A stretch of DNA of 64,000 nucleotides, taken from Camellia lanceoleosa (taxonomy: Eukaryota; Streptophyta; Magnoliopsida; Ericales; Theaceae). Position 1 is the first letter of the stretch, and each line of letters begins with the position of its first letter. Location of the stretch: contig CM045763.1 of assembly GCA_025200525.1 (NCBI GenBank), forward strand, positions 154,758,246-154,822,245. The letters are read 5' to 3'. The notes beneath the pieces were generated by a model. It was not told the origin of the DNA. It was given only the letters and a program-made list of their open reading frames with translations, and made no database searches. Shown piece after piece: positions 1 through 64,000 of this stretch. A program made the translations under genes and the position numbers.

Positions 1-1375
1 TATTCGGCCCAAACGTATCGTTCAAGCATGGTGCTCCAAATTCAAAGGCTTTTCTTTTTTGTTGGCCAATCGTGATATCCACAAAGGGTGCTCTGAATTC
101 AGAGGCTTATCGGCCCAACCATGTCATTCACGCATTGGGCTCCAAATTCAGAGGCTTGTTGTGTTGGCCAATCATGATATCCACGAAGGGCGCTCCAAAT
201 TCGGAGGCTTATTCAGCCCAAATGTGTCAATCACGCATGGGGCTCCGAATTCGGAGGCTTTTCTTTTTTGTTGGCCAGTCGTGATATCCATGAAGGGCGC
301 TCCGAATTCAAAGGCTTCTCGGCCCAAACGTGTTATTCACGCATGGGGCTCTGAATTCGAAGGCTTTTTGTGTTGGCCAATTATGATATCCATGAAGGGC
401 ACTCCGAATTCGGAGGCTTATTCGACCTAAACATGTCATTTATGTATGGGGCTTCGAATTCGGAGGCTTTTCTTTTGTTGGCCAATCGTGACATCCATGA
501 AGGGTGCTCCAAATTCGGAGGCTTATTCGGCCTAAACGTGTTATTCACGCATGGGGCTCCAAATTCGGAGGCTTTTTGTGTTGGCCAATCATGATATCCA
601 TGAAGGGCGCTCTGAATTCGAAGGCTTATGTGGCCCAAACGTGTCATTCACGGATGGTGCTTCGAATTCGGTGGCTTTTTGTTTTTGGCCAATCGTGATA
701 TCCACGAAAGGCACTCTGAATTCAAAGGCTTATTCGGCCCAAACGTGTTATTAACGGACGGAGCTCCAAATTCGAAGGCTTTTCGTTTTGGTTGGCCAAT
801 CGTGATATCCATGAAGGGCGCTCAGAATCAGAGGCTTATTCGGCCCAAACATGTCATTCACGCATGGGGCTTCAAATTCGAAGGCTTTTTGTGTTGGCGA
901 ATCGTGATAGCCACGAAGGGCCCTCCAAATTCGGAGGCTTATTCGGCCCAAATGTGTCGTTCACGCATGAGGCTCCGAATTCGGAGGCTTTTCTTTTTTA
1001 TTGGCCAATCATGATATCCACAAAGGGCGCTCTGAATTTAGAGTCTTATCGGCCCAAAGATGTCATTCATGCATGGGGCTCTAAATTTGGAGGCTTTTTG
1101 TGTTGGCCAATCGTGATATCGACGAAGGGCGCTCCGAATTTGGAGGCTTATTTAGCCTAAACGTGTCATTCACACATCGGGCTCCGAATTCGGAAGCTTT
1201 TTTTTTTTTGTTGGCCAGTCATGATATTCACAAAGGGCGCTTCGAATTCAAAGGCTTATTGGCCCAAACATGTTATTCATGCATGGGGCTCCAAATTCAG
1301 AGGCTTTTTGTGTTGGCGAATCATGATATCCACGAAGGGCGCTTCGAATTCGGAGGCTTATTTGGCCCAAATGCA
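1..1375. repeat. Tandem satellite-like array, ~104-bp monomer, ~209-bp dimer
   Basis: Thirteen copies of a unit containing GTTGGCC(A/G)ATC start near 62, 163, 270, 372, 477, 580, 684, 791, 893, 1000, 1102, 1210 and 1312. The spacing alternates between about 102 and 107 bp, so the true higher-order unit is about 209 bp: one half has a T-rich TTTTCTTTTTTG spacer, the other TTTTTGTG. Each 104-bp monomer also contains two ~51-bp halves sharing GGGCGCTCCGAATTCGGAGGC. The array is cut by the window start. Long forward reading frames cross it in all three frames, but they only reflect the stop-poor repeat. Confidence 0.93.
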
Positions 1376-2110
1376 TTTTGTATGTATTGCATTAGTCACT
1401 TCCATATTAGAGCATGCATTTTTCTAACTATTTTTTCTATTTTGGCTTGCCTCGGTTGAGTATTAGGTGAGCATTTTTGCTTTAGCATATTTATGTATGT
1501 TAGTGTTGCTATATCAAGCATATTTACCATGAGGCTAAGTGCTTATTTGATACACCTCTTGATTGCCTGTGGATAAAGGCTATGTCGACTAAATTGGGAT
1601 GATTTGGTTAATGTACATGTGAGCTTGCTTTTTTAAGTAGCACATATCCAAAACTCTTTTCAAACAAAGTGGGTGACTTAGTCTATACTTGTGTACCTTA
1701 CATGGTAAGCTAGCATTAATAATCAGAACAAGAGCATATGCTATCCATAAAAATCACATCATGATCGGGTGAGTCTCATACCTAAGTTCCTGAGCCAAGA
1801 CACTTTGGTTATGACGAACACGTGGCCTTTGGCACGAGTCAGAGGTTTCCTAAATTTTTCAAAAATATTTAGGTAGCGATTCTGAAATCTAGCAATGCAG
1901 TCCATTTTTGACATTTCTGATTGTAAATTGATTTTCCAAAGATTTACCGAATTTGGACTCTCATTTGTTTAATCTGTTTCACATTGCCCTTGTGAAACCA
2001 GATTAAGAACCACGGGAGTTCGAACTGTAGGGCTATCGTATCCAAGGAGATTAAACCCCTCCAAGGAGCACGAAAAACCAGTTACAGGCATCTTTTGTAA
2101 TATTCTCAAG
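1376..2110 (+). mobile_element. Decayed 3' part of an Ogre-like LTR
   Basis: This segment is collinear with 14290-15110 of the Ogre-like solo LTR. Shared blocks include TTACCATGAGGCTA, GACACGTGGCCTT, TTTCCTAAATTT, ATTTAGGTGGCGACTCT (here AGGTAGCGATTCT) and CAGATTAAGAACCA. The two copies diverge by many substitutions and indels. I cannot find a matching terminus or TSD, so this is a fragment. The tandem array directly to its left has no counterpart in the other LTR copy. Confidence 0.75.
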
Positions 2111-2328
2111 AGAGTTAATGAAAGAATGAAATATTATTGGTTTTCCACACATTTAGCTCACTTTATGGGATTATCTATTATTGATTATTTTGGGGCGTTA
2201 CATAGTATTAAAAAATTTATCAATTTTGCTGGATAGAATATCTATTAAAATCTAATCCAAATAACAAAAAATTATAATCAAACAATAAATTGTGATTCTA
2301 ATAGATTAATAAATTATAAACTGGCCAA

Positions 2329-3620
2329 TCAAACCAAAACAAACCAAGTCTTAAATTCTATCAAATGGGGTCGATTACATGAATCCTTCTTTTCTATGAC
2401 TCCATCAAAGGCCATTTGGTTAGTCAAATTAAGAAAATTCATATCTCTATTTACTACACTAGCCCACGTCAATCTAGGTAAGCCTTTACCCTTAATACTT
2501 CTCTCTACTGTCACTGTATTGCATCTCATCACTATTGCCTCTGTTAGTCTCCGTTGTATATAACCAAACTACCTCAATCTATTCTCTCTCAGCTTATCTT
2601 TTATCAGTGCTACTCATATTCCCTCACGAATATACTCATTCCTAGCTCTGCCTTTTCTAGTCTTGCCATACATCCACCTTTATATCCTTATCTCAACAAC
2701 ACTCATCTTATCTACATGTTGTTTCTTAGTTACCTAACATTCCGTCTCATACAACATCGTTGGTCTAATAGCCATTCTATAGAATTTTTTTATTAATCTA
2801 GTGGGTACTCGTTTATCGGATAGTACCTCAAACGCACTCTTCCATTTAAGCCACTCCGCCTTAACTCTATGGACCACATCCGTTCTAATCTCCCAAACTG
2901 TTGTGATAATTGACCCTAAATAACGAAAAATTTCACTCTTATGTAGTTCTTAGTTCTCAGTCCTCACTTCTCCTCTATTTCTATTATTACTATTACAAAA
3001 ATTACACTCCATATTCTCTATCTTATTAGTTCTGCTTATCATGAATACTTTAGATTCAAGTGCTTCTCTCCAAGTCTCCAACTTAGTGTTAACTCATTCT
3101 CTAATCTCATCCACTAACAGGATATCATCTACAAAAAACATGCACCATGGGACATCATCCTGAATATTTCTCATCAACTCATTATAACTAAAGCAAAAAG
3201 ATAAGGACTTAAGAGTGATTCCTGGTATAACCCCGCAATAATTGGAAATTCACTTGTCTCTTCAGCAGCCGATCTAATAGTGGTCACCACACTTTTATAC
3301 ATGTCCCTAATCACATCAATGTAATCTTTTGTTAGCCTTTTCTTCTCTAATACCCACCAGATTATATCCCGAGGTACTCTATCATTTGCTTTCTCAAGAT
3401 CGATAAAAACCATATGAATGTCTATTTTCTTTTCTCTGTACTTTTCTATTACTCTTCTCAAAAAATGGATTGATTTCATTGTTGACATACCAGGCATAAA
3501 TCTAAATTGATTCTATCACACCTTTGCTATATCTCGTAATGGACGTTCCATCACTCTCTCATATACTTTCATTGTATGACACATCAACTTAATTCATTTA
3601 TATTCTAGCCAATCAAATAG
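2329..3620 (-). pseudogene. LINE reverse transcriptase relic
   Basis: Minus-strand remnant of a plant non-LTR retrotransposon ORF2. The fragment at 3174-3497 reads as the reverse transcriptase core: HMVFIDLEKANDRVPRD holds the first catalytic Asp block, and LYQESLLSPYLFALV corresponds to the usual GxxQGSxLSPYLF block. Downstream the FVDD form of the catalytic box is at 3124-3135. Near 2700-2790 is the post-RT block resembling YRxAIRPxMLYGTECW, and at 2329-2532 the C-terminal GKGLPRLTWASVVNRDM block typical of plant LINE ORF2 ends. Stops and frameshifts separate the pieces. The endonuclease half and any poly(A) tail are not seen. Domain order is correct for one element lost at its 5' end. Confidence 0.88.
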
Positions 3621-3754
3621 AACCAAAATGAAACAATGTGTTAGCCACCAATGTGGATGTTGACTTAGCTTAGTTTGATATTTTTTGGAGTGAAGATGAT
3701 TTTGTCGTGGTATAGAAAAAGCAATAGGAATTTAAAAGTGGGCTTGTTTGGTAC

Positions 3755-4619
3755 TGAGAGACCAATTTATGCCAAACAAATGGACCGAGCTAAACCTAAG
3801 GCAGACCTTCGTTTTGGACTGCACAACCCGATTTGCTCATCTAGGATGTTGGATCATGTTGGGCGATGAACGTGAATTGCGGGCCAAGCCAAGCACACGA
3901 CTTGGTGATGGGCCAGGCTAGCCTGGAATTAGGCTGTCAACATGAACCATACTGAACAAAGAATAAGCCACAAGTATGGACTGGGCTAGGCTAAGATGGG
4001 ATTGCTTCTTGAGATCGAGCTAAAGCGAGAGCTACGCGGATGGCGAACTATGAGGATTTCAACTAGACTAGACACAAAGAGTCCAGACGGTTGGGCCAAG
4101 CTATAGAAATAGTAGAATAGCTGACCTAGATTAGCCCAATCAAACGTAGCATAAGTGAAATTGAGCCAAGTAGTTGCTCGATGAGTGCATCCCACGTGGC
4201 CCAATGAAATAAGGAGAGGAATCCACTCAAGGTATGCATCAATACCGTATGGTGGTTTGAACAATGTTGTTTAGCAGTATTGACGTGTACACGTGTAGGC
4301 AGCACAACCACGTGTCCAACAAAGAATGATAGAAGTAGTGTGTGCACAACCTTGGGAGGCAAGGCAGTAGCCTAGATAAGGCGCACGACCTCACACTCAG
4401 AAAGAGGTAAGCGAATTCTAATGACTATCTGTCTTTCTCTATATATATATTCCTTCTCTCTCTAAAGGGTGCTAACTTGACCATCGGAGGGGTTTTCTAG
4501 CTACACACCAACCTGGTAGCTCACCGTCGTTGTGCTTTTAGGAAGTAAAATGCTGTTTGGAACAAAGCAAGCTTGGTAACATGGTGTAAAGGTGACGACG
4601 AGTATTTACTTCCTGTACA
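3755..4619 (+). repeat. 5' LTR of the gag-only gypsy element (865 bp)
   Basis: Begins TGAGAGACCAATTTATGCC and ends TTCCTGTACA. It matches the interrupted copy at 9041-9063 plus 15765-16641 over its whole length, for example CAACCCGATTTGCTCATC. It is followed two bases later by a primer-binding site. Substitutions and small indels between the copies point to an old insertion. Confidence 0.9.
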
Positions 4620-4620
4620 A

Positions 4621-4639
4621 TTGGCGCCATCTGTGGGAA
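4621..4639 (+). other. Primer-binding site of the gag-only gypsy element
   Basis: TTGGCGCCATCTGTGGGAA lies two bases inside the 5' LTR end. It matches the TTGGCGCCGTCTGTGGGAA consensus common to plant Ty3/gypsy elements of the Tat type. This position fixes the LTR end and the + orientation. Confidence 0.85.
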
Positions 4640-4686
4640 TCTTAACATTCAAAAACTTGTCTCTGAAACTTTTCTGATCAACTTCA

Positions 4687-6430
4687 ATGGCGAACAACAA
4701 TGACGTTCCGATGTCCATCTTCGATGGCATTACACCAGAGTTTATCTGGCGACATGTTAACTTGCCCGTTATTCCAACGATGGCTGGTTTGGAGACCTCC
4801 ACACGAGAGTTACCTAGAGACATCCAAGACAAATGCGCAAGGAGTTCTGAGCACTCACTAAGCCTAGATGGGCACTGCCAATGATGAAAGTCGCACACTC
4901 AGCACCTAGAGAGCAAGCTAAGGGATCATGATGCCATCATTCAAAGAATGACGATAGAGATTGAGGCTATAAAGTGACAGCTAAAAGGGAAGGGTGCCGT
5001 TGGAGTGGGAAACCATGATGAGTGCACCCAATCTCATCACTCAGGCAGTCGGAGTCAGCAAGAGATACACTCACTTTCTATCACCAGGAGTTACAGAGGT
5101 GGCAATTCCGTATTGTTAGCAGAGAGGTCCTATACTCAAGACAATAGCTACAACCCCTCGTATCCAGCGCCAACATCGGGATACTTATACTCCACTAGTT
5201 CGGAGGACATGAGGGACATCTTGAAGGAATAAGCGCATGGAAGGGAGGCCCCAAGGGCACCGATGCTACAAAGGTTGGCTCATAGAGTTCATGCAACAGA
5301 GACGGTTGTCGTACCGTCATCGCGTCCAGAGGTGAATTTTTCGGCAAACAGAGACTTGGTGAGGCTAAGCGCTACGCCTTTTTCCCCTGAGATTGAGAAT
5401 ACACTACTTCCCGCCAATTTTCACCTGCCAAAATTTATGCTCCATGACGGAAAGACAGACCCGTACATATACATTAGCCATTATCGATAGGTTATGGCTG
5501 GGCTTAAACGGAATGATGCCCTGATGTGCCTTATTTTCCCGTCAAGTTTGGATGAACTGGGCCTAAAATGGTTCGAGAGGTTACTAGAGGAGAGCGTCGA
5601 GAGCTGGCAACAGTTAGCCATGGCATTCATTACAAAATTCAAAATGAACACCAAGACACCAAAAGAAGTCGATCATCTTTTGGCCGTGAAAATGGAATCG
5701 AGCAATTCATTGAAGGTGTACAACACCAAATACTGGAAAACCTACAACGAGATCCTTGATTGCCCCCACAGACTTGACAATCGCTTATAATAAGAGCGGT
5801 CTTCCAGTTGGACATAGACTGAGAGACTTGTTCACAATGAATTAGCTCACGACAATGGAGATGTTGATGCAAAAGATCAATAAACACATCTGAGTTGAGA
5901 ATGATGCATTCGTAGCTACCGAGAAGACAAATCAAGTAGCTGTGGATAAAAGAGGTACAAGGAAGGTCCATTCAGTCGGACAAGATGATAACCGCCATAA
6001 TAACCGTGGAAGAGATCAAAACTGCAATAATTGGGATAAGAGCTGCAACAATAATCAGGATAACAACCCTGGCAACGCAGAGGATGATGCCAAAAGAAAG
6101 TTGAAGGCACGAACTGGCATTACTACAGCTTTCAAAATACCGATTTATCGCTTCTTGAACGAAATTCGCGACGAGGCATACTTCCGGTAGCCCGCCAAGC
6201 TAGAGAACACTCAGAGAGTGTTCAATCTAAGATACCATTGCATCTTTCGTGATGAGAGAGGGCACCAAATAGAAGATTGCATGTTGCTCAAACTACACTT
6301 TGAAAAGTTGGTGGCTGTAAGGCATTTGAATAGCTACAATGATGAAGGGGTCAGGGCGACTCCTCAAGAGCAGACCTTGCCAAATGGCCTGATAAACAAA
6401 TACGTCCCTCCTCAAGGAGTGATCGATTAA
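4687..6430 (+). pseudogene. gag: Gypsy gag polyprotein, broken
   Basis: Capsid-type Gag of a Ty3/gypsy element, which would package element RNA in cytoplasmic particles. The first ATG (4687) opens MANNNDVPMSIFDG shortly after the primer-binding site, as expected for gag. The retrotransposon-gag domain lies at about 5390-5790: HLPKFMLHDGKTDPYIYISHY, a stop, then LGLKWFERL and WQQLAMAFITKFKM. A basic Asn-rich stretch follows (5942-6060), then a zinc-knuckle-like segment near 6230-6290 (YHCIFRDERGHQIEDC). In-frame stops near 4882, 5230, 5488, 5788 and 6188 divide it. No protease follows; the frame ends at 6430 and the sequence passes into tandem repeats. Confidence 0.85.
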
Positions 6431-6689
6431 AGAGATTTGGGGAGATCAGTTTTGGACAACGTCAATAAGAAGACTGAGGAAAAGGGGCATAAAACTCACA
6501 AGAAATAAATGGTCGATCTATTCTTAAAATGTGGAACACTGACAATCTGAAGTTTTATTTTTAGTTCTACTTTTGTAACCCTTTCCACTATTGATGTAAT
6601 GAAACAAGTAGACCGTTTTTTTGAAAATTGTTGTATTTTTGCCTCAACGAAAAGATTTAGCACAGTTTAAGGGACAACTGATGATTATT

Positions 6690-7970
6690 TTGATGGAAAG
6701 ACCAGAATTCTTTGCCAGACTGATTTTGCTCAGCAAGATGAAAGTTGGTGTTTTGTTCAACTTTGGAATTCCTTGCCGAGCTGATTTTGTTCGACAAGAG
6801 GTTTGTTGATGGTTTTGATCAACTTTGGAACTCCTTATCAGGCTGATTTTGCTCAGGAATATGAAATTTGATGCTTTGTTCAACTTTGGAATCGCTTGCT
6901 GAGCTGAATTTGCTCGCTAAGAAGTAAATTGCTGAACTAGTTTTCCTTGTCAACTTTAGAATTCCTTGCCAAGCTAGTTTTGCTCGCTAAAAAGTAAGTT
7001 ATCGAGCCAACTTTGCTTGCCAACTATAGAATTCCTTGTGGAGTTGATTTTGCTCGACAAGATGAAAATTGGAGTTTTGTTCAACTTTGGAATACCTTGT
7101 TAAGCTAATTTTCTCGCCAAGAAGTCTTGCCAAGTTGATTTTGCTAGCCAAGAATTAAATTGCCGAGCTAATTTTGCTTGCCAAGAAACAAGTTGCCGAG
7201 CTAAAGTTTGCTCACCATCTTTAAAATTTCTTCGCAAGCTGATTTTTCTTATCAAGAAGTCTTATTGAGCTGATTTTGCTCACTAACTTTAGAATTCCTT
7301 ACTGAGTAGATTTTGCTCGCCAAAAAGTCTTGCCGATTTGACTTTGCTCGCCAGCTTTTAAATTCCTTGCCGAGCTAATTTTGCTCACCAAGAAGTCTTT
7401 CTGAGTTGGTTTTGCTAGCCAAGAAGTAAGTTGCCGAGCTAACTTTGTTCGCCAACTTTGAGATTCCTTACCAAGCTGATTTTGCTTAGCAAGAAGTCTT
7501 GTTAAGCCAATTTTGCTCGTCTAGAAGTTGTTGCATAGATTTTGCTCACCAAGAAGTCTTATCGACCTGACTTTGCTCAATAACTTTAGAATTTCTTGCC
7601 AAGCAAATTTTACTCGCCAAGAAGTCTTGTCGAGCTAATTTTGCTCCCCAACATTAGAATTCTCTGTCGAGCTGATTTTGCTTGCCAAGAAGTAAGTTGC
7701 CAAACTGATTTTCCTCACCAACTTTAGAATTCCTTGCCGAGCAGATTTTGCTCGCCAAGAAGTCTTGCTAAGCTGACTTTGCTCGCCAACTTTAGAATTC
7801 CTTGTCGAGTTTATTTTGCTCGCTCAAAAGTAAGTCACCAAGCTATTTTGCTCGCCGAGAAGTAAGTTGCTAAGCTAAGCTGGTTTTACTCTCCAAGAAG
7901 TTGTTGCGCTAATTTGGCTCACCAAGGAAATTGTTGAGCTAACTTTGCTTACTAAGAAGGTGCCCAGCCG
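6690..7970 (+). repeat. Internal tandem repeat, ~31-36 bp units in ~62-65 bp pairs
   Basis: Dozens of imperfect copies of GAGCTGATTTTGCTCGCCAA, alternating AAGAAGTCTTGCC and CTTTAGAATTCCTTGCC spacers. AACTTTAGAATTCC recurs about every 62 bp in the best-preserved part (around 7727 and 7789). The array starts about 260 bp after the gag end and occupies the place where pol would normally lie. Copy divergence is high, so the array is old. Confidence 0.9.
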
Positions 7971-9040
7971 ATTCTCGGTAGAAAATTAATGATTTGTTCA
8001 GTCAAAGAGAATTATAATTGAGCAGTGGACATGGTCCAAGGGCAATCTATTTATCCTAGGTCATTACTTTGCCTTTGTAAGTTAAGGCAGGAACCCAGAC
8101 TAGGGTGAAGTTGTAGGATCGATCTCAATAACTTGATATTTGTCTATACTACACAGTCAACATCATGCATTGTTTGTTTGGTTGACACTTGCATATCATT
8201 TGCAAGGTCAACATCCAAGCTCCATTTGCCTGGTTGACGTCAAAGCACCAATTTCCTGGTCCAACTTGTTAAAACACTATTTGCAAGGTCTGTTTGCAAG
8301 GTTGCAAGAATCAAGCCCAACGAAGTTTGTGTGCATGGTCTATTTACAAGATTTGCTTGCATGGTCCGTTTGCAAGGTCACTAAAGATAAGCCTAGCAAA
8401 GGCAAGCCCATGATAGCAAGTGTTAGGCTATAGTGGTTCGTGACCAAGCAATAACTCATGACCGAGATGGCGATGAAGCAAATCAAATTAATGCCAATCA
8501 AGTTGTGAGATCGCTAATTGCAACCAGTCGAGCTAAAGAGCAAAAGAGTTAGAATAAGCTCTGCTTGCCCAACTCTACCGACCAATCGCTAAGATCAAGA
8601 TACATAGTCAACCATTCTACTCTTAGGCAAGAACAATTCATCCTCCAAGTGGTGGGACCAAGAAACCAAGCATGGCAATAAAGACATGCCCACCGAAGCA
8701 TTAACAAGCAAGTTATAAAATCAACAACGTTACACGACACCTAGACTTGGAAAATGATGAATAGTGAAAGGCTTGGAATATATGTATCACCTATATTTAG
8801 GCAAAGGGGACAAGGCGCCCATTTTTGAAATTTGGGGACTTAATGCAGAAGCTAGGATGGTTACATGGAACCAATGAAGACGTGACATGTGTCTAGGATG
8901 TGATGGGGTGTCAGCATGATAGGTGAAAGGTTAGACGGTTGCAAGATTAAGGCAGCCAGACTCAAGAATCAAGCATGAGTTTAGCTCGATAAAGAGAGGT
9001 AATCCTAGTCATGTTGAAGGAGATGGAATTAAAGGGCAAT
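7971..9040 (+). other. Internal non-coding region of the gag-only element
   Basis: No domain is recognisable. Around 8140-8400 there are short imperfect repeats of TTTGCAAGGTC and GGTTGAC. The region ends with the purine-rich stretch GGAATTAAAGGGCAAT directly before the TGAGAGGGC start of the 3' LTR at 9041; this is the probable polypurine tract. Nothing else is seen. Confidence 0.6.
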
Positions 9041-11799
9041 TGAGAGGGCAATTTATGCCGAACTGTGATGCCCCAAAAATATAACAATAAAACCATGTCA
9101 CAATATTAATTAAATGGCAACATGTGCTGAAGTAATTATCTTTCATTCATATGATTCCATTGTACAAAAGATAACACTTGCAGTTATACATTCATAAGTC
9201 CTAACCCTAAATCCATAGCTTGTGCCACAGATTAATGATATGAAATAAAAGTTAAACAGATAATTAAATGCCCTAATGGCTAAAAGGTGAGTTTAAACTC
9301 AATACAAATAAAGCCCTAGGCTTGTACAAAATAAATACAACAAAAACAAAACAAGAAGCTCTTAGCTCCAAGTGCTCCCAAGCTACGGCCTTGGCGGAGG
9401 CATATCTTCAACACTTGAAAATGGTTTTCACATAGGTTGAGCCAAAGCCCAGTAGAGATATTCTAACATAGTATATGAATCTTAACAAAGCTATAAGGCG
9501 AATGCATATGCAATGCTCGTGCCAAAATATTTTATATCTCTTTCTAAAACTATGCAATGCTAGGCTTATATCACAATTCACAAAAATATTTCATTTACAA
9601 TAGAAAATAGGGTAGTGGATATAACACTAGGAATCTCTAGGTAAGTATCTACAAGTAGGCTATACAAGTACTACCAATTACCATTTTTACCAATACTAAC
9701 CGAAAGGGTCGACACCTAACCGCACGGGTTTCTAGACTTTCACCAAAGGCACACAGGCCAACATAATACCACAATCACACCTCTTATCCAGATTCACCAA
9801 GGTATTCACCTTTTTTTTTTTTTTCTAAAAAACAACATACGTTTTCAATGTGTTAAGTATGCAACAATTAATGCTCAATGCAAATGGATGAGAAATTAGT
9901 TTTAATTCTCCTAATTCTCATACAATTTCTACAACAATCATAGCTATCTTCCACCGATAGCCCAAACAGATATCTCTAAACAGCTAGATAATTTCCAATA
10001 AAGATAAACTTTCTAAAACTTCAAGATGGGAGTGATAATGCATATCCAACTCCACTATCATCATCATCATCATTCCAGTTTCATAAAAGCCAACATCATT
10101 TCTATTTTCTCTTTACAAAATCAAATATTCGCATTTTAGGGCAAAATCCCCCTTTTCTTTATAAATCAATTCCAAGGAAAAAAAATCTACCATTTCATCA
10201 CAACTCAACCACATTTAAAAACCCACAATCACATTCAAGAATTCATTTGAAAACCCCTCTTTTTTATTTTTAAACCAATGCCCTAGATTTTGTTCAAAAA
10301 TCTCCAAATCACTATACTGTTTAAAAAATCAAATAACCAAGTTGAAAACCATACAAAAGTGGAGAAATCTCTACCTCAAAGCTAGAAGACAAGAGAGAGA
10401 GAGAGAGTGGAGAAACCTTGACGAAGCCAAAAACCAACTTTATTCCGATTAAAATGAAGTTCTAGGTAAGCTCTACCTTTTTATCAAATGGACTAGGTGT
10501 AGACACCCCATTTTTGACCGACATTAAGACTCAGACGTCACCAATTGAGCGCTCGATGATGTTGCATATTGTGCTCGTTCTGAAGTTGCGAAGTTACGGC
10601 TGCGAGCCTTGCCTCCGGACTTCCGGACTCTTTTGTGCCTTACCTCGATTTGCGAACCGGGTCCCGTTTTCTCCGTTTTCTCTTTCCGAAGGGAGAGAGA
10701 GGTCTCGTAGATCATCTCTCAATGGTTGTAGGCTACGTTTTGTGGTCGTAGGCCATTTTTCTCGCTTTGGAATTTGTCGTCAAGAGTGTGCCTCGGTTCA
10801 GGACCGCTTAACCACCTCCGTTTGCTCCGATTTTTGGCACACACCTTATTTCCTCCCTTTTGAGGGACACTGTGCCTCGACAGACCAACTTCTTGGTCAA
10901 ACGCCACCTCTGGTGCTTAATAGTCAGTTTTCGGGGCCCCAGGCCGCGCGTTTCGGCCCCCGAACCTTCGTTTTGCATCGGTTTGGGTTTATTTTTGGCG
11001 GAGACCTTATTTTCATTGTTAGGAAGGTTGTAGAAGGGTGGGAGGCCATAAATTGTTCTGAAGACCAGCTTTATTCTTTCATCGCTCTTCATCGCCCGTT
11101 TTCTTCACTAGAAAGCTGACTTTTTCCATCCCCAGGCCACTTTTTCTGACTTTCCACCACACCATTTTGTTGTACACACCTGGGAGGCCACCAATATGGA
11201 TAGGCCGGCCATCAATTGTTCTTGACCCTTTTGAACCCCTCTAAAAAGTTGATTTTTCTCTCTCCTGGGTTACATTTTCTGGGTTTTGACCATACAGCTG
11301 TGTTGTACACACATGGGAGGCGACCTTTTTGGGGTGGCTGCCACTATTTTCTTGGACCTTTGCTGGCCGGCTAGCAGGGAGGTGACAAGCCACTGAACCT
11401 CTTGAACCTGGCTGGCCAAATTTCTCTCTCTTGGTGCATGCCAGTTGTGCCAGCTATTTTGCACCAGACCCCTGCCCGAAGGTCTGCCTTTTAGGGGGGG
11501 ATTTGAATTTGTTCCCCCCCCCTTTTGTTTCACTCCTTCTCCTCTATAAATCCAGCACCCCACCTCCATTTCTAAGGGTTAGAAACCAGCTAAGGCACCT
11601 ATATACATACTCCCTCTATATCTACACTTCAACCCTCCAAACCCTAAGATTCTTGCACCATTTGCACTACAACCCATAGCACCACACCACCATCATCCAT
11701 TCCAGCCCCTTGGAAGTCATTTGTAGAGGTTGAAAGCTCATTTCCTTGGACCAAAGGCTGCTAGAGGTTGGCTCTACAAGGGTAAGCTCCTATTTTCCC

Positions 11800-12440
11800 T
11801 TTTTTTTGCACTATTTTGTTCTATATCTTAGCCCATTTTTCTTGCATTTTTGGGCTCCGACCCAAACTGAAAATAGTGTTATTTTGAGCTCATATTCATG
11901 TTTGATCAAGGACTTTTCTCTCTTTGAGGCCATCTGCTGCCCCTTTCCCTTTATCTCTCTTTTAGGGCTATTTCTTGCTTGATATATTAGCCCTATTTGT
12001 AAGCATTTCTGAGCTTCAAGAAAAACTGTAAAGTGTCTTATTTTGAGCCCCTCTTCAACTTTTTTAAAGGGCTATTTGATGTTTGAGGCTACCTACTGCC
12101 TCTTGCCCTTTATCTCTCTTTTAGGGCCATTTTTGCATCATATTGTAGCCTTACTTGTGATCATATTCGAGGTTTGTCATAAAATGTGAAGTATCTTTTT
12201 TTGAGCTCCTCTTCAACTTTGTTGAAGGGATCTTTTCTGTTTGAGGTCTTTTGCTTCCCTGTTTGTTCAATCTCTTTTTTAGGGTTGTTTTTGCATGGTA
12301 CATTAGCCTTATTTGTGAGCCTTTTTGGACCTCGACCTAAACTAAAAAAAAGTCTTTTTTTGGTATCATCTTCATGTTTGATTAAGGTCTATTCTCTGTT
12401 TGGAGTCATCTCCCCCTATGCATGCTTCATTCTTTCATGA
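11800..12440 (+). repeat. Minisatellite inside the Ogre-like LTR, ~159 bp x 4
   Basis: Four imperfect units are marked by (T)TTTTGAGC(T/C)C after an AAACTGAAAA-type block at about 11850, 12009, 12169 and 12327. Each contains TTTAGGGCTATTT-type and CTCTTCAACTTT-type stretches. The period is 158-160 bp. Confidence 0.8.
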
Positions 12441-13304
12441 TTAGGGCTATGCATTAGAGCACTTGCATTGGCCATGGTTTGGCCTCTTAGCCACTGAAAT
12501 CCAGTGGATTTTTAGTGGCCTAGGTGTATTCTTGAAGGCCAAAAGCAGAGAGAGGTGACCCCCTCTCACCTTGTTTTGTTTGATGGTCATTTTGGCCTTC
12601 CAAAGAGGCCCTATCTTGCATGCTTTGTTGACTGATTTCAGGGCCAATTTGGTGAGTTTTAGGGCTATCATATTTGATTTCCAGAGTTAATTTTTCCATG
12701 CTAAGTGTCCTTGATGCATGTGCGTAATAACCCCTTGTATGCCCTTACAAAGGAGCCCCTCATTTGTGCATATGTTGGCTGCATTTCCATGTTTATTTGG
12801 ACATATTTTGGCATGTTTTGTTCATTTATTTTTGCTGGTTTGATGAGTCTTCACCTGCTTCATGTACATGCCATGTAAACCATGTTTGCCAATCAAAATT
12901 GCATGCTATGTTAGGCCATCTTGCTAGCATCTTTTGGTCATGCTTTGAACTAGAAATGTTCATGTTTTGGGACTGCTTTGGCTCTGTCTTTATGCTTCAT
13001 GATCAAATAATGCATGCATTGTATAGCTATAGGTTAATACATGTGCCTAGTTTTAAGTTTCGGGACTATTCCATGCATTGTATGACATATATCCATGTTT
13101 CGGGATCATTTTGCATCACATTTTAGTGCTGGAACTTGCATGTTTGTATGCCATATTTCATGCCTTGCCATGCCTTGTTAGAGTGGCATTTGTGCCTTAG
13201 GATCGGTCCTCGGTTTGCGTGCATGTGTGCATGCATCTCGAGTGTCTCATTTTCATCTTATGGCCACTGATGTGAGTGTGGCTGAAGTCCACTCATGTTG
13301 GTGT

Positions 13305-13470
13305 ACTTCCATCATGCATTGCGTATGCCATTTCATTTCATATCATTGCGTATGCTAGGTTGCATGTTAGAGCATTGTGTATGTCGTGTTACATCGAGCA
13401 TTGCGTATGCCATTTCATAGCATTGTGTATGTTAGGTTGTATATTAGTTGCATGGTGCATACCATCTCAT
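13305..13470 (+). repeat. Short degenerate repeats, GCATTGCGTATGCCATTTCAT type
   Basis: CATTGCGTATG or CATTGTGTATG occurs five times within about 165 bp, alternating with CCATTTCAT and TTAGGTTG. This is a local expansion inside the Ogre-like LTR. Confidence 0.75.
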
Positions 13471-15764
13471 TTTCATTGTGTTTGGGATAGGAGTTAGCCC
13501 GAGCATGGGGAACGAGGGACGTTTTGTACTCCGAGTGACGGAACGTGTCTCAATTCCCGGTCATCGACACTCCAGATTATCCATGATGGAGTCTCGGTCT
13601 TGTGGTGTTTTCATGTGCATTCATTTCATATTGAGTCATGCAATTCGACTCCTCGGCCATCATGCATCGATATGCGTGATTGGTGGCACAAGGATCGAGG
13701 ACTACACTCCCTGAAGAGTAGTCAAGCATACATATGTGAAAATACTTTGCCATGCCCCTTTCTTGCTCTCTGATGCAGCAAATCAAGAATCAACAGCCTT
13801 TCAGAGCTTTGTACAATATTCTGAGTTTAATTGTAAACAGAGGCTAATCGGGGCATCGCAATGGATTCCCGCGCAAGGCAACCCGAGCATGCATCATTCA
13901 TCATCCGAAGCAGAGTCGAGGCAGTCCCTAGCTTGCATGCTTATTTACTGCTTTCCTTAGTTAATTTGTTAATTAATTAGGGTTTTGTACTTATTCGGAC
14001 TGTACTATTTATTTGGGACTGTATATTATTTATCCAGACCCTCCGAGCGAGGGCAATGTTGTAATAAGTGTGCGTGTGCGTGTGTGTAATGTATGTCTTC
14101 CAACCCCACGTCTTTCTCCCTTTTATTTACCAGCTTATGATGGCTAGATCAGGGCATGTTTTATTTAGCATACAGTATGATAGCATGTTTGCATTCATTC
14201 ATCTGTTTTGCATGCACCGGGCTCGGCGCATCATACTCACTGCATTGTATTTCAATTCCGAGTTGAATATGTGTTAGCTGTAGCATTCCATATGTCATGT
14301 TTAGAATAGCCAAGCCTATCTTAGTTGCATTCCTGCATGTGTTGCATTAGGCATTTCTGTATAGTTAGGATTATGCATGGATTTCTAATTAGCTTCTGTT
14401 TTGGCTTGGAGTACTCAGTAAGTTTTTACGCTTTAGCATCCTTACATGTGTGTGAGTGCCTGCCATGATAGAATGCTTACCATGAGGCTATTTGCTTATG
14501 TGATATAACTACCTGAATGCCTGTGGGTGAAGGTTGGATTATCTGGATTGGAACAAATCATCAACTGTGAGTTTTAAGCCCACTAGATAGTGGCAAAACC
14601 ATGTTTTTCTAAGCCCACCCGAGGGTGGCAAAATTTGCATTTTAAAGCCTACTTGCGAATAGCAAACCATCTTTCAAAAACAAACATGAAATGTTTTGTT
14701 CCAATTCAGGCGATCCAGTCTATACTTGTATGCTGTGCGCATCACATAGTAAATCTAGGCTAATAACCGGAATAAGAATGCATAATATTCTCAAAACTAG
14801 ATATCATGGTTAGTAGAGGCCGATCTTTGATCGGGCGAGTGGGGGTGCTCACGAAGTGACCTTCCCCAATCGTACCCAAGTTCCCGAGCCAATGCAACTT
14901 TGGTGATGACGGACACGTGGCCTTAGGCAATGAGTCAGGGTTTCCTAAATTTCTCAAAATAAAATATTTAGGTGGCGACTCTGTATCTGGCAAAGCAGTC
15001 CATGTTTGGCACTTCTTTCAAAAATCTGTTTTCTCAAAACGATTTGCCGGATTTGGACTCTTTGGTTCAGATTAAGAACCATGACAATTAGAGTCTTGAA
15101 CTGTAGTGAGCCCAAAATGAACGGAACGGGACTCATCCCTCCCAGGGCGTTTGGGGACGTCTACACTAGGCTGTAAAGATCAAGTAGATTGAGAGTATTT
15201 GGAGGTTGAAGATGAGTTTTAGAGAGAGAATGTCTAGATTTAGGGTTTTGAAAATATTTAAAGAGAGATATGAAAAGTGACTCAAAAAGTGACTTTTACG
15301 GACTGATATACTCGCAGACCGCTTGAGCTACCAAAACACCGCTCGAGCGACCAGACACAATAAATGAGACTGCTCAGTGAACAAAGTTACCGCTTCAGTG
15401 CACAAACACAAATGAAGACATCGCTCGAGTGCAAGAATGGTTGCTTGAGTGCACAATGCACCGCTCCCAGTAGTTCAAACCTGTAAAAGTTCGCTCGATC
15501 GCAGATATCAAATTCTCAGTAGTTTTGTAGACTATAAAAGACTGTTTGAGCACTAGAAGCTTCACTCAAGCAAACAAGCAAAATTCTAGACAACGACTCC
15601 TTTGAAAACAAACTCCCAACCTATTCTAAACATAACAACGACATCCAAATAACCAACTTAATCAAGAATAGGATGTATAAGGGTGTGAACGACCAGATAA
15701 GACAAGGAATCCAGATCCAAAATAATAAACGGGTTGGGTCTTAAACCAGAATTGTTATATGAAC

Positions 15765-16641
15765 AAATAGACCGAGCTAAACCTAACGTAGACCTTCGTT
15801 TTGGACCGTGCAACCCGATTTGCTCATCTAGGATGTTGGATCATGTTGGGTGGTGAACGTGGATTGCGAGCCGAGCCAAGCACGCAGCTTGGTGATGGGC
15901 CAGGCCAAGCCGAGCCGGGCCGGGCTAGGTTGGAAATAGGCCGTCAAAATGAATCGTGCTAAACAAGAAAAAAGCCACAAGTATGGACCGGGCTAGGCCA
16001 GGATGAGATTGCGGCCTAAGACGGAGTTAAAGCTCCTAATAAAGCTAACGCGAGAGCTACACAGATGGCAAACTATGAGGATTTCGATCGGGCTAGACAC
16101 AAAGAGTGTGGACAGTTGGACTGAGCTATAGAAATGGTAGAATGGCCGACCTAGATTAGGCTGATCAGATGTAGCATAAGTGAAATCGAGCCAAGAGGTT
16201 GCTTGGTGAGGGCATCTCACGTGGCCCAATGAATAAGGAGATGAATCCACTCAAGGTATGTGTCAATACCATTTGGCGGTTTGAACAATGTTGTTTGGCA
16301 GTATCGACATGTATACGTGGAAGGAATAGAGTGGGCAGTACAGCAACGCCTCCAGCAATGGACGATTGAAGTAATGTGCACATAACCTTGGGAGGCAAGG
16401 TAGCAGCCTAGATAAGGCGCACGATCTCACACTCAGAAGGAGGTAAGCGAATTCTAATGACTCTCTCTGCATTCTTTCTCTCTCTGAAGGGTGCTAACTT
16501 AACCGTCGAAGGGATTTTCTAGCAACACACTCGCCGGGTAACTTACCATCATTGTGCTTTCAAGATGCAAGACGCCGTTCGAAACAAAGCAAGCTTGGTA
16601 GCAACGTGTACGGGCAATGACGAATATTTACTCTCCATACA
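15765..16641 (+). repeat. 3' LTR of the gag-only gypsy element (main part)
   Basis: Continues the LTR begun at 9041-9063 after the 2.0-kb insertion. It parallels 3778-4619 throughout (GACCGAGCTAAACCTAA, CTCATCTAGGATGTTGG, GGGAGGCAAGG) and ends CTCCATACA directly before the TSD GGTAC. Confidence 0.9.
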
Positions 16642-16750
16642 GGTACTGAGGAAAACAAAATACAAGAAGAAGTGGGCTTGTTTGGTAAAGAAACCTATAG
16701 CATATCAGACAAGATAAAATGCCTCATTAGTTAGAAACCCACTTGCCCAA

Positions 16751-16764
16751 TATATATATATATA
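16751..16764. repeat. (TA)n microsatellite
   Basis: Seven TA units in AT-rich sequence. Confidence 0.9.
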
Positions 16765-17004
16765 AAGCATTGAAAAGGAAACAGACAAAATTTTAATGTT
16801 ATACAGATGGTATAAACTTCTATATAAAATGGTGTGGATCCATCACTACGAATCATAGTTGTAAAGATGTCACTATTATATCATTTTATATGAAAATTGT
16901 CAATATTCAGTATTTTTTAGATAAAAATAAACCAAAGGCTACACGAAACTGTAAGGGCAAAGTAGATATTTTATCAAGATAAAAATTTTATGCATGGGAA
17001 CTTT

Positions 17005-17909
17005 GGGAAATTCTATTTCCATACACCAAATCTCCTCAATCCACACACTTAATGAATTTTTCTTATATTACATTTTTATCTCAAAATAAAAATACTAAAA
17101 TATCCTTATCTTTTCAACCTAAAACCTAATTCTCAAACTAAAACACAATTGTGCCGTCCGCGGTCATTAGCCTCCACCTCCGGTGAACTTTCCCGACCGC
17201 CACTGTCACCACATGTTGGGTTTTGCAAGATTTGGTACCTCGTTGATTATTTTCTTTTTTGTTTCCATGAATACTAGCTAGAATGTGAATGATTAATGAA
17301 TTTTGGGTCTACTACATAATTTCTTGGAAAGTCAAGAATCTGGTTTAGATGTTTTGAGTTGTGAATAAGTGAGGGATAAATATAATGGACAGTTTTGGGA
17401 ATGGTGCAAGTGGACGCAATTCTAAAACATTATGTGATCCTCTTGAAGGACTTGAAATTCATTGAATCTGGAAAACTTGATCACAAATTTAGAGACTCAG
17501 ACATGCATCCAAGTTGACCAACAATATCACAAGTATTTACCCTCCTTTCTCTTTCTCTCTGATGCACACACTCACAAAACATCAGTTTATGTTTGGAAAA
17601 TTATACAATTTTTTTAAAACTATAAATAGAGAATGTTATGGGATGGGATGGGCTGGTAATGGCGACTAGTAATGGTAAAGGGATGAGAATGGCAATGATG
17701 GCATAATTTTCCAACGTTGGTTGGCCGGCGGTGAATGAAAAATGGTGAGCTAGGGTTAGGATTAGGGTTTGAAGAAGGAAGGAGATGAGGGCATTTTTGG
17801 TATAATAAGTTGTCTATTAAGTAGAAGATGAGATTTTAAATTCATTAAGTGCGTGCCTTGAGAAATGATGCACACAAAAAATATTTGGTATGTGGAAATA
17901 GAATTTCCC
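17005..17909. mobile_element. Mutator-like MITE with long terminal inverted repeats (905 bp)
   Basis: The left end GGGAAATTCTATTTCC and the right end GGAAATAGAATTTCCC are exact inverted repeats. Similarity continues inward (ACACTTAATGAATTT against AAATTCATTAAGTGCG) for over 100 bp. The flanks are GGGAACTTT (16996-17004) and AGGAGCTTT (17910-17918), a 9-bp duplication with two mismatches, the size made by Mutator-type transposases. No transposase frame is present. The centre is more GC-rich (CCGTCCGCGG). Confidence 0.8.
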
Positions 17910-18244
17910 AGGAGCTTTAGAGAGAAGGACATGTCTCAGAATTCTTTCTCCAATAAGGATAGGCGCAAACACTTTGGCTCAATAACGGCAAAGAATGTAT
18001 AAGCATCGTTTGACCATATAGCTTGTTCTCTAAACTACCCTTATATTATTCTTTAAATTTTAAAATTTCATGACATTTTGTTGTAGATATTTGGTTGGAT
18101 TAATTGGTAGAAAATCCATTCCTATAGTGGTATATGTCATTTAGTCCAAGTTTAACTATTTTTAGTAATAAGGACATGCTGAAAAGTCACTAGAAAAGTC
18201 GTCAACGGCCGGCTACAATTGGTGGTAGTGAGGTGGACAAATAT

Positions 18245-18845
18245 ATGACATTGAACAGATAGGTGAATAGATAGGTAACGTGTGTATAAATAGTTGGTTA
18301 TTTCACTACAAAAAATTAAGGTTTTAGAAACCAAAATTTGGGGACAAAATTATTTTTTAAGGACCAAATATTTTTGTTGTGAAAAGTGTCGTCATTATAT
18401 TTTTAGCAACGAAAATTAGACATTAGTGATGAATTATTATCTTTTTGGGACCAATTTTTTGTCTCAAAAAATAAATCATTTTGAGACTATTATTTGGTCC
18501 CTAAAAGTGTATTTATTAGTGACATTTTCAAAATTTTGTCGCTAAAAGCCTTATTTTTTACTTTTCGGGACGACCTTTTAATGATTATCCACACGACGAT
18601 AGAAATTGGTCCTTAAATGTCTTTGACAACAAAATTTTCACTTTTAAAGATTAAAAAATTTGGTCTCGAAAACTCTTATATGTTGTAGCGTTTGAACAAA
18701 TAGTTGCATAATAAGGTGATGTGTATAAATAATTCAATTTTTGAACAGATAGTTGCACAGATAAATGACACATATATAAATAGTGAGACATTTGAGCAAA
18801 GAGACAAATATGTCAAGTTTGAATGGATAAGTGTTATTTTTGACA
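18245..18845 (+). repeat. ~50-bp minisatellite, interrupted by a CACTA MITE
   Basis: Imperfect units of the type TTGAACAGATAGTTGCACAG plus ATAAATGACACATATATAAATAGT occur at 18256-18303 and 18691-18840, about four in all. The MITE at 18304-18690 sits between two units. Confidence 0.7.
18304..18690. mobile_element. CACTA-type MITE (387 bp)
   Basis: Starts CACTACAAAAAATT and ends ATGTTGTAGCG, an inverted CACTACAA end with one mutated base. The 3-bp TSD TTT (18301-18303, 18691-18693) has the size expected of CACTA transposases. Internal GGGACCAA/TTGGTCCC motifs occur in both orientations. It has no coding capacity. Confidence 0.85.
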
Positions 18846-19345
18846 AATAATATATTTTTGGCTAAGAAAGATTTATACTTAGGCCTATTGGCCCAAGAGC
18901 TTTAGAAATGGATTTCGACGTAAGTGTCCTATTTGTTTTTTTTATAAAATCATCATTTTATGTTTCAATTTTTTGAATTAAATTTTTTGAAAATTGAGTT
19001 TCTTATTTTCGTATTTTTATTTTTAGTTAAGTTGTTTTGATCATTTAAGCAAAGTTTTTACTTTTTAAATGTACCTAACCTAGATATATGTAAAAAGTAA
19101 AATATTTGTAAAAAAATCAATAAATACACATGTCATCAACCTATTCACTTATCTATTCAATATCACTTATTTGTCTACCTCAATGCCACCAAATACCCAC
19201 GCCGACGACAAATCAATACATGTACTTATCACTAAATCCCAAAAAAAAAGAAAAAGAAAAAAAAGAAGAAGATTAAACATTTTAATTAAATAACATATTT
19301 CCCTATAGAAATGAATTTTTCACTAATTAACTCTATACAAAAACT

Positions 19346-20490
19346 AGAACATTTAACAAAATTCTCATAACACGACCAGATGAAAAGGATAATACGCCAC
19401 AAGAGTATAAATCCTATTAGCTATATGCTTGATTGCATTTCACAAATCTGAAGTTGGAATGAGATATATGGATGTTTACTAAAAAAAATTGTTCAACACT
19501 AAATTAGACATTTAAGCTTTCGATTTGCCTTCACGAACCCAACGAGACATTCTGCTCGAACAAATATGACAATCAAAGTCATTTTTGCTGATCTAATTAC
19601 TTATTTCTTGGCTGATAAAAAAAGAATGACATTCAAAATCAAAAGTTGACTTGAAATTAATTGATTGAGATGGTTTGGAGTATTGATTGATAGTGGATCC
19701 AAATTACTAATTAATATGTACAAGCCACCACAATCGATTTTCAATAATGATAGGAACACTAATTAATGCATCAATTAATACACAAATTAGATATAATATT
19801 AGGTAGAACCATGTTAAATGGTGAAGTCAACATGTATGCCTTTGCGTTTTAGTTAGTGTTTGGTATACTAATTAGTATTTCTAGCAATACTCATCCATTT
19901 AAGCTAGCTTTGCTTTGAATAAAAAGTGCTATGAATAAAATGATAGTATATGTTGGCGGGCAACGTGAAGCCAAGCACTAACCGCAATTATTAGGAGAGA
20001 AAAAGATATTCTTACAAAAATATATATAAAATTTACCATCAGAATGATGTAACAATGGTGTTTATGTAATTAATTGTTAAGTGATAGACTGATCATGTTG
20101 CCACATCATTCTGTACAAACTTTTTGAAAAATTATTAAATAGTCTAAGAGTACATGTGGCATTACTTATGTGGTGCTTCTAGTCAATGGAAAATCATAAC
20201 TACTCTAAGTAAGTTATCTCTTATCTCTCGATTATCTAACAGTGGTGAGTCATTATGGCCTACCCATAAGATTTTCCACTATGTGAAGTTTGGACCACCA
20301 CATAGACAAGCCATGTGGTGTTCCGAAAATACTCAATAATATATTTCTTTTCCTGTTTATATAGCATAACTCTTATTTAGAATATCACTTAAGGATTATA
20401 GCAAGAACAGCCTTTATAACTACTTACCAAAATGGAATAGAAAAAGAGTGTCCACATTTTTCTCATCATCAGTTGATGATTTTCTCTATG
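19346..20490. other. AT-rich intergenic sequence
   Basis: No reading frame with a recognisable domain, no LTR end and no inverted repeat that I can support. Confidence 0.6.
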
Positions 20491-20690
20491 GGGTGTTTGT
20501 TTCATGGGATTGAGGAGTGAGATTGGATTCAATGTCCAATATATTTACTAGTCAATTGTTTGGTTAATAAAATGAAGATAGGATTAATAATCAATTACAT
20601 ATCATTTTTAACCAAATAATTTGTTTATCTCAAGACAAATAGTCAATTGCATTATAATCCCCCTTACCTAGTCCATCTAAACAAAAACCC
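20491..20690. mobile_element. Probable MITE (200 bp)
   Basis: The ends GGGTGTTTGTTTCATGG and CCATCTAAACAAAAACCC are imperfect inverted repeats. Subterminal GGATTG..ATAATCCCCC also pair roughly. G-rich TGTTTGTTT ends suit a hAT- or Harbinger-type MITE. I find no convincing TSD, so the superfamily is open. Confidence 0.6.
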
Positions 20691-21321
20691 ATATATTTAT
20701 TCCTAGCAGTAGAAATTTGTTTAAAAAATCCTTCTTTGTCTGCACTTGAATTCAATGGCATGGATCACCGACTGATTAGAAGATGTGAACATGATGCACC
20801 AAGACCAAATATATCATCTATAACCACTACAAAAACTTCACAACATACTAAGATAAGATTGACAAAGTTAGGTTTACAATAATTATCAAATACAGCGTCT
20901 CCATGACTGAGTAATAAGCAAGTTGAAGATGGCACATAATCAGTGTTTTGTCGAACTTTTATTATCAGTACAAGAGTCCGTATAGCTAGGTGCTCAAGCA
21001 AGTCAAAGTTGACACACAATCTCTGTTGAGCCTTGCAAGAATTAACATGTGCAACAGCTGTGTGATGAATCCAATTTTATTCACACACTATAAACATAAA
21101 ATCCCTTTTAATTGATTTTGTTCACATACCATAAACATGACCCCTTTTTATTGTTTTTTCACTTGGTTAACTACGTTTAAGTGAAAATTAACTACATTAA
21201 AAAATACCAAACAGATCAGCTTGGTAGATATTATTCATCCAAAATAAAACTAGATGAATAGAATCGGTCTATTAGCTAATATGTGTTGGAAATTTTGGGG
21301 TTAAAATAATATTTATTTAAA
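20691..21321. other. AT-rich intergenic sequence
   Basis: Nothing recognisable on either strand; the short frames present have no domain. Confidence 0.55.
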
Positions 21322-21731
21322 GGGTAATTTATACTATAAGTCACTATAGTTTAATAGAAGTGTTACTTTGATGTTTGTAATTTTAATTTGAATAATTTTG
21401 ATTCAATTTCTTTGTTATGTACCGTTAATATTTTATAATTAAAAAAAATCACATATAAAACTAGATAGGCCAAAGTAAAATTCAAAAGAAATTATTAGCG
21501 TAATGAACAAGTTACACTGGTAGTCTGTATAACTTCTTTTGAATTTCACTTTGATTCTTCTAATTTTACATGTAATTTTATTTATTTATTTATTTATTTT
21601 GTTCAAATTCTAACGATGAGTGATGGAATGATAACATTCCAATAAAAAAGAAGTGTAGAGTTCAAATTAAAATCATGAACATGAAAGTGATACTTTGCTC
21701 AAACTAGAGGGAGGAACAACGTAATTTACCA
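21322..21731. mobile_element. MITE with GGGTAATTTA ends and 9-bp TSD (410 bp)
   Basis: The left end GGGTAATTTATACTATAAG and the right end (inverted TGGTAAATTACGTTGTTC) pair, followed by CTATAGTTT and CTCTAGTTT. The perfect 9-bp TSD TTATTTAAA is at 21313-21321 and 21732-21740, pointing to mobilisation by a Mutator-type transposase. Confidence 0.8.
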
Positions 21732-21762
21732 TTATTTAAATCACAAATTATAAATATAAAAT

Positions 21763-22163
21763 TATTTAATTACACTTAACATCTCTACACTTTCATTAAA
21801 ATTTCATTTTAGTCTTTTTATTTTTAATTATGACCGTTAACCCCTTACACTTTTAAGTTAAATTACAATATCAACCTCTCGTCAGGGTTTATGGAATTTG
21901 TTGTTTGAGTCATATATAATATTTTTTGCGTCTCATTACTAATTTGTACTTTTAACAAATTATCACTTTAGTGCTTATACTTTCACCAATATATTACTTG
22001 TCTCTTAACATTTAATTTGTATCGATCTTATTAACGATAGATATACAAAAGTATGAAATTTCAATTTAATTTAAATTATAAGTTGTTAATTGTAACAATA
22101 ACAGGCGAAATGCCGAAAGTAAAATTATTGTAAAAGTACACAAGTACTAAGTGTAATTAACCC
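21763..22163. mobile_element. MITE of a GGGTTAATTACACTT family, 9-bp TSD (401 bp)
   Basis: The left end TATTTAATTACACTTAA and the right end (inverted GGGTTAATTACACTTAG) are terminal inverted repeats. The perfect 9-bp TSD ATATAAAAT is at 21754-21762 and 22164-22172. It lies 31 bp from the previous MITE and its TIR is similar, so both belong to one group. Confidence 0.85.
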
Positions 22164-22869
22164 ATATAAAATAGATGATAAGTCAAAGCAATTGTAAAAG
22201 ATAAAACAATATAATGATATAGAAAACTTATCGACATAGGCGTTTAGTCACTATCTTTAAGAGTAGATTTTCATCGATCTGAGAAGGTGATCCCGTGCAG
22301 GAGGTTAATAACGTCTTATGTTTCAATGTCTAACTATCACTTCCTTACAAGCATACACTTATAATATGAAAGTGCCAGAAACAAATCTATTAATTGTTCC
22401 AATATCAAACAAACACAATATATGTATCCGAAGAGATGGAATGTAATATTCCATAATCATTTGGGTTTCCATCAATGAAATTTTCTTTTTTCGACATAAT
22501 AAAAAAATTAAGTGAGTTAATCTTTGCTTTGGCAAAGATGACATGATAAAGTATCCCAAGTTGGCACGATTGAAACTGTTTTCTCAAAAACAGTAATCTA
22601 TATAGAGACCAAGGTCTTTTTTATCAGTATTCTCTCAACAACAAATATCTAGATTGCTATATAAGACCACAACTTTGTCAATCAAACCAAATAAATGAAT
22701 ATAAATATTTTTATTTGTTAACCAAACCACTAAATCAGTACGAAAAAAACATGAATTCACCAGTTACAACTTCTATTAAAGATGTTTAAAATTATTTAAA
22801 AGAATATTTTGATAATCAACATATAATTTATATTTTCAAAAAACAAAATATAAAATTAAATCCATATAC
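22164..22869. other. AT-rich intergenic sequence downstream of MIR156
   Basis: It follows the 3' side of the minus-strand microRNA gene and may contain its transcript end. No domain, inverted repeat or LTR end recognised. Confidence 0.5.
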
Positions 22870-22915
22870 TTGAGTGCATATGATAATGAGTTTATATACG
22901 AGAGATGACGATGAG

Positions 22916-22939
22916 TGACAAGAAGAGAGTGAACACACA
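22916..22939 (-). ncRNA. Distal miR156*-like arm (star copy 2)
   Basis: The minus strand reads TGTGTGTTCACTCTCTTC then TTGTCA. It is the complement of miR156 with one extra T and one G-U pair. It is a better match to the 5' arm than copy 1 but lies about 105 nt from it, with copy 1 inside the loop. Confidence 0.75.
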
Positions 22940-22983
22940 TAAGTGCATATGAATATATATATATATGAAAGATGATGATAGGC

Positions 22984-23006
22984 GACAGGTCAAGAGTGAG
23001 CACACA
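22984..23006 (-). ncRNA. Proximal miR156* arm (star copy 1)
   Basis: The minus strand reads TGTGTGCTCACTCT then TGACCTGTCG. Fourteen bases pair perfectly with the seed-distal half of miR156 and five or more with its 5' end. The central CTT of a standard star is replaced by TGAC, giving an internal loop opposite miR156 positions 7-9. Confidence 0.8.
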
Positions 23007-23043
23007 GAATTTCAAGCATGAACTTTCCATGAAAAAACTATGT

Positions 23044-23063
23044 GTGCTCACTCTCTTCTGTCA
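23044..23063 (-). ncRNA. miR156: Mature miR156
   Basis: The minus strand reads TGACAGAAGAGAGTGAGCAC, identical over 20 nt to the conserved plant miR156, with the required 5' U in RNA. It sits on the 5' arm of the hairpin, the arm used in known MIR156 genes. Confidence 0.95.
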
Positions 23064-23220
23064 CCTCTCTTAATAATAATAATTGTATCACCTGTTTTGT
23101 TTTTGGATCTTCAAGCGTCTTCTCTGCAACCCAAAAGGCTAAGCAAGAGGCTAAGGTTTTGAAAAAAATGAAAAGAAAAGTTTGATTTGGTTTGTGTAAA
23201 GAAGTGATGGATTGTCGTAG

Positions 23221-23227
23221 CTTTATA
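23221..23227 (-). promoter_or_regulatory. Candidate TATA box of MIR156
   Basis: TATAAAG on the minus strand (context CTCCTATAAAGCTACG), about 160 nt upstream of mature miR156. This predicts a start near 23190-23196 in a CA-rich context, as usual for plant pri-miRNAs. A second AT motif, CCATATATATTC near 23280, is an alternative. Confidence 0.5.
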
Positions 23228-23289
23228 GGAGACTTGGGAAAAGTGGGTTGTCATGTTTATGACGTGTATATGGAATAGAATATATATGG

Positions 23290-24084
23290 TTTAGGCACTT
23301 ACCAGTGACTCTATTGCTAGTCTAAAATGACTAGCCTTGAAAAGAAAAAGACACCTCTATACCCTATCTTCCACACGCAATTTCCTGCTTTAGAATTATT
23401 GAATAAATTACACTTAACTTTAGAATTGGAAAAATAAAATATCATTTATTTTATATTTTTGACATAATTATATTAACTACTTTTTAAAGTTTAAACTTAT
23501 ATAATATTTAAATTTTTATTCATCTATAATTCATTAGTCATATGAAAAAGGAAAATGATATTATCATATATTTTCTACTAAAATGTGTATATGTATATAT
23601 ATATTTTTTTATGTATTTCAATATGTATCCACTATTCATACTATTTGGTTTTGAATTTTCAAAAACAGGGTTTTGAGTTTTCAATTCATATTTTTGTATT
23701 TTTAATAATTGTTTAAAATATTTAATCATTTTCTTTAAAAAAAAATTATATCTACTCAATCTTAATTTACTTAAAAAGTAAAAAATTTGTACAAAAATCT
23801 TTTTAAAAAATTATTAAATACAATACAATACGAAAAATGTATTGAATTTTTATTTGTATTTTTTGTATTTGATGATTTGTTTTAAGTTTTTTATGCAAAT
23901 ATTATACTTTTTTAAGTGTATTTAGATTGGGTGTATCTAAAAAATTAAAACAATTGTTTAAAATATTTTAAAAATTCACTAAAAATAAAAAAATCACTTT
24001 TTGTAAAAAGTGAATTCAATTTTCTAGAACCAAGAGCATTAATCTTGATCACTTTAATCATACTAAAAGGGATTGGAGATGTCC
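23290..24084. other. AT-rich upstream region of MIR156
   Basis: Very AT-rich, with runs such as TATATATATATTTTTTTATG near 23592. It lies upstream of the minus-strand MIR156 and up to the broken end of a copia element. No coding signal. Confidence 0.5.
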
Positions 24085-27000
24085 AATTGCTTTAAAGACC
24101 AGTTAAAGCTAAACATAAAAGAATGCATATAGTGAGCTGTTTAGCAACAGAATTGAAAGTGTCCTGAAAATCAATGCCATGTTCTTGAAGAAATCCCTTA
24201 GCAACAAGGCGGGATTTATGTCGAGCCACAATACCATCAAAAATTTTCTTAAGTTTAAAAACCCACTTACACCCAATGGCTTGTTTAGCTGGTGGAAGAG
24301 GAACCAAGGACCAAGTGTGTTGCATTTGCAAGGCAGAATATTCATCTAACATGGCTTGAAACCAAATAGGAGAGGTAAGAGCTGATTTGTAAGAAAGAGG
24401 TTCAGTTGAGGAAGCAGGACAAGGACTAGAAGCAAGAAAACAAGAAGAAAAAGGAAGAGAAGAAGAAAGTTTAGACTTGGATCTAGTTTGCATACTATGA
24501 GTGCTAGAAGTAGAAGAGGGAGTAGGAAGAGGTAAATGAATAGGAATAGAATTAATAGGGATAAGAAATTTGGTGAAGGTGATTTTGAAGTAGTGGTGAT
24601 TCTTTGTGGCGGTCTAAGCCGCTGAACTATTGAGGCAATCGAGATAGTGAACAGTAGGGGACAGTTGAGTAGGCTGGGAATGTGAGAATGGAGTAGGCAG
24701 AGGCTGTGATGGCAGCAGAGGAGACTGTGAAAGAGGCATGGGATGCCGAGGCTGTAGAGGAACAAACTTAGGAGAAGAAGACCAAAAGAAGAAAGAGATT
24801 AGATGGAGTAGGTGTAGTAGATGTAGGAGATGTAGTATAAAAGGAAAAATTGTTTCATGGAAAACAACATGTCTAGAAATAAGAGTTTGACCAGTTTGCA
24901 AATTGAAGCACCTATAACCTTTAATGGATGGATGATAACCCAAAAATACACAAAGGCTAGATTTAGGTTGTAGCTTATGAGTGGAAGAAAATCAAAGCCA
25001 AGGATAGCAAAGCCAACCAAACACTTTAAGCAAAGAATAATCCGGGGAAGTGTGAAATAAAAGTTGAAAATGGGAAGCATGAGACAAGGAAGCACTAGGA
25101 AGCCTATTAATAAGAAAAGTGGCAGTGGCAATAGCAACAAACCAATGGAGAAGAGCAATGGCAGTTTCTATAATGTGCTTGTGTTTTCTCTCAACAACAC
25201 CATTTTGAAAGGGTGTATGAGGGCAAGATTGTTGATGCAAAATGCCATTTGTTTTGATAAAATGTTCCATTTGATGATTGATAAATTCTCCACCACCATC
25301 TGTCCTAAGGATTTTGAGAGGAAATCCAAATTGTTTTTCAACAAAAGATTTAAACTCCAAGAACTTAGAGTAAACTTCACTTTTATAACTCAAAGGATAA
25401 AGCCAAGTAAAGCGAGAGTAATCATCAACAAACTTATAAATGGAAGTAGAACCAACAGGTTGAAAGGGACCTCAAACATCACTATGAATAAGAGCTAATG
25501 GTTGATTTACATGAGAATTAGACAATTTGAAAGGCAACCGATGACTCTTAGACATAGAACAATCAACACAAGAAAATGAAGTTTTATTTGAACCTAAAGG
25601 TATATTCAAAAACTTATAAAGATGTTGAAACTTGGAAGCTGAAGGATGGCCGAGCCTTTGATGCCAAAGCATGAATGAATCTGGAGAAGTAGTGGTGCTA
25701 TGAAATGCTTGAGGTAAAGAATGCAAAGGAAAATGGTAAAGACCATGAGTATGGAAGCCTTTATGAAGTGTAGCTTTGGTATTGTTGTCCTAAATAGAAA
25801 AGGCAAAGTTATTAAAAGTAATAGAACAATTATTGTCTTTGGCTAATTGTTGAATGGAAAGAAGATTAGAAGAAAGAGAAGCAACATGCAACACTCTTTT
25901 GAGTTTGAAAGAATGATGTGGAGTAGGTAAAATACCTGAACCAGAATGATGAATAGGTAGAGAAGAGCCATCAGCCACAGTGACTTTCTCAGAACCAGTG
26001 TAAGGTTGATAGGTAGTCAGATTCCCAAGATCATTAGTAATATGATCTGTGGCAGCAGAGTCAAGATACCAAGGCTGAAGAGAACAATTCTGGGAAGCAA
26101 CTTCGGAGGTAGATGTAGTGTAAGCTTTAGAACCAGATAAAGCAGGAAGATGCTGTGGAGAAGACTGATTTGACTGCTAAAAATGAGGATCCATGCGATG
26201 CCATCACTCAAATACAGAGTGATTTGGCTTGCCACAAATCTGACAAACCGAACCAAAAGTAGATCGAATTTGATTGTGATTTTTGGATTGATACCTTCCT
26301 CTAAAAGAAGAAGAATATCTACCACGGACAGACCTATTCCTTTGTAATTACCTCGAGAATCTCCTCTTTAGTTAGATCCGCTATGATGATATGTAGAAAA
26401 ACCTTTTGAAGAAGAAGCATTATCTTTCATAATAGCATAGGCGAGAAAGCTGAAGAAGATTTTTTTTCTTCAACATATAAAGCTTCAAAATACTGAAAGA
26501 AGATAATTCATCCATAGTAATCCCTTGAGCGAGCTCTAATAGTAGTTTTAAAAGCATCGTATTCACTTGGCAATCCATTCAATGTGATGAGAACTATGTC
26601 TTCATCATCAACCGAAGTTGGGGCAAGATGTAATTGATCAGCCAATTCTTTGATATGACTCAAGTAGAGTTCCATAGACTCAGTTTTCTTAGATATTGAA
26701 TTAGGTTTATTCTTCAATTGGTGGATATGAGATCTAGAAAGAGAGGTAAGCCGCTTATTGAGAGTTAGGCATCCCTCAGAGCTAGTTTTGAGATGAAGAA
26801 CAGAAATGAAAATCGATGGTGAGAGAGTAGCAGTGACACAGCTGAGAAGATGATTATCAATCATCTTCCATTTAGAAAATTCAAGATTATGTATCTCTTT
26901 TCCAGTTAAATCAAGAAAAAAGGAGAAGGATATGAAGACGATCCATCAAGAATATCAAGAAGATCGGTTGCTCGAGTATATTACAGAATTGTGTTTTCCA

Positions 27001-27156
27001 GTTATGAAATTTGTTGAGTCAAGCTTTATATTGACAAAAGAAGAGAGATTAGAAATGAAGAGCCCAAGATTTCTTTGGAAGAGTAGGTGGTGCCATTGAA
27101 GACGCCATGGATGACATCTTTGAAGCTCGCTAGAGCAGGCACTGCTCTGATACCAT
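24085..27156 (-). pseudogene. gag-pol: Ty1/copia gag-pol, broken, truncated inside RT
   Basis: Minus-strand copia polyprotein remnant in the canonical order. Gag lies at about 26180-26990 (MIDNHLLSCVTATLSP; TLNGLPSEYDAFKTTIRA), with a zinc knuckle near 26215-26260 (CQICGKPNHSVFEWWH, last Cys lost). Protease is near 25790-26080 (LDSAATDHIT). GAG-pre-integrase is at 25472-25740 (WHQRLGHPSASKFQHL). Integrase is at about 24960-25500: HSDV, then a TGG-to-TGA stop, VDDYSRF, LRTDGGGEF and NGVVERKHKHI supply the D,D,E residues. RT is at 24085-24500 (WVFKLKKIFDGIVARHKSRL). The coding region stops after about 100 residues of RT; the RT palm, RNase H and the 3' LTR are missing. Several stops and frameshifts. 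Confidence 0.9.
27143..27156 (-). other. Primer-binding site of the truncated copia element
   Basis: The minus strand reads TGGTATCAGAGCAG, complementary to the 3' part of initiator tRNA-Met, the usual copia primer. It abuts the LTR end (..AAATTCATCA), fixing orientation and LTR boundary. Confidence 0.92.
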
Positions 27157-29858
27157 GATGAATTTCAGTGAACGAAATGAATTTTTTATATTATTCTTCA
27201 ATCATATCTTGACAATAACAGACTACATTGATATTTATATACATTCATAAGCCTTTCTACGAAATTTGAGGAGTGGCACAATTGAGACTTTTGCCCAGCG
27301 GACCCGATTTTTGAATGACTTTTTTGATTGACTTGTAATTTTGAGCTCGGCCTCCAGTCACCTTTTAGGCGGCGACTATTCGGCGGTTAAGTCAGCCTGC
27401 AAGGTTAGGCTTTGCGAATTTCGGCTGAGTCCTCGGTCTGACATGTGAACTCATTTTTGATTTTGGGTTCGATTATTTGAGATGTTGACTGAAATTAATG
27501 TACCTTTGGGTGAGATATTGAGGTGATTCTAGTAAGATTGGACCAAAAATTGGAATTTGAATTTCTTTTTTACGATAACCATCACTCTTTGCCCTTTTCT
27601 TTTCCACACTTTGAATCCACATGTGAGGTTTGAACCATTGGAAAGCTTGTCTCAGGGGCTTCGAATTTGACACAAGAATGACCTAAAGCGAATTAGAGGA
27701 TGCTTGAGAGGGGTAGTTTAGGGATACGTCTTTGGCGAGTCGCTCGAGATTCCATTCTCGCTCGAGCGGGAATCTTTGGCAGAGTTTTCTCACCAGATTT
27801 TGGATCTTTTTCCTTCTTCTTTTCCCTCTCCTTTTCCCCTAGGACCCAAAGCCCTAGGCACATGATCCCAAATCCTCACCCTTTTTCTTCCTCACCATTT
27901 CTCTTTGTTTGAAGGATCTCTTTTTCTCGCGGTTTGAAGAAGGGATTTCCTGGAATTGGAAGTATGGAGGAATAGCACCTAGGCTTTGGTAGAATGAATT
28001 TTGGTAATTCGATGATTTAGAGTGATGGTTAGAGTCCTAAGTCATGTAATGGAAAAAATTAGGCAATGGAAGAATAACCATAATAAGTTTGAATTTGTTA
28101 AGAATTTTAATGTTTTCTTGAAACCTAGGTTTGATGTTGTGTTTTTTGATGATATGGCCAAATTAGGTAGAATTGAGAAATTAGTTGAAATTATTTTATA
28201 GTTGTTTAAGTATTTGGTGACACTTGAAAATTATGTTTAAATTTGTTAAATTTAAGCGAATGAACTTTGTGTTAGAAATTAAATTTTAAAATTAATGGAA
28301 AGGGAATTATTATATAATTTATTAAAGATAAATGGATGATGAACTAAGGTGTGAAATTATGTTCAGAGATTCAAGTTTAATTTGATTCATGTTGAAAATG
28401 AAAATGAGATGTAGATGGAATAAATAAATTAAAACTAAAGCGGAAGCGGAATAATGATATGTGACCCGATAAACTAGTTATAGTTAATCCAATAGGTCAA
28501 TTCGGACCAAGCATCTATCATCTGTGAGTAATAATCTGAGGATGTGTCATTTTTATATCATTGATATATATATAATAATATGCTACATTCATTATGAGTG
28601 CTATCACGAACGTTACACACAATAATGTTGATGATTGAAAATCGATTAGGGAATTGAAAAGATTGGCAAAATCCGGTATGACTTTGAATACTTTGTTAAT
28701 GACTTAACGATGTAATTCTTTATTACCATATCGTTCTAAATACTAAAATGGACCCGTATTGGCCTTTAAACCAAGTATCGCCTGGCAAGGATGATTAGTG
28801 TGTCACTGTAGTGCGGCGATATTAAATGACTTTGGGCTTATTACTGATGACACGGATATTCTGTTTAACTTATTGTATACATCTATCCGTTTTCTATTTT
28901 AAGCAATCATAATATAATTAGGTTTTAAAACTTATTTTCTGCTAGTTTTCTACCTACATGACTTTTATGCGTTGTTATCTTTCTGGTAGATGGCAGATTA
29001 CATTGTTATGGGTTCTGATGGGAGCTGGGCTATTTTTAAATTTTAGGATTTATTCTGTTATTTGATTATATTTGATATTTGGATCCTCTGTACATACTTA
29101 CATTACTTTGGCGAAAACCGGCGGGATGATTGTTAGCTATATTTCATTCTGCAAATTAAACATATACTATGCTTCTATATACTTTATTGTTTAAGTGAAA
29201 CATTACATGATTTACGATTTATTATTCAGAGCTTGACTATTCATATTTTCATTATGTTTACACATTCTGTTTCAGCAAGAGGTCAACCTTAACTTCAGCT
29301 TGTGTTACGGTTTTGCAGTTATTGAAAGCCTTGAGTCATTGGAGATATTGACGTTTTAAGTTTTGGAGAGTTGTTAAGCTTTTTTTTAATTTGTACTATA
29401 AAATGAAATGAAGTGAATGTAAAATGAAAAAAGTGAATGTATGATTACATCGATATCAACTATCTTCCTTATTTATGCATTATGTTAATTATATGATCTT
29501 TACTGTAGTAATTAGTAGTGGGTATTCAGTGGGTTATATTATATTTATATTATTATATGTTTATTTTATTTATCTAATGTCGGGCCCCCGTTGATATGTA
29601 TATATGGGTTTTTTTTGTCTCCCATTTTGAATGGGTCATGTAAACTTTTGAGCGGGTTTGGGGCGTGACAATAACCATCTAATCTAACTCTAGTTCCAAC
29701 TAATTCTAAACTCAACATACTCTAACTACAGTTAGTTACAACCACTAACTATCTGATTATTATTACATTAAAGCTGGATGGTGGCACTGCTTGTAGTGGA
29801 TTGGTTTTGCTGCGGCTTGCTCTGCTCTGTTTGCTCTAATTGGTGTGATATCCTATCA
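27157..29858 (-). repeat. 5' LTR of the truncated copia element, split by an insertion
   Basis: On the minus strand the LTR runs from TGATAGGATATCACACC (ends 29858) to AAATTCATCA (27157). Its two parts, 29671-29858 and 27157-27273, total about 305 bp. A TATA-like TATATAAATATC lies near 27230-27242. The middle is foreign (27274-29670). Confidence 0.75.
27274..29670 (-). mobile_element. LTR of the 2-kb family (about 2.4 kb), solo or recombinant
   Basis: On the minus strand it begins TGTCACGCCCCAAACCC (29670) and ends CAATTGTGCCA (27274). It contains the family's CTCGAGCG sequence (27740-27772, TCGCTCGAG and CGCTCGAGCG). No gag or pol. The flanks AGGAG and ATAAC do not match, so either one end is misplaced or the copy arose by recombination between elements. 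Confidence 0.65.
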
Positions 29859-29889
29859 AGTGTAAGATACCTATTTTCGGTTTTGGAAT

Positions 29890-30423
29890 TTTGGGTGTTG
29901 ATTTCTAACCTCAGAACCAAACAAGAAACTTAGTTAGAGAGACGCGGCAGAATAGATTAGTCCAAGCACCTACCAACAAGAAGACAAGAATACCATGGTG
30001 GTTTGTCCACCCAAAGGCACTCCGACGATCAAGTCACTCAACTTATCTCTCAAATATATCAAACAAGTACTCAATTGCATAAGTAAAAGCAAACCTTAGA
30101 CCCATAGGGTACCTTACTTTTATAATAGCAGTGCCCTCGTCCCCTAGAAGTCTCATTTCATAGGACTCAAACACAATACTTATCTCGGACTCTTAGTTAG
30201 ATATGAATAAGCTCCTCAAAAGCCTCATCCTTATCCGAACTAAGCGCATCACTTATCTAGGACTCATGTCCCCTATCCAAATATCTCAGATTCTGCTATT
30301 TTTGCACAAGATCTTAGCAATACCACAAACATATCGACAATCTGGCTCGTCCACATGGTACCTCGGCCAACACCTCGACCATATCTCGACCACATGGCAC
30401 GACCCTAAAAATACATCCCCACA
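29890..30423 (-). repeat. 3' LTR of the Tat element (534 bp)
   Basis: On the minus strand it begins TGTGGGGATGTATTTTTAGG and ends AAATCAACACCCAAA (terminal CA mutated). It is collinear with 45804-46339. The preceding minus-strand tract AACCTTAGGGGCAGT (30424-30438) is the probable polypurine tract. Confidence 0.9.
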
Positions 30424-31169
30424 ACTGCCCCTAAGGTTCTATTACCTCGGCAACCTAAGGTTCTAAGGTAATGGAACCTGTATCGTCTAATCTTCCAACA
30501 TGTCGGCTAAATTACATGTTAGAGATGTTCCTCTGATCGAGATCATGACTCATCGGCATTAAAAAATAGGCACTCAAATGTCCACTCATCAAGATCAAGA
30601 ACCAAGAATCAAGAACCAAGATGTTCTTTATCAAATATCAACATCTTAACTGAGATCACACTACTAGCCGATGTCATGACGCACTAGTTCAAGAATACTA
30701 AGAATCCTAACTGCACATAAGCTATCACGTAGAACTACACCAACTATTTCAACCACATGTCATCACCCAACTAGTCCTTACTCGTCATGCGTTAGATACG
30801 TCGTTTCATCTCTAACCCATATGCTTTGGCGTCATCATGAGCATGTCTACCTAAGCGATTAAATTAAGATTTTCTCGTACTTTCATCTTTTAAACAAAAC
30901 TTCTCCTTCTCTCCATCTCTTCATTTTTCCTTTACCAATTTCTCTCCTTCTTAGAGCTTCTCTCTCTAGGCCCCCATTGACCTTGAAGCTTTTTGCATTG
31001 CCCTTGTTCATTACCTCCAACGAGCACTCAACTAACTTGTACATTTAAGAGCATTGTCGACTTTATAAGCATAATTGAGACGTTCATTTCTACAACTTTT
31101 ATCTATAAGTCCTTAATTTATTGCCTTTTTCATTTCAGTTCTTTCACATGTCTTCATGTTCATGAGCAT
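30424..31169 (+). promoter_or_regulatory. Probable promoter and 5' leader of the antisense gene
   Basis: Non-coding on both strands. Toward the right it becomes pyrimidine-rich on the + strand (CTTCTCCTTCTCTCCATCTC near 30900, CTTCTTAGAGCTTCTCTC near 30948), as in plant transcription-start regions, and TTTTTCATTTCAG near 31127 looks like an acceptor site. Its position upstream of the + strand gene makes it the likely promoter; this is inference. Confidence 0.4.
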
Positions 31170-34100
31170 TGTCACGACCCAACCCTAGGGACTTCGAGTT
31201 GGAATCACAACTTACTAATTAATTTTAATCTTAACAAATTAAATGGCGCAAGTGCAGGTAGAATGGAAGTAAGAAAATAATTAAACAAAAAATTTACTTT
31301 GTCAATGATTGAAAATACATCCATGGGGCTTTTATTATTTTATTATGCGGTGACAAAAAAATTTAAAAAATTAAAAATTTAAAAATTTTTAAAAAAAAGA
31401 AAGAAAAAGAAAAGAAAAACAAAGCGTAATAGGTTGGCATCAAATTCTGTGTTGGTCCCACTACGAAGTTACAATCTATCCTTACATTTCATCACCTAAA
31501 AGAGGGCAACAGCTATAAGCACACAATAGCGTAAAAGATATTATACCAAGAGCATAGGGGACACAAAATAACCATGGATAGTTATTTAAGCTAAAACAAG
31601 AACATAATTTAATTTGAATAAATAAATTATTAAAAATGGTAGAAACTGAAATACAGAAATTATGTAAATAAATAACCATAACATGATGCAACAAAAACAT
31701 AATAGAGGTCCTTTGGGTGATAGTGAGCAGAGGTCAATGGATGCATGACAAAGAGGGCCACAAGGTGACCAATCGAGGCAAATGGTTTATTTAAGTCTCC
31801 CAAGGCATGGAACTCCTATAGTGGTACTTACAAAAATAATTGTTTACAAAATCATTGTCAAATAATTTCTAAAATTTAAACAAACATATCCATGGATTTC
31901 AATTTAAGCAAATAGAGTTCAGAAAATAATCAACGTAATCGAAATATTAATATAATTTATAAAATACAAATTGCGTAAAATAAGTTATGGTAACTCAAAA
32001 CATGCGTAAAATATATTGTGGTGACGCAAGGTATAATATAACTCACCTAAATATTGATTCTTACTATTTCTTTCCTATTTCCGTTGGTTTTTCGGCCCTT
32101 CCCTTGCTCTCTCTTTTCTATTAATTACCTTTTCTTTTCGTTAGTTTCACTAGCCTCATAGGACCCCCTTATTTGCCCGACCCCCACCCGCCCCTAGTAG
32201 GATGGTGCCATGATGTGATAATTGAGACTACCAAAGGCCACTTAGGAGATCACACACACAAATCGAGTAAAACATATGGGGCTTACAAATGCGGAAACAA
32301 TAAATAAAAACCAAGTAGTCCATAAGAGCAGTGCTTACGTTAAATGGAATGACATACATCTCAAAATAGCTTAAATACAACAAAATGGAGCACAAAAATT
32401 ACATCTTGACTAAAAGGCTTCTCGGCCATCAATTACAAAATACAAGGAAATAACAAAGAAGCATAATCTTCAAGATGTTGCAAAACATGAACCCAAAACA
32501 CATCGGCAAGAACACCTAGGCGTTACCGCCGCCCTGCTCATCACCTACATATATATAGAGAGGGTGAGCTTGGATACTCAGTGAATGGCATAATTAATAA
32601 AGGGTTTACATGAATGATATCCGAGGTCTTTTAACAAAACAATACATGAGATAAATCAGGCTCATCCATCAAATCTTTCAAAGCTTCAAGAGATGCTTAC
32701 TAACATCAATATAATACAAGAGATGACATCTCGGACAAACAAGCCCACGCGGTAAAACCGTCAGTGGCAAGGCAAGACAAGACAAGAGAGATCTCTAAAC
32801 GAGGGTGTCGTTGCATTATAGTCCCCGGACACTAAGGACTTGTGCTACGAATGCTTATAGTCCCCTAGCACGTACGGACTTCCAAACTTTGTTACTCTGA
32901 ATGCTTATAGTCCCCCTAACGCGTCACGGACTTCAAGAATGTCATCAAAACAAGATATAATTCTTATTGCAAGTAGGAATAATCATTCATGCTTGTAAAT
33001 AATTTCCAAACAAGACAAAACAAGGCTTTATCAAAGCTTTATAACATATCTTTATTAAAATACCACTCACTTATTCCTTCAAACGTGGGTCAAAGGCAAG
33101 TCCAAGTCCTACAAACACATGGCAAGAATATGTTGGATGTACTCTCAAACAAACTTTATATGAATGCAAGGATCATAACTTGTTATTGCAAAAATCGAGA
33201 TTTCATGCTATGAGTTGAAATCATGAACACAGGTGCCCATACTAGAAGATCTTTGGGAAAACAAACACAAAAGCATGTAACTTGTTGCAAACTTTCGGAT
33301 TAAACAAGGCTTTTCCTCAAGAACACAAGAATACCAACTTTCTCTCTCTAAAACCAACCTTTAAATCAATGTATGGCATTCAAAACATACTCAATCATGC
33401 AATGCAACTAGATGATCGATAAGAACAACAAGAGTTAATCAAGATTCTAACCTCAATACTCGAATCCAACGGTTTGAACTCTAAGGATCAAGCTTGCTAC
33501 CCACTTTCTCACTCTAAAATTCTTCCTTCTCCTTCTAGAGCCTCTCTCTCTACTCCAAAGCAAGAATGTAACAAATGGTGGGTTTCTTTCTCTCTGCCGG
33601 CTGATTTAACACTCAGCTCGGACACGTGGCAACGGTTGGTTGGCTCTCCTCAAAAAGGTGATAGATTGACAAGACAAGTCTATGACAAAGTGTGTTCAAC
33701 AAGCTAGGCGGCAAGGGACTCCGGCAAGTAATGACACCGGCTAGCAATGAGACTTCGGCAACAAAGGGACAATGACTTGACTGGGGGCAGAACTTGACAA
33801 GTCAAAGAACAATGATCTCGACTAGGAAGAACAACACTTGACTAAGTGCCACACCTTGGCCTAGATGTGCCACACCTCGGTCTATGTCATGCAGCTCGAG
33901 ACAAGATCACTTGACACAAGGTTAACATCTCGGCCCAAATAATACACATCTCGGCCTTAGCGTCGCACCTCGGCCGGATGATAATCATCTCGGCCAATAT
34001 GTCGACAAAGGTGGAGGTCAACAAAGAAATCCTAAGGTGGTCCTAAGTGTAAGAGTATCAAAAGGGTGACCTAGGCTCAAGATGACCTCATTTGAAACAC

Positions 34101-34573
34101 ACACACGAGAAATGACAAGGCATCTGAGCAATATCCAAATAAGACAAGACTAAATTTGCTAATGGAACACAACAAGTCAGGATCACATATAAATGTATGC
34201 AAGTATGACAAGAGTAAGGTGAGGTCACTCTGTTATATACAGGCGATGGTGGTGAATCATCCTCTTATTTACTACTCTAAATTGGTGATTCGTCCTCTTA
34301 TTCACTAGGCTTCACAGGTGGCTTACTTCTCAATCTTCCAGCTAACTTGCATACTTTGCTTATAGTTTTACATGCCCCCCAACTAATATATTAATCGCAC
34401 TTTTAATAAACCAATGCTAAATTAGATTACACCTTAGCACGTACAACTACACCATTATTTATATTTTATATATTTATTTTATTATTGTTATTCTTAGTTA
34501 GTATTTTTATTTTTATTTATTTATTTATACTTCGGTATTAATATGGTGTTAATTAAACATTTGGGGAATCATA
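31170..34573 (+). mobile_element. Solo LTR-like insertion, TGTCACGACCC type, with a nested copy
   Basis: Starts TGTCACGACCCAACCC after AGCAT (31165-31169). A second AGCAT (34574-34578) follows GGGGAATCATA, which looks like a GTGACA-type end with CA changed to TA. The Tat-element sequence is continuous across the two AGCAT copies in style and strand. Without the nested element at 32211-34369 it is about 1.2 kb. No coding domain. Confidence 0.6.
32211..34369 (+). mobile_element. Nested LTR of the 2-kb type
   Basis: Starts TGATGTGATAATTGAG and ends ATAGTTTTACA. The flanks TGCCA (32206-32210) and TGCCC (34370-34374) form a TSD with one mismatch. It carries GTGAGCTTGGATACTCAGTG near 32564, a block shared in position with the other 2-kb LTRs, and repeated TATAGTCCCC(T/G)(A/G) motifs near 32817-32920. 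Boundaries are tentative. Confidence 0.55.
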
Positions 34574-34949
34574 AGCATGCTTCCATGATTCTTATGTCTG
34601 TATAAGCCCCTTGTACCTTTCTTTACTCTTGTACACTGGCACTGGATTACCACAAATCTCCATCCACATCCCTTGTATTTCTCGTACTTATGTATCCGTT
34701 CATGCCATGAATGTGTTCTTGCTCTCTTCATCTTCTGAATTCTATGTTACCTCTGCCTCTGTTTCAAACTTTGAATTTGTTTTCTCCGTTTCTTTTTTCT
34801 GTTTCCACATTCTTCCACCCGATTTTTGACTATTTTGATTGTTCTTGCATAGATTTAGGTTTGGGATTTGTTAGATTAATATACACTTTAGGGAAATTAA
34901 AACAGATTGTGTCCCAAAATCTACATTAGGCTTCCAGAATCCCTAACTC

Positions 34950-37359
34950 AGCGTCTTCTAGGGTTACAATAAGATTCATAATTCGACAGAAAACACTTCT
35001 GTAAAGAAACTTGTATAAAACCTACTCAGCTAAGGTCATGGGTATGTTTAAATGGAGGGTAGATTCCCCTAGCAAACTAGAGTATTTTCACTAGGAGTTT
35101 GACATCCCTACGACATTGATTAGGCTAGCGGTGAGAATGACTCGATTATGCAGGGAGAATTGTATGTCTTTTCTGAGTGGTATCAATCATTGAGGTGGAT
35201 CGATTCCCCTCAACATCCTTTTAAGAAAGTGATGCACTTCTATAAACTCAACCCATGCAACTAACCATAAACACATTTAGGGTTATCAATGGCATAAATG
35301 AGCTATGTCGCCGACACAATGCTAGGATCACCTTTTCTAACATCCAATCTTTGTTATACCATGTGTGGCCTTAAATCCACGGGCTACACCTACTATCTCA
35401 AAGCACGATCCACTACTTACAAACTAATAGTTTACCTTCCAAACTCCAAGAAGGGTGTAGGAGAATACTACCCCATCGTCTCGAGGAATCTTGAGTTTGC
35501 ACCAAATGATGATCTTCGCCTCTTCCTCTTATGCGATGAGTTTTAGGGAGGATGAGGGTAAGAATTTAGTCATCCCAGACCCCACATCCATGACATTGAT
35601 GCATATACTTAGTTTAATTCTAATGTCTTTCCTTTTTTATTCTTTTTTGCAGCGATGTCTCAACCAAGAAAATCCTTTTGAAAATTGTACATCCAAAGCC
35701 AAGACTTAACTTGCTTCTAGACTTACCAATTAAGGACCATAAGGCCCCATTCTCAAAAACATTCTGATGTATTGGTCTCCTTTGCCTGACATCCCATCCA
35801 GGAGCAAAACTCCACAATCAACAACAACTCCACCGGTAGCATCCTCTCTACACACTGATCAGGCTTCCACTGTCGATCCAATAGACTAGCTATCAACATC
35901 GGCTCCATCACAACACATTTCACCAACTTAATGCCAGCGTCACGAGGTGTAGACTCTCCGGCTTACGATCTTGCCAACCCTTCTATTGCTCTCCCTAGAT
36001 TCAAGCTTGGTACTGAAGTAGCCATCGCTGCCACCTCTGTTGAGATAGGTCGTAAACCAGCAATCGCTAAGGACCTGGTCGTTAGGCTGCCCGATATCGT
36101 CATAGTCCAGTCCACACTTTTCCCTCAGTTTGTTCAAAAACTAAGGAGGGTGAAGAAGGCCAAAGCTAAGGCCAAAGTCACGGTCGTTCCTTCTGATAAG
36201 GAGAGGGACCCTGAAGACTCAATGTCAATCTCCAAGTTGGTCGAGGCCGAGAAGAGGCCAGCTGCGACTGATTCCACCGAAACCCCTCTAGCAAAAAAAG
36301 ATGAGGTTCGTTGGTCCTGGTGGCGAGAAGGACATCCTTCTCGAGGGCGCTTAGCTCCCGAAGATCCGTGTGGGTGACCGACTTCTGAAAGTCGGTGACA
36401 ACGCAATCAAAGATGTCAAACTCGGAACCGCACTAACCACGAGCCTCCTCTGCTGGCGACATGGACAAGATCAATTACTATAACGATGAAATTTTTGCCT
36501 TGATGATGAGGCATTTAGTTCTAGTAATGTTTTTTTATCCATACTTTTCAAATTCTATCTTTCATAATTAGTGAAACGTTTACTAATTCACTTTTTTTTT
36601 CTTTTTTTTTTTTGCGGCTCATCCAACATCGCATTCTCACTTGATCAAAGGCCGAGTTGGTGAAGAAAAACTTGACTAGGAAGGCATAAAATCTTGTGGC
36701 TTCCTCTTCCAACTCAACAAAGTGAGGCTAGGATCAAAAGCTTGATGGACAAGGTCGATGCAACTAAGCCCATCAAAAAACAAGGCCGTTGCCAGCTAAA
36801 CCACAGTTGCCAAAAGCCAAGACCGAGACCACACTAAAGGAGGCCTTGGAAACCCAAGCGTCGAGATCAAGGCGGTCGATGAAAAGGCCTATGCAGAAAG
36901 GTAGGCCAATGTTGGGGATCAGTACAAGAAGCAAGTCAACATGGCCTGCAACAAGGGTTACTACCTTGGTTGGGTTGCTACATTGAAGAAGCTCTATGTT
37001 CCCAAGGACTCCCTTCTTCGCGATATCGATCAACTTGGCGTGCATTTCCCTCCTCTCCTATCCAATTCGATAAGGAGAAAAAGGAAGAGAAAGACGAGGA
37101 GGATGCTATCGATACTACTGTTGGTGCTGCTGGGGCCAAGTCCCCAACTCTAAATGATCAGGTCTTAGACCTAACCAAGGAGGATGTGGGTGAGGTCTCT
37201 AAGAGCACCTTCCTAAAGAAAGCCGGCACTACGGTCACTGCTGTCGAGAATAGTCTTGATGAGACTCTCAAAGAGATCGATAAAGAGATAGAAGCCAACA
37301 CTGGGGCTAGGAAGGTTACGAAGCAAGCCGAGAACATTGCCCAAAAACTTAGCACGTAG
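34950..37359 (+). pseudogene. Antisense additional ORF of the Tat element, with introns
   Basis: Gene on the strand opposite to gag-pol, between pol and the 3' LTR. Exon 1 (to 35557) encodes YYLKARSTTYKLIVYLPNSK and NLEFAPNDDLRLFLL, like N-terminal parts of plant-transposon proteins annotated beside gypsy elements. A clean intron follows (35558-35652: GTAAGAA ... TTTTTTGCAG). The next exon holds Ala/Lys-rich sequence (RRVKKAKAKAKVTV at 36147-36188). A second intron, 36534-36617, has a GTAATG donor and a damaged TTTGCGG acceptor. The last part encodes QYKKQVNMACNKGYYLGW, ATLKKLYVPKDSLL and an acidic, coiled-coil-like tail to the stop at 37357. Its role is unknown; extra antisense genes are reported in Tat elements such as Grande and Retand. 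Stops and frameshifts inactivate it. Confidence 0.65.
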
Positions 37360-38057
37360 GAATTTTTTTCCCCTTCTTTTAGTCATAACTTTCTTTTTGC
37401 TTTTCTTTTCCTTGTGAGGCCAAAGTGCCTTTTGATGTACTAGAATAACTTCTTTTCTGAATGCAAATTTGTTTTTTTGACTAAGTGTTGCATGCTTGTT
37501 TTTTTCTTAAAGTCTTCATATGCCTTGTACAATCTTGCTTCCTTTTAATGAATTGTTCTAAGTATGGCATCTTCTCAACATAATATCTCAGGTTAATGTA
37601 TCTTAGGTAGAACTACTATCAATCATCTCAGATAGAACTACTATCAATCATCTCGAATAACTTCAACTTGTAAAATTTTCTAAATTTGTTTACAATTGTT
37701 ATATTCACTTAACTTATTTATGCTTTCTGCCCCCTAATGTTAATCTAAGTATTATTTAGGTTCACATTAAGGATGCATCGTCTAAATCTTTCCTAAGTCT
37801 GACTAAGACATCCATGATTGAGGTCATCGTGTTTAGTCTGTCTAAATAAAACACTTAAGGCTTAACCTTAGTGCACCGAGAGTACTATCTACCTCGGCTT
37901 TTTGTAGAAACTAGCCAAATCATGGTTGTTTTCGCCTCATTTCTCATTGAAACATCTCTTTAACTTGGTTCAACTTTTCCATCATTGCAAGCCTAAGTTA
38001 ATCATCTTGTTCACTTTAGGAACATCGACTTAAGACTTTTCAGTCTTATCTAACAGT
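37360..38057 (+). other. 3' flank of the antisense gene
   Basis: T-rich sequence after the stop, with a possible poly(A) context TTTTAATGAATTG near 37545. A local repeat, AACTACTATCAATCATCTC, occurs twice near 37610-37655. No coding domain. Confidence 0.45.
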
Positions 38058-38062
38058 TATGA

Positions 38063-40075
38063 TGTCATGACTCGAACCCACCCCTAAAAGTTTGGGTCAT
38101 AACTAGCTGGTAACCACTTGATTACCTTGACTTCAAACAAACATCTGAGAGAAATTGTAGTAATGGGACCAAAAGTAGAAGTATACAACAAAAGAATGAG
38201 TTTATTTAGCTATGCCAATATGAGCAGAAATGTAACACATCCACAACATTTACATGCCCAAGCAAAAGAATATAAGTATCAAGGAAATCTGTGCATAACG
38301 TTTACAAAACCCAAGATCACAATAGCAAAAACAAAATAAATTCAAAGTATGATGTGAGTCAAAGATGAAACTCTAGCTCGGAGGTGTGACTCGATTGGGT
38401 CTCAAAAAGAATGGCTCTTGAAGCTGACTCTAGGGGTGTGCTCTATGCTACGGATTACCTACATGTGCATACATGAAGTTAGGTAAGCTCAGCGAGTAAT
38501 ATCTGATAAAAGCGTATAAATAGATAATCATAAAATCCTCACAATATCACAATCGTTATAAGCGAGCGGCCTTAGGCTAATCTTATTCAAAATGACCTCG
38601 GGGTCCAACAGTGTTCAAAACAGCCTCGAGCCCAATCATATATCAAAATGGCCTCGAGCCCAATCATATATCAAAACGGCCTTGGGCCCAACATATAACA
38701 AAATAGCCTTGGGCCCACATTCCACATGTCATATGATATTAAAGAAGTTTCTGATTTCAACAAATCACAATGTCGGTACAAATCACCATTCATGGTTCGA
38801 GGTACACCATAAAGAACATATATGTATGATATTATTACTCACAGTGGGATCGATCTTGTGGTGTTTCCTCCGACACACGACCTATACCAAATATGCCACA
38901 CACATATTCGATAAGTAATTCACTTCAATTGTACTCTTTTCTTTAATTGTTCACAACCTTCTTTAATAAGTTTCTATTCATCATTTCACTCCCAAAAGGG
39001 GCTAAATAAGGTTGGGAACGCATTCCGGAGGTCGAGGGTAACAAGACAAAACAACACAATTTTTTTTCTGTTTGGCCGCACGTCCAGCCGATCTAGCCGC
39101 TCGAGCGGTCTGGCTCCGCTAGTGTAGAAATGGCCGCTGCTCGAGCGCACAAAGAGGAGTGGGTTTATGCTTAAATCTTGGGCGCTCATGTCGAGCCCGA
39201 GGCCACAATGATGCAGGCTCACTTAGGCGATCAAAATGGCTCCAAGATGTAAACGTTTTCCTCTCATTCCCAAGCCCAAATCCATGTAAAAACAACTCAA
39301 AAACATGATATCTAAGCATGATACAAGTGTAATTCCCTATTAAACATACCAATCTTGCATCAACAACAATTTCATGGTCTCATCTTTTCACAATTTCATG
39401 GTTTACATACACAAGTTCAAAATACATATATTCAAGAATGATTTTCTCACAAATCTTGTTTATATGAACCATCTTGGGTTTGTTTCATGGATCAATCATA
39501 AAAATGAACTCAAATCAAACAATGGTGTAGAGATTAAGGTCCAATTTCATGCCTTTAGCCCTAGTCACTATACAACTCAAAACCCTAGCTCAAAATTCCT
39601 AATTTCTTCATGATTTCTTGACAAAGACAAGTTAGAGACAAAGTTTGTGAGTAAATTTCCATATCTTAACTCAAATCTATGGTTTGCCCCTTGATTCCCT
39701 TCAAATCCCTAGCTTTCTCGTCTTCCTCTCTCTCAAACTCACACTTTGGAGCTCTCTTCCAGCAAATGAAGAACAAAAGAGGCTAAACATATACAATTAC
39801 ACTCAAAAAATTTAATTTATTCATTACGAATCATAATTTTTCAAAATCTCACCAAAGGCTCTAAAAATCATGCTAATCATAGCTATGAAGCCGGTTTTTG
39901 TTTATTGCACCTCTACGGCCTTCAATTTCAGTTCAAAGTTTCAATTGCAACAGATATTCCTCCTTTCAACAGATATTTTTCCAAATTCACATATTTCCCA
40001 CACTCAAACTTGCAATTTCATATCAAGCACATAATCACATACATAATTAAGCATAGTACAGGTTGGGTTATCACA
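38063..40075 (+). mobile_element. Solo LTR of the 2-kb family (2013 bp)
   Basis: Starts TGTCATGACTCGAACCC and ends GGTTGGGTTATCACA, with a perfect TSD TATGA (38058-38062 and 40076-40080). It contains GTTAGGTAAGCTCAGCGAG near 38480, repeated (A)TATCAAAA(T/C)GGCCT(C/T)G units near 38600-38700, and a CTCGAGCG-rich stretch at 39080-39200. No gag, pol or primer-binding site. Confidence 0.88.
38590..38720 (+). repeat. Short tandem repeat in a solo LTR, ~30-36 bp
   Basis: Five degenerate copies of GGCCTCGAGCCCAATCATATATCAAAA(T/C), the last two changed to GGCCTTGGGCCCAACATATAAC. Confidence 0.8.
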
Positions 40076-40289
40076 TATGAATTTCAAAAACATTTTGTAA
40101 AGAACAAAATCGAACTAGTATTTTATTAATACTTCCGCTAAAACATCATCTAGATTACATTTCAAAACTTGAAAAATTAATGATAAAAAATTTAAAATTT
40201 ATGGTATTCCATGGTCTTGGTAATTCCTTGTCATTACTATCTTCTAGTCGGTATGCACTATTGCCAATGACTGAGATGATTATATACGG

Positions 40290-41410
40290 TCATTCCCAGT
40301 TTTGGCCAAGCTTACTCTCCTTGGGATCTTTTCTATTACCGATAACCTTCCTTAGGACGAGGTCCCTAATTTGAAACTCTCTAGGGCTCACCTTCTTGTT
40401 GTATGGTCGTGCAATTCTCTGCTGGTATGCCTCCAGCTGAATTGCTGCTCTTTCTCTCATTTCTTTAATCAAGTCCAGATCTTAGGCAAGGAATGCCTCA
40501 TTCATCCCATTCTTTACTCCCTGATTTTTTACTCCAGGAATGCCGATCTCCAGAGGTATAACGACCTCGGTGCCACAAGCTATAGCAAAGGGAGATTCTC
40601 CAGTAGATCTTCTCGACGTAGTACGATATGCCCATAGAACATTAGGCAACTCTTCCACCCACTTGCCCTTGGTAGCTTATAGTCTTTTCTGTATTCTATC
40701 CAGGATGGTCTTGTTAGAGGCCTTGGCCTAGCCATTGCTTTGAGGGAAGTTGGGAATTGAGTAGTAGTTCTTGATCTTGTTCTTTGTGCAAAACTTCTTG
40801 ATCAACTTGCTGTCAATTTGGGTGCCATTATGCGACCACAATGGCTCTTGGGATCTCAAATCTGGTAATAATATTCTTCTTGGTGAAATTCCTAACATCC
40901 ATATCTCGAATTTTGGCCAAAGGTTCAACCACCACCCACTTTGTAAAGTAGTCTATGGCTATTAGCAAGAACTTTCTTTGTCCAGTTGCCTTGGGCAATT
41001 GCCCAGTCAGATCCATGCCTCACTGGGTAAATGGCCAAGGACTAGATACTAGGTTTAGGTCTCTAGTTGGCTGATGTATTAAGGGTAGAAACCGTTGATA
41101 CTTCTCGCATTTCTTAACATAGGCTTCGACATCTTTTTACGTGTAGGGCCACCAATATCCTTGTGATATGGCTCTGTGGGCAAGGATTTGCCCCCTACAT
41201 GGCATCCACAAACTCCTTCGTGAATCTCGTACAAGAAGTCTTCAACTTGGGAAGGATGCACACATTGCAGCAAGGGTCCAATGAAGGACCTTCTGTATAA
41301 ATGGCCTCCTGCCGACAAGCAAAATCTAGCTGACTTAAGTCTGATCTTGTGCACCTCCTTTTTGTCCTCTGGCAGCTAGCCATCTCTGATAAACTTGACC
41401 AGGGCATCCA
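40290..41410 (-). pseudogene. Tat element integrase, broken
   Basis: The upstream fragment (41079-41407) carries the zinc-binding-type region before the catalytic core. The core at 40728-41016 shows MDLTGQLPKATGQRKFLLI, AIDYFTKWVVVEPLA and NFTKKNIITRFEIPRAIV, the standard gypsy core order with the first Asp in MDLTG; later core residues lie in broken frames. The C-terminal part at 40290-40472 reads ARPYNKKVSPREFQIRDLVL, a typical gypsy integrase tail. Stops between the parts make it non-functional. It lies at the end of pol, about 200 bp from the TATGA insertion site. Confidence 0.85.
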
Positions 41411-42499
41411 TACAACTTGGGCCCAGCTCTATGCGCATTGCCTCGTATTTAGTTATCAAGGGTTCTACGCTTGGGCCTGATAGATAGTTTATTATAATAG
41501 GTCTTGGCATGTTTGACTTTATGGCACTAGCAAGGTTAGCCAGGGCATCTGCATAGCTATTGTCTTCTCGACAGACCTGCTATGGCCGATAACTCTGGAA
41601 CTGTGCTAGTAACTTGATGACCTCTCTGATATAGGCCACCATCCTCTTATCTCAGGCTACGTATTCTCCCGTCACTTGGTTCACGATGAGTTGGGAGTCA
41701 CAATAGACTACCACCTCTTCGGCTTTGATTGCTACTGCTAATTTTAATCTGATGATCAATGCCTCGCACTCTGATTCATTATTTGAGGCCTTGAACCCTA
41801 GTTAGATTGATTGCTCTATCATCTTTCCATCAGGTGAAACTAGCACCGCTCCTGCCTCCGCTTCTTGTCGGTTTGAACTACCATTGACAAAAAGGCAGAA
41901 GGACTAGCCGATGTAGATGTCACAAGGCTTCTATTTCTCTTGATCTTTTTTCTATCCTGCTGGCGTAGGGTTCTATTGTGACAGTTGTGCTTCTTTTGGT
42001 TCTTCTAGGCACCCTAGGCCGAGGTTTACAGGTCTTGGCTTCGGGCTTGTGCTCAATGTGAACTCAGCAATGAAGTCGGTGAAAACCTGGCCTTTGATTG
42101 TTATTTTTGGTCTATATTCTATGTCGTATTGACCTAGACTTACAACCCATCGTGCTACTCTTGTTAAGTCCCCTTGTTATAGTAAAGACTTCAACGGGTG
42201 CTCTGTAAGCACCACGATCTTGTTGGCTTGAAAGTAATGGTTTAGCTTCTTTGAAGCCATTACCAGAGTGAACATCAGTTTCTCCAAGGGTAGGTACCTT
42301 GTCTCGATGCTTGCCAAGGTCTTGTTCACATGGTATACTGCCCTTTGTTCTCTTTCTTATTCTCAGACGACCACGGCATTGACAGTGTGGTCCAAGACTG
42401 CTAAATACAGAAATAGTTCCTCTCCTGGTATTGGATTTGACAGTGCTGGTGGGGTTGTCAAATACCTCTTCCATTTCGCCAGGGCGACTTCGCATTCAC
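41411..42499 (-). pseudogene. Tat element RNase H region, decayed
   Basis: Lies between RT and integrase. Fragments such as EELFLYLAVLDHTVNAVVV (about 42360-42440) match the start of the gypsy RNase H domain (LYLAVS..AVSAVLV). Near 41500-41800, YREVIKLLAQF-like and CQEDNSYADALANLA-like pieces are seen in different frames. Heavily frameshifted. Confidence 0.7.
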
Positions 42500-43260
42500 C
42501 TGTCCATAACAAGTCTGTGGCCTTCTTCAGCAGCTAGAAGAATGGTTTGCATTTGTCCGAACTCTGGCTAATGAATCTGTTCAATGCAGCTGCTTTGCTG
42601 GTCAAAACTTGGACTTCTTATGCTATTGTCGGGCTCTTCAGATCAAGGATGGCCTTGATCTAATCGAGGCTTACTTTAATTTCTCTTCTGGTCACCAGAT
42701 ATCTTAGGAATTTACCAGATCCTACTCTAAAAGCGCACTTTGAGGCATTCAGACGAAGCTGATATGCCTTTAAGATATCAAAAACCTCCTTTAGATCGGT
42801 TAGATGATCTGAAGTTTTCTTACTCTTCATGACCTTGTTGTTGATGTAGACTTCCACGGGCTTTCCAATCAAATGTTTGAACATTTTGGTTACTGACCTC
42901 TAGTGTAGCAATAAAGTCCTTTTGGAGTAATGAATGTTGTCTTCTCTTCATTAGGTACGTACATGGCTATCTGATGATAACCTCAATATGCATTAAGGAA
43001 GCTCATCCTCCCATAGCCAGATGTAGCATCCACAAGCTGGTTTATTTTTTGGAAAAGGGAAACGGTCCTTCAAGCAAGCCTTATTCAGGCTAGTGAAGTC
43101 CACACAAACCCTCCACTTGTCATTCTTTTTCTTTACTACCACTGTATTGGATAACCACATCGGGTAGTTCACCTCTCGGATTACCTATGCCTCCAGTAGC
43201 TTCTCTACTTCCTCTTTAACTACTTGTACACAGGCCAAAGTTGGTCACCGGGCCCTCTGG
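42500..43260 (-). pseudogene. Tat element reverse transcriptase, catalytic box lost
   Basis: MFKHLIGKPVEVYINNKVMK and AYQLRLNASKCAFRVGSGKF (42660-42884) are the RT palm and the following block. The invariant Y(I/V)DD is changed to YINN at 42837-42848, so both catalytic aspartates are gone. Upstream pieces (near 43100-43200, WLSNTVVVKKK-like, CVDFTSLNKACL-like) are split by stops. Downstream ALNRFISQSSDKCKPFF (about 42540-42590) is the connection region. Confidence 0.85.
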
Positions 43261-44040
43261 ATCACAAGTTTGGCCAACCTATACACGTTGAGTTTGTGGC
43301 AGGTGATCTCGGGGCTAATCCCTGGCATCTCGTACGGTGTCCAAGCGAACACCTCTATGTTCTCTCTCAAAAAAGCTTCCAATTTTCTTTCTTCTTCCTT
43401 GACTAAACCCGAGCCAAGGAGGATGAATCGATCTTCGGCCCTTTCCTGTATCAGAACCTTTTTCAAAGGCTCTTTGCTCTTGTCGGCGGGATCGTCCAAG
43501 ACCTCCTAGTCTTCATCTTCTATCTTTGTCATCTCCGCTTCTTTAACAGCGCAAGTGTACTTCATTGCTGCCATGGAGCAATTTTTTGCCTACACTTGGT
43601 CTCCTCTCACCTCCTTAATTCTAAACTCGGTTGGGAACTGCAGTAGTTAATGCAGGGTTAAGAGACCAACCCTTATAGAGTGCAGCCAAGGTCTCTCCAA
43701 GATGGTGTTGTATGGGGAGGGGTTGTCTATCACGATAAACTCTGTGGTTACCAACTTGGTTCTTGCCTGAACCTCTAGGTTTGTGGTGCCCAGTGGCCAC
43801 GTTAGGGTTCTATTAAATCTGATCATGGGGTTGTTGGATTGCTCCAGATCATCATTGTGAAGGCCGAGCCCCTTCTAACATCTGACATACATGATGTCAT
43901 AGGAGCTGCTTATCAATATTCGCCTTACCTAGCAGTCTCCAACATTCGGAGTCACTACAAGAGCATCGTTGTACAGATGTTGTACCATATCTAGGTCTTT
44001 TTCTGTGAACGAGATCATCAGCCCCCGAAGTCCCTCCATT
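43245..44040 (-). pseudogene. Tat element protease and linker, frameshifted
   Basis: The fragment RRILISSSYDIMYVR (about 43895-43940) matches the gypsy aspartic protease active-site region (RRILxDxGSSxDIM), but a small deletion removes the D-(S/T)-G triad from frame. It is followed by TLTWPLGTTNLEVQA, NPSPYNTILERPWLHSIRVG (about 43680-43740) and the pre-RT linker FLRENIEVFAWTPYEMPGI (43320-43380). Confidence 0.8.
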
Positions 44041-44229
44041 CAAGACTTCTTCTGTTGGACTTAGTCGACATGTCGCAAATGCCTTACCCTCTGCGCCTCT
44101 CCATAGATCTCATTCTCATTGACCTTCATGTGGATCATGTTAATAACCCGTGGTCCATATACCTATGGTGGTAGGGATGGTGGTGGTGTTCCTGGCACTT
44201 AGGCTAGCTTCGTTTGTTCTTCTCATGTC

Positions 44230-45767
44230 TTTGCTTCCTCTATCAAGTTTCTCAGGTGTCCTTGTCTGACCAGATCCTCATGGTGTTGTTTCAGGGCTCT
44301 ACACCCTTGAGTCATGTGCACATTCTCATCACGGTAGGCATAATTCTTCTCAGTGTTCCTACCCATGTACTTTCCCGGGGTCTTCTGCGGTGTCCTAAAG
44401 TATGGCTGATTTTTGATCCTTTTCCAACACCCTGTGAATGGGGATCTTGAAAATCGTGCTTACAGCCTGCATAGCCTTCAATCACGATTCTAGTTTGTCG
44501 ATGCTAGTATTTCCTCGGCTATGCTTTGATCAGTCATTTCTCTTCTTTTGCTTTACTATACCTGTCTTCTTTGCTTTCCTATCTTCCTCTACTCTCGCGT
44601 ACTTCTTAATCCTTGCAATGAGGGCCTCCGTATTCTTTGAGAGGGTCTTTGCAAGGAATTGTCAAAGCGGGTAGTCATCTTAAGCCGTTCTTGAAAGACA
44701 CGACTACAAGTTCCTAGTTACAAGTCGGGATCCGATTGTAAATCTCGTAGTACCTCTTGGCTTAAGCCCTAAGGCCTTCATCATCGTTTATCTTCAAAGC
44801 CAATAGGGAATCTACCTTTAGTGGCTATAATCTATTTGAAACAAGCCTGGTCACAAACATCTCGACCAGGCCTTCCCAGCTTTTCACACATCGCTTTGGC
44901 AATTTGTGGAATCAGTCCGAAGTTATTTCCCTAAATGTCAATGGGAACATTTTGCACAATAACTATTCATTCCCACTCCACAAAGCCATTACATTCAAAT
45001 ACAAACCAACATGAAAGTTTCGGTTTGACTTACCATCATAGATCTAGAATCTCGATATGCTGAATCTCTTTGATGCCTCGAACGTATCAAACTCTACCGA
45101 GAATGGTGTCTTCGACTAGGTGATGGATGTGATCTCGGCATCCTGCCTCTTTTTTTGAAGGTAATCTCTCAAATCTTCATTCGACCATCCAAGAGCTTGA
45201 TTATCGGTCAACGTCAACCTTTGCGATGCGTTGCTTCCTGTACTAGGATGCATCCTTTTGGATTTCTCCATATCTTCCATGTCGTCAAAGGAGAGGCCCT
45301 GCTCGTTGACCTGCCGAGATCCCATGATCTGGGTTACCTTGATCCTCGGGCTCTTTGGGACTCTTCCTGCCATGATTCTGTTTGCTTGACATTCTGGGAT
45401 CACCGATGTGAATTCCCAAGTCTCTTCTCTGCATTTTTGGTAATGGCAACGCCTGTTGCATCACCTTGCTCTGCATCATAAAGTTCACCACAGTCTGTAG
45501 GTCTGTCAACTTGTTCGCCAAGTCCTTCAGCTCATCGTCTCTTCTCAAGCACCTTTCTTTCTATACCTGGCAATCACTTTCATTATAGTATTCTTCCCGG
45601 TTGCCTCTTCTCGGGCCATTATGGCGCCTTGCAATGTTGTTGACCTCAGGATTTACTTCATGCACTTCTTCGTCATTGCTTCCTCTTCCAGCATTTGGAT
45701 CTACATGCTTCTCTTTCTCACTGTGCATGTCATCCTCGACTCTCACCTCTTGTCCGGCGTTAGCCAT
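44230..45767 (-). pseudogene. gag: Tat element gag, broken
   Basis: The start codon at 45767 (MANAGQEVRVEDDMHSEKEK) lies 36 bp after the LTR, just past the primer-binding site. An acidic/basic N-terminal region (45116-45767) is followed by the retrotransposon-gag domain at about 44690-45110 (FPLTFREITSDWFHKLPKR; VKSWEGLVEMFVTRLVSN). Near 44230-44340 a degenerate zinc-knuckle region reads YRDENVHMTQGCRALKQH and LVRQGHLRNLIEEAKT, with the first Cys of the usual YCxxH motif lost. At least six stops or frameshifts. Confidence 0.85.
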
Positions 45768-45784
45768 CTATTCTATACTAAGTT

Positions 45785-45803
45785 CCCATAGACGGCACCA
45801 AAT
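45785..45803 (-). other. Primer-binding site of the Tat element
   Basis: The minus strand reads ATTTGGTGCCGTCTATGGG immediately after the 5' LTR end, the same motif as at 4621 with two changes. Confidence 0.85.
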
Positions 45804-46339
45804 TGTGGGTATTAATTTCTGACCTCACAACCAAACATGGAACTTAGCTGGATAGCATGCGGCAAAATAGATTAGACCAAACACCTACTAACAGGAAGAC
45901 AAGAATACCACGGTGGCTCGTTTACCCTGAAGCACTCCGATGATTAAGTCAGATAACTTAACTCTCAAAGATATCAAATAAGTACTCAATGCACATGTAA
46001 AATCATACTTTAGACCTACAGAGGTGCCTCACTCTTATAGCTAACAGTGCCCTCGTCCCCTAAAAATTTCATTTCATAGGACTTAAGCATAATGTTTATC
46101 TCGGACTCTTAGTTAGATATAGATGAACTCCTCAAAATCCTCATCCTTATCCGAACTAAGCGCATCACTTATCTAGGACTCTTGTTCTCTATCCAAATAT
46201 CTCAGATTCCACTATTATCGCATAAGATCTCAACAATACCACAATCATATCAACAATCTAGCTCATCTATGTGGCACCTCAGCCAACATCTCAGCCATAT
46301 CTCCGTCACGTGCCATAACCCTAAAAATACATTCCCATA
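45804..46339 (-). repeat. 5' LTR of the Tat element (536 bp)
   Basis: On the minus strand it begins TATGGGAATGTATTTTTAGG (terminal TG mutated to TA) and ends AAATTAATACCCACA. It is collinear with the 534-bp 3' LTR. Confidence 0.92.
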
Positions 46340-46344
46340 GGAAT

Positions 46345-47824
46345 AAACTCATGTAGTGCTCTAATTTGTATTTTATTGAATGAACAAAACACTCTTACTA
46401 CTTTTATATTGACTTTTAAAAGATGAGTGGGCAAGTGTCACACGTTATGGTGATTACTTCCCAAAATGTTAGAAATCCAAAAGATTACCAATCAATGCAA
46501 AGTTTGCAATCCCCAATTGCCAATCACTGAAGCAACTGTTTTTCCAATAAAAAGGTTACATGTTTATATATTTTTTGTTGCACTCTTTGCAATATTATTC
46601 TAAGAGTGGCAAGAAAGTTTTATTTTTGTTTTAAAAAATGTTTTAATGCAAGTGTCACATGGATAATTTTCATTAATCAATTTATCATTAGAAAAATGAA
46701 AGGGTTATGTATTGTAAATTAACTGAAAATAAACCGTTACAAAGTATAATTACCCGTTACAATTGAAAAAATTAGAGAGCAGAGTAAGATTGAGTTCAGA
46801 TTTTTGAAATGTACAGTATAATTATCTTATTTTTTAGATTTTTTTATTCTTAATTTTTTTTTGATGTGTTGTCTATTGTTGTGTACTAAGTCTCATTTCA
46901 AAAATTAAATTTTTATTATTTGTCACATCAATTTACAATAAAAAAATTTATAATACATAATAGCTAATCAATCAAGAAGTTATTTTGTGTTGTTGGGCAT
47001 TGCCCCAAACACATTCAAGAGCCACACAAATCCCCCAAAATGCAAAGGAAACCATGTGATTATCTGACTGCTGGCTAACCAGCAGCATACAATAATTTTT
47101 CCATCCAATATGACGATATGAATCTTGGTAGACTTGGAGGATACAATAATTCTTTTTTATCCAAATGCAAAATTAATTTATAAATAAGGCTATAACCAAT
47201 AAAATTTTCGTAGACAAGTCTATAGAGTGCAGTGCAATTAATACCACCATTTATCTTGTGAGGGCTCCATTAAATGTAGCAGTGCAATGTCTTAATCAAA
47301 TAGCTAGTGACATGATCAAAGACCACGAACTTATACGAAAATGTTTGTATGACACTACATCTTACCAATTATATATATATATATATATATAAAAGGGTGA
47401 TTTAAAAAATTAGTCAAAAGTTGACTTTTTAACTTTTTAAAATTTTTATGTTTTTTTATAAGTAAAAAATATAAGAGATAATATGACTCAAAATAGATTA
47501 AAAATTAAAAGATAATTTTTAATTGACTTACTAAAAGACCCTATATTTCTTATTATTTATCAAAAACTCAATAATATGTCTCCTATTCTATTACTTTTCA
47601 CCGATCACAATAATATGATCCTAAGTTATGTCCTCCCTAATAATGCCAAATGAAATTATTCACGGAATCATATATTTATTTCGAGAAATATATCTATTAA
47701 TTTCAAATTAAATGTAGCGCTCCCGACACTACAATTTAGTTGTATACTTTTTAAATATATATATATATATATATGTATATATATTATTAATCGTTTTTTT
47801 TGGTTTTATTTTAGAAAAACTAAA
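46345..47824. other. AT-rich host sequence between retrotransposons
   Basis: No gene or TE terminus that I can support. (TA)n microsatellites lie at about 47370-47392 and 47755-47790. The right limit is the TSD of copia copy A. Confidence 0.55.
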
Positions 47825-47829
47825 TTCAC

Positions 47830-48264
47830 TGTTAGAAATTGGGCGCTCATGTGGCATAACCCTTTGAACCTTTTGAACCATACCAATGTAAATTTGAATT
47901 TAAATTCAAAACTTATTTGAATAACCACTCAAGATATCTATATCTATCATATCGACTGATATGGATAGATGATATATTATCTTATATATCTGATATGATA
48001 TGGGATATAGGTAATCAGAAAAACAACATATGTTTTATGTTTTTCCCATATACTGACTATCTCCCATAAAACAACGATCAAGCCATTTTGCACTGTGACT
48101 TGTGTGGGTGATTACTTATTTTGTAGTATCACTCTACTGTTGGGTTAATTGTTCACTTTTTGGAAGTACGTAATTTACCCACGAGATCCTTCACTTCAGA
48201 CTCTGCTAAAAGATATGACTATGAATATTTTTTTTTCATCCATTGCGTTATACTTTGATTTACA
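47830..48264 (+). repeat. 5' LTR of copia A
   Basis: TGTTAGAAATTGGGCGC to TTTGATTTACA, followed by TTGGTATCAGAGC. Contains GATATGGATAGATGATATA-type AT-rich sequence upstream of TTTTTCCCATATACTGAC. Confidence 0.93.
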
Positions 48265-48265
48265 T

Positions 48266-48278
48266 TGGTATCAGAGCA
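48266..48278 (+). other. Primer-binding site of copia A
   Basis: TGGTATCAGAGCA, complementary to the initiator tRNA-Met 3' part, one base after the LTR. Confidence 0.93.
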
Positions 48279-49540
48279 TATATGGGTATTTTCGTGTTTT
48301 CTTTAATCATGTGTATAATTTTATATAAATATGTACACAATATATACATGAATATTAATAAAGGATGAAGATGTCCACTCTCAATAGATTAAGAGCATAA
48401 AATATCTCATTTTTATGTTCATTAAATCTCTTTTTTAATACCATAAATGTTTTTTTTGGAAAATGGAGTCCAGCAGTACAAAAAATTGGACCAAAAAACA
48501 CCCTAGAAGGCGGCGTGTGGGCCGTACAAGCCACCTGACGCCGTGAGCGGCTTACACGCGCTGCCACGCGCCAGACGCGCTTTCGACGCGCCTCCACGCG
48601 CCATCGCACGTCTGTCAGCAGCGTTGTTCACGTGTGCGCCGTCAGCGCCACGCACGCGCGCCGTGCGCTAAGCCACGTGCTAAACCGAGTCGTTTTCCTC
48701 CGCTAACTTGGTTGGCTTGGCTATTGATGTTAAGGCACTGTTTGTTTTGTTTTTAATTCTGAATCGCGTTAAATGGTTATAAATAATTCGTTATAGATTT
48801 GTTTTATGCGTGGTTGGTACTGTTAGACTCAAAATTAAATTTTTCATATTCTATAAAATTTTGAAAATTTTATGAAAATAAAAAGTATTTTTTCTGTGAT
48901 AATAATTCATTATTTATGCTTTAAAATGCTTCTGGTATTGCATGAATAATTTTTTGGGGTTGAAATTTTTATTGTAGACTACTGAAAAGTTTTACTATTT
49001 ACTAGTATAATTGTTTCAGTTTATCAGATTCTGAAATTTTTTATTTCTAATTTTATGTCTGTTTATTAGTTATTTAGAATTCCAGAAAATTTCAGAAAAA
49101 TTCCAAAAAATTCCAGAATGATGTACTTTTTATTATGGCATAATCTGAATATTGAGTACAGCATATTTTTTTAGGATTTGTAATGTGTTGCAATTAAAGA
49201 AGCATGATTAGTTTTTGATTTATTTATTTGAATTCCATTATTAAATGAGTATAGCATGAGTTATTTGTAAATTTACATTAAGATGCTATTATATGGAATT
49301 TATCATGCTTTGTATATACTATAAGTAGCGGGAGATTGATTGTTTTTTTGCGCATGAAATTAAATTAAATTTTGATAATTATCACTAGAGGCATAAGAGA
49401 TGATTACAAGCATAGCAAATTTTCGATCTTGAGACGTGTAATATTATCATTATTTAATTTAGATTTTTTTTGCTGCAAAATAATTTTTTGTATTGCTATC
49501 ATTAATATCCCCTGCGCATTTATTTACTCTGTATGTAGAA
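48279..49540 (+). other. Leader of copia A with a GC-rich block
   Basis: A 1.26-kb untranslated leader. 48500-48680 is strongly GC-rich with repeated CACGCGC and GACGCGC motifs. The rest is very AT-rich, with TTCCAGAA(T/A) and AAATTTCAGAAA stretches near 49080-49120. The same arrangement occurs inverted in copy B (59260-60656). Confidence 0.75.
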
Positions 49541-50376
49541 ATGGCTGCCAAGATAATGGTGGCAGACTTAACTAAGGGAGAGAAATTGGATGGCGACAAT
49601 TATGATATATGGCGTCGTAAGATCCAATACCTCCTCAATGAGCAAGAAGTGTTGACCACACTTAAACAAGTGATGGTTGAGCCAGAGTAGGGCAATACAA
49701 CTCAACATCATCGTGATCTTGAAGTCTTTCAGACTTAGCGTAACAAAGATCGGTGTGCGCACTTTACTATGTTGAGTAGCATGTACAACGACTTGATTAG
49801 TGAGTTTAAGCATTGCCCGACTGCATTTGAGATGTGGGAAGCTCTCAAACAAAAGTTTGGTATTACCTCCTTGGCAAAGCTACGTGGGTTGACTATGAAG
49901 TTTGACTCCTATCAGAAAAGGGCGCATCACTCGATGAAGCAGCATTTAAGGGTCATGTCAGCCATGATACGTGAGCTTGCGACTGTTAGGCACAATTTGA
50001 CTCAAGAGCAGCAAGTACAAGCTGTGATTCGCTCTCTGCCAAATTCTTGGGAGCAAATGAAGCAGAACATGATGCATAATAAGAGTGTGAAAACATTCGA
50101 AGACATATTGCGTCATTTGGAGCTAGAAATTTGGCGCCTTGGTGACTAAGTCTAATGGTTACCTTTCACGGTGGTTGAGTCGAGCTCACGTGGGACTTCT
50201 TAGTTCAAGGTGGAAAAGCAAAAGGTGCCCTAAAAAGCAGCGGCTTTGCACTAAAGCCTAATGGCTCTAGAAATTTCAAGCGTAAGGGCAAGAGAGGTGG
50301 CAAGAAGGTAAAGGCTAAATTGACATGCTTTAATTGTAACAAAGAAGGACACTTCGCTCGGGATTGCCCTGAGTAG
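49541..50376 (+). pseudogene. gag: Copia A gag, broken
   Basis: MAAKIMVADLTKGEKLDG opens the frame. WRRKIQYLLNEQEVL, FEMWEALKQKFGITSLAKL, KFDSYQKRAHHSMKQHLRV and LPNSWEQMKQNMMHNKSVK form the copia gag core. The zinc knuckle CFNCNKEGHFARDC lies at about 50330-50371 with all CCHC residues present. Stops at about 49688, 49735 and 50147 and a frameshift before the knuckle inactivate it. Copy B retains the same region as one 250-codon frame. Confidence 0.9.
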
Positions 50377-51720
50377 AAGAAGGTACTCCCTTACTTAATT
50401 TCTCGCATTCAATGCTTTGTTTCTAGTCAAGCATTAATTGCTCATTCTCCTCATTTTTGGGTTGTAGACTCAAGACAGTGACCACATCGCGAGGGAGAGT
50501 AGGGTTTGTTGAGTATCATGAGTACTGTTGGGGAACAAAGTTTACATAGGAAACGAGTCCAGTGTGGAGGTGCTTGGCATTGGCACATACAAGTTGGAAA
50601 TGCGACGAGGGCGCACCTTGTATCTTCATGATGTTCTTTATGCTCCGGATATTTGGCGAAACTTAATTTTAGTTATTAGCATGATGAGCCTTGGTTTTAG
50701 CTTTTGTTTTGAGAATAATGGTGTTAGCATTTATTTGGGAACAATTTTTTATGGTTTTGGTTATCTTTCAGATGGTTTTTTAGTTTTGGATGTGGATGAT
50801 TCTAGTCTTAATAAATATGCCAATGGCTCTGTTTCTAATATTGCATCTTTTTGTGATAATGATTCTATGAGATGGCATGCTAGATTAGGCCATATAGGGC
50901 AATACAGGATAACTAGATTGGCTAGAGACTCGCTAGAGTCACTTTGCCTACTTGTGAGCACTGTCTTGTTGGAAAGGCAACAAGGAAACCATTTGGGAAA
51001 GCCATAAGGGCATATATCCCATTACAACTTATTCATTCTGATATATGTGGACAATTGAATGTGAGGGCAAGACATGGAGCCCCTTATTTCATCACATTTA
51101 TAGATGATTGCAGGCGTTTTGGTCATGTTTATTTGATTTCTCACAAGTCAGAAGCATTGGATTGCTTTAGACGGTATGTTAATGAGGTTGAGAATCAATT
51201 AGACAAGAGCATTAAGGCTCTAAGGACTGACTGGGGACGCGAGTATCTATCTAAGCAATTTAAAGTGTTCTGAGAGGAAAAAGGAGTTATTAGACAATTG
51301 ACAATTCCTAGGACTCCGCAGCAAAATGGTGTAGCGGAGATAAGGAATTGCACATTGCTTGACATGGTTAGATCAATGATGGCGCAAGCTAATCTTCCTA
51401 TTTCTTATTGGGGAGATGCTTTGTTGACTTCTTGCCTCGTCCTTAGTATGCCCTCCAAATCAATTCCTTCCACCCCATTTGAGATGTGGGTGGCAAAAGC
51501 TTTGATTTGGGCAATTTGCGGCCTTGGGGTTGACTTACATACCTAGCGCTTCTCATAAGTTTGGGAAGTTGGGCCTAGAGGAAAGAAGTGTATCTTCATT
51601 ACGCTACGATGAGCATTCTAAGGGCTATGTCTTTGTTAGGGAGCATCCGGATGGAAGTGTGGTGAAATTGAGTCACGAGATGTGGATTTCCTTGAGGAGG
51701 ATTTCCTAGCGGAGGTGAGG
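50377..51720 (+). pseudogene. Copia A protease and integrase, broken
   Basis: The protease start FWVVDS is at about 50457-50475, with the residues after DS replaced by a stop. VYIGNESSVEVLGIGTYKL and LHDVLYAPDIWRNL (50540-50670) are the protease C-part. GAG-pre-integrase: MRWHARLGHIGQYRI (about 50868-50912). Integrase: LIHSDICGQLNV (first D, ~51027), FITFIDDCRRFGHV (second D, ~51090), then TPQQNGVAEIRNCTLLDMVR (E, ~51313-51372). So D, D and E codons survive, but stops (51271) and frameshifts separate them. Confidence 0.88.
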
Positions 51721-52084
51721 TAACTAGAAGTAGAACTCTATGAGATGGAGGATCTGCTTGAAGGCACACCTAGTAGCCTAGTAGAGAATGAGGAGATAAT
51801 CCCTCAAGCTCCTAGGGACAATGGGAGGCGATCTACCTACCCATGGATTAGATCCAATGGATGAGGATTCTCAAGATTCCCAACTCGTAGAAGCAAGCGT
51901 GAGAGCTATACCCGTCGTCGTTTTGAGATTGAAGGGAAGCATTCATGATTGCTCAGTGATGAGATGGAGCCTAAGAATCTCAAAGAGGCTCTCATCCCCT
52001 GCTAGTAAAGAATGGAGTATTGCAATGGATGAAGAAATAGAGTGTATGAAGAAAAAATCATATGCAGGACTTGGTTGATTTGCG

Positions 52085-53520
52085 CTAGCGCATAAGACTA
52101 TTAGGAACAAATGGGTTCTCAAAATCAAGCGCCAAAGCGGATGGTTCCATAGAAAGGTATAAGGCTCGCCTAGTGGCGAAAGGTTACACCAGCGAGAGGG
52201 TGTGGACTATGAGGAAACTTTTTCATCAATTGTAAGGTTTGCCTCTATTCGCCTAATCCTGGCCATAGTAGCTCAGTTGGACTTAGAGCTATATCAGATG
52301 GACGTTAAGACTGCATTTCTCAATGGAGAATTGGATGAAGAGATCTATATGGATCAACCAGAAGGCTTTGTGGCAATAGGTCAGGAGCGCAAAGTTTGCA
52401 AGCTTCAACGATCTATTTATGGCTTAAAGCAATCATCCATACAGTGGAATCTGAGATTTCATTGAGCCATTGTTTCTAATGGCTTTACGATGATTGATGA
52501 AGATCACTGTGTGTACGTTAAGCGGTCCAAGGACATTTTTCTGATACTATCATTATATGTAGATGACATATTATTGGTTGGAAATGACAAGGAGATAATT
52601 GTCACCACTAAAAGGTGGTTGTTCTCTACATTTGAGATGAAGGACATGGGTCAGGTGAGCTATGTGTTCGGTGTTAAGATCCTTAGGGATCACTCTAGGA
52701 GACTTCTTGGTTTGTCTCAAGAGACTTACATTAAGACTATCCTAGAGCGATTCCAGATGCAGAGCTGCAAACCCATTGACACTCATTGCGAAGGCAAGAG
52801 CCTAAGCCTTGATATGGGTCCTAAGACTTCGAAAAGAATGAAAAAGATGGCCGTGTTCCCTATGCAAATCTTGTTGGAAGCTTAATGTATGCTATGATAT
52901 GTCGCGTCGACATTTGTTATCTTGTCAGATTGGTGAGTCGTTACCAATCCAACCTAGGACGACTCATTGGAAAGTAGTTAAGAGGATATTACGATATCTC
53001 GGAGGAATGACAGTTACACACTTTGCTACCAAAGTTTAGATCTACATCTAGTTGGCTATTATGACGCTGACTGGAGAGGAGACTTAGATGAGCATAAGTC
53101 TACTTCAAGATATGCTTTCATGCTTAACAATGGTCCTATTTCTTGTAGTAGAAAGAAGCAATCCTGTATCGCCTTATCGACTATGGAGGCTGAGTTTGTG
53201 GCTTGTTCATCTGCCGTTTAGGAAGCCGTTTGGTTGAGAAGACTCCTTCAGCATTTGGATGTTGTCACACACACTTCAGACCCTGTGACTATCCATTGTG
53301 ATAGCATGGCTGCACTCGCTTGCGCTAAGGATCCTAAATACCACGGCAGAACCAAACATATTGATGTGAGGTTCAACTTTATTAGAGACATTGTGGCGCA
53401 GAAAGAAGTGATCCTGGAGCACATCCTCTGAGTCGCATGGTTGCAGACCCTTTGACTAAGCCCATTGCTAGAGATGTTTATCTTACTCATGTTAGGGCTT
53501 TAGGACTATGCAAGTGGTGA
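52085..53520 (+). pseudogene. Copia A reverse transcriptase and RNase H, broken
   Basis: YEETFSSIVRFASIRLILAI and [19 protein letters not shown] (52202-52390) form the RT fingers and palm with the first catalytic Asp. The YVDD box is intact at 52556-52567. ETYIKTILERFQMQSCKPID is at 52722-52780. The RNase H region (52890-53520) retains STMEAEFVACSSAV and HCDSMAALACAKDPKYHGRT, ending with the VADPLTKPIARDVYLTHVRA tail near 53440-53500. Frame changes near 52465, 52800-52890, 53040 and 53218 break it. Confidence 0.9.
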
Positions 53521-54665
53521 TATATTTATGTGTATTCAGTTGAACTCATATTTTTTGGGATATTTATGCCATTAGTATTCATATTTGTTTCTATTACACA
53601 TTTATGTTTACTACTTTTTGCAATGGTTTGTGATTTAGCATACACAAAATAATTAAATTGATGTTAGCAGGAAAGATTTGGCTCACTCACACGAGCAATC
53701 GCCCTTAGCGCTAGGTAGCGAGTAAGGATGAGACTAGTGGCTTATTGTATTTTGAGCAAATAGAGAAGCTAAAATTATCCACTAGCTATGTCGCCTTGGT
53801 TGGAGCCAAGATGAGGTCTTGTTAGAGATCGACCATGGATATGAGAATACCCACTTTTCCATGATGTGCCTGTTATGAATAGCCAAATGCGAGATCTCAT
53901 TTGATGCCTGAGAGGCGAGCAAATAGAGAATTTGAGTTAGATGCTAGGAAGCAACTTGTGTGCTTAAGAGCGACTAGACTAAGATCTGCATGGTGTGTGA
54001 GTTTAACATTACTCTTTGGAAGAGTTACTCCACTGTAACATGCATTTGTACTGCATGTGCTTATCGACCTGTTAGCGAGGTGAAAGAATGGATCCCTGCT
54101 TCTTCACTGTGTGAGTCCTAAAAGTCATTTTTCCCTAAATGAGTTCACTTTGTGCCTTTTGTGACCTTTGACTATGTCATAAGATGAGGAGTTGATGTTC
54201 AACTACTTTGGTATGTTGCCTGCGGTCATGTATGATTCGGCTTTAAGGGACATTACTGGGAAAGCGGTCAATTTCAAATTGAATGATATGAGGGTGAAGG
54301 GAAGATCATCTAGTTCTACATCTCTACTCTATATTCACTGTCGACAACTCACATCGCTCTTTAGGGGATGCTGATTGGGTGTGAATATAATGCGCGACCT
54401 AGGAGAGTCAAACATGCTCTTTGAGGGATTAGAGATGTTTTTGGATTGATGTAGCTAGATGGGTCCGGGTACATGAGACACTATTTCTGTTCATTTTGGG
54501 TTGATGTCTCTATGGTGACTGATATTGAGTTTCTAGTATAGAGCTCTCCCATGCAGGTGTTCTCAGAGGTGGCACGGTGCATTGGCTAGTATAAGATTGT
54601 TCATTTTTGGGAAGATTGAGATAGAGATGTGGCAGTGTCATGCCAGCTCATGTGCGAGTGGGAGA
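53521..54665 (+). other. Long 3' non-coding region of copia A
   Basis: About 1.15 kb between the pol end and the 3' LTR, unusually long for copia. It is collinear with 62411-63557 in copy C with few differences. A 60-codon frame (54192-54374) is conserved in both copies. The region ends with a purine tract. Confidence 0.75.
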
Positions 54666-55105
54666 TGTTAGAAATTGGGTGCCCATGTGGCATGACCCTT
54701 TGAACCTTTTGAACCTTATCGATGTAAGTTTGAATTTGAATTCAAAACTTATTTGGATAACCACTCAGGATATCTATGTCTATCATATCAACTGATATGG
54801 ATAGATGAGATATTATCCTATATATCTGATATGATATAGGACATGGGTAATTAGAAAAACAACGTATGTTTTATGTTTTTCCCATATACTGACTCTCTCC
54901 CATAAAACAACAATGAAGCCATTTTGCACTGTGACTTGTGTGGGTGATACTCATTATGTAGTATCACTCTACTGCTGGGTTAATTGTTCACTTTCTGGAA
55001 GCACGTAATTTACTCACGAGATCCTTCACTTCAGACTTTGCTAAAAGGTAAGACTATGAATATATTTTTTTTTTTTTCATCCGTTGCGTTATACTTTGAT
55101 TTACA
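54666..55105 (+). repeat. 3' LTR of copia A
   Basis: TGTTAGAAATTGGGTGC to TTTGATTTACA, followed by the TSD TTCAC. Confidence 0.94.
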
Positions 55106-55181
55106 TTCACAATAATCAAAACATAGCTCAACAAACTTTAGTGCATAACTACAGAGTGAGTAATCAAGTTAATTATTACTT

Positions 55182-55183
55182 AA

Positions 55184-55230
<47 letters not shown>

Positions 55231-55239
55231 TGTGTGTGT
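55182..55239. repeat. (TA)n(TG)n microsatellite
   Basis: TA repeats pass into more than 20 TG units with one TTTG interruption and run directly into the LTR of copy B, whose + strand end is TGTGTAAAAC. The LTR boundary in the TG run is therefore ambiguous by several bases. Confidence 0.92.
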
Positions 55240-55709
55240 AAAACAAAGTATAACGCAGTGAAATAAAAAATTGTGGTCATACCATTTGAGCAGAGTCTGA
55301 ATTGAAGGATCTCGTGGGTAAATCACGTGCTTCCTGAATCTGATCAATCAACCCAGTAATGGAGTGATATTACAATAGTGAATATCACCCACACAAATCA
55401 CAGTGCAAATGGCTTTGATCATTGTTTTTGGGAGAGAGTCAGTATATGGAAAAAAGCTCAAAACATATGTTGTTTTTCTCTTAAACACCCATATCCCATA
55501 TCATCAGATATATAATATGTTTATCTCATTTATCCATATCAGTTATATGAGATAATATAAGATATATCATCTATCCATATCAATTATATGATAGATATAT
55601 ATATATCCTGAGTGCTTATCCAAATAGGTTTGAATTTGAATTCAAAACCCATTTGGATAAGGTTCAAAAGATTCAAAGGGTCATGCCACGTGGGCGCCCA
55701 TTTCTAACA
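55235..55709 (-). repeat. 3' LTR of copia B
   Basis: Its left edge is fused to the TG microsatellite. It shares AGTATAACGCAG, GAGATCCTTCA-type (here inverted) and CCCATTTCTAACA blocks with 60657-61094. Confidence 0.88.
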
Positions 55710-56120
55710 TCTTCCACTTGCACATGAGTTGGCATGACATTGCCACATTGCGTGCTTGAAACTCAACATGAATAGAGACATCAACAAAATAGAAATAGTG
55801 TCTCATGTACATCATGACATGCAACATCATTGCAATGCAGTGGGATCCTTGAGATGGACAGGCTGGGCTGCAGTGGGTGAAAGCTGGCACCATCAGGCGT
55901 GGACTTGCAACCATCTGGGTCTCACCGACATCACAGTAGCCAGCTGAATGTAGATGCAAGTGCTTTCCAATGAGATTATTGGCTGTTGACAGAATGGAAA
56001 CTACATAACAAAATAATAGGAGATCTTCCATATCATAACATACATCAAACTGCTTGACATTTTACATAGGGAACCTGGGCCATCTTTCATTTTTCTTCTT
56101 GAGTCTTAGGACCCATATCA
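55710..56120 (-). pseudogene. Copia B RNase H fragment with deletion and foreign filler
   Basis: On the minus strand only a stub of the RNase H region (CYVVSILSTANN; LHLHSAGYCD, near 55935-56010) survives. It is followed by about 120 bp (about 55810-55935) with no counterpart in copies A or C, then the last part of the 3' non-coding region (TACATGAGACACTATTTCT) and the LTR. Most of RNase H and about 1 kb of 3' region are deleted. The filler is more GC-rich than its surroundings. Confidence 0.7.
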
Positions 56121-56860
56121 AGGCTTAGGCTCTCGCCTTTTGCAACAAGAGTGTCAATGGGTTTGTAGCTCTACATCTGGAATCGCTCTAGGATAGTCTT
56201 AATGTAAGTCTCTTGAGACAAACTAAGAAGTCTCCTAGAGCGATCCCTAAGGATCTTAACACCGAGCATATAGCTCACCTCACCCATGTCCTTCATCTCA
56301 AATGTAGAGAACAACCACCTTTTAGTAGCGACAATTATCTCCTTGTCATTTCCAGCCAATAATATGTCATCTACATATAATGACAATATCAGAAAAATGT
56401 CCTTGGACCGCTTGACGTACACACAGTGATCTTCATCAATCATCGTAAACCCATTAGAAACAATGGCTCGATGAAATCTCAGATTCCACTATATGGATGA
56501 TTGCTTTAAGCCATAAATAGATCATTGAAGCTTGCAAACTTTGCTCGACGTTGATCCGTATAGATCTCTTCATCCAATTCTCCATTGAGAAATGCAGTCT
56601 TAACGTCCATGTGATATAGCTCTAAGTCCAACTAAGCTACTATGGCGGGATTAGTGAATAGAGGCAAACCTGGTGAAAAGTTTCCTCATAGTCCACCTTT
56701 CTCGTTTGGGTGCTAACCTTCGCGCTAAGGCCACCCTCTCGCTGCGGTGTAACCTTTTTCGCCACTAGGCAAGCCTTATACCTTTCTATGGAACTTGATT
56801 TTGAAAACCATTTGTTCCAATAGTCTTTTCTTCGTCCATTGCTCTCTATTCTTTACTAGT
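56121..56860 (-). pseudogene. Copia B reverse transcriptase, broken
   Basis: MIDEDHCVYVKRSKDIFLIL, then YVDDILLAGND with the catalytic YVDD at 56366-56377, then EMKDMGEVSYMLGVKILRD and ETYIKTILERFQM (56171-56443). Upstream the [15 protein letters not shown] block (near 56560-56610) and GYTAARGWP-like remnants are frameshifted. Confidence 0.88.
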
Positions 56861-58400
56861 AGGGGATGAGAGAGCCTCTTTGAGATTCTTAGGCTCCATC
56901 TCACACGGAGCAATCATGAATGCTTCCTTTCAATCTCAAAAGTGACGGGGTATAGCTCCACGTTTGCTTCTCGTAGTTGAGAATCACGAGAATCCTCATC
57001 CATTGGATCTAATCCATGGGGCGGGTAGATCGCTCCCTTGTCCCTAGGAGCTTGAGGAATTATCTCCTCATTCTCTACTAGGCTACTGGCGCCTTCAAGT
57101 AGATCCTCCATCTCATAGAGTTTTACTTCTCTAGTCACCTCACCTGCTGGGAAATCCTCCTCTAGAAATCTACATCTCGTGACTCAATTTCAGTTACACT
57201 TCCATCCGGGTGCTCCCCAACAAACACATAGCCCTTAGAATGCTCACTATAGCGAATGAAGATACACTTCTTTTCTCTAGGGCCTTCCCAAACTTATGAT
57301 GGCGTTGTGTATGTGCCGAACCCCAAGGCATAAATTGCCCAAATCTTTTGCCACATCTCATATGGGGTGGAAGGAATTGATTTGGAGGGCACAAGGTTAA
57401 GGCGTAGGCACTAGTCAACAAAGCATCTCCCTAATAAGAAATGGGAAGATTAGCTTGCGCCATCATTGATCTAACCATGTCCACAATGTGCGATTCCTTC
57501 TCTCCGCTACACCATTTTGTTGCGGCGTCCTAGGAATTGTCAATTGCTGACTTCCTCCTGAGCACTTTAAATTGCTGATAGATACTCGTCCTTGGTCAAT
57601 CCTTAGAGCCTTAATGCTCTTGTCTAATTGATTCTCAACCTCATTAACATACCGTCTAAAGCAATCAATGCTTCTAACTAAATCAAATAGAACTTGACCA
57701 AATCAATGCCAATCATCTGTAAATGTGATTAAATAAGGGGCTCCATGCCTTGCCCTCACATTCATTGGTCCACATATATCAGAATGAATAAGTTGCAATA
57801 GGATAGATGCCCTTATGGCTTTCCCAAATAGTTTCCTTGTTGCCTTTCCAGCAAGACAGTGCTCACAAGTAGGCAAAGTGACTCTAGCAAGTGGGCCTAA
57901 AAGACCTTCTCTAGCCAATCTAGTCATCTTGTCTTGCCCTATGTGGCCTAATCTAGCATGCCATCTCATAGAATCATTATCACAAAAAGATGCAATATTA
58001 GAAACAGAGCCATTGGCATTTTTATTAAGACTAGAATCATCCACATCCAAAACTAAAAAACCATCTGAAAGATAACCAAAATCATAAAAAATTGTTCCCA
58101 AATAAATGCTAACACCATTATTCTCAAAACAAAAGCTAAAACCAAGGCTCATCATGCTAATAACTGAAACTAAGTTTTGCCGAATATCCGGAGCATAAAG
58201 AACATCATGAAGATACAAGTTAAGCCCTCGTCGCATTCAGCAGAATGTGCCAATGCCAACACCTCCACCTGGACTTCGTTCCCCATGTAACTTTTATGCT
58301 TCCAGGTGCTGGCAATACTCAACGAACCCTGCCCTCGTCTCGCGATGTACATTTGCTCTAGAGTCTATAACCCAAAAATGAGGAGAATGAGCAATTAATG
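56861..58400 (-). pseudogene. Copia B protease, GAG-pre-integrase and integrase, broken
   Basis: The largest frame (57703-58236) holds LHDVLYAPDIRQNLVSVISM, MRWHARLGHIGQDKM, TCEHCLAGKATRKLFGKAIR (HHCC zinc-binding region: H..H..C..C all present), LIHSDICGPMN and FITFTDDWH-like sequence (reads LITFTDDWH). Downstream pieces near 57420-57620 carry LRIDQG and the QQNGVAERR-type block in broken frames; 56914-57138 covers the integrase-RT linker. It is better preserved than in copy A. Confidence 0.87.
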
Positions 58401-58439
58401 CTTGACTAGATACAAAGCATTGAATAGAAATTAAAGGAG

Positions 58440-59250
58440 TACCTTCTTACGCGAGGCAATCCGGCGAAGTGTCCTTCTTTGTTATAGTTAAAGCATGTCA
58501 ATTTAGCCTTTGCCTTCTTACCACCTCTCTTGCCCCTACGCTTGAAATTTCTAGCGCCATTGGGCTTAAGCCCAGCTGCTGCTTGCTTCTTAGGGGCACC
58601 TTTTGCTTTTCCACGTTTGAGCGAGAAGTCCTACGGGAGCTTGACTCAACCACCAAACCATCGGACTTAGCATATTCGGCCTCTAGCTCCAAATGACGTG
58701 GTATGTCTTCGAATGTTTTCACACTCTCATTATGCATCATGTTCTGCTTCATTTGCTCCCAAGAATTTGGCAGAAAGTGAATCACAGCTTGTACTTGTTG
58801 CTCTTGAGTCAAATTGTGCCCAGCAGCTGCAAGCTCACGTATCACGGCTAACATAACCCTCAAATGCTGCTTCATCGAGTGATGCGCCCTTTTCTGATAT
58901 GAGTCAAACTTCATAGTCAGCCCACGTAGCTTTGCCAAAGAGGTAATACCAAACTTTTGCTTGAGAGCTTCCCACATCTCAAATGCAGTCAGGCAATGCT
59001 CAAACTCACTAATCAAGTCGTTGTGCATGCTGCTCAACATAGTAAAACGCGCACTCCGATCTTTGTTACGCCAAGTTTGAAAGGCTTCAAGATCATGACG
59101 ATGTTGAGCTGTATTGCCCTGCTCTGGCTCAACCATCACTTGTTTAAGTGTGGTCAACACTTCTTGCTCATTAAGAAGGTATTGGATCTTACGGCGCCAT
59201 ATGTCATAATTGTCGTCATCCAATTTCTCTCCCTTAGTTAAGTCTGCCAC
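58440..59250 (-). pseudogene. gag: Copia B gag, nearly intact 250-codon frame
   Basis: The frame 58498-59250 runs MADLTKGEKLDDDNYDIWRR, QGNTAQHRHDLEAFQTWRNK, FEMWEALKQKFGITSLAKL, LTQEQQVQAVIHFLPNSWEQ and ends beyond FEDIPRHLELEAEYAKS. It is the longest open frame in the window and has no internal stop. The zinc knuckle lies just beyond in another frame (NYNKEGHFAGLP near 58455-58500), with the second Cys changed to Tyr. Against copy A it restores about 90 codons otherwise lost to stops. It is labelled pseudogene because the knuckle is frameshifted and pol is broken. Confidence 0.9.
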
Positions 59251-60656
59251 CTTGTCTTGACTATTTCTACATCTGAGTAAACAAATGCTAGGGATATTAA
59301 TGATAGCAACACAAAAAATTATTTTGCAGCAAAAGAATCTAAATTAAATAATGATAATCTTACACATGTCTCAAGATCGAAAATTTGCTATGCTCGTAAT
59401 CATCTCTTACGCCTCTAGTGATAATTATCAAAATTTAATTTAATTCCATGCGCAAAAAACAATCAATCTCCCACTACTTATGACATATACAAAGCATGAT
59501 AAATTCCTTACAATAGCATCTTAAAGTAAATTTACAAATAACTCATGCTATATTCATTTAATAATAGAATTCAAATAAATAAATAAATAACTAATCATGC
59601 TTCTTTAATTGCAACATATTACAAACCTAAAAAATATGCTGTATACAATTTTCAGATTATGCCATAATAAAAGGTAGTCATTCTGAAATTTTTTGAAATT
59701 TTTCTGAAATTTTCTAGAATTTTAAATAACTAATAAACACACATTAAAATTAGAAATAAAAAATCCAGAAACTGATAAACTTAAACAATATTCAGATTAT
59801 GCCATAATTAAAATGTACATCATTTTGAAATTTTCTGAAATTTTTCTGAAATTTTCTGAAATTTTAAATAACTAATAAACACACATTAAAATTAGAAATG
59901 AAAAATCCAAAAATTGATAAACTGAAACAATAATACCAGTAAATAGTAAAACTTTTCAGAAGTCAACAATAAAAATTTCAACCCCAGAAAATTATTTATG
60001 CACTACCAGAAGCATTTTAAAGCATAAAACATGAATTATTAACACAGAAAAAATATTTTTTATTTTTGTAAAATTTTCAAAATTTTACAGAATATAGAAA
60101 AATTAAGTCTGAGTCTAACAGTATTAACCATGCATAAAACAAATCTATAATGAATTAATTATGACCATTTAACGCGATTTAGAATAATAATAAAAAAAAA
60201 ACAGTGCCTTATGCATCGGCGAAAGCCATTGGCCGAAAGCGTGGCTCATGCTCGGCCTTAAGACGGCGCGTGGCGTGCGCCGTGACCTGGCGTGGATGGG
60301 CACGCCGTGGCAGGCGTGACGGCGCGTCGGTAGGGCGTTTGGTGCGTGGAAGTAGATGGGAGTGCGTGGGAGCGGCTCACGGCGTCAGGTGGCACGTGAG
60401 GCCTACGTGCCGCCTTCCAGGGTGTTTTTCGGTCTAATTATTGTACTGCCAGACTCCATTTTTAAAATAAAACCATTTATGGTATTAGAAAAGACATTAA
60501 TGAACATAAAAATAGGTATTTATGCTCTTAATCTAATAAAAGTAGACATTTTCCTCCTTTATAAACATTCATGTATATAATGTATACATATACATATAAA
60601 AATATACACATGATTAAAGAAAACACGAAATTACCCTTATCATGCTCTAATACCAA
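59251..60656 (-). other. Leader of copia B with GC-rich block
   Basis: On the minus strand: primer-binding site TTGGTATTAGAGCA at 60643-60656, a GC-rich block at about 60215-60425 (CACGCC, GCGTGG motifs), then AT-rich sequence. An internal near-duplicate of about 120 bp (around 59640-59770 and 59790-59890: TTTCTGAAATTTTCT, AACACACATTAAAATTAGAAAT) is absent from copy A. Confidence 0.75.
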
Positions 60657-61094
60657 TGTGTAAAACAAAGTATAACGCAGCGAAATAAAAAATTGTGGTC
60701 ATACCTTTTGAACAGAGCCTGAATTGAAGGATCTCGTGGGTAAATCATGTGCTTCCCGAATCTGATCAATCAACCCAGCAATGGAGTGATATTACAATAG
60801 TGAATATCACCCACACAAATCACAGTGCAAATGGCTTTGATCGTTGTTTTTGGGAGAGAGTCAGTATATGGGAAAAAGCTCAAAACATACGTTGTTTTTC
60901 TCTTAATCACCCATATCCCATATCATCAGATATATAATATGTTTATCTCATTTATCCATATCAATTATATGATATATATATATATCCTAAGTGGTTATCC
61001 AAATAGGTTTGAGTTTGAATTTGAATTAAAAACCCATTTGGATAAGGTTCAAAAGATTCAAAGGGTCATGCCACATGGGTGGCCATTTCTAACA
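60657..61094 (-). repeat. 5' LTR of copia B
   Basis: The + strand begins TGTGTAAAACAAAG next to the primer-binding site and ends CCATTTCTAACA, then joins copy C gag at 61095 without a TSD. Confidence 0.9.
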
Positions 61095-62412
61095 TTCAGG
61101 GCAATACAGCTCAACATTGTCGTGATTTTGAAGCCTTTCAGACTTGGCGTAACAAAGATCGGTGTGGGCGCTTTACTATGTTGAGCAGCATGCACAACGA
61201 CTTGATTAGTGAATTTGAGCATTGCCTCGACTGCATTTGAGATGTGGGAAGCTCTCAAGCAAAAGTTTGGTATTACCTCTTTGGCAAAGCCTGGTGGGCT
61301 GGCTATGAAGTTTGACTCATATCAGAAAATGGCGCATCACTCGATGAAGCAGCATTTGAGGGTCATGTCAGCCATGATACGTGAGCTTGCGGCTGCTGGG
61401 CACAATTTGACTCAAGAGCAGCAAGTACAAGCTGTGATTAGCTCTCTGCCAAATTCTTGGGAGCAGATGAAGTAGAACATGATGCATAATGAGAGTGTGA
61501 AAACATTCGAAGACATATTGCGTCATTTGGAGCAATGTGCTATGTGCTTGGTGTTAAGATCCTTAGGGTTCGCTCTAGGAGACTTCTTGGTTTGTCTCAA
61601 GAGACTTACATTAAGACTATTCTAGAGCGATTCCAGATGCAGAGCTGCAAACCCATTGACACTCCTGTTGCAAAAGGCGAGAGCCTAAGCCTTCATATGG
61701 GTCTTAAGACTCAAGAAGAAAATGAAAAGATGGCCCGTGTTCCCTATGCAAATGATGTTGGAAGCTTCATGTATGCTATGATGTGTATGCGTCCTAACAT
61801 TTGTTATGTAGTCGGATTGGTGAGCCGTTACCAATCCAACCCAGGACCAACTCATTGGAAAGCAGTTAAGAGGATATTACGATATCTTAGAGGGACTGCA
61901 GATTACACACTTTGCTACCAGAGTTCAAATCTACATCTAGTTGGCTATTGTGATGCTGACTAGGGAGGAGACCTAGATGAGCGTAAGTCTACTTCAGGAT
62001 ATGCTTTCATGCTTAGCGATGGTGCTATTTCTTGGAGCAGTAAGAAGCAGTCCTATATCGCCTTATCGACTATGGAGGCTGAGTTTGTGGCTTGTTCATC
62101 TGCCGTTCAGGAAGCCATGTGGTTGAGGAGATTCCTTCAGCATTTGGATGTTGTCACACACACTTCAGACCTTGTGACTATCCATTGTGACAGCATGGCT
62201 GCACTCACTTACGCTAAGGATCCTAAATACTAAGGCAGAACCAAACACATTGATGTAAGGTTCAACTTTATCAGAGACATTTTGGCGCAGAAAGAAATGA
62301 TCCTGGAGCACATCCCTATGAGTCGCATGGTTGCAGACCCTTTAACTAAACCCATTGCTAGAAATGTTTATCTTACTCATGTTAGGGCTTTAGGACTACA
62401 TAAGTGGTGATA
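61095..62412 (+). pseudogene. Copia C gag-RT-RNase H deletion chimera
   Basis: Third related copy. It starts abruptly inside gag at GGGCAATACAGCTC and keeps FEMWEALKQKFGITSLAK and LPNSWEQMK (61209-61475). At about 61532 gag joins RT directly (HLEQCYVLGVKILRVRS), deleting the knuckle, protease, integrase and most of RT including YVDD. RT end and RNase H follow: ETYIKTILERFQMQSCKPID, HWKAVKRILRYLRGTADYTL, SSNLHLVGYCDAD, STMEAEFVACSSAVQEAMWL, HCDSMAALTYAKDPKY, with the terminal VADPLTKPIARNVYLTHVRA near 62330-62390. The junction contains GAGC and CTATGTG, found in both parent sequences. Confidence 0.88.
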
Positions 62413-63557
62413 TTTTTATGTGTATTCAGTTGAACTCATATTTTTTTGGGGGATATTTATGCCATTAGTATTCATATTTGTTTCGATTACACATTTATAT
62501 TTACTACCTTTTGCAATGGTTTGTGAATTAGCATACACAAAATAATTAAATTGATGTTAGCAGGCAAGATTGGCTCACTCACACGAGCAATCGCCCTTAG
62601 CGCTAGGTAGCCAGTAAGGATGAGACTAGTGGCTTACTGTATTTGGAGCAAATAGAGAAGATAAAATTATCCACTAGCTATGTCGCCTTGGTTAGAGCCA
62701 AGATAAGGTCTTGTTGGAGACCGACCATGGATATGAAAGTACCCACTTTTCCATGATGTGCCTGTTATGGATAGCCAGATGCGAGATCTCATTTGATGCC
62801 TGAGAGGCGAGCAAATAGAGAATTCGAGTTAGACGCTAGGAAGCGACTTGTGTGCTTAAGAGCGACTAGACTAAGATCTGTATGGTGTGTGAGTTTAACA
62901 TTACTCTTTGGAAGAGTTACTCCACTATAACATGCATTCGTACTGCATGTGCTTATCGACCCGTTAGCGAGGTGAAAGAATGGATATTTGCTTCTTCACC
63001 GTGTGAGTCCTAAAAGTCATTTTTCCCTAAATGACTTCTCATTGTGCCTTTTGTGACCTTTGACTATGTCATAAGATGAGGAGTTGATGTTCAGCTACTT
63101 TGGTATGTTGCCTGTGGTCATGTATGATTCGGCTTTAAGGGGCATTACTGGGAAAGCGGTCAATTTCAAATTGAATGATATGAGAGTGAAGAGAAGATCA
63201 TCTAGTTCTACATCTCTGCTCTATATTCACTGTCGACAACTCATATCGCTCTTTATAGGATGCTGATTAGGTGTAAATATAATGCGGGACCTAGGAGAGT
63301 CAAACATGCTCTTTGAGGGATTAGAGATGTTTTTGGACTGATGTAGCTAGATGGGTCTGGGTATATGAGACATTATTTCTGTTCTTTTTGGGTTGATGTC
63401 TCTATGCTGATTCATATTGAGTTTCTAGTATAGAGCTCCCCCATGCAGGTGTTCTCAGCGGTCGTACGGTACATTGGCTAGTATGAGATTGTTCATTTTT
63501 GGGGAGATTGAGATAGAGATGTGGCTGTGTCATGCCAACTCATGTGCGAGTGGGAGA
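62413..63557 (+). other. 3' non-coding region of copia C
   Basis: Collinear with 53521-54665 of copy A, with few differences. It includes a conserved 60-codon frame (63084-63266) and ends with the purine tract GTGGGAGA before the LTR. Confidence 0.8.
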
Positions 63558-64000
63558 CGTTAGAAATGGGTGCCCATGTGGCATGACCTTTTGAATCTTT
63601 TGAACCTTATCCGAATGGGTTTTGAATTCAAATTCAAACCTATTTGGATAACCACTCAGTATATATATATATATATCATATAATTGATATGGATAGATAA
63701 TATATCTTATATTATCTTATATAACTGATATGGATAAAAGAGATAAACATTATTATATATCTGATATGTGGGATATGGGTGATTAAGAGAAAAACAACGT
63801 ATGTTTGAGCTTTTTCCCATACACTGACTCTCTCGCAAAAACCAACAATCAAAGCCATTTGCACTGTGATTTGTGTGGGTGATATTCACTTTTGTAGTAT
63901 CACTCCACTGCTGGGTTCGTGGTTCAGATTGTAGAAGCATGTGATTTACCTACAAGGTTCTTTTCTAAAAGGTATGATTTTGATATTTTATCCGCTGCGT
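63558..64000 (+). repeat. 3' LTR of copia C, cut by the window end
   Basis: Starts CGTTAGAAATGGGTGCC (TG changed to CG), runs through TTTTTCCCATACACTGACTC and reaches ATCCGCTGCGT, about 15-20 bp short of the expected ..TTTACA end. In LTR subtype (AAATGGG, CTTATCCGAATGGG) it is closer to copy B than to copy A. Confidence 0.85.

Follow-up and report, generated by a model that had tools for sequence, protein, structure and literature searches.

A Camellia MIR156 gene with a second, tandemly duplicated 3' arm

The miR156 locus and its two arms

The window (the whole stretch of 64,000 nucleotides that was analysed, C6:154758246-154822245 of the Camellia lanceoleosa assembly) carries a MIR156 locus on its minus strand. 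The exact 20-nt mature miR156 lies at 23044-23063 (20/20 identical), where a preliminary description of this DNA had placed it, and it was the sole match in the window at three or fewer mismatches, with 0 expected from 100 shuffles. Rfam model RF00073 (MIR156) matched at 22982-23064 with 66.4 bits, which just slightly exceeds the cut-off of 62 bits. The proximal miRNA/star duplex contains two unpaired miRNA bases and a 2x3 internal loop, with no large bulge. The locus thus combines what marks the MIR156 family, namely the mature sequence on the 5' arm, a hairpin above the cut-off and a miRNA/star duplex with few mismatches, and it is probably a working gene of ordinary MIR156 structure. The following features were placed at the locus:

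23221..23227, minus strand: TATAAAG, candidate TATA box, ~158 nt 5' of the miRNA (read by eye)
23044..23063, minus strand: mature miR156, 20 nt, exact (pattern search)
22982..23064, minus strand: MIR156 precursor, the proximal hairpin (66.4 bits with Rfam RF00073; predicted fold energy −48.6 kcal/mol; upper stem of 15 pairs beyond the miRNA 3' end)
22981..23001, minus strand: predicted proximal miR156 star, 21 nt (inferred position, from the 2-nt overhang rule; the miRNA bases facing it are unpaired at positions 7-8)
22942..23009, minus strand: tandem duplication unit 1, proximal arm and its 3' flank (alignment, 51/68 columns identical)
22914..22934, minus strand: distal star-like arm, second miR156 complement (one bulged base and one G-U pair)
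22873..22942, minus strand: tandem duplication unit 2, distal arm and its 3' flank (alignment)

Two 3' stretches, both downstream of the miRNA on the same strand, are complementary to miR156. An inverted-repeat search returned a proximal arm of 20 nt (90% complementary, 22 nt between arms) and a distal arm of 21 nt (95% complementary, 97 nt between arms). Paired with the extended miRNA strand, the proximal arm gave a duplex energy of −43.1 kcal/mol and the distal arm −45.3 kcal/mol, against a best background value of −24.9 kcal/mol among 2302 stretches taken from 20-26 kb. Both searches therefore agree with the earlier claim that two separate 3' arms can pair with a single miR156. Some of its details needed correction. 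The internal loop in the proximal pairing is present, but it spans miRNA positions 7-8 and not 7-9. Distal pairing, which had been called almost perfect, does engage all 20 miRNA positions and is strong, but it includes the bulge and the G-U pair listed above, and the loop it encloses measures 95-97 nt and not about 105 nt.

The arms lie in two direct repeats that abut head to tail, with units of 68 and 70 nt in the alignment, as expected from the described direct duplication of ~68 bp holding both arms. The units are identical at 75% of the aligned columns. Their alignment score was reached by 0 of 2000 shuffles, and after removal of the arms by 1 of 2000, which indicates that the duplication reaches beyond the arms. 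Together with the background duplex energies, these shuffles rule out a chance origin of the arms and of the duplication. An identity of 75% between units points to an old duplication; a recent duplication and an assembly artefact were both rejected on the same ground. Divergence was alike in the arms (20/27 identical columns) and in the flanks (31/41). A short tandem duplication would thus long ago have copied the 3' (star) arm along with ~40 nt of flank.

Comparison with other MIR156 loci

The genome searched comprises 3.0 Gb in 790 contigs. A miR156 pattern search of it returned 33 places, 20 of them exact and 13 with a single mismatch; 30 were examined as loci and three were not. Defining a near arm as one of −29 kcal/mol or better within 60 nt, we found 12 loci with a near 3' arm, one with a far arm and 17 with none; the 17 are presumably SPL target sites read on the opposite strand. 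The count of hairpins rests on this pattern search, as 59 of 156,558 candidates were scored in the genome-wide Rfam search. Among the 12 near-arm MIR156/157 hairpins examined, the window locus (L005) was the sole one with two arms for one miRNA. The expectation that ordinary MIR156 genes have one arm pair is therefore upheld within this genome, and the window locus is a real structural variant of an ordinary MIR156 gene, singular among these hairpins.

A far arm was also seen at L019 and L022, where it is part of another complete hairpin that has a miRNA of its own. These two loci (on C1 and C2, respectively) are MIR157-type two-hairpin clusters and represent a second tandem arrangement in the family. 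Complete clusters of this kind, in which the second miRNA follows the first at distances of 261 and 270 nt, leave room for the window locus to be the remnant of such a cluster, one that gained an entire second hairpin by duplication and then lost the 5' arm and loop of that hairpin. However, the two units abut at 68-70 nt with arm followed by flank in both, for which a simple partial duplication suffices, and no trace of a second 5' arm was detected at four or fewer mismatches in the 3-kb locus L005. We consider a cluster remnant unlikely.

The nearest paralogue in the same genome, L008, resembles the window locus at 81% identity over 93 nt of hairpin and in its loop type, but it has one 3' arm only. 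A second genomic copy of the two-arm locus was looked for and rejected, since only L008 aligned, over those 93 nt and one arm. The distal arm likewise had no second copy in the genome at two or fewer mismatches (a reversed control pattern gave 8 matches). Compared with the MIR156 family (RF00073), the locus is alike in mature sequence, 5'-arm position, hairpin fold, 15-bp upper stem and above-cut-off match, and it differs by the second, distal miR156 complement in the tandem 3'-arm duplication.

A study of MIR156 in tea, Camellia sinensis, describes 28 precursors whose stem-loops are 'typical and stable', and a second arm is not mentioned in the available portion of its text (PMC10819883). Its csn-MIR156 genes lie on seven chromosomes, whose numbers are those of the contigs that carry our 12 near-arm hairpins (C1, C2, C6, C7, C10, C14 and C15), and csn-MIR156c lies on chr06; equating that gene with the window locus is uncertain, as C6 also holds L040 (PMC10819883). 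Star reads and low miR156 counts are mentioned, with no sequences, in the accessible part of a tea small-RNA study (PMC4209041). Six fragments of the two predicted stars did not occur in the literature text searched, and no case of duplicated or competing star arms was met in the literature searched by title and abstract opening.

Locus L040 (C6:195218824-195218843) is the one with a far arm. It carries a MIR156-like miRNA with one mismatch and a 3' arm 211 nt away; most of the stretch between the arms forms a long, near-perfect palindrome, such as the insertion of a MITE into the terminal loop might leave, and no Rfam match was obtained at E 0.01. Outside plants, the exact miR156 20-mer had 0 matches in viral contigs. 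Four bacterial records with the exact 20-mer were rejected as MIR156 genes, having no complementary arm and no Rfam match. These records (L001-L004, from Solirubrobacter, Geminicoccus, Modestobacter and Blastococcus) have in common one near-identical stretch that bears the 20-mer and lacks a hairpin; it may be mobile DNA or a contaminant of common occurrence.

Predicted folding and processing of the transcript

Both arms claim the same miR156, and the two hairpins are mutually exclusive, as had been proposed. Their competition was assessed by folding the minus strand in two ways: constrained folds, in which the opposite arm was blocked, gave energies for each fragment length, and unblocked folds gave the distal share. 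The bare hairpins had energies of −48.6 kcal/mol (proximal) and −43.6 kcal/mol (distal). With one arm blocked, the proximal fold reached −57.9 kcal/mol vs. −55.5 kcal/mol for the distal fold at 241 nt, and −86.2 vs. −83.1 kcal/mol at 401 nt. The unblocked distal share at 37 °C was 27% at 171 nt, 25% at 201 nt, 2% at 241 nt and 0% at 401 and 801 nt.

A working two-state precursor, in which the distal arm pairs in part of the transcripts and either lowers, redirects or conditions DCL1 processing or gives a second star, would draw on the mutually exclusive pairings and on the nearly equal one-arm-blocked energies of the 201-nt fragment (−52.1 kcal/mol proximal and −51.3 kcal/mol distal). Against it, the distal share ranged from 0 to 3% in all folds above 201 nt, whichever 3' ends, 5' ends and temperatures were used, so that only in the two shortest fragments was the distal arm predicted to pair with miR156 in a sizeable fraction of molecules. 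Cooling did not favour the distal fold either, as its share in the 201-nt fragment was 3-11% at 10-30 °C, which is below the value at 37 °C. The fold comparison that the preliminary description had suggested thus yields near-equal energies at 201 nt and dominance of the proximal hairpin in all longer folds. In transcript-length folds, for which the transcription start at 23195 is a guess, proximal pairing was still favoured at 10-30 °C (416-nt transcript). Folds of the growing chain, which are equilibrium folds and not kinetics, had the proximal hairpin complete once the 3' end stood at 22980, before the distal arm exists. The proximal hairpin is predicted to take nearly all of the miRNA in the transcript, with negligible competition between the arms.

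Upper-stem structure also separated the two folds. Above the miRNA, the proximal hairpin forms 15 pairs; the corresponding counts in single-arm loci are 14 for L008, 14 for L007 and 12 for L006. The distal fold has only 6 pairs above the miRNA, followed by a 95-nt loop. According to the available text of one study, loop-to-base cutting is directed by a terminal loop that lies 15-17 bp above the duplex (PMC8688358); an upper stem of that length is present in the proximal hairpin and absent from the distal fold. Another, in the portion consulted, reports that Arabidopsis pri-miR156a is cleaved in the loop-to-base direction and that altering its upper stem lowers miR156 (PMC4973740), and loop-to-base pri-miRNAs, pri-miR156e among them, are described in the accessible text of a third as processed on the nascent, polymerase-attached transcript (PMC9023350). 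The Camellia locus would presumably follow the processing-direction rule of Arabidopsis, in which case the distal fold would be a poor DCL1 substrate as well as a rare one. The preliminary description had raised a possible effect of the second arm on Dicer-like cutting, star identity or miR156 output. Prediction disfavours this: the negligible distal share in long folds and the missing distal upper stem, combined with the loop-to-base precedent in Arabidopsis, make an effect of the distal arm on star identity or miR156 output unlikely.

Pri-miRNAs with branched terminal loops are processed in both directions. The hypothetical distal fold is like them in its large, branched loop and differs from them in being predicted to be almost unpopulated.

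Pairing capacity of the arms offers evidence pointing the other way. With L008 as the single outgroup for inferring the ancestral arm, the distal arm has undergone 4 changes and the proximal arm 5 relative to their reconstructed common form. When equal numbers of changes were drawn at random, pairing as good as observed was kept in 0.7% of cases for the distal arm and 1.4% for the proximal arm (4000 draws each), and 0.35% of 2000 runs that started from the L008 star with 15% change reached the distal-arm pairing. Such better-than-random retention lends some weight to the two-state precursor, which we nonetheless hold to be quite unlikely given the fold shares and the missing upper stem. Purifying selection on both arms, chance, a wrongly inferred ancestor or correlated changes would each explain the pattern, and because arms and flanks have diverged equally we treat it as a hint only. 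It is very unlikely, in our assessment, that selection has kept the distal arm as a conditional second star, that is, as a built-in competitor that diverts transcripts into an uncut fold and tunes miR156 output.

Another conceivable role for the distal arm is that of a target or decoy for mature miR156, which would thereby regulate its own primary transcript. The arm is a 20-nt complement interrupted by one bulge and one G-U pair, and it is about half unpaired in the predicted transcript (0.45-0.52). Known target mimics carry their bulge at miRNA positions 9-12. The bulge here lies beside positions 4-6, inside the seed, and the site would soon be detached if the hairpin is cut on nascent RNA, both of which make this role highly improbable.

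Proposed history and genomic surroundings

The likely explanation is a MIR156 gene with an old copied star arm, in which the proximal hairpin is processed and the distal arm is mostly an inert relic. It is based on the observed sequence and duplication, the fold energies and the rarity of the arrangement in the genome. The transcript would adopt the standard proximal hairpin, and DCL1 would most likely cut it from loop to base by way of the 15-bp upper stem, releasing miR156 and the proximal star. The distal arm would remain outside the hairpin, downstream, and would most likely leave miR156 output unchanged. We infer all three of transcription, the direction of processing and the absence of a distal-arm effect.

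Should the distal arm be inert, the locus offers a natural test of loop-to-base, co-transcriptional processing as a shield for the hairpin against a strong downstream competitor. If it is active, the locus would hold a structural switch in the pathway by which miR156 times plant phase change. In both cases, it illustrates that partial duplication can alter a miRNA gene without destroying it.

Copia fragments lie ~1 kb upstream of the miRNA, at 24092-24490 and 24992-25390, the second of which fell below the Pfam cut-off. Over 51% of its length, a copia gag protein in the window was 83% identical to a protein from Camellia sinensis, and its best match was 75% identical over 84%. Between 47830 and 63750, several related copia pieces occur in both orientations and are 85-96% alike, which suggests nested insertions. 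Two tandem arrays were also observed, one at 1-1371 with periods of ~103 and 209 bp that starts at the window edge, and a diverged one at 6705-7958 with units of ~31-138 bp.
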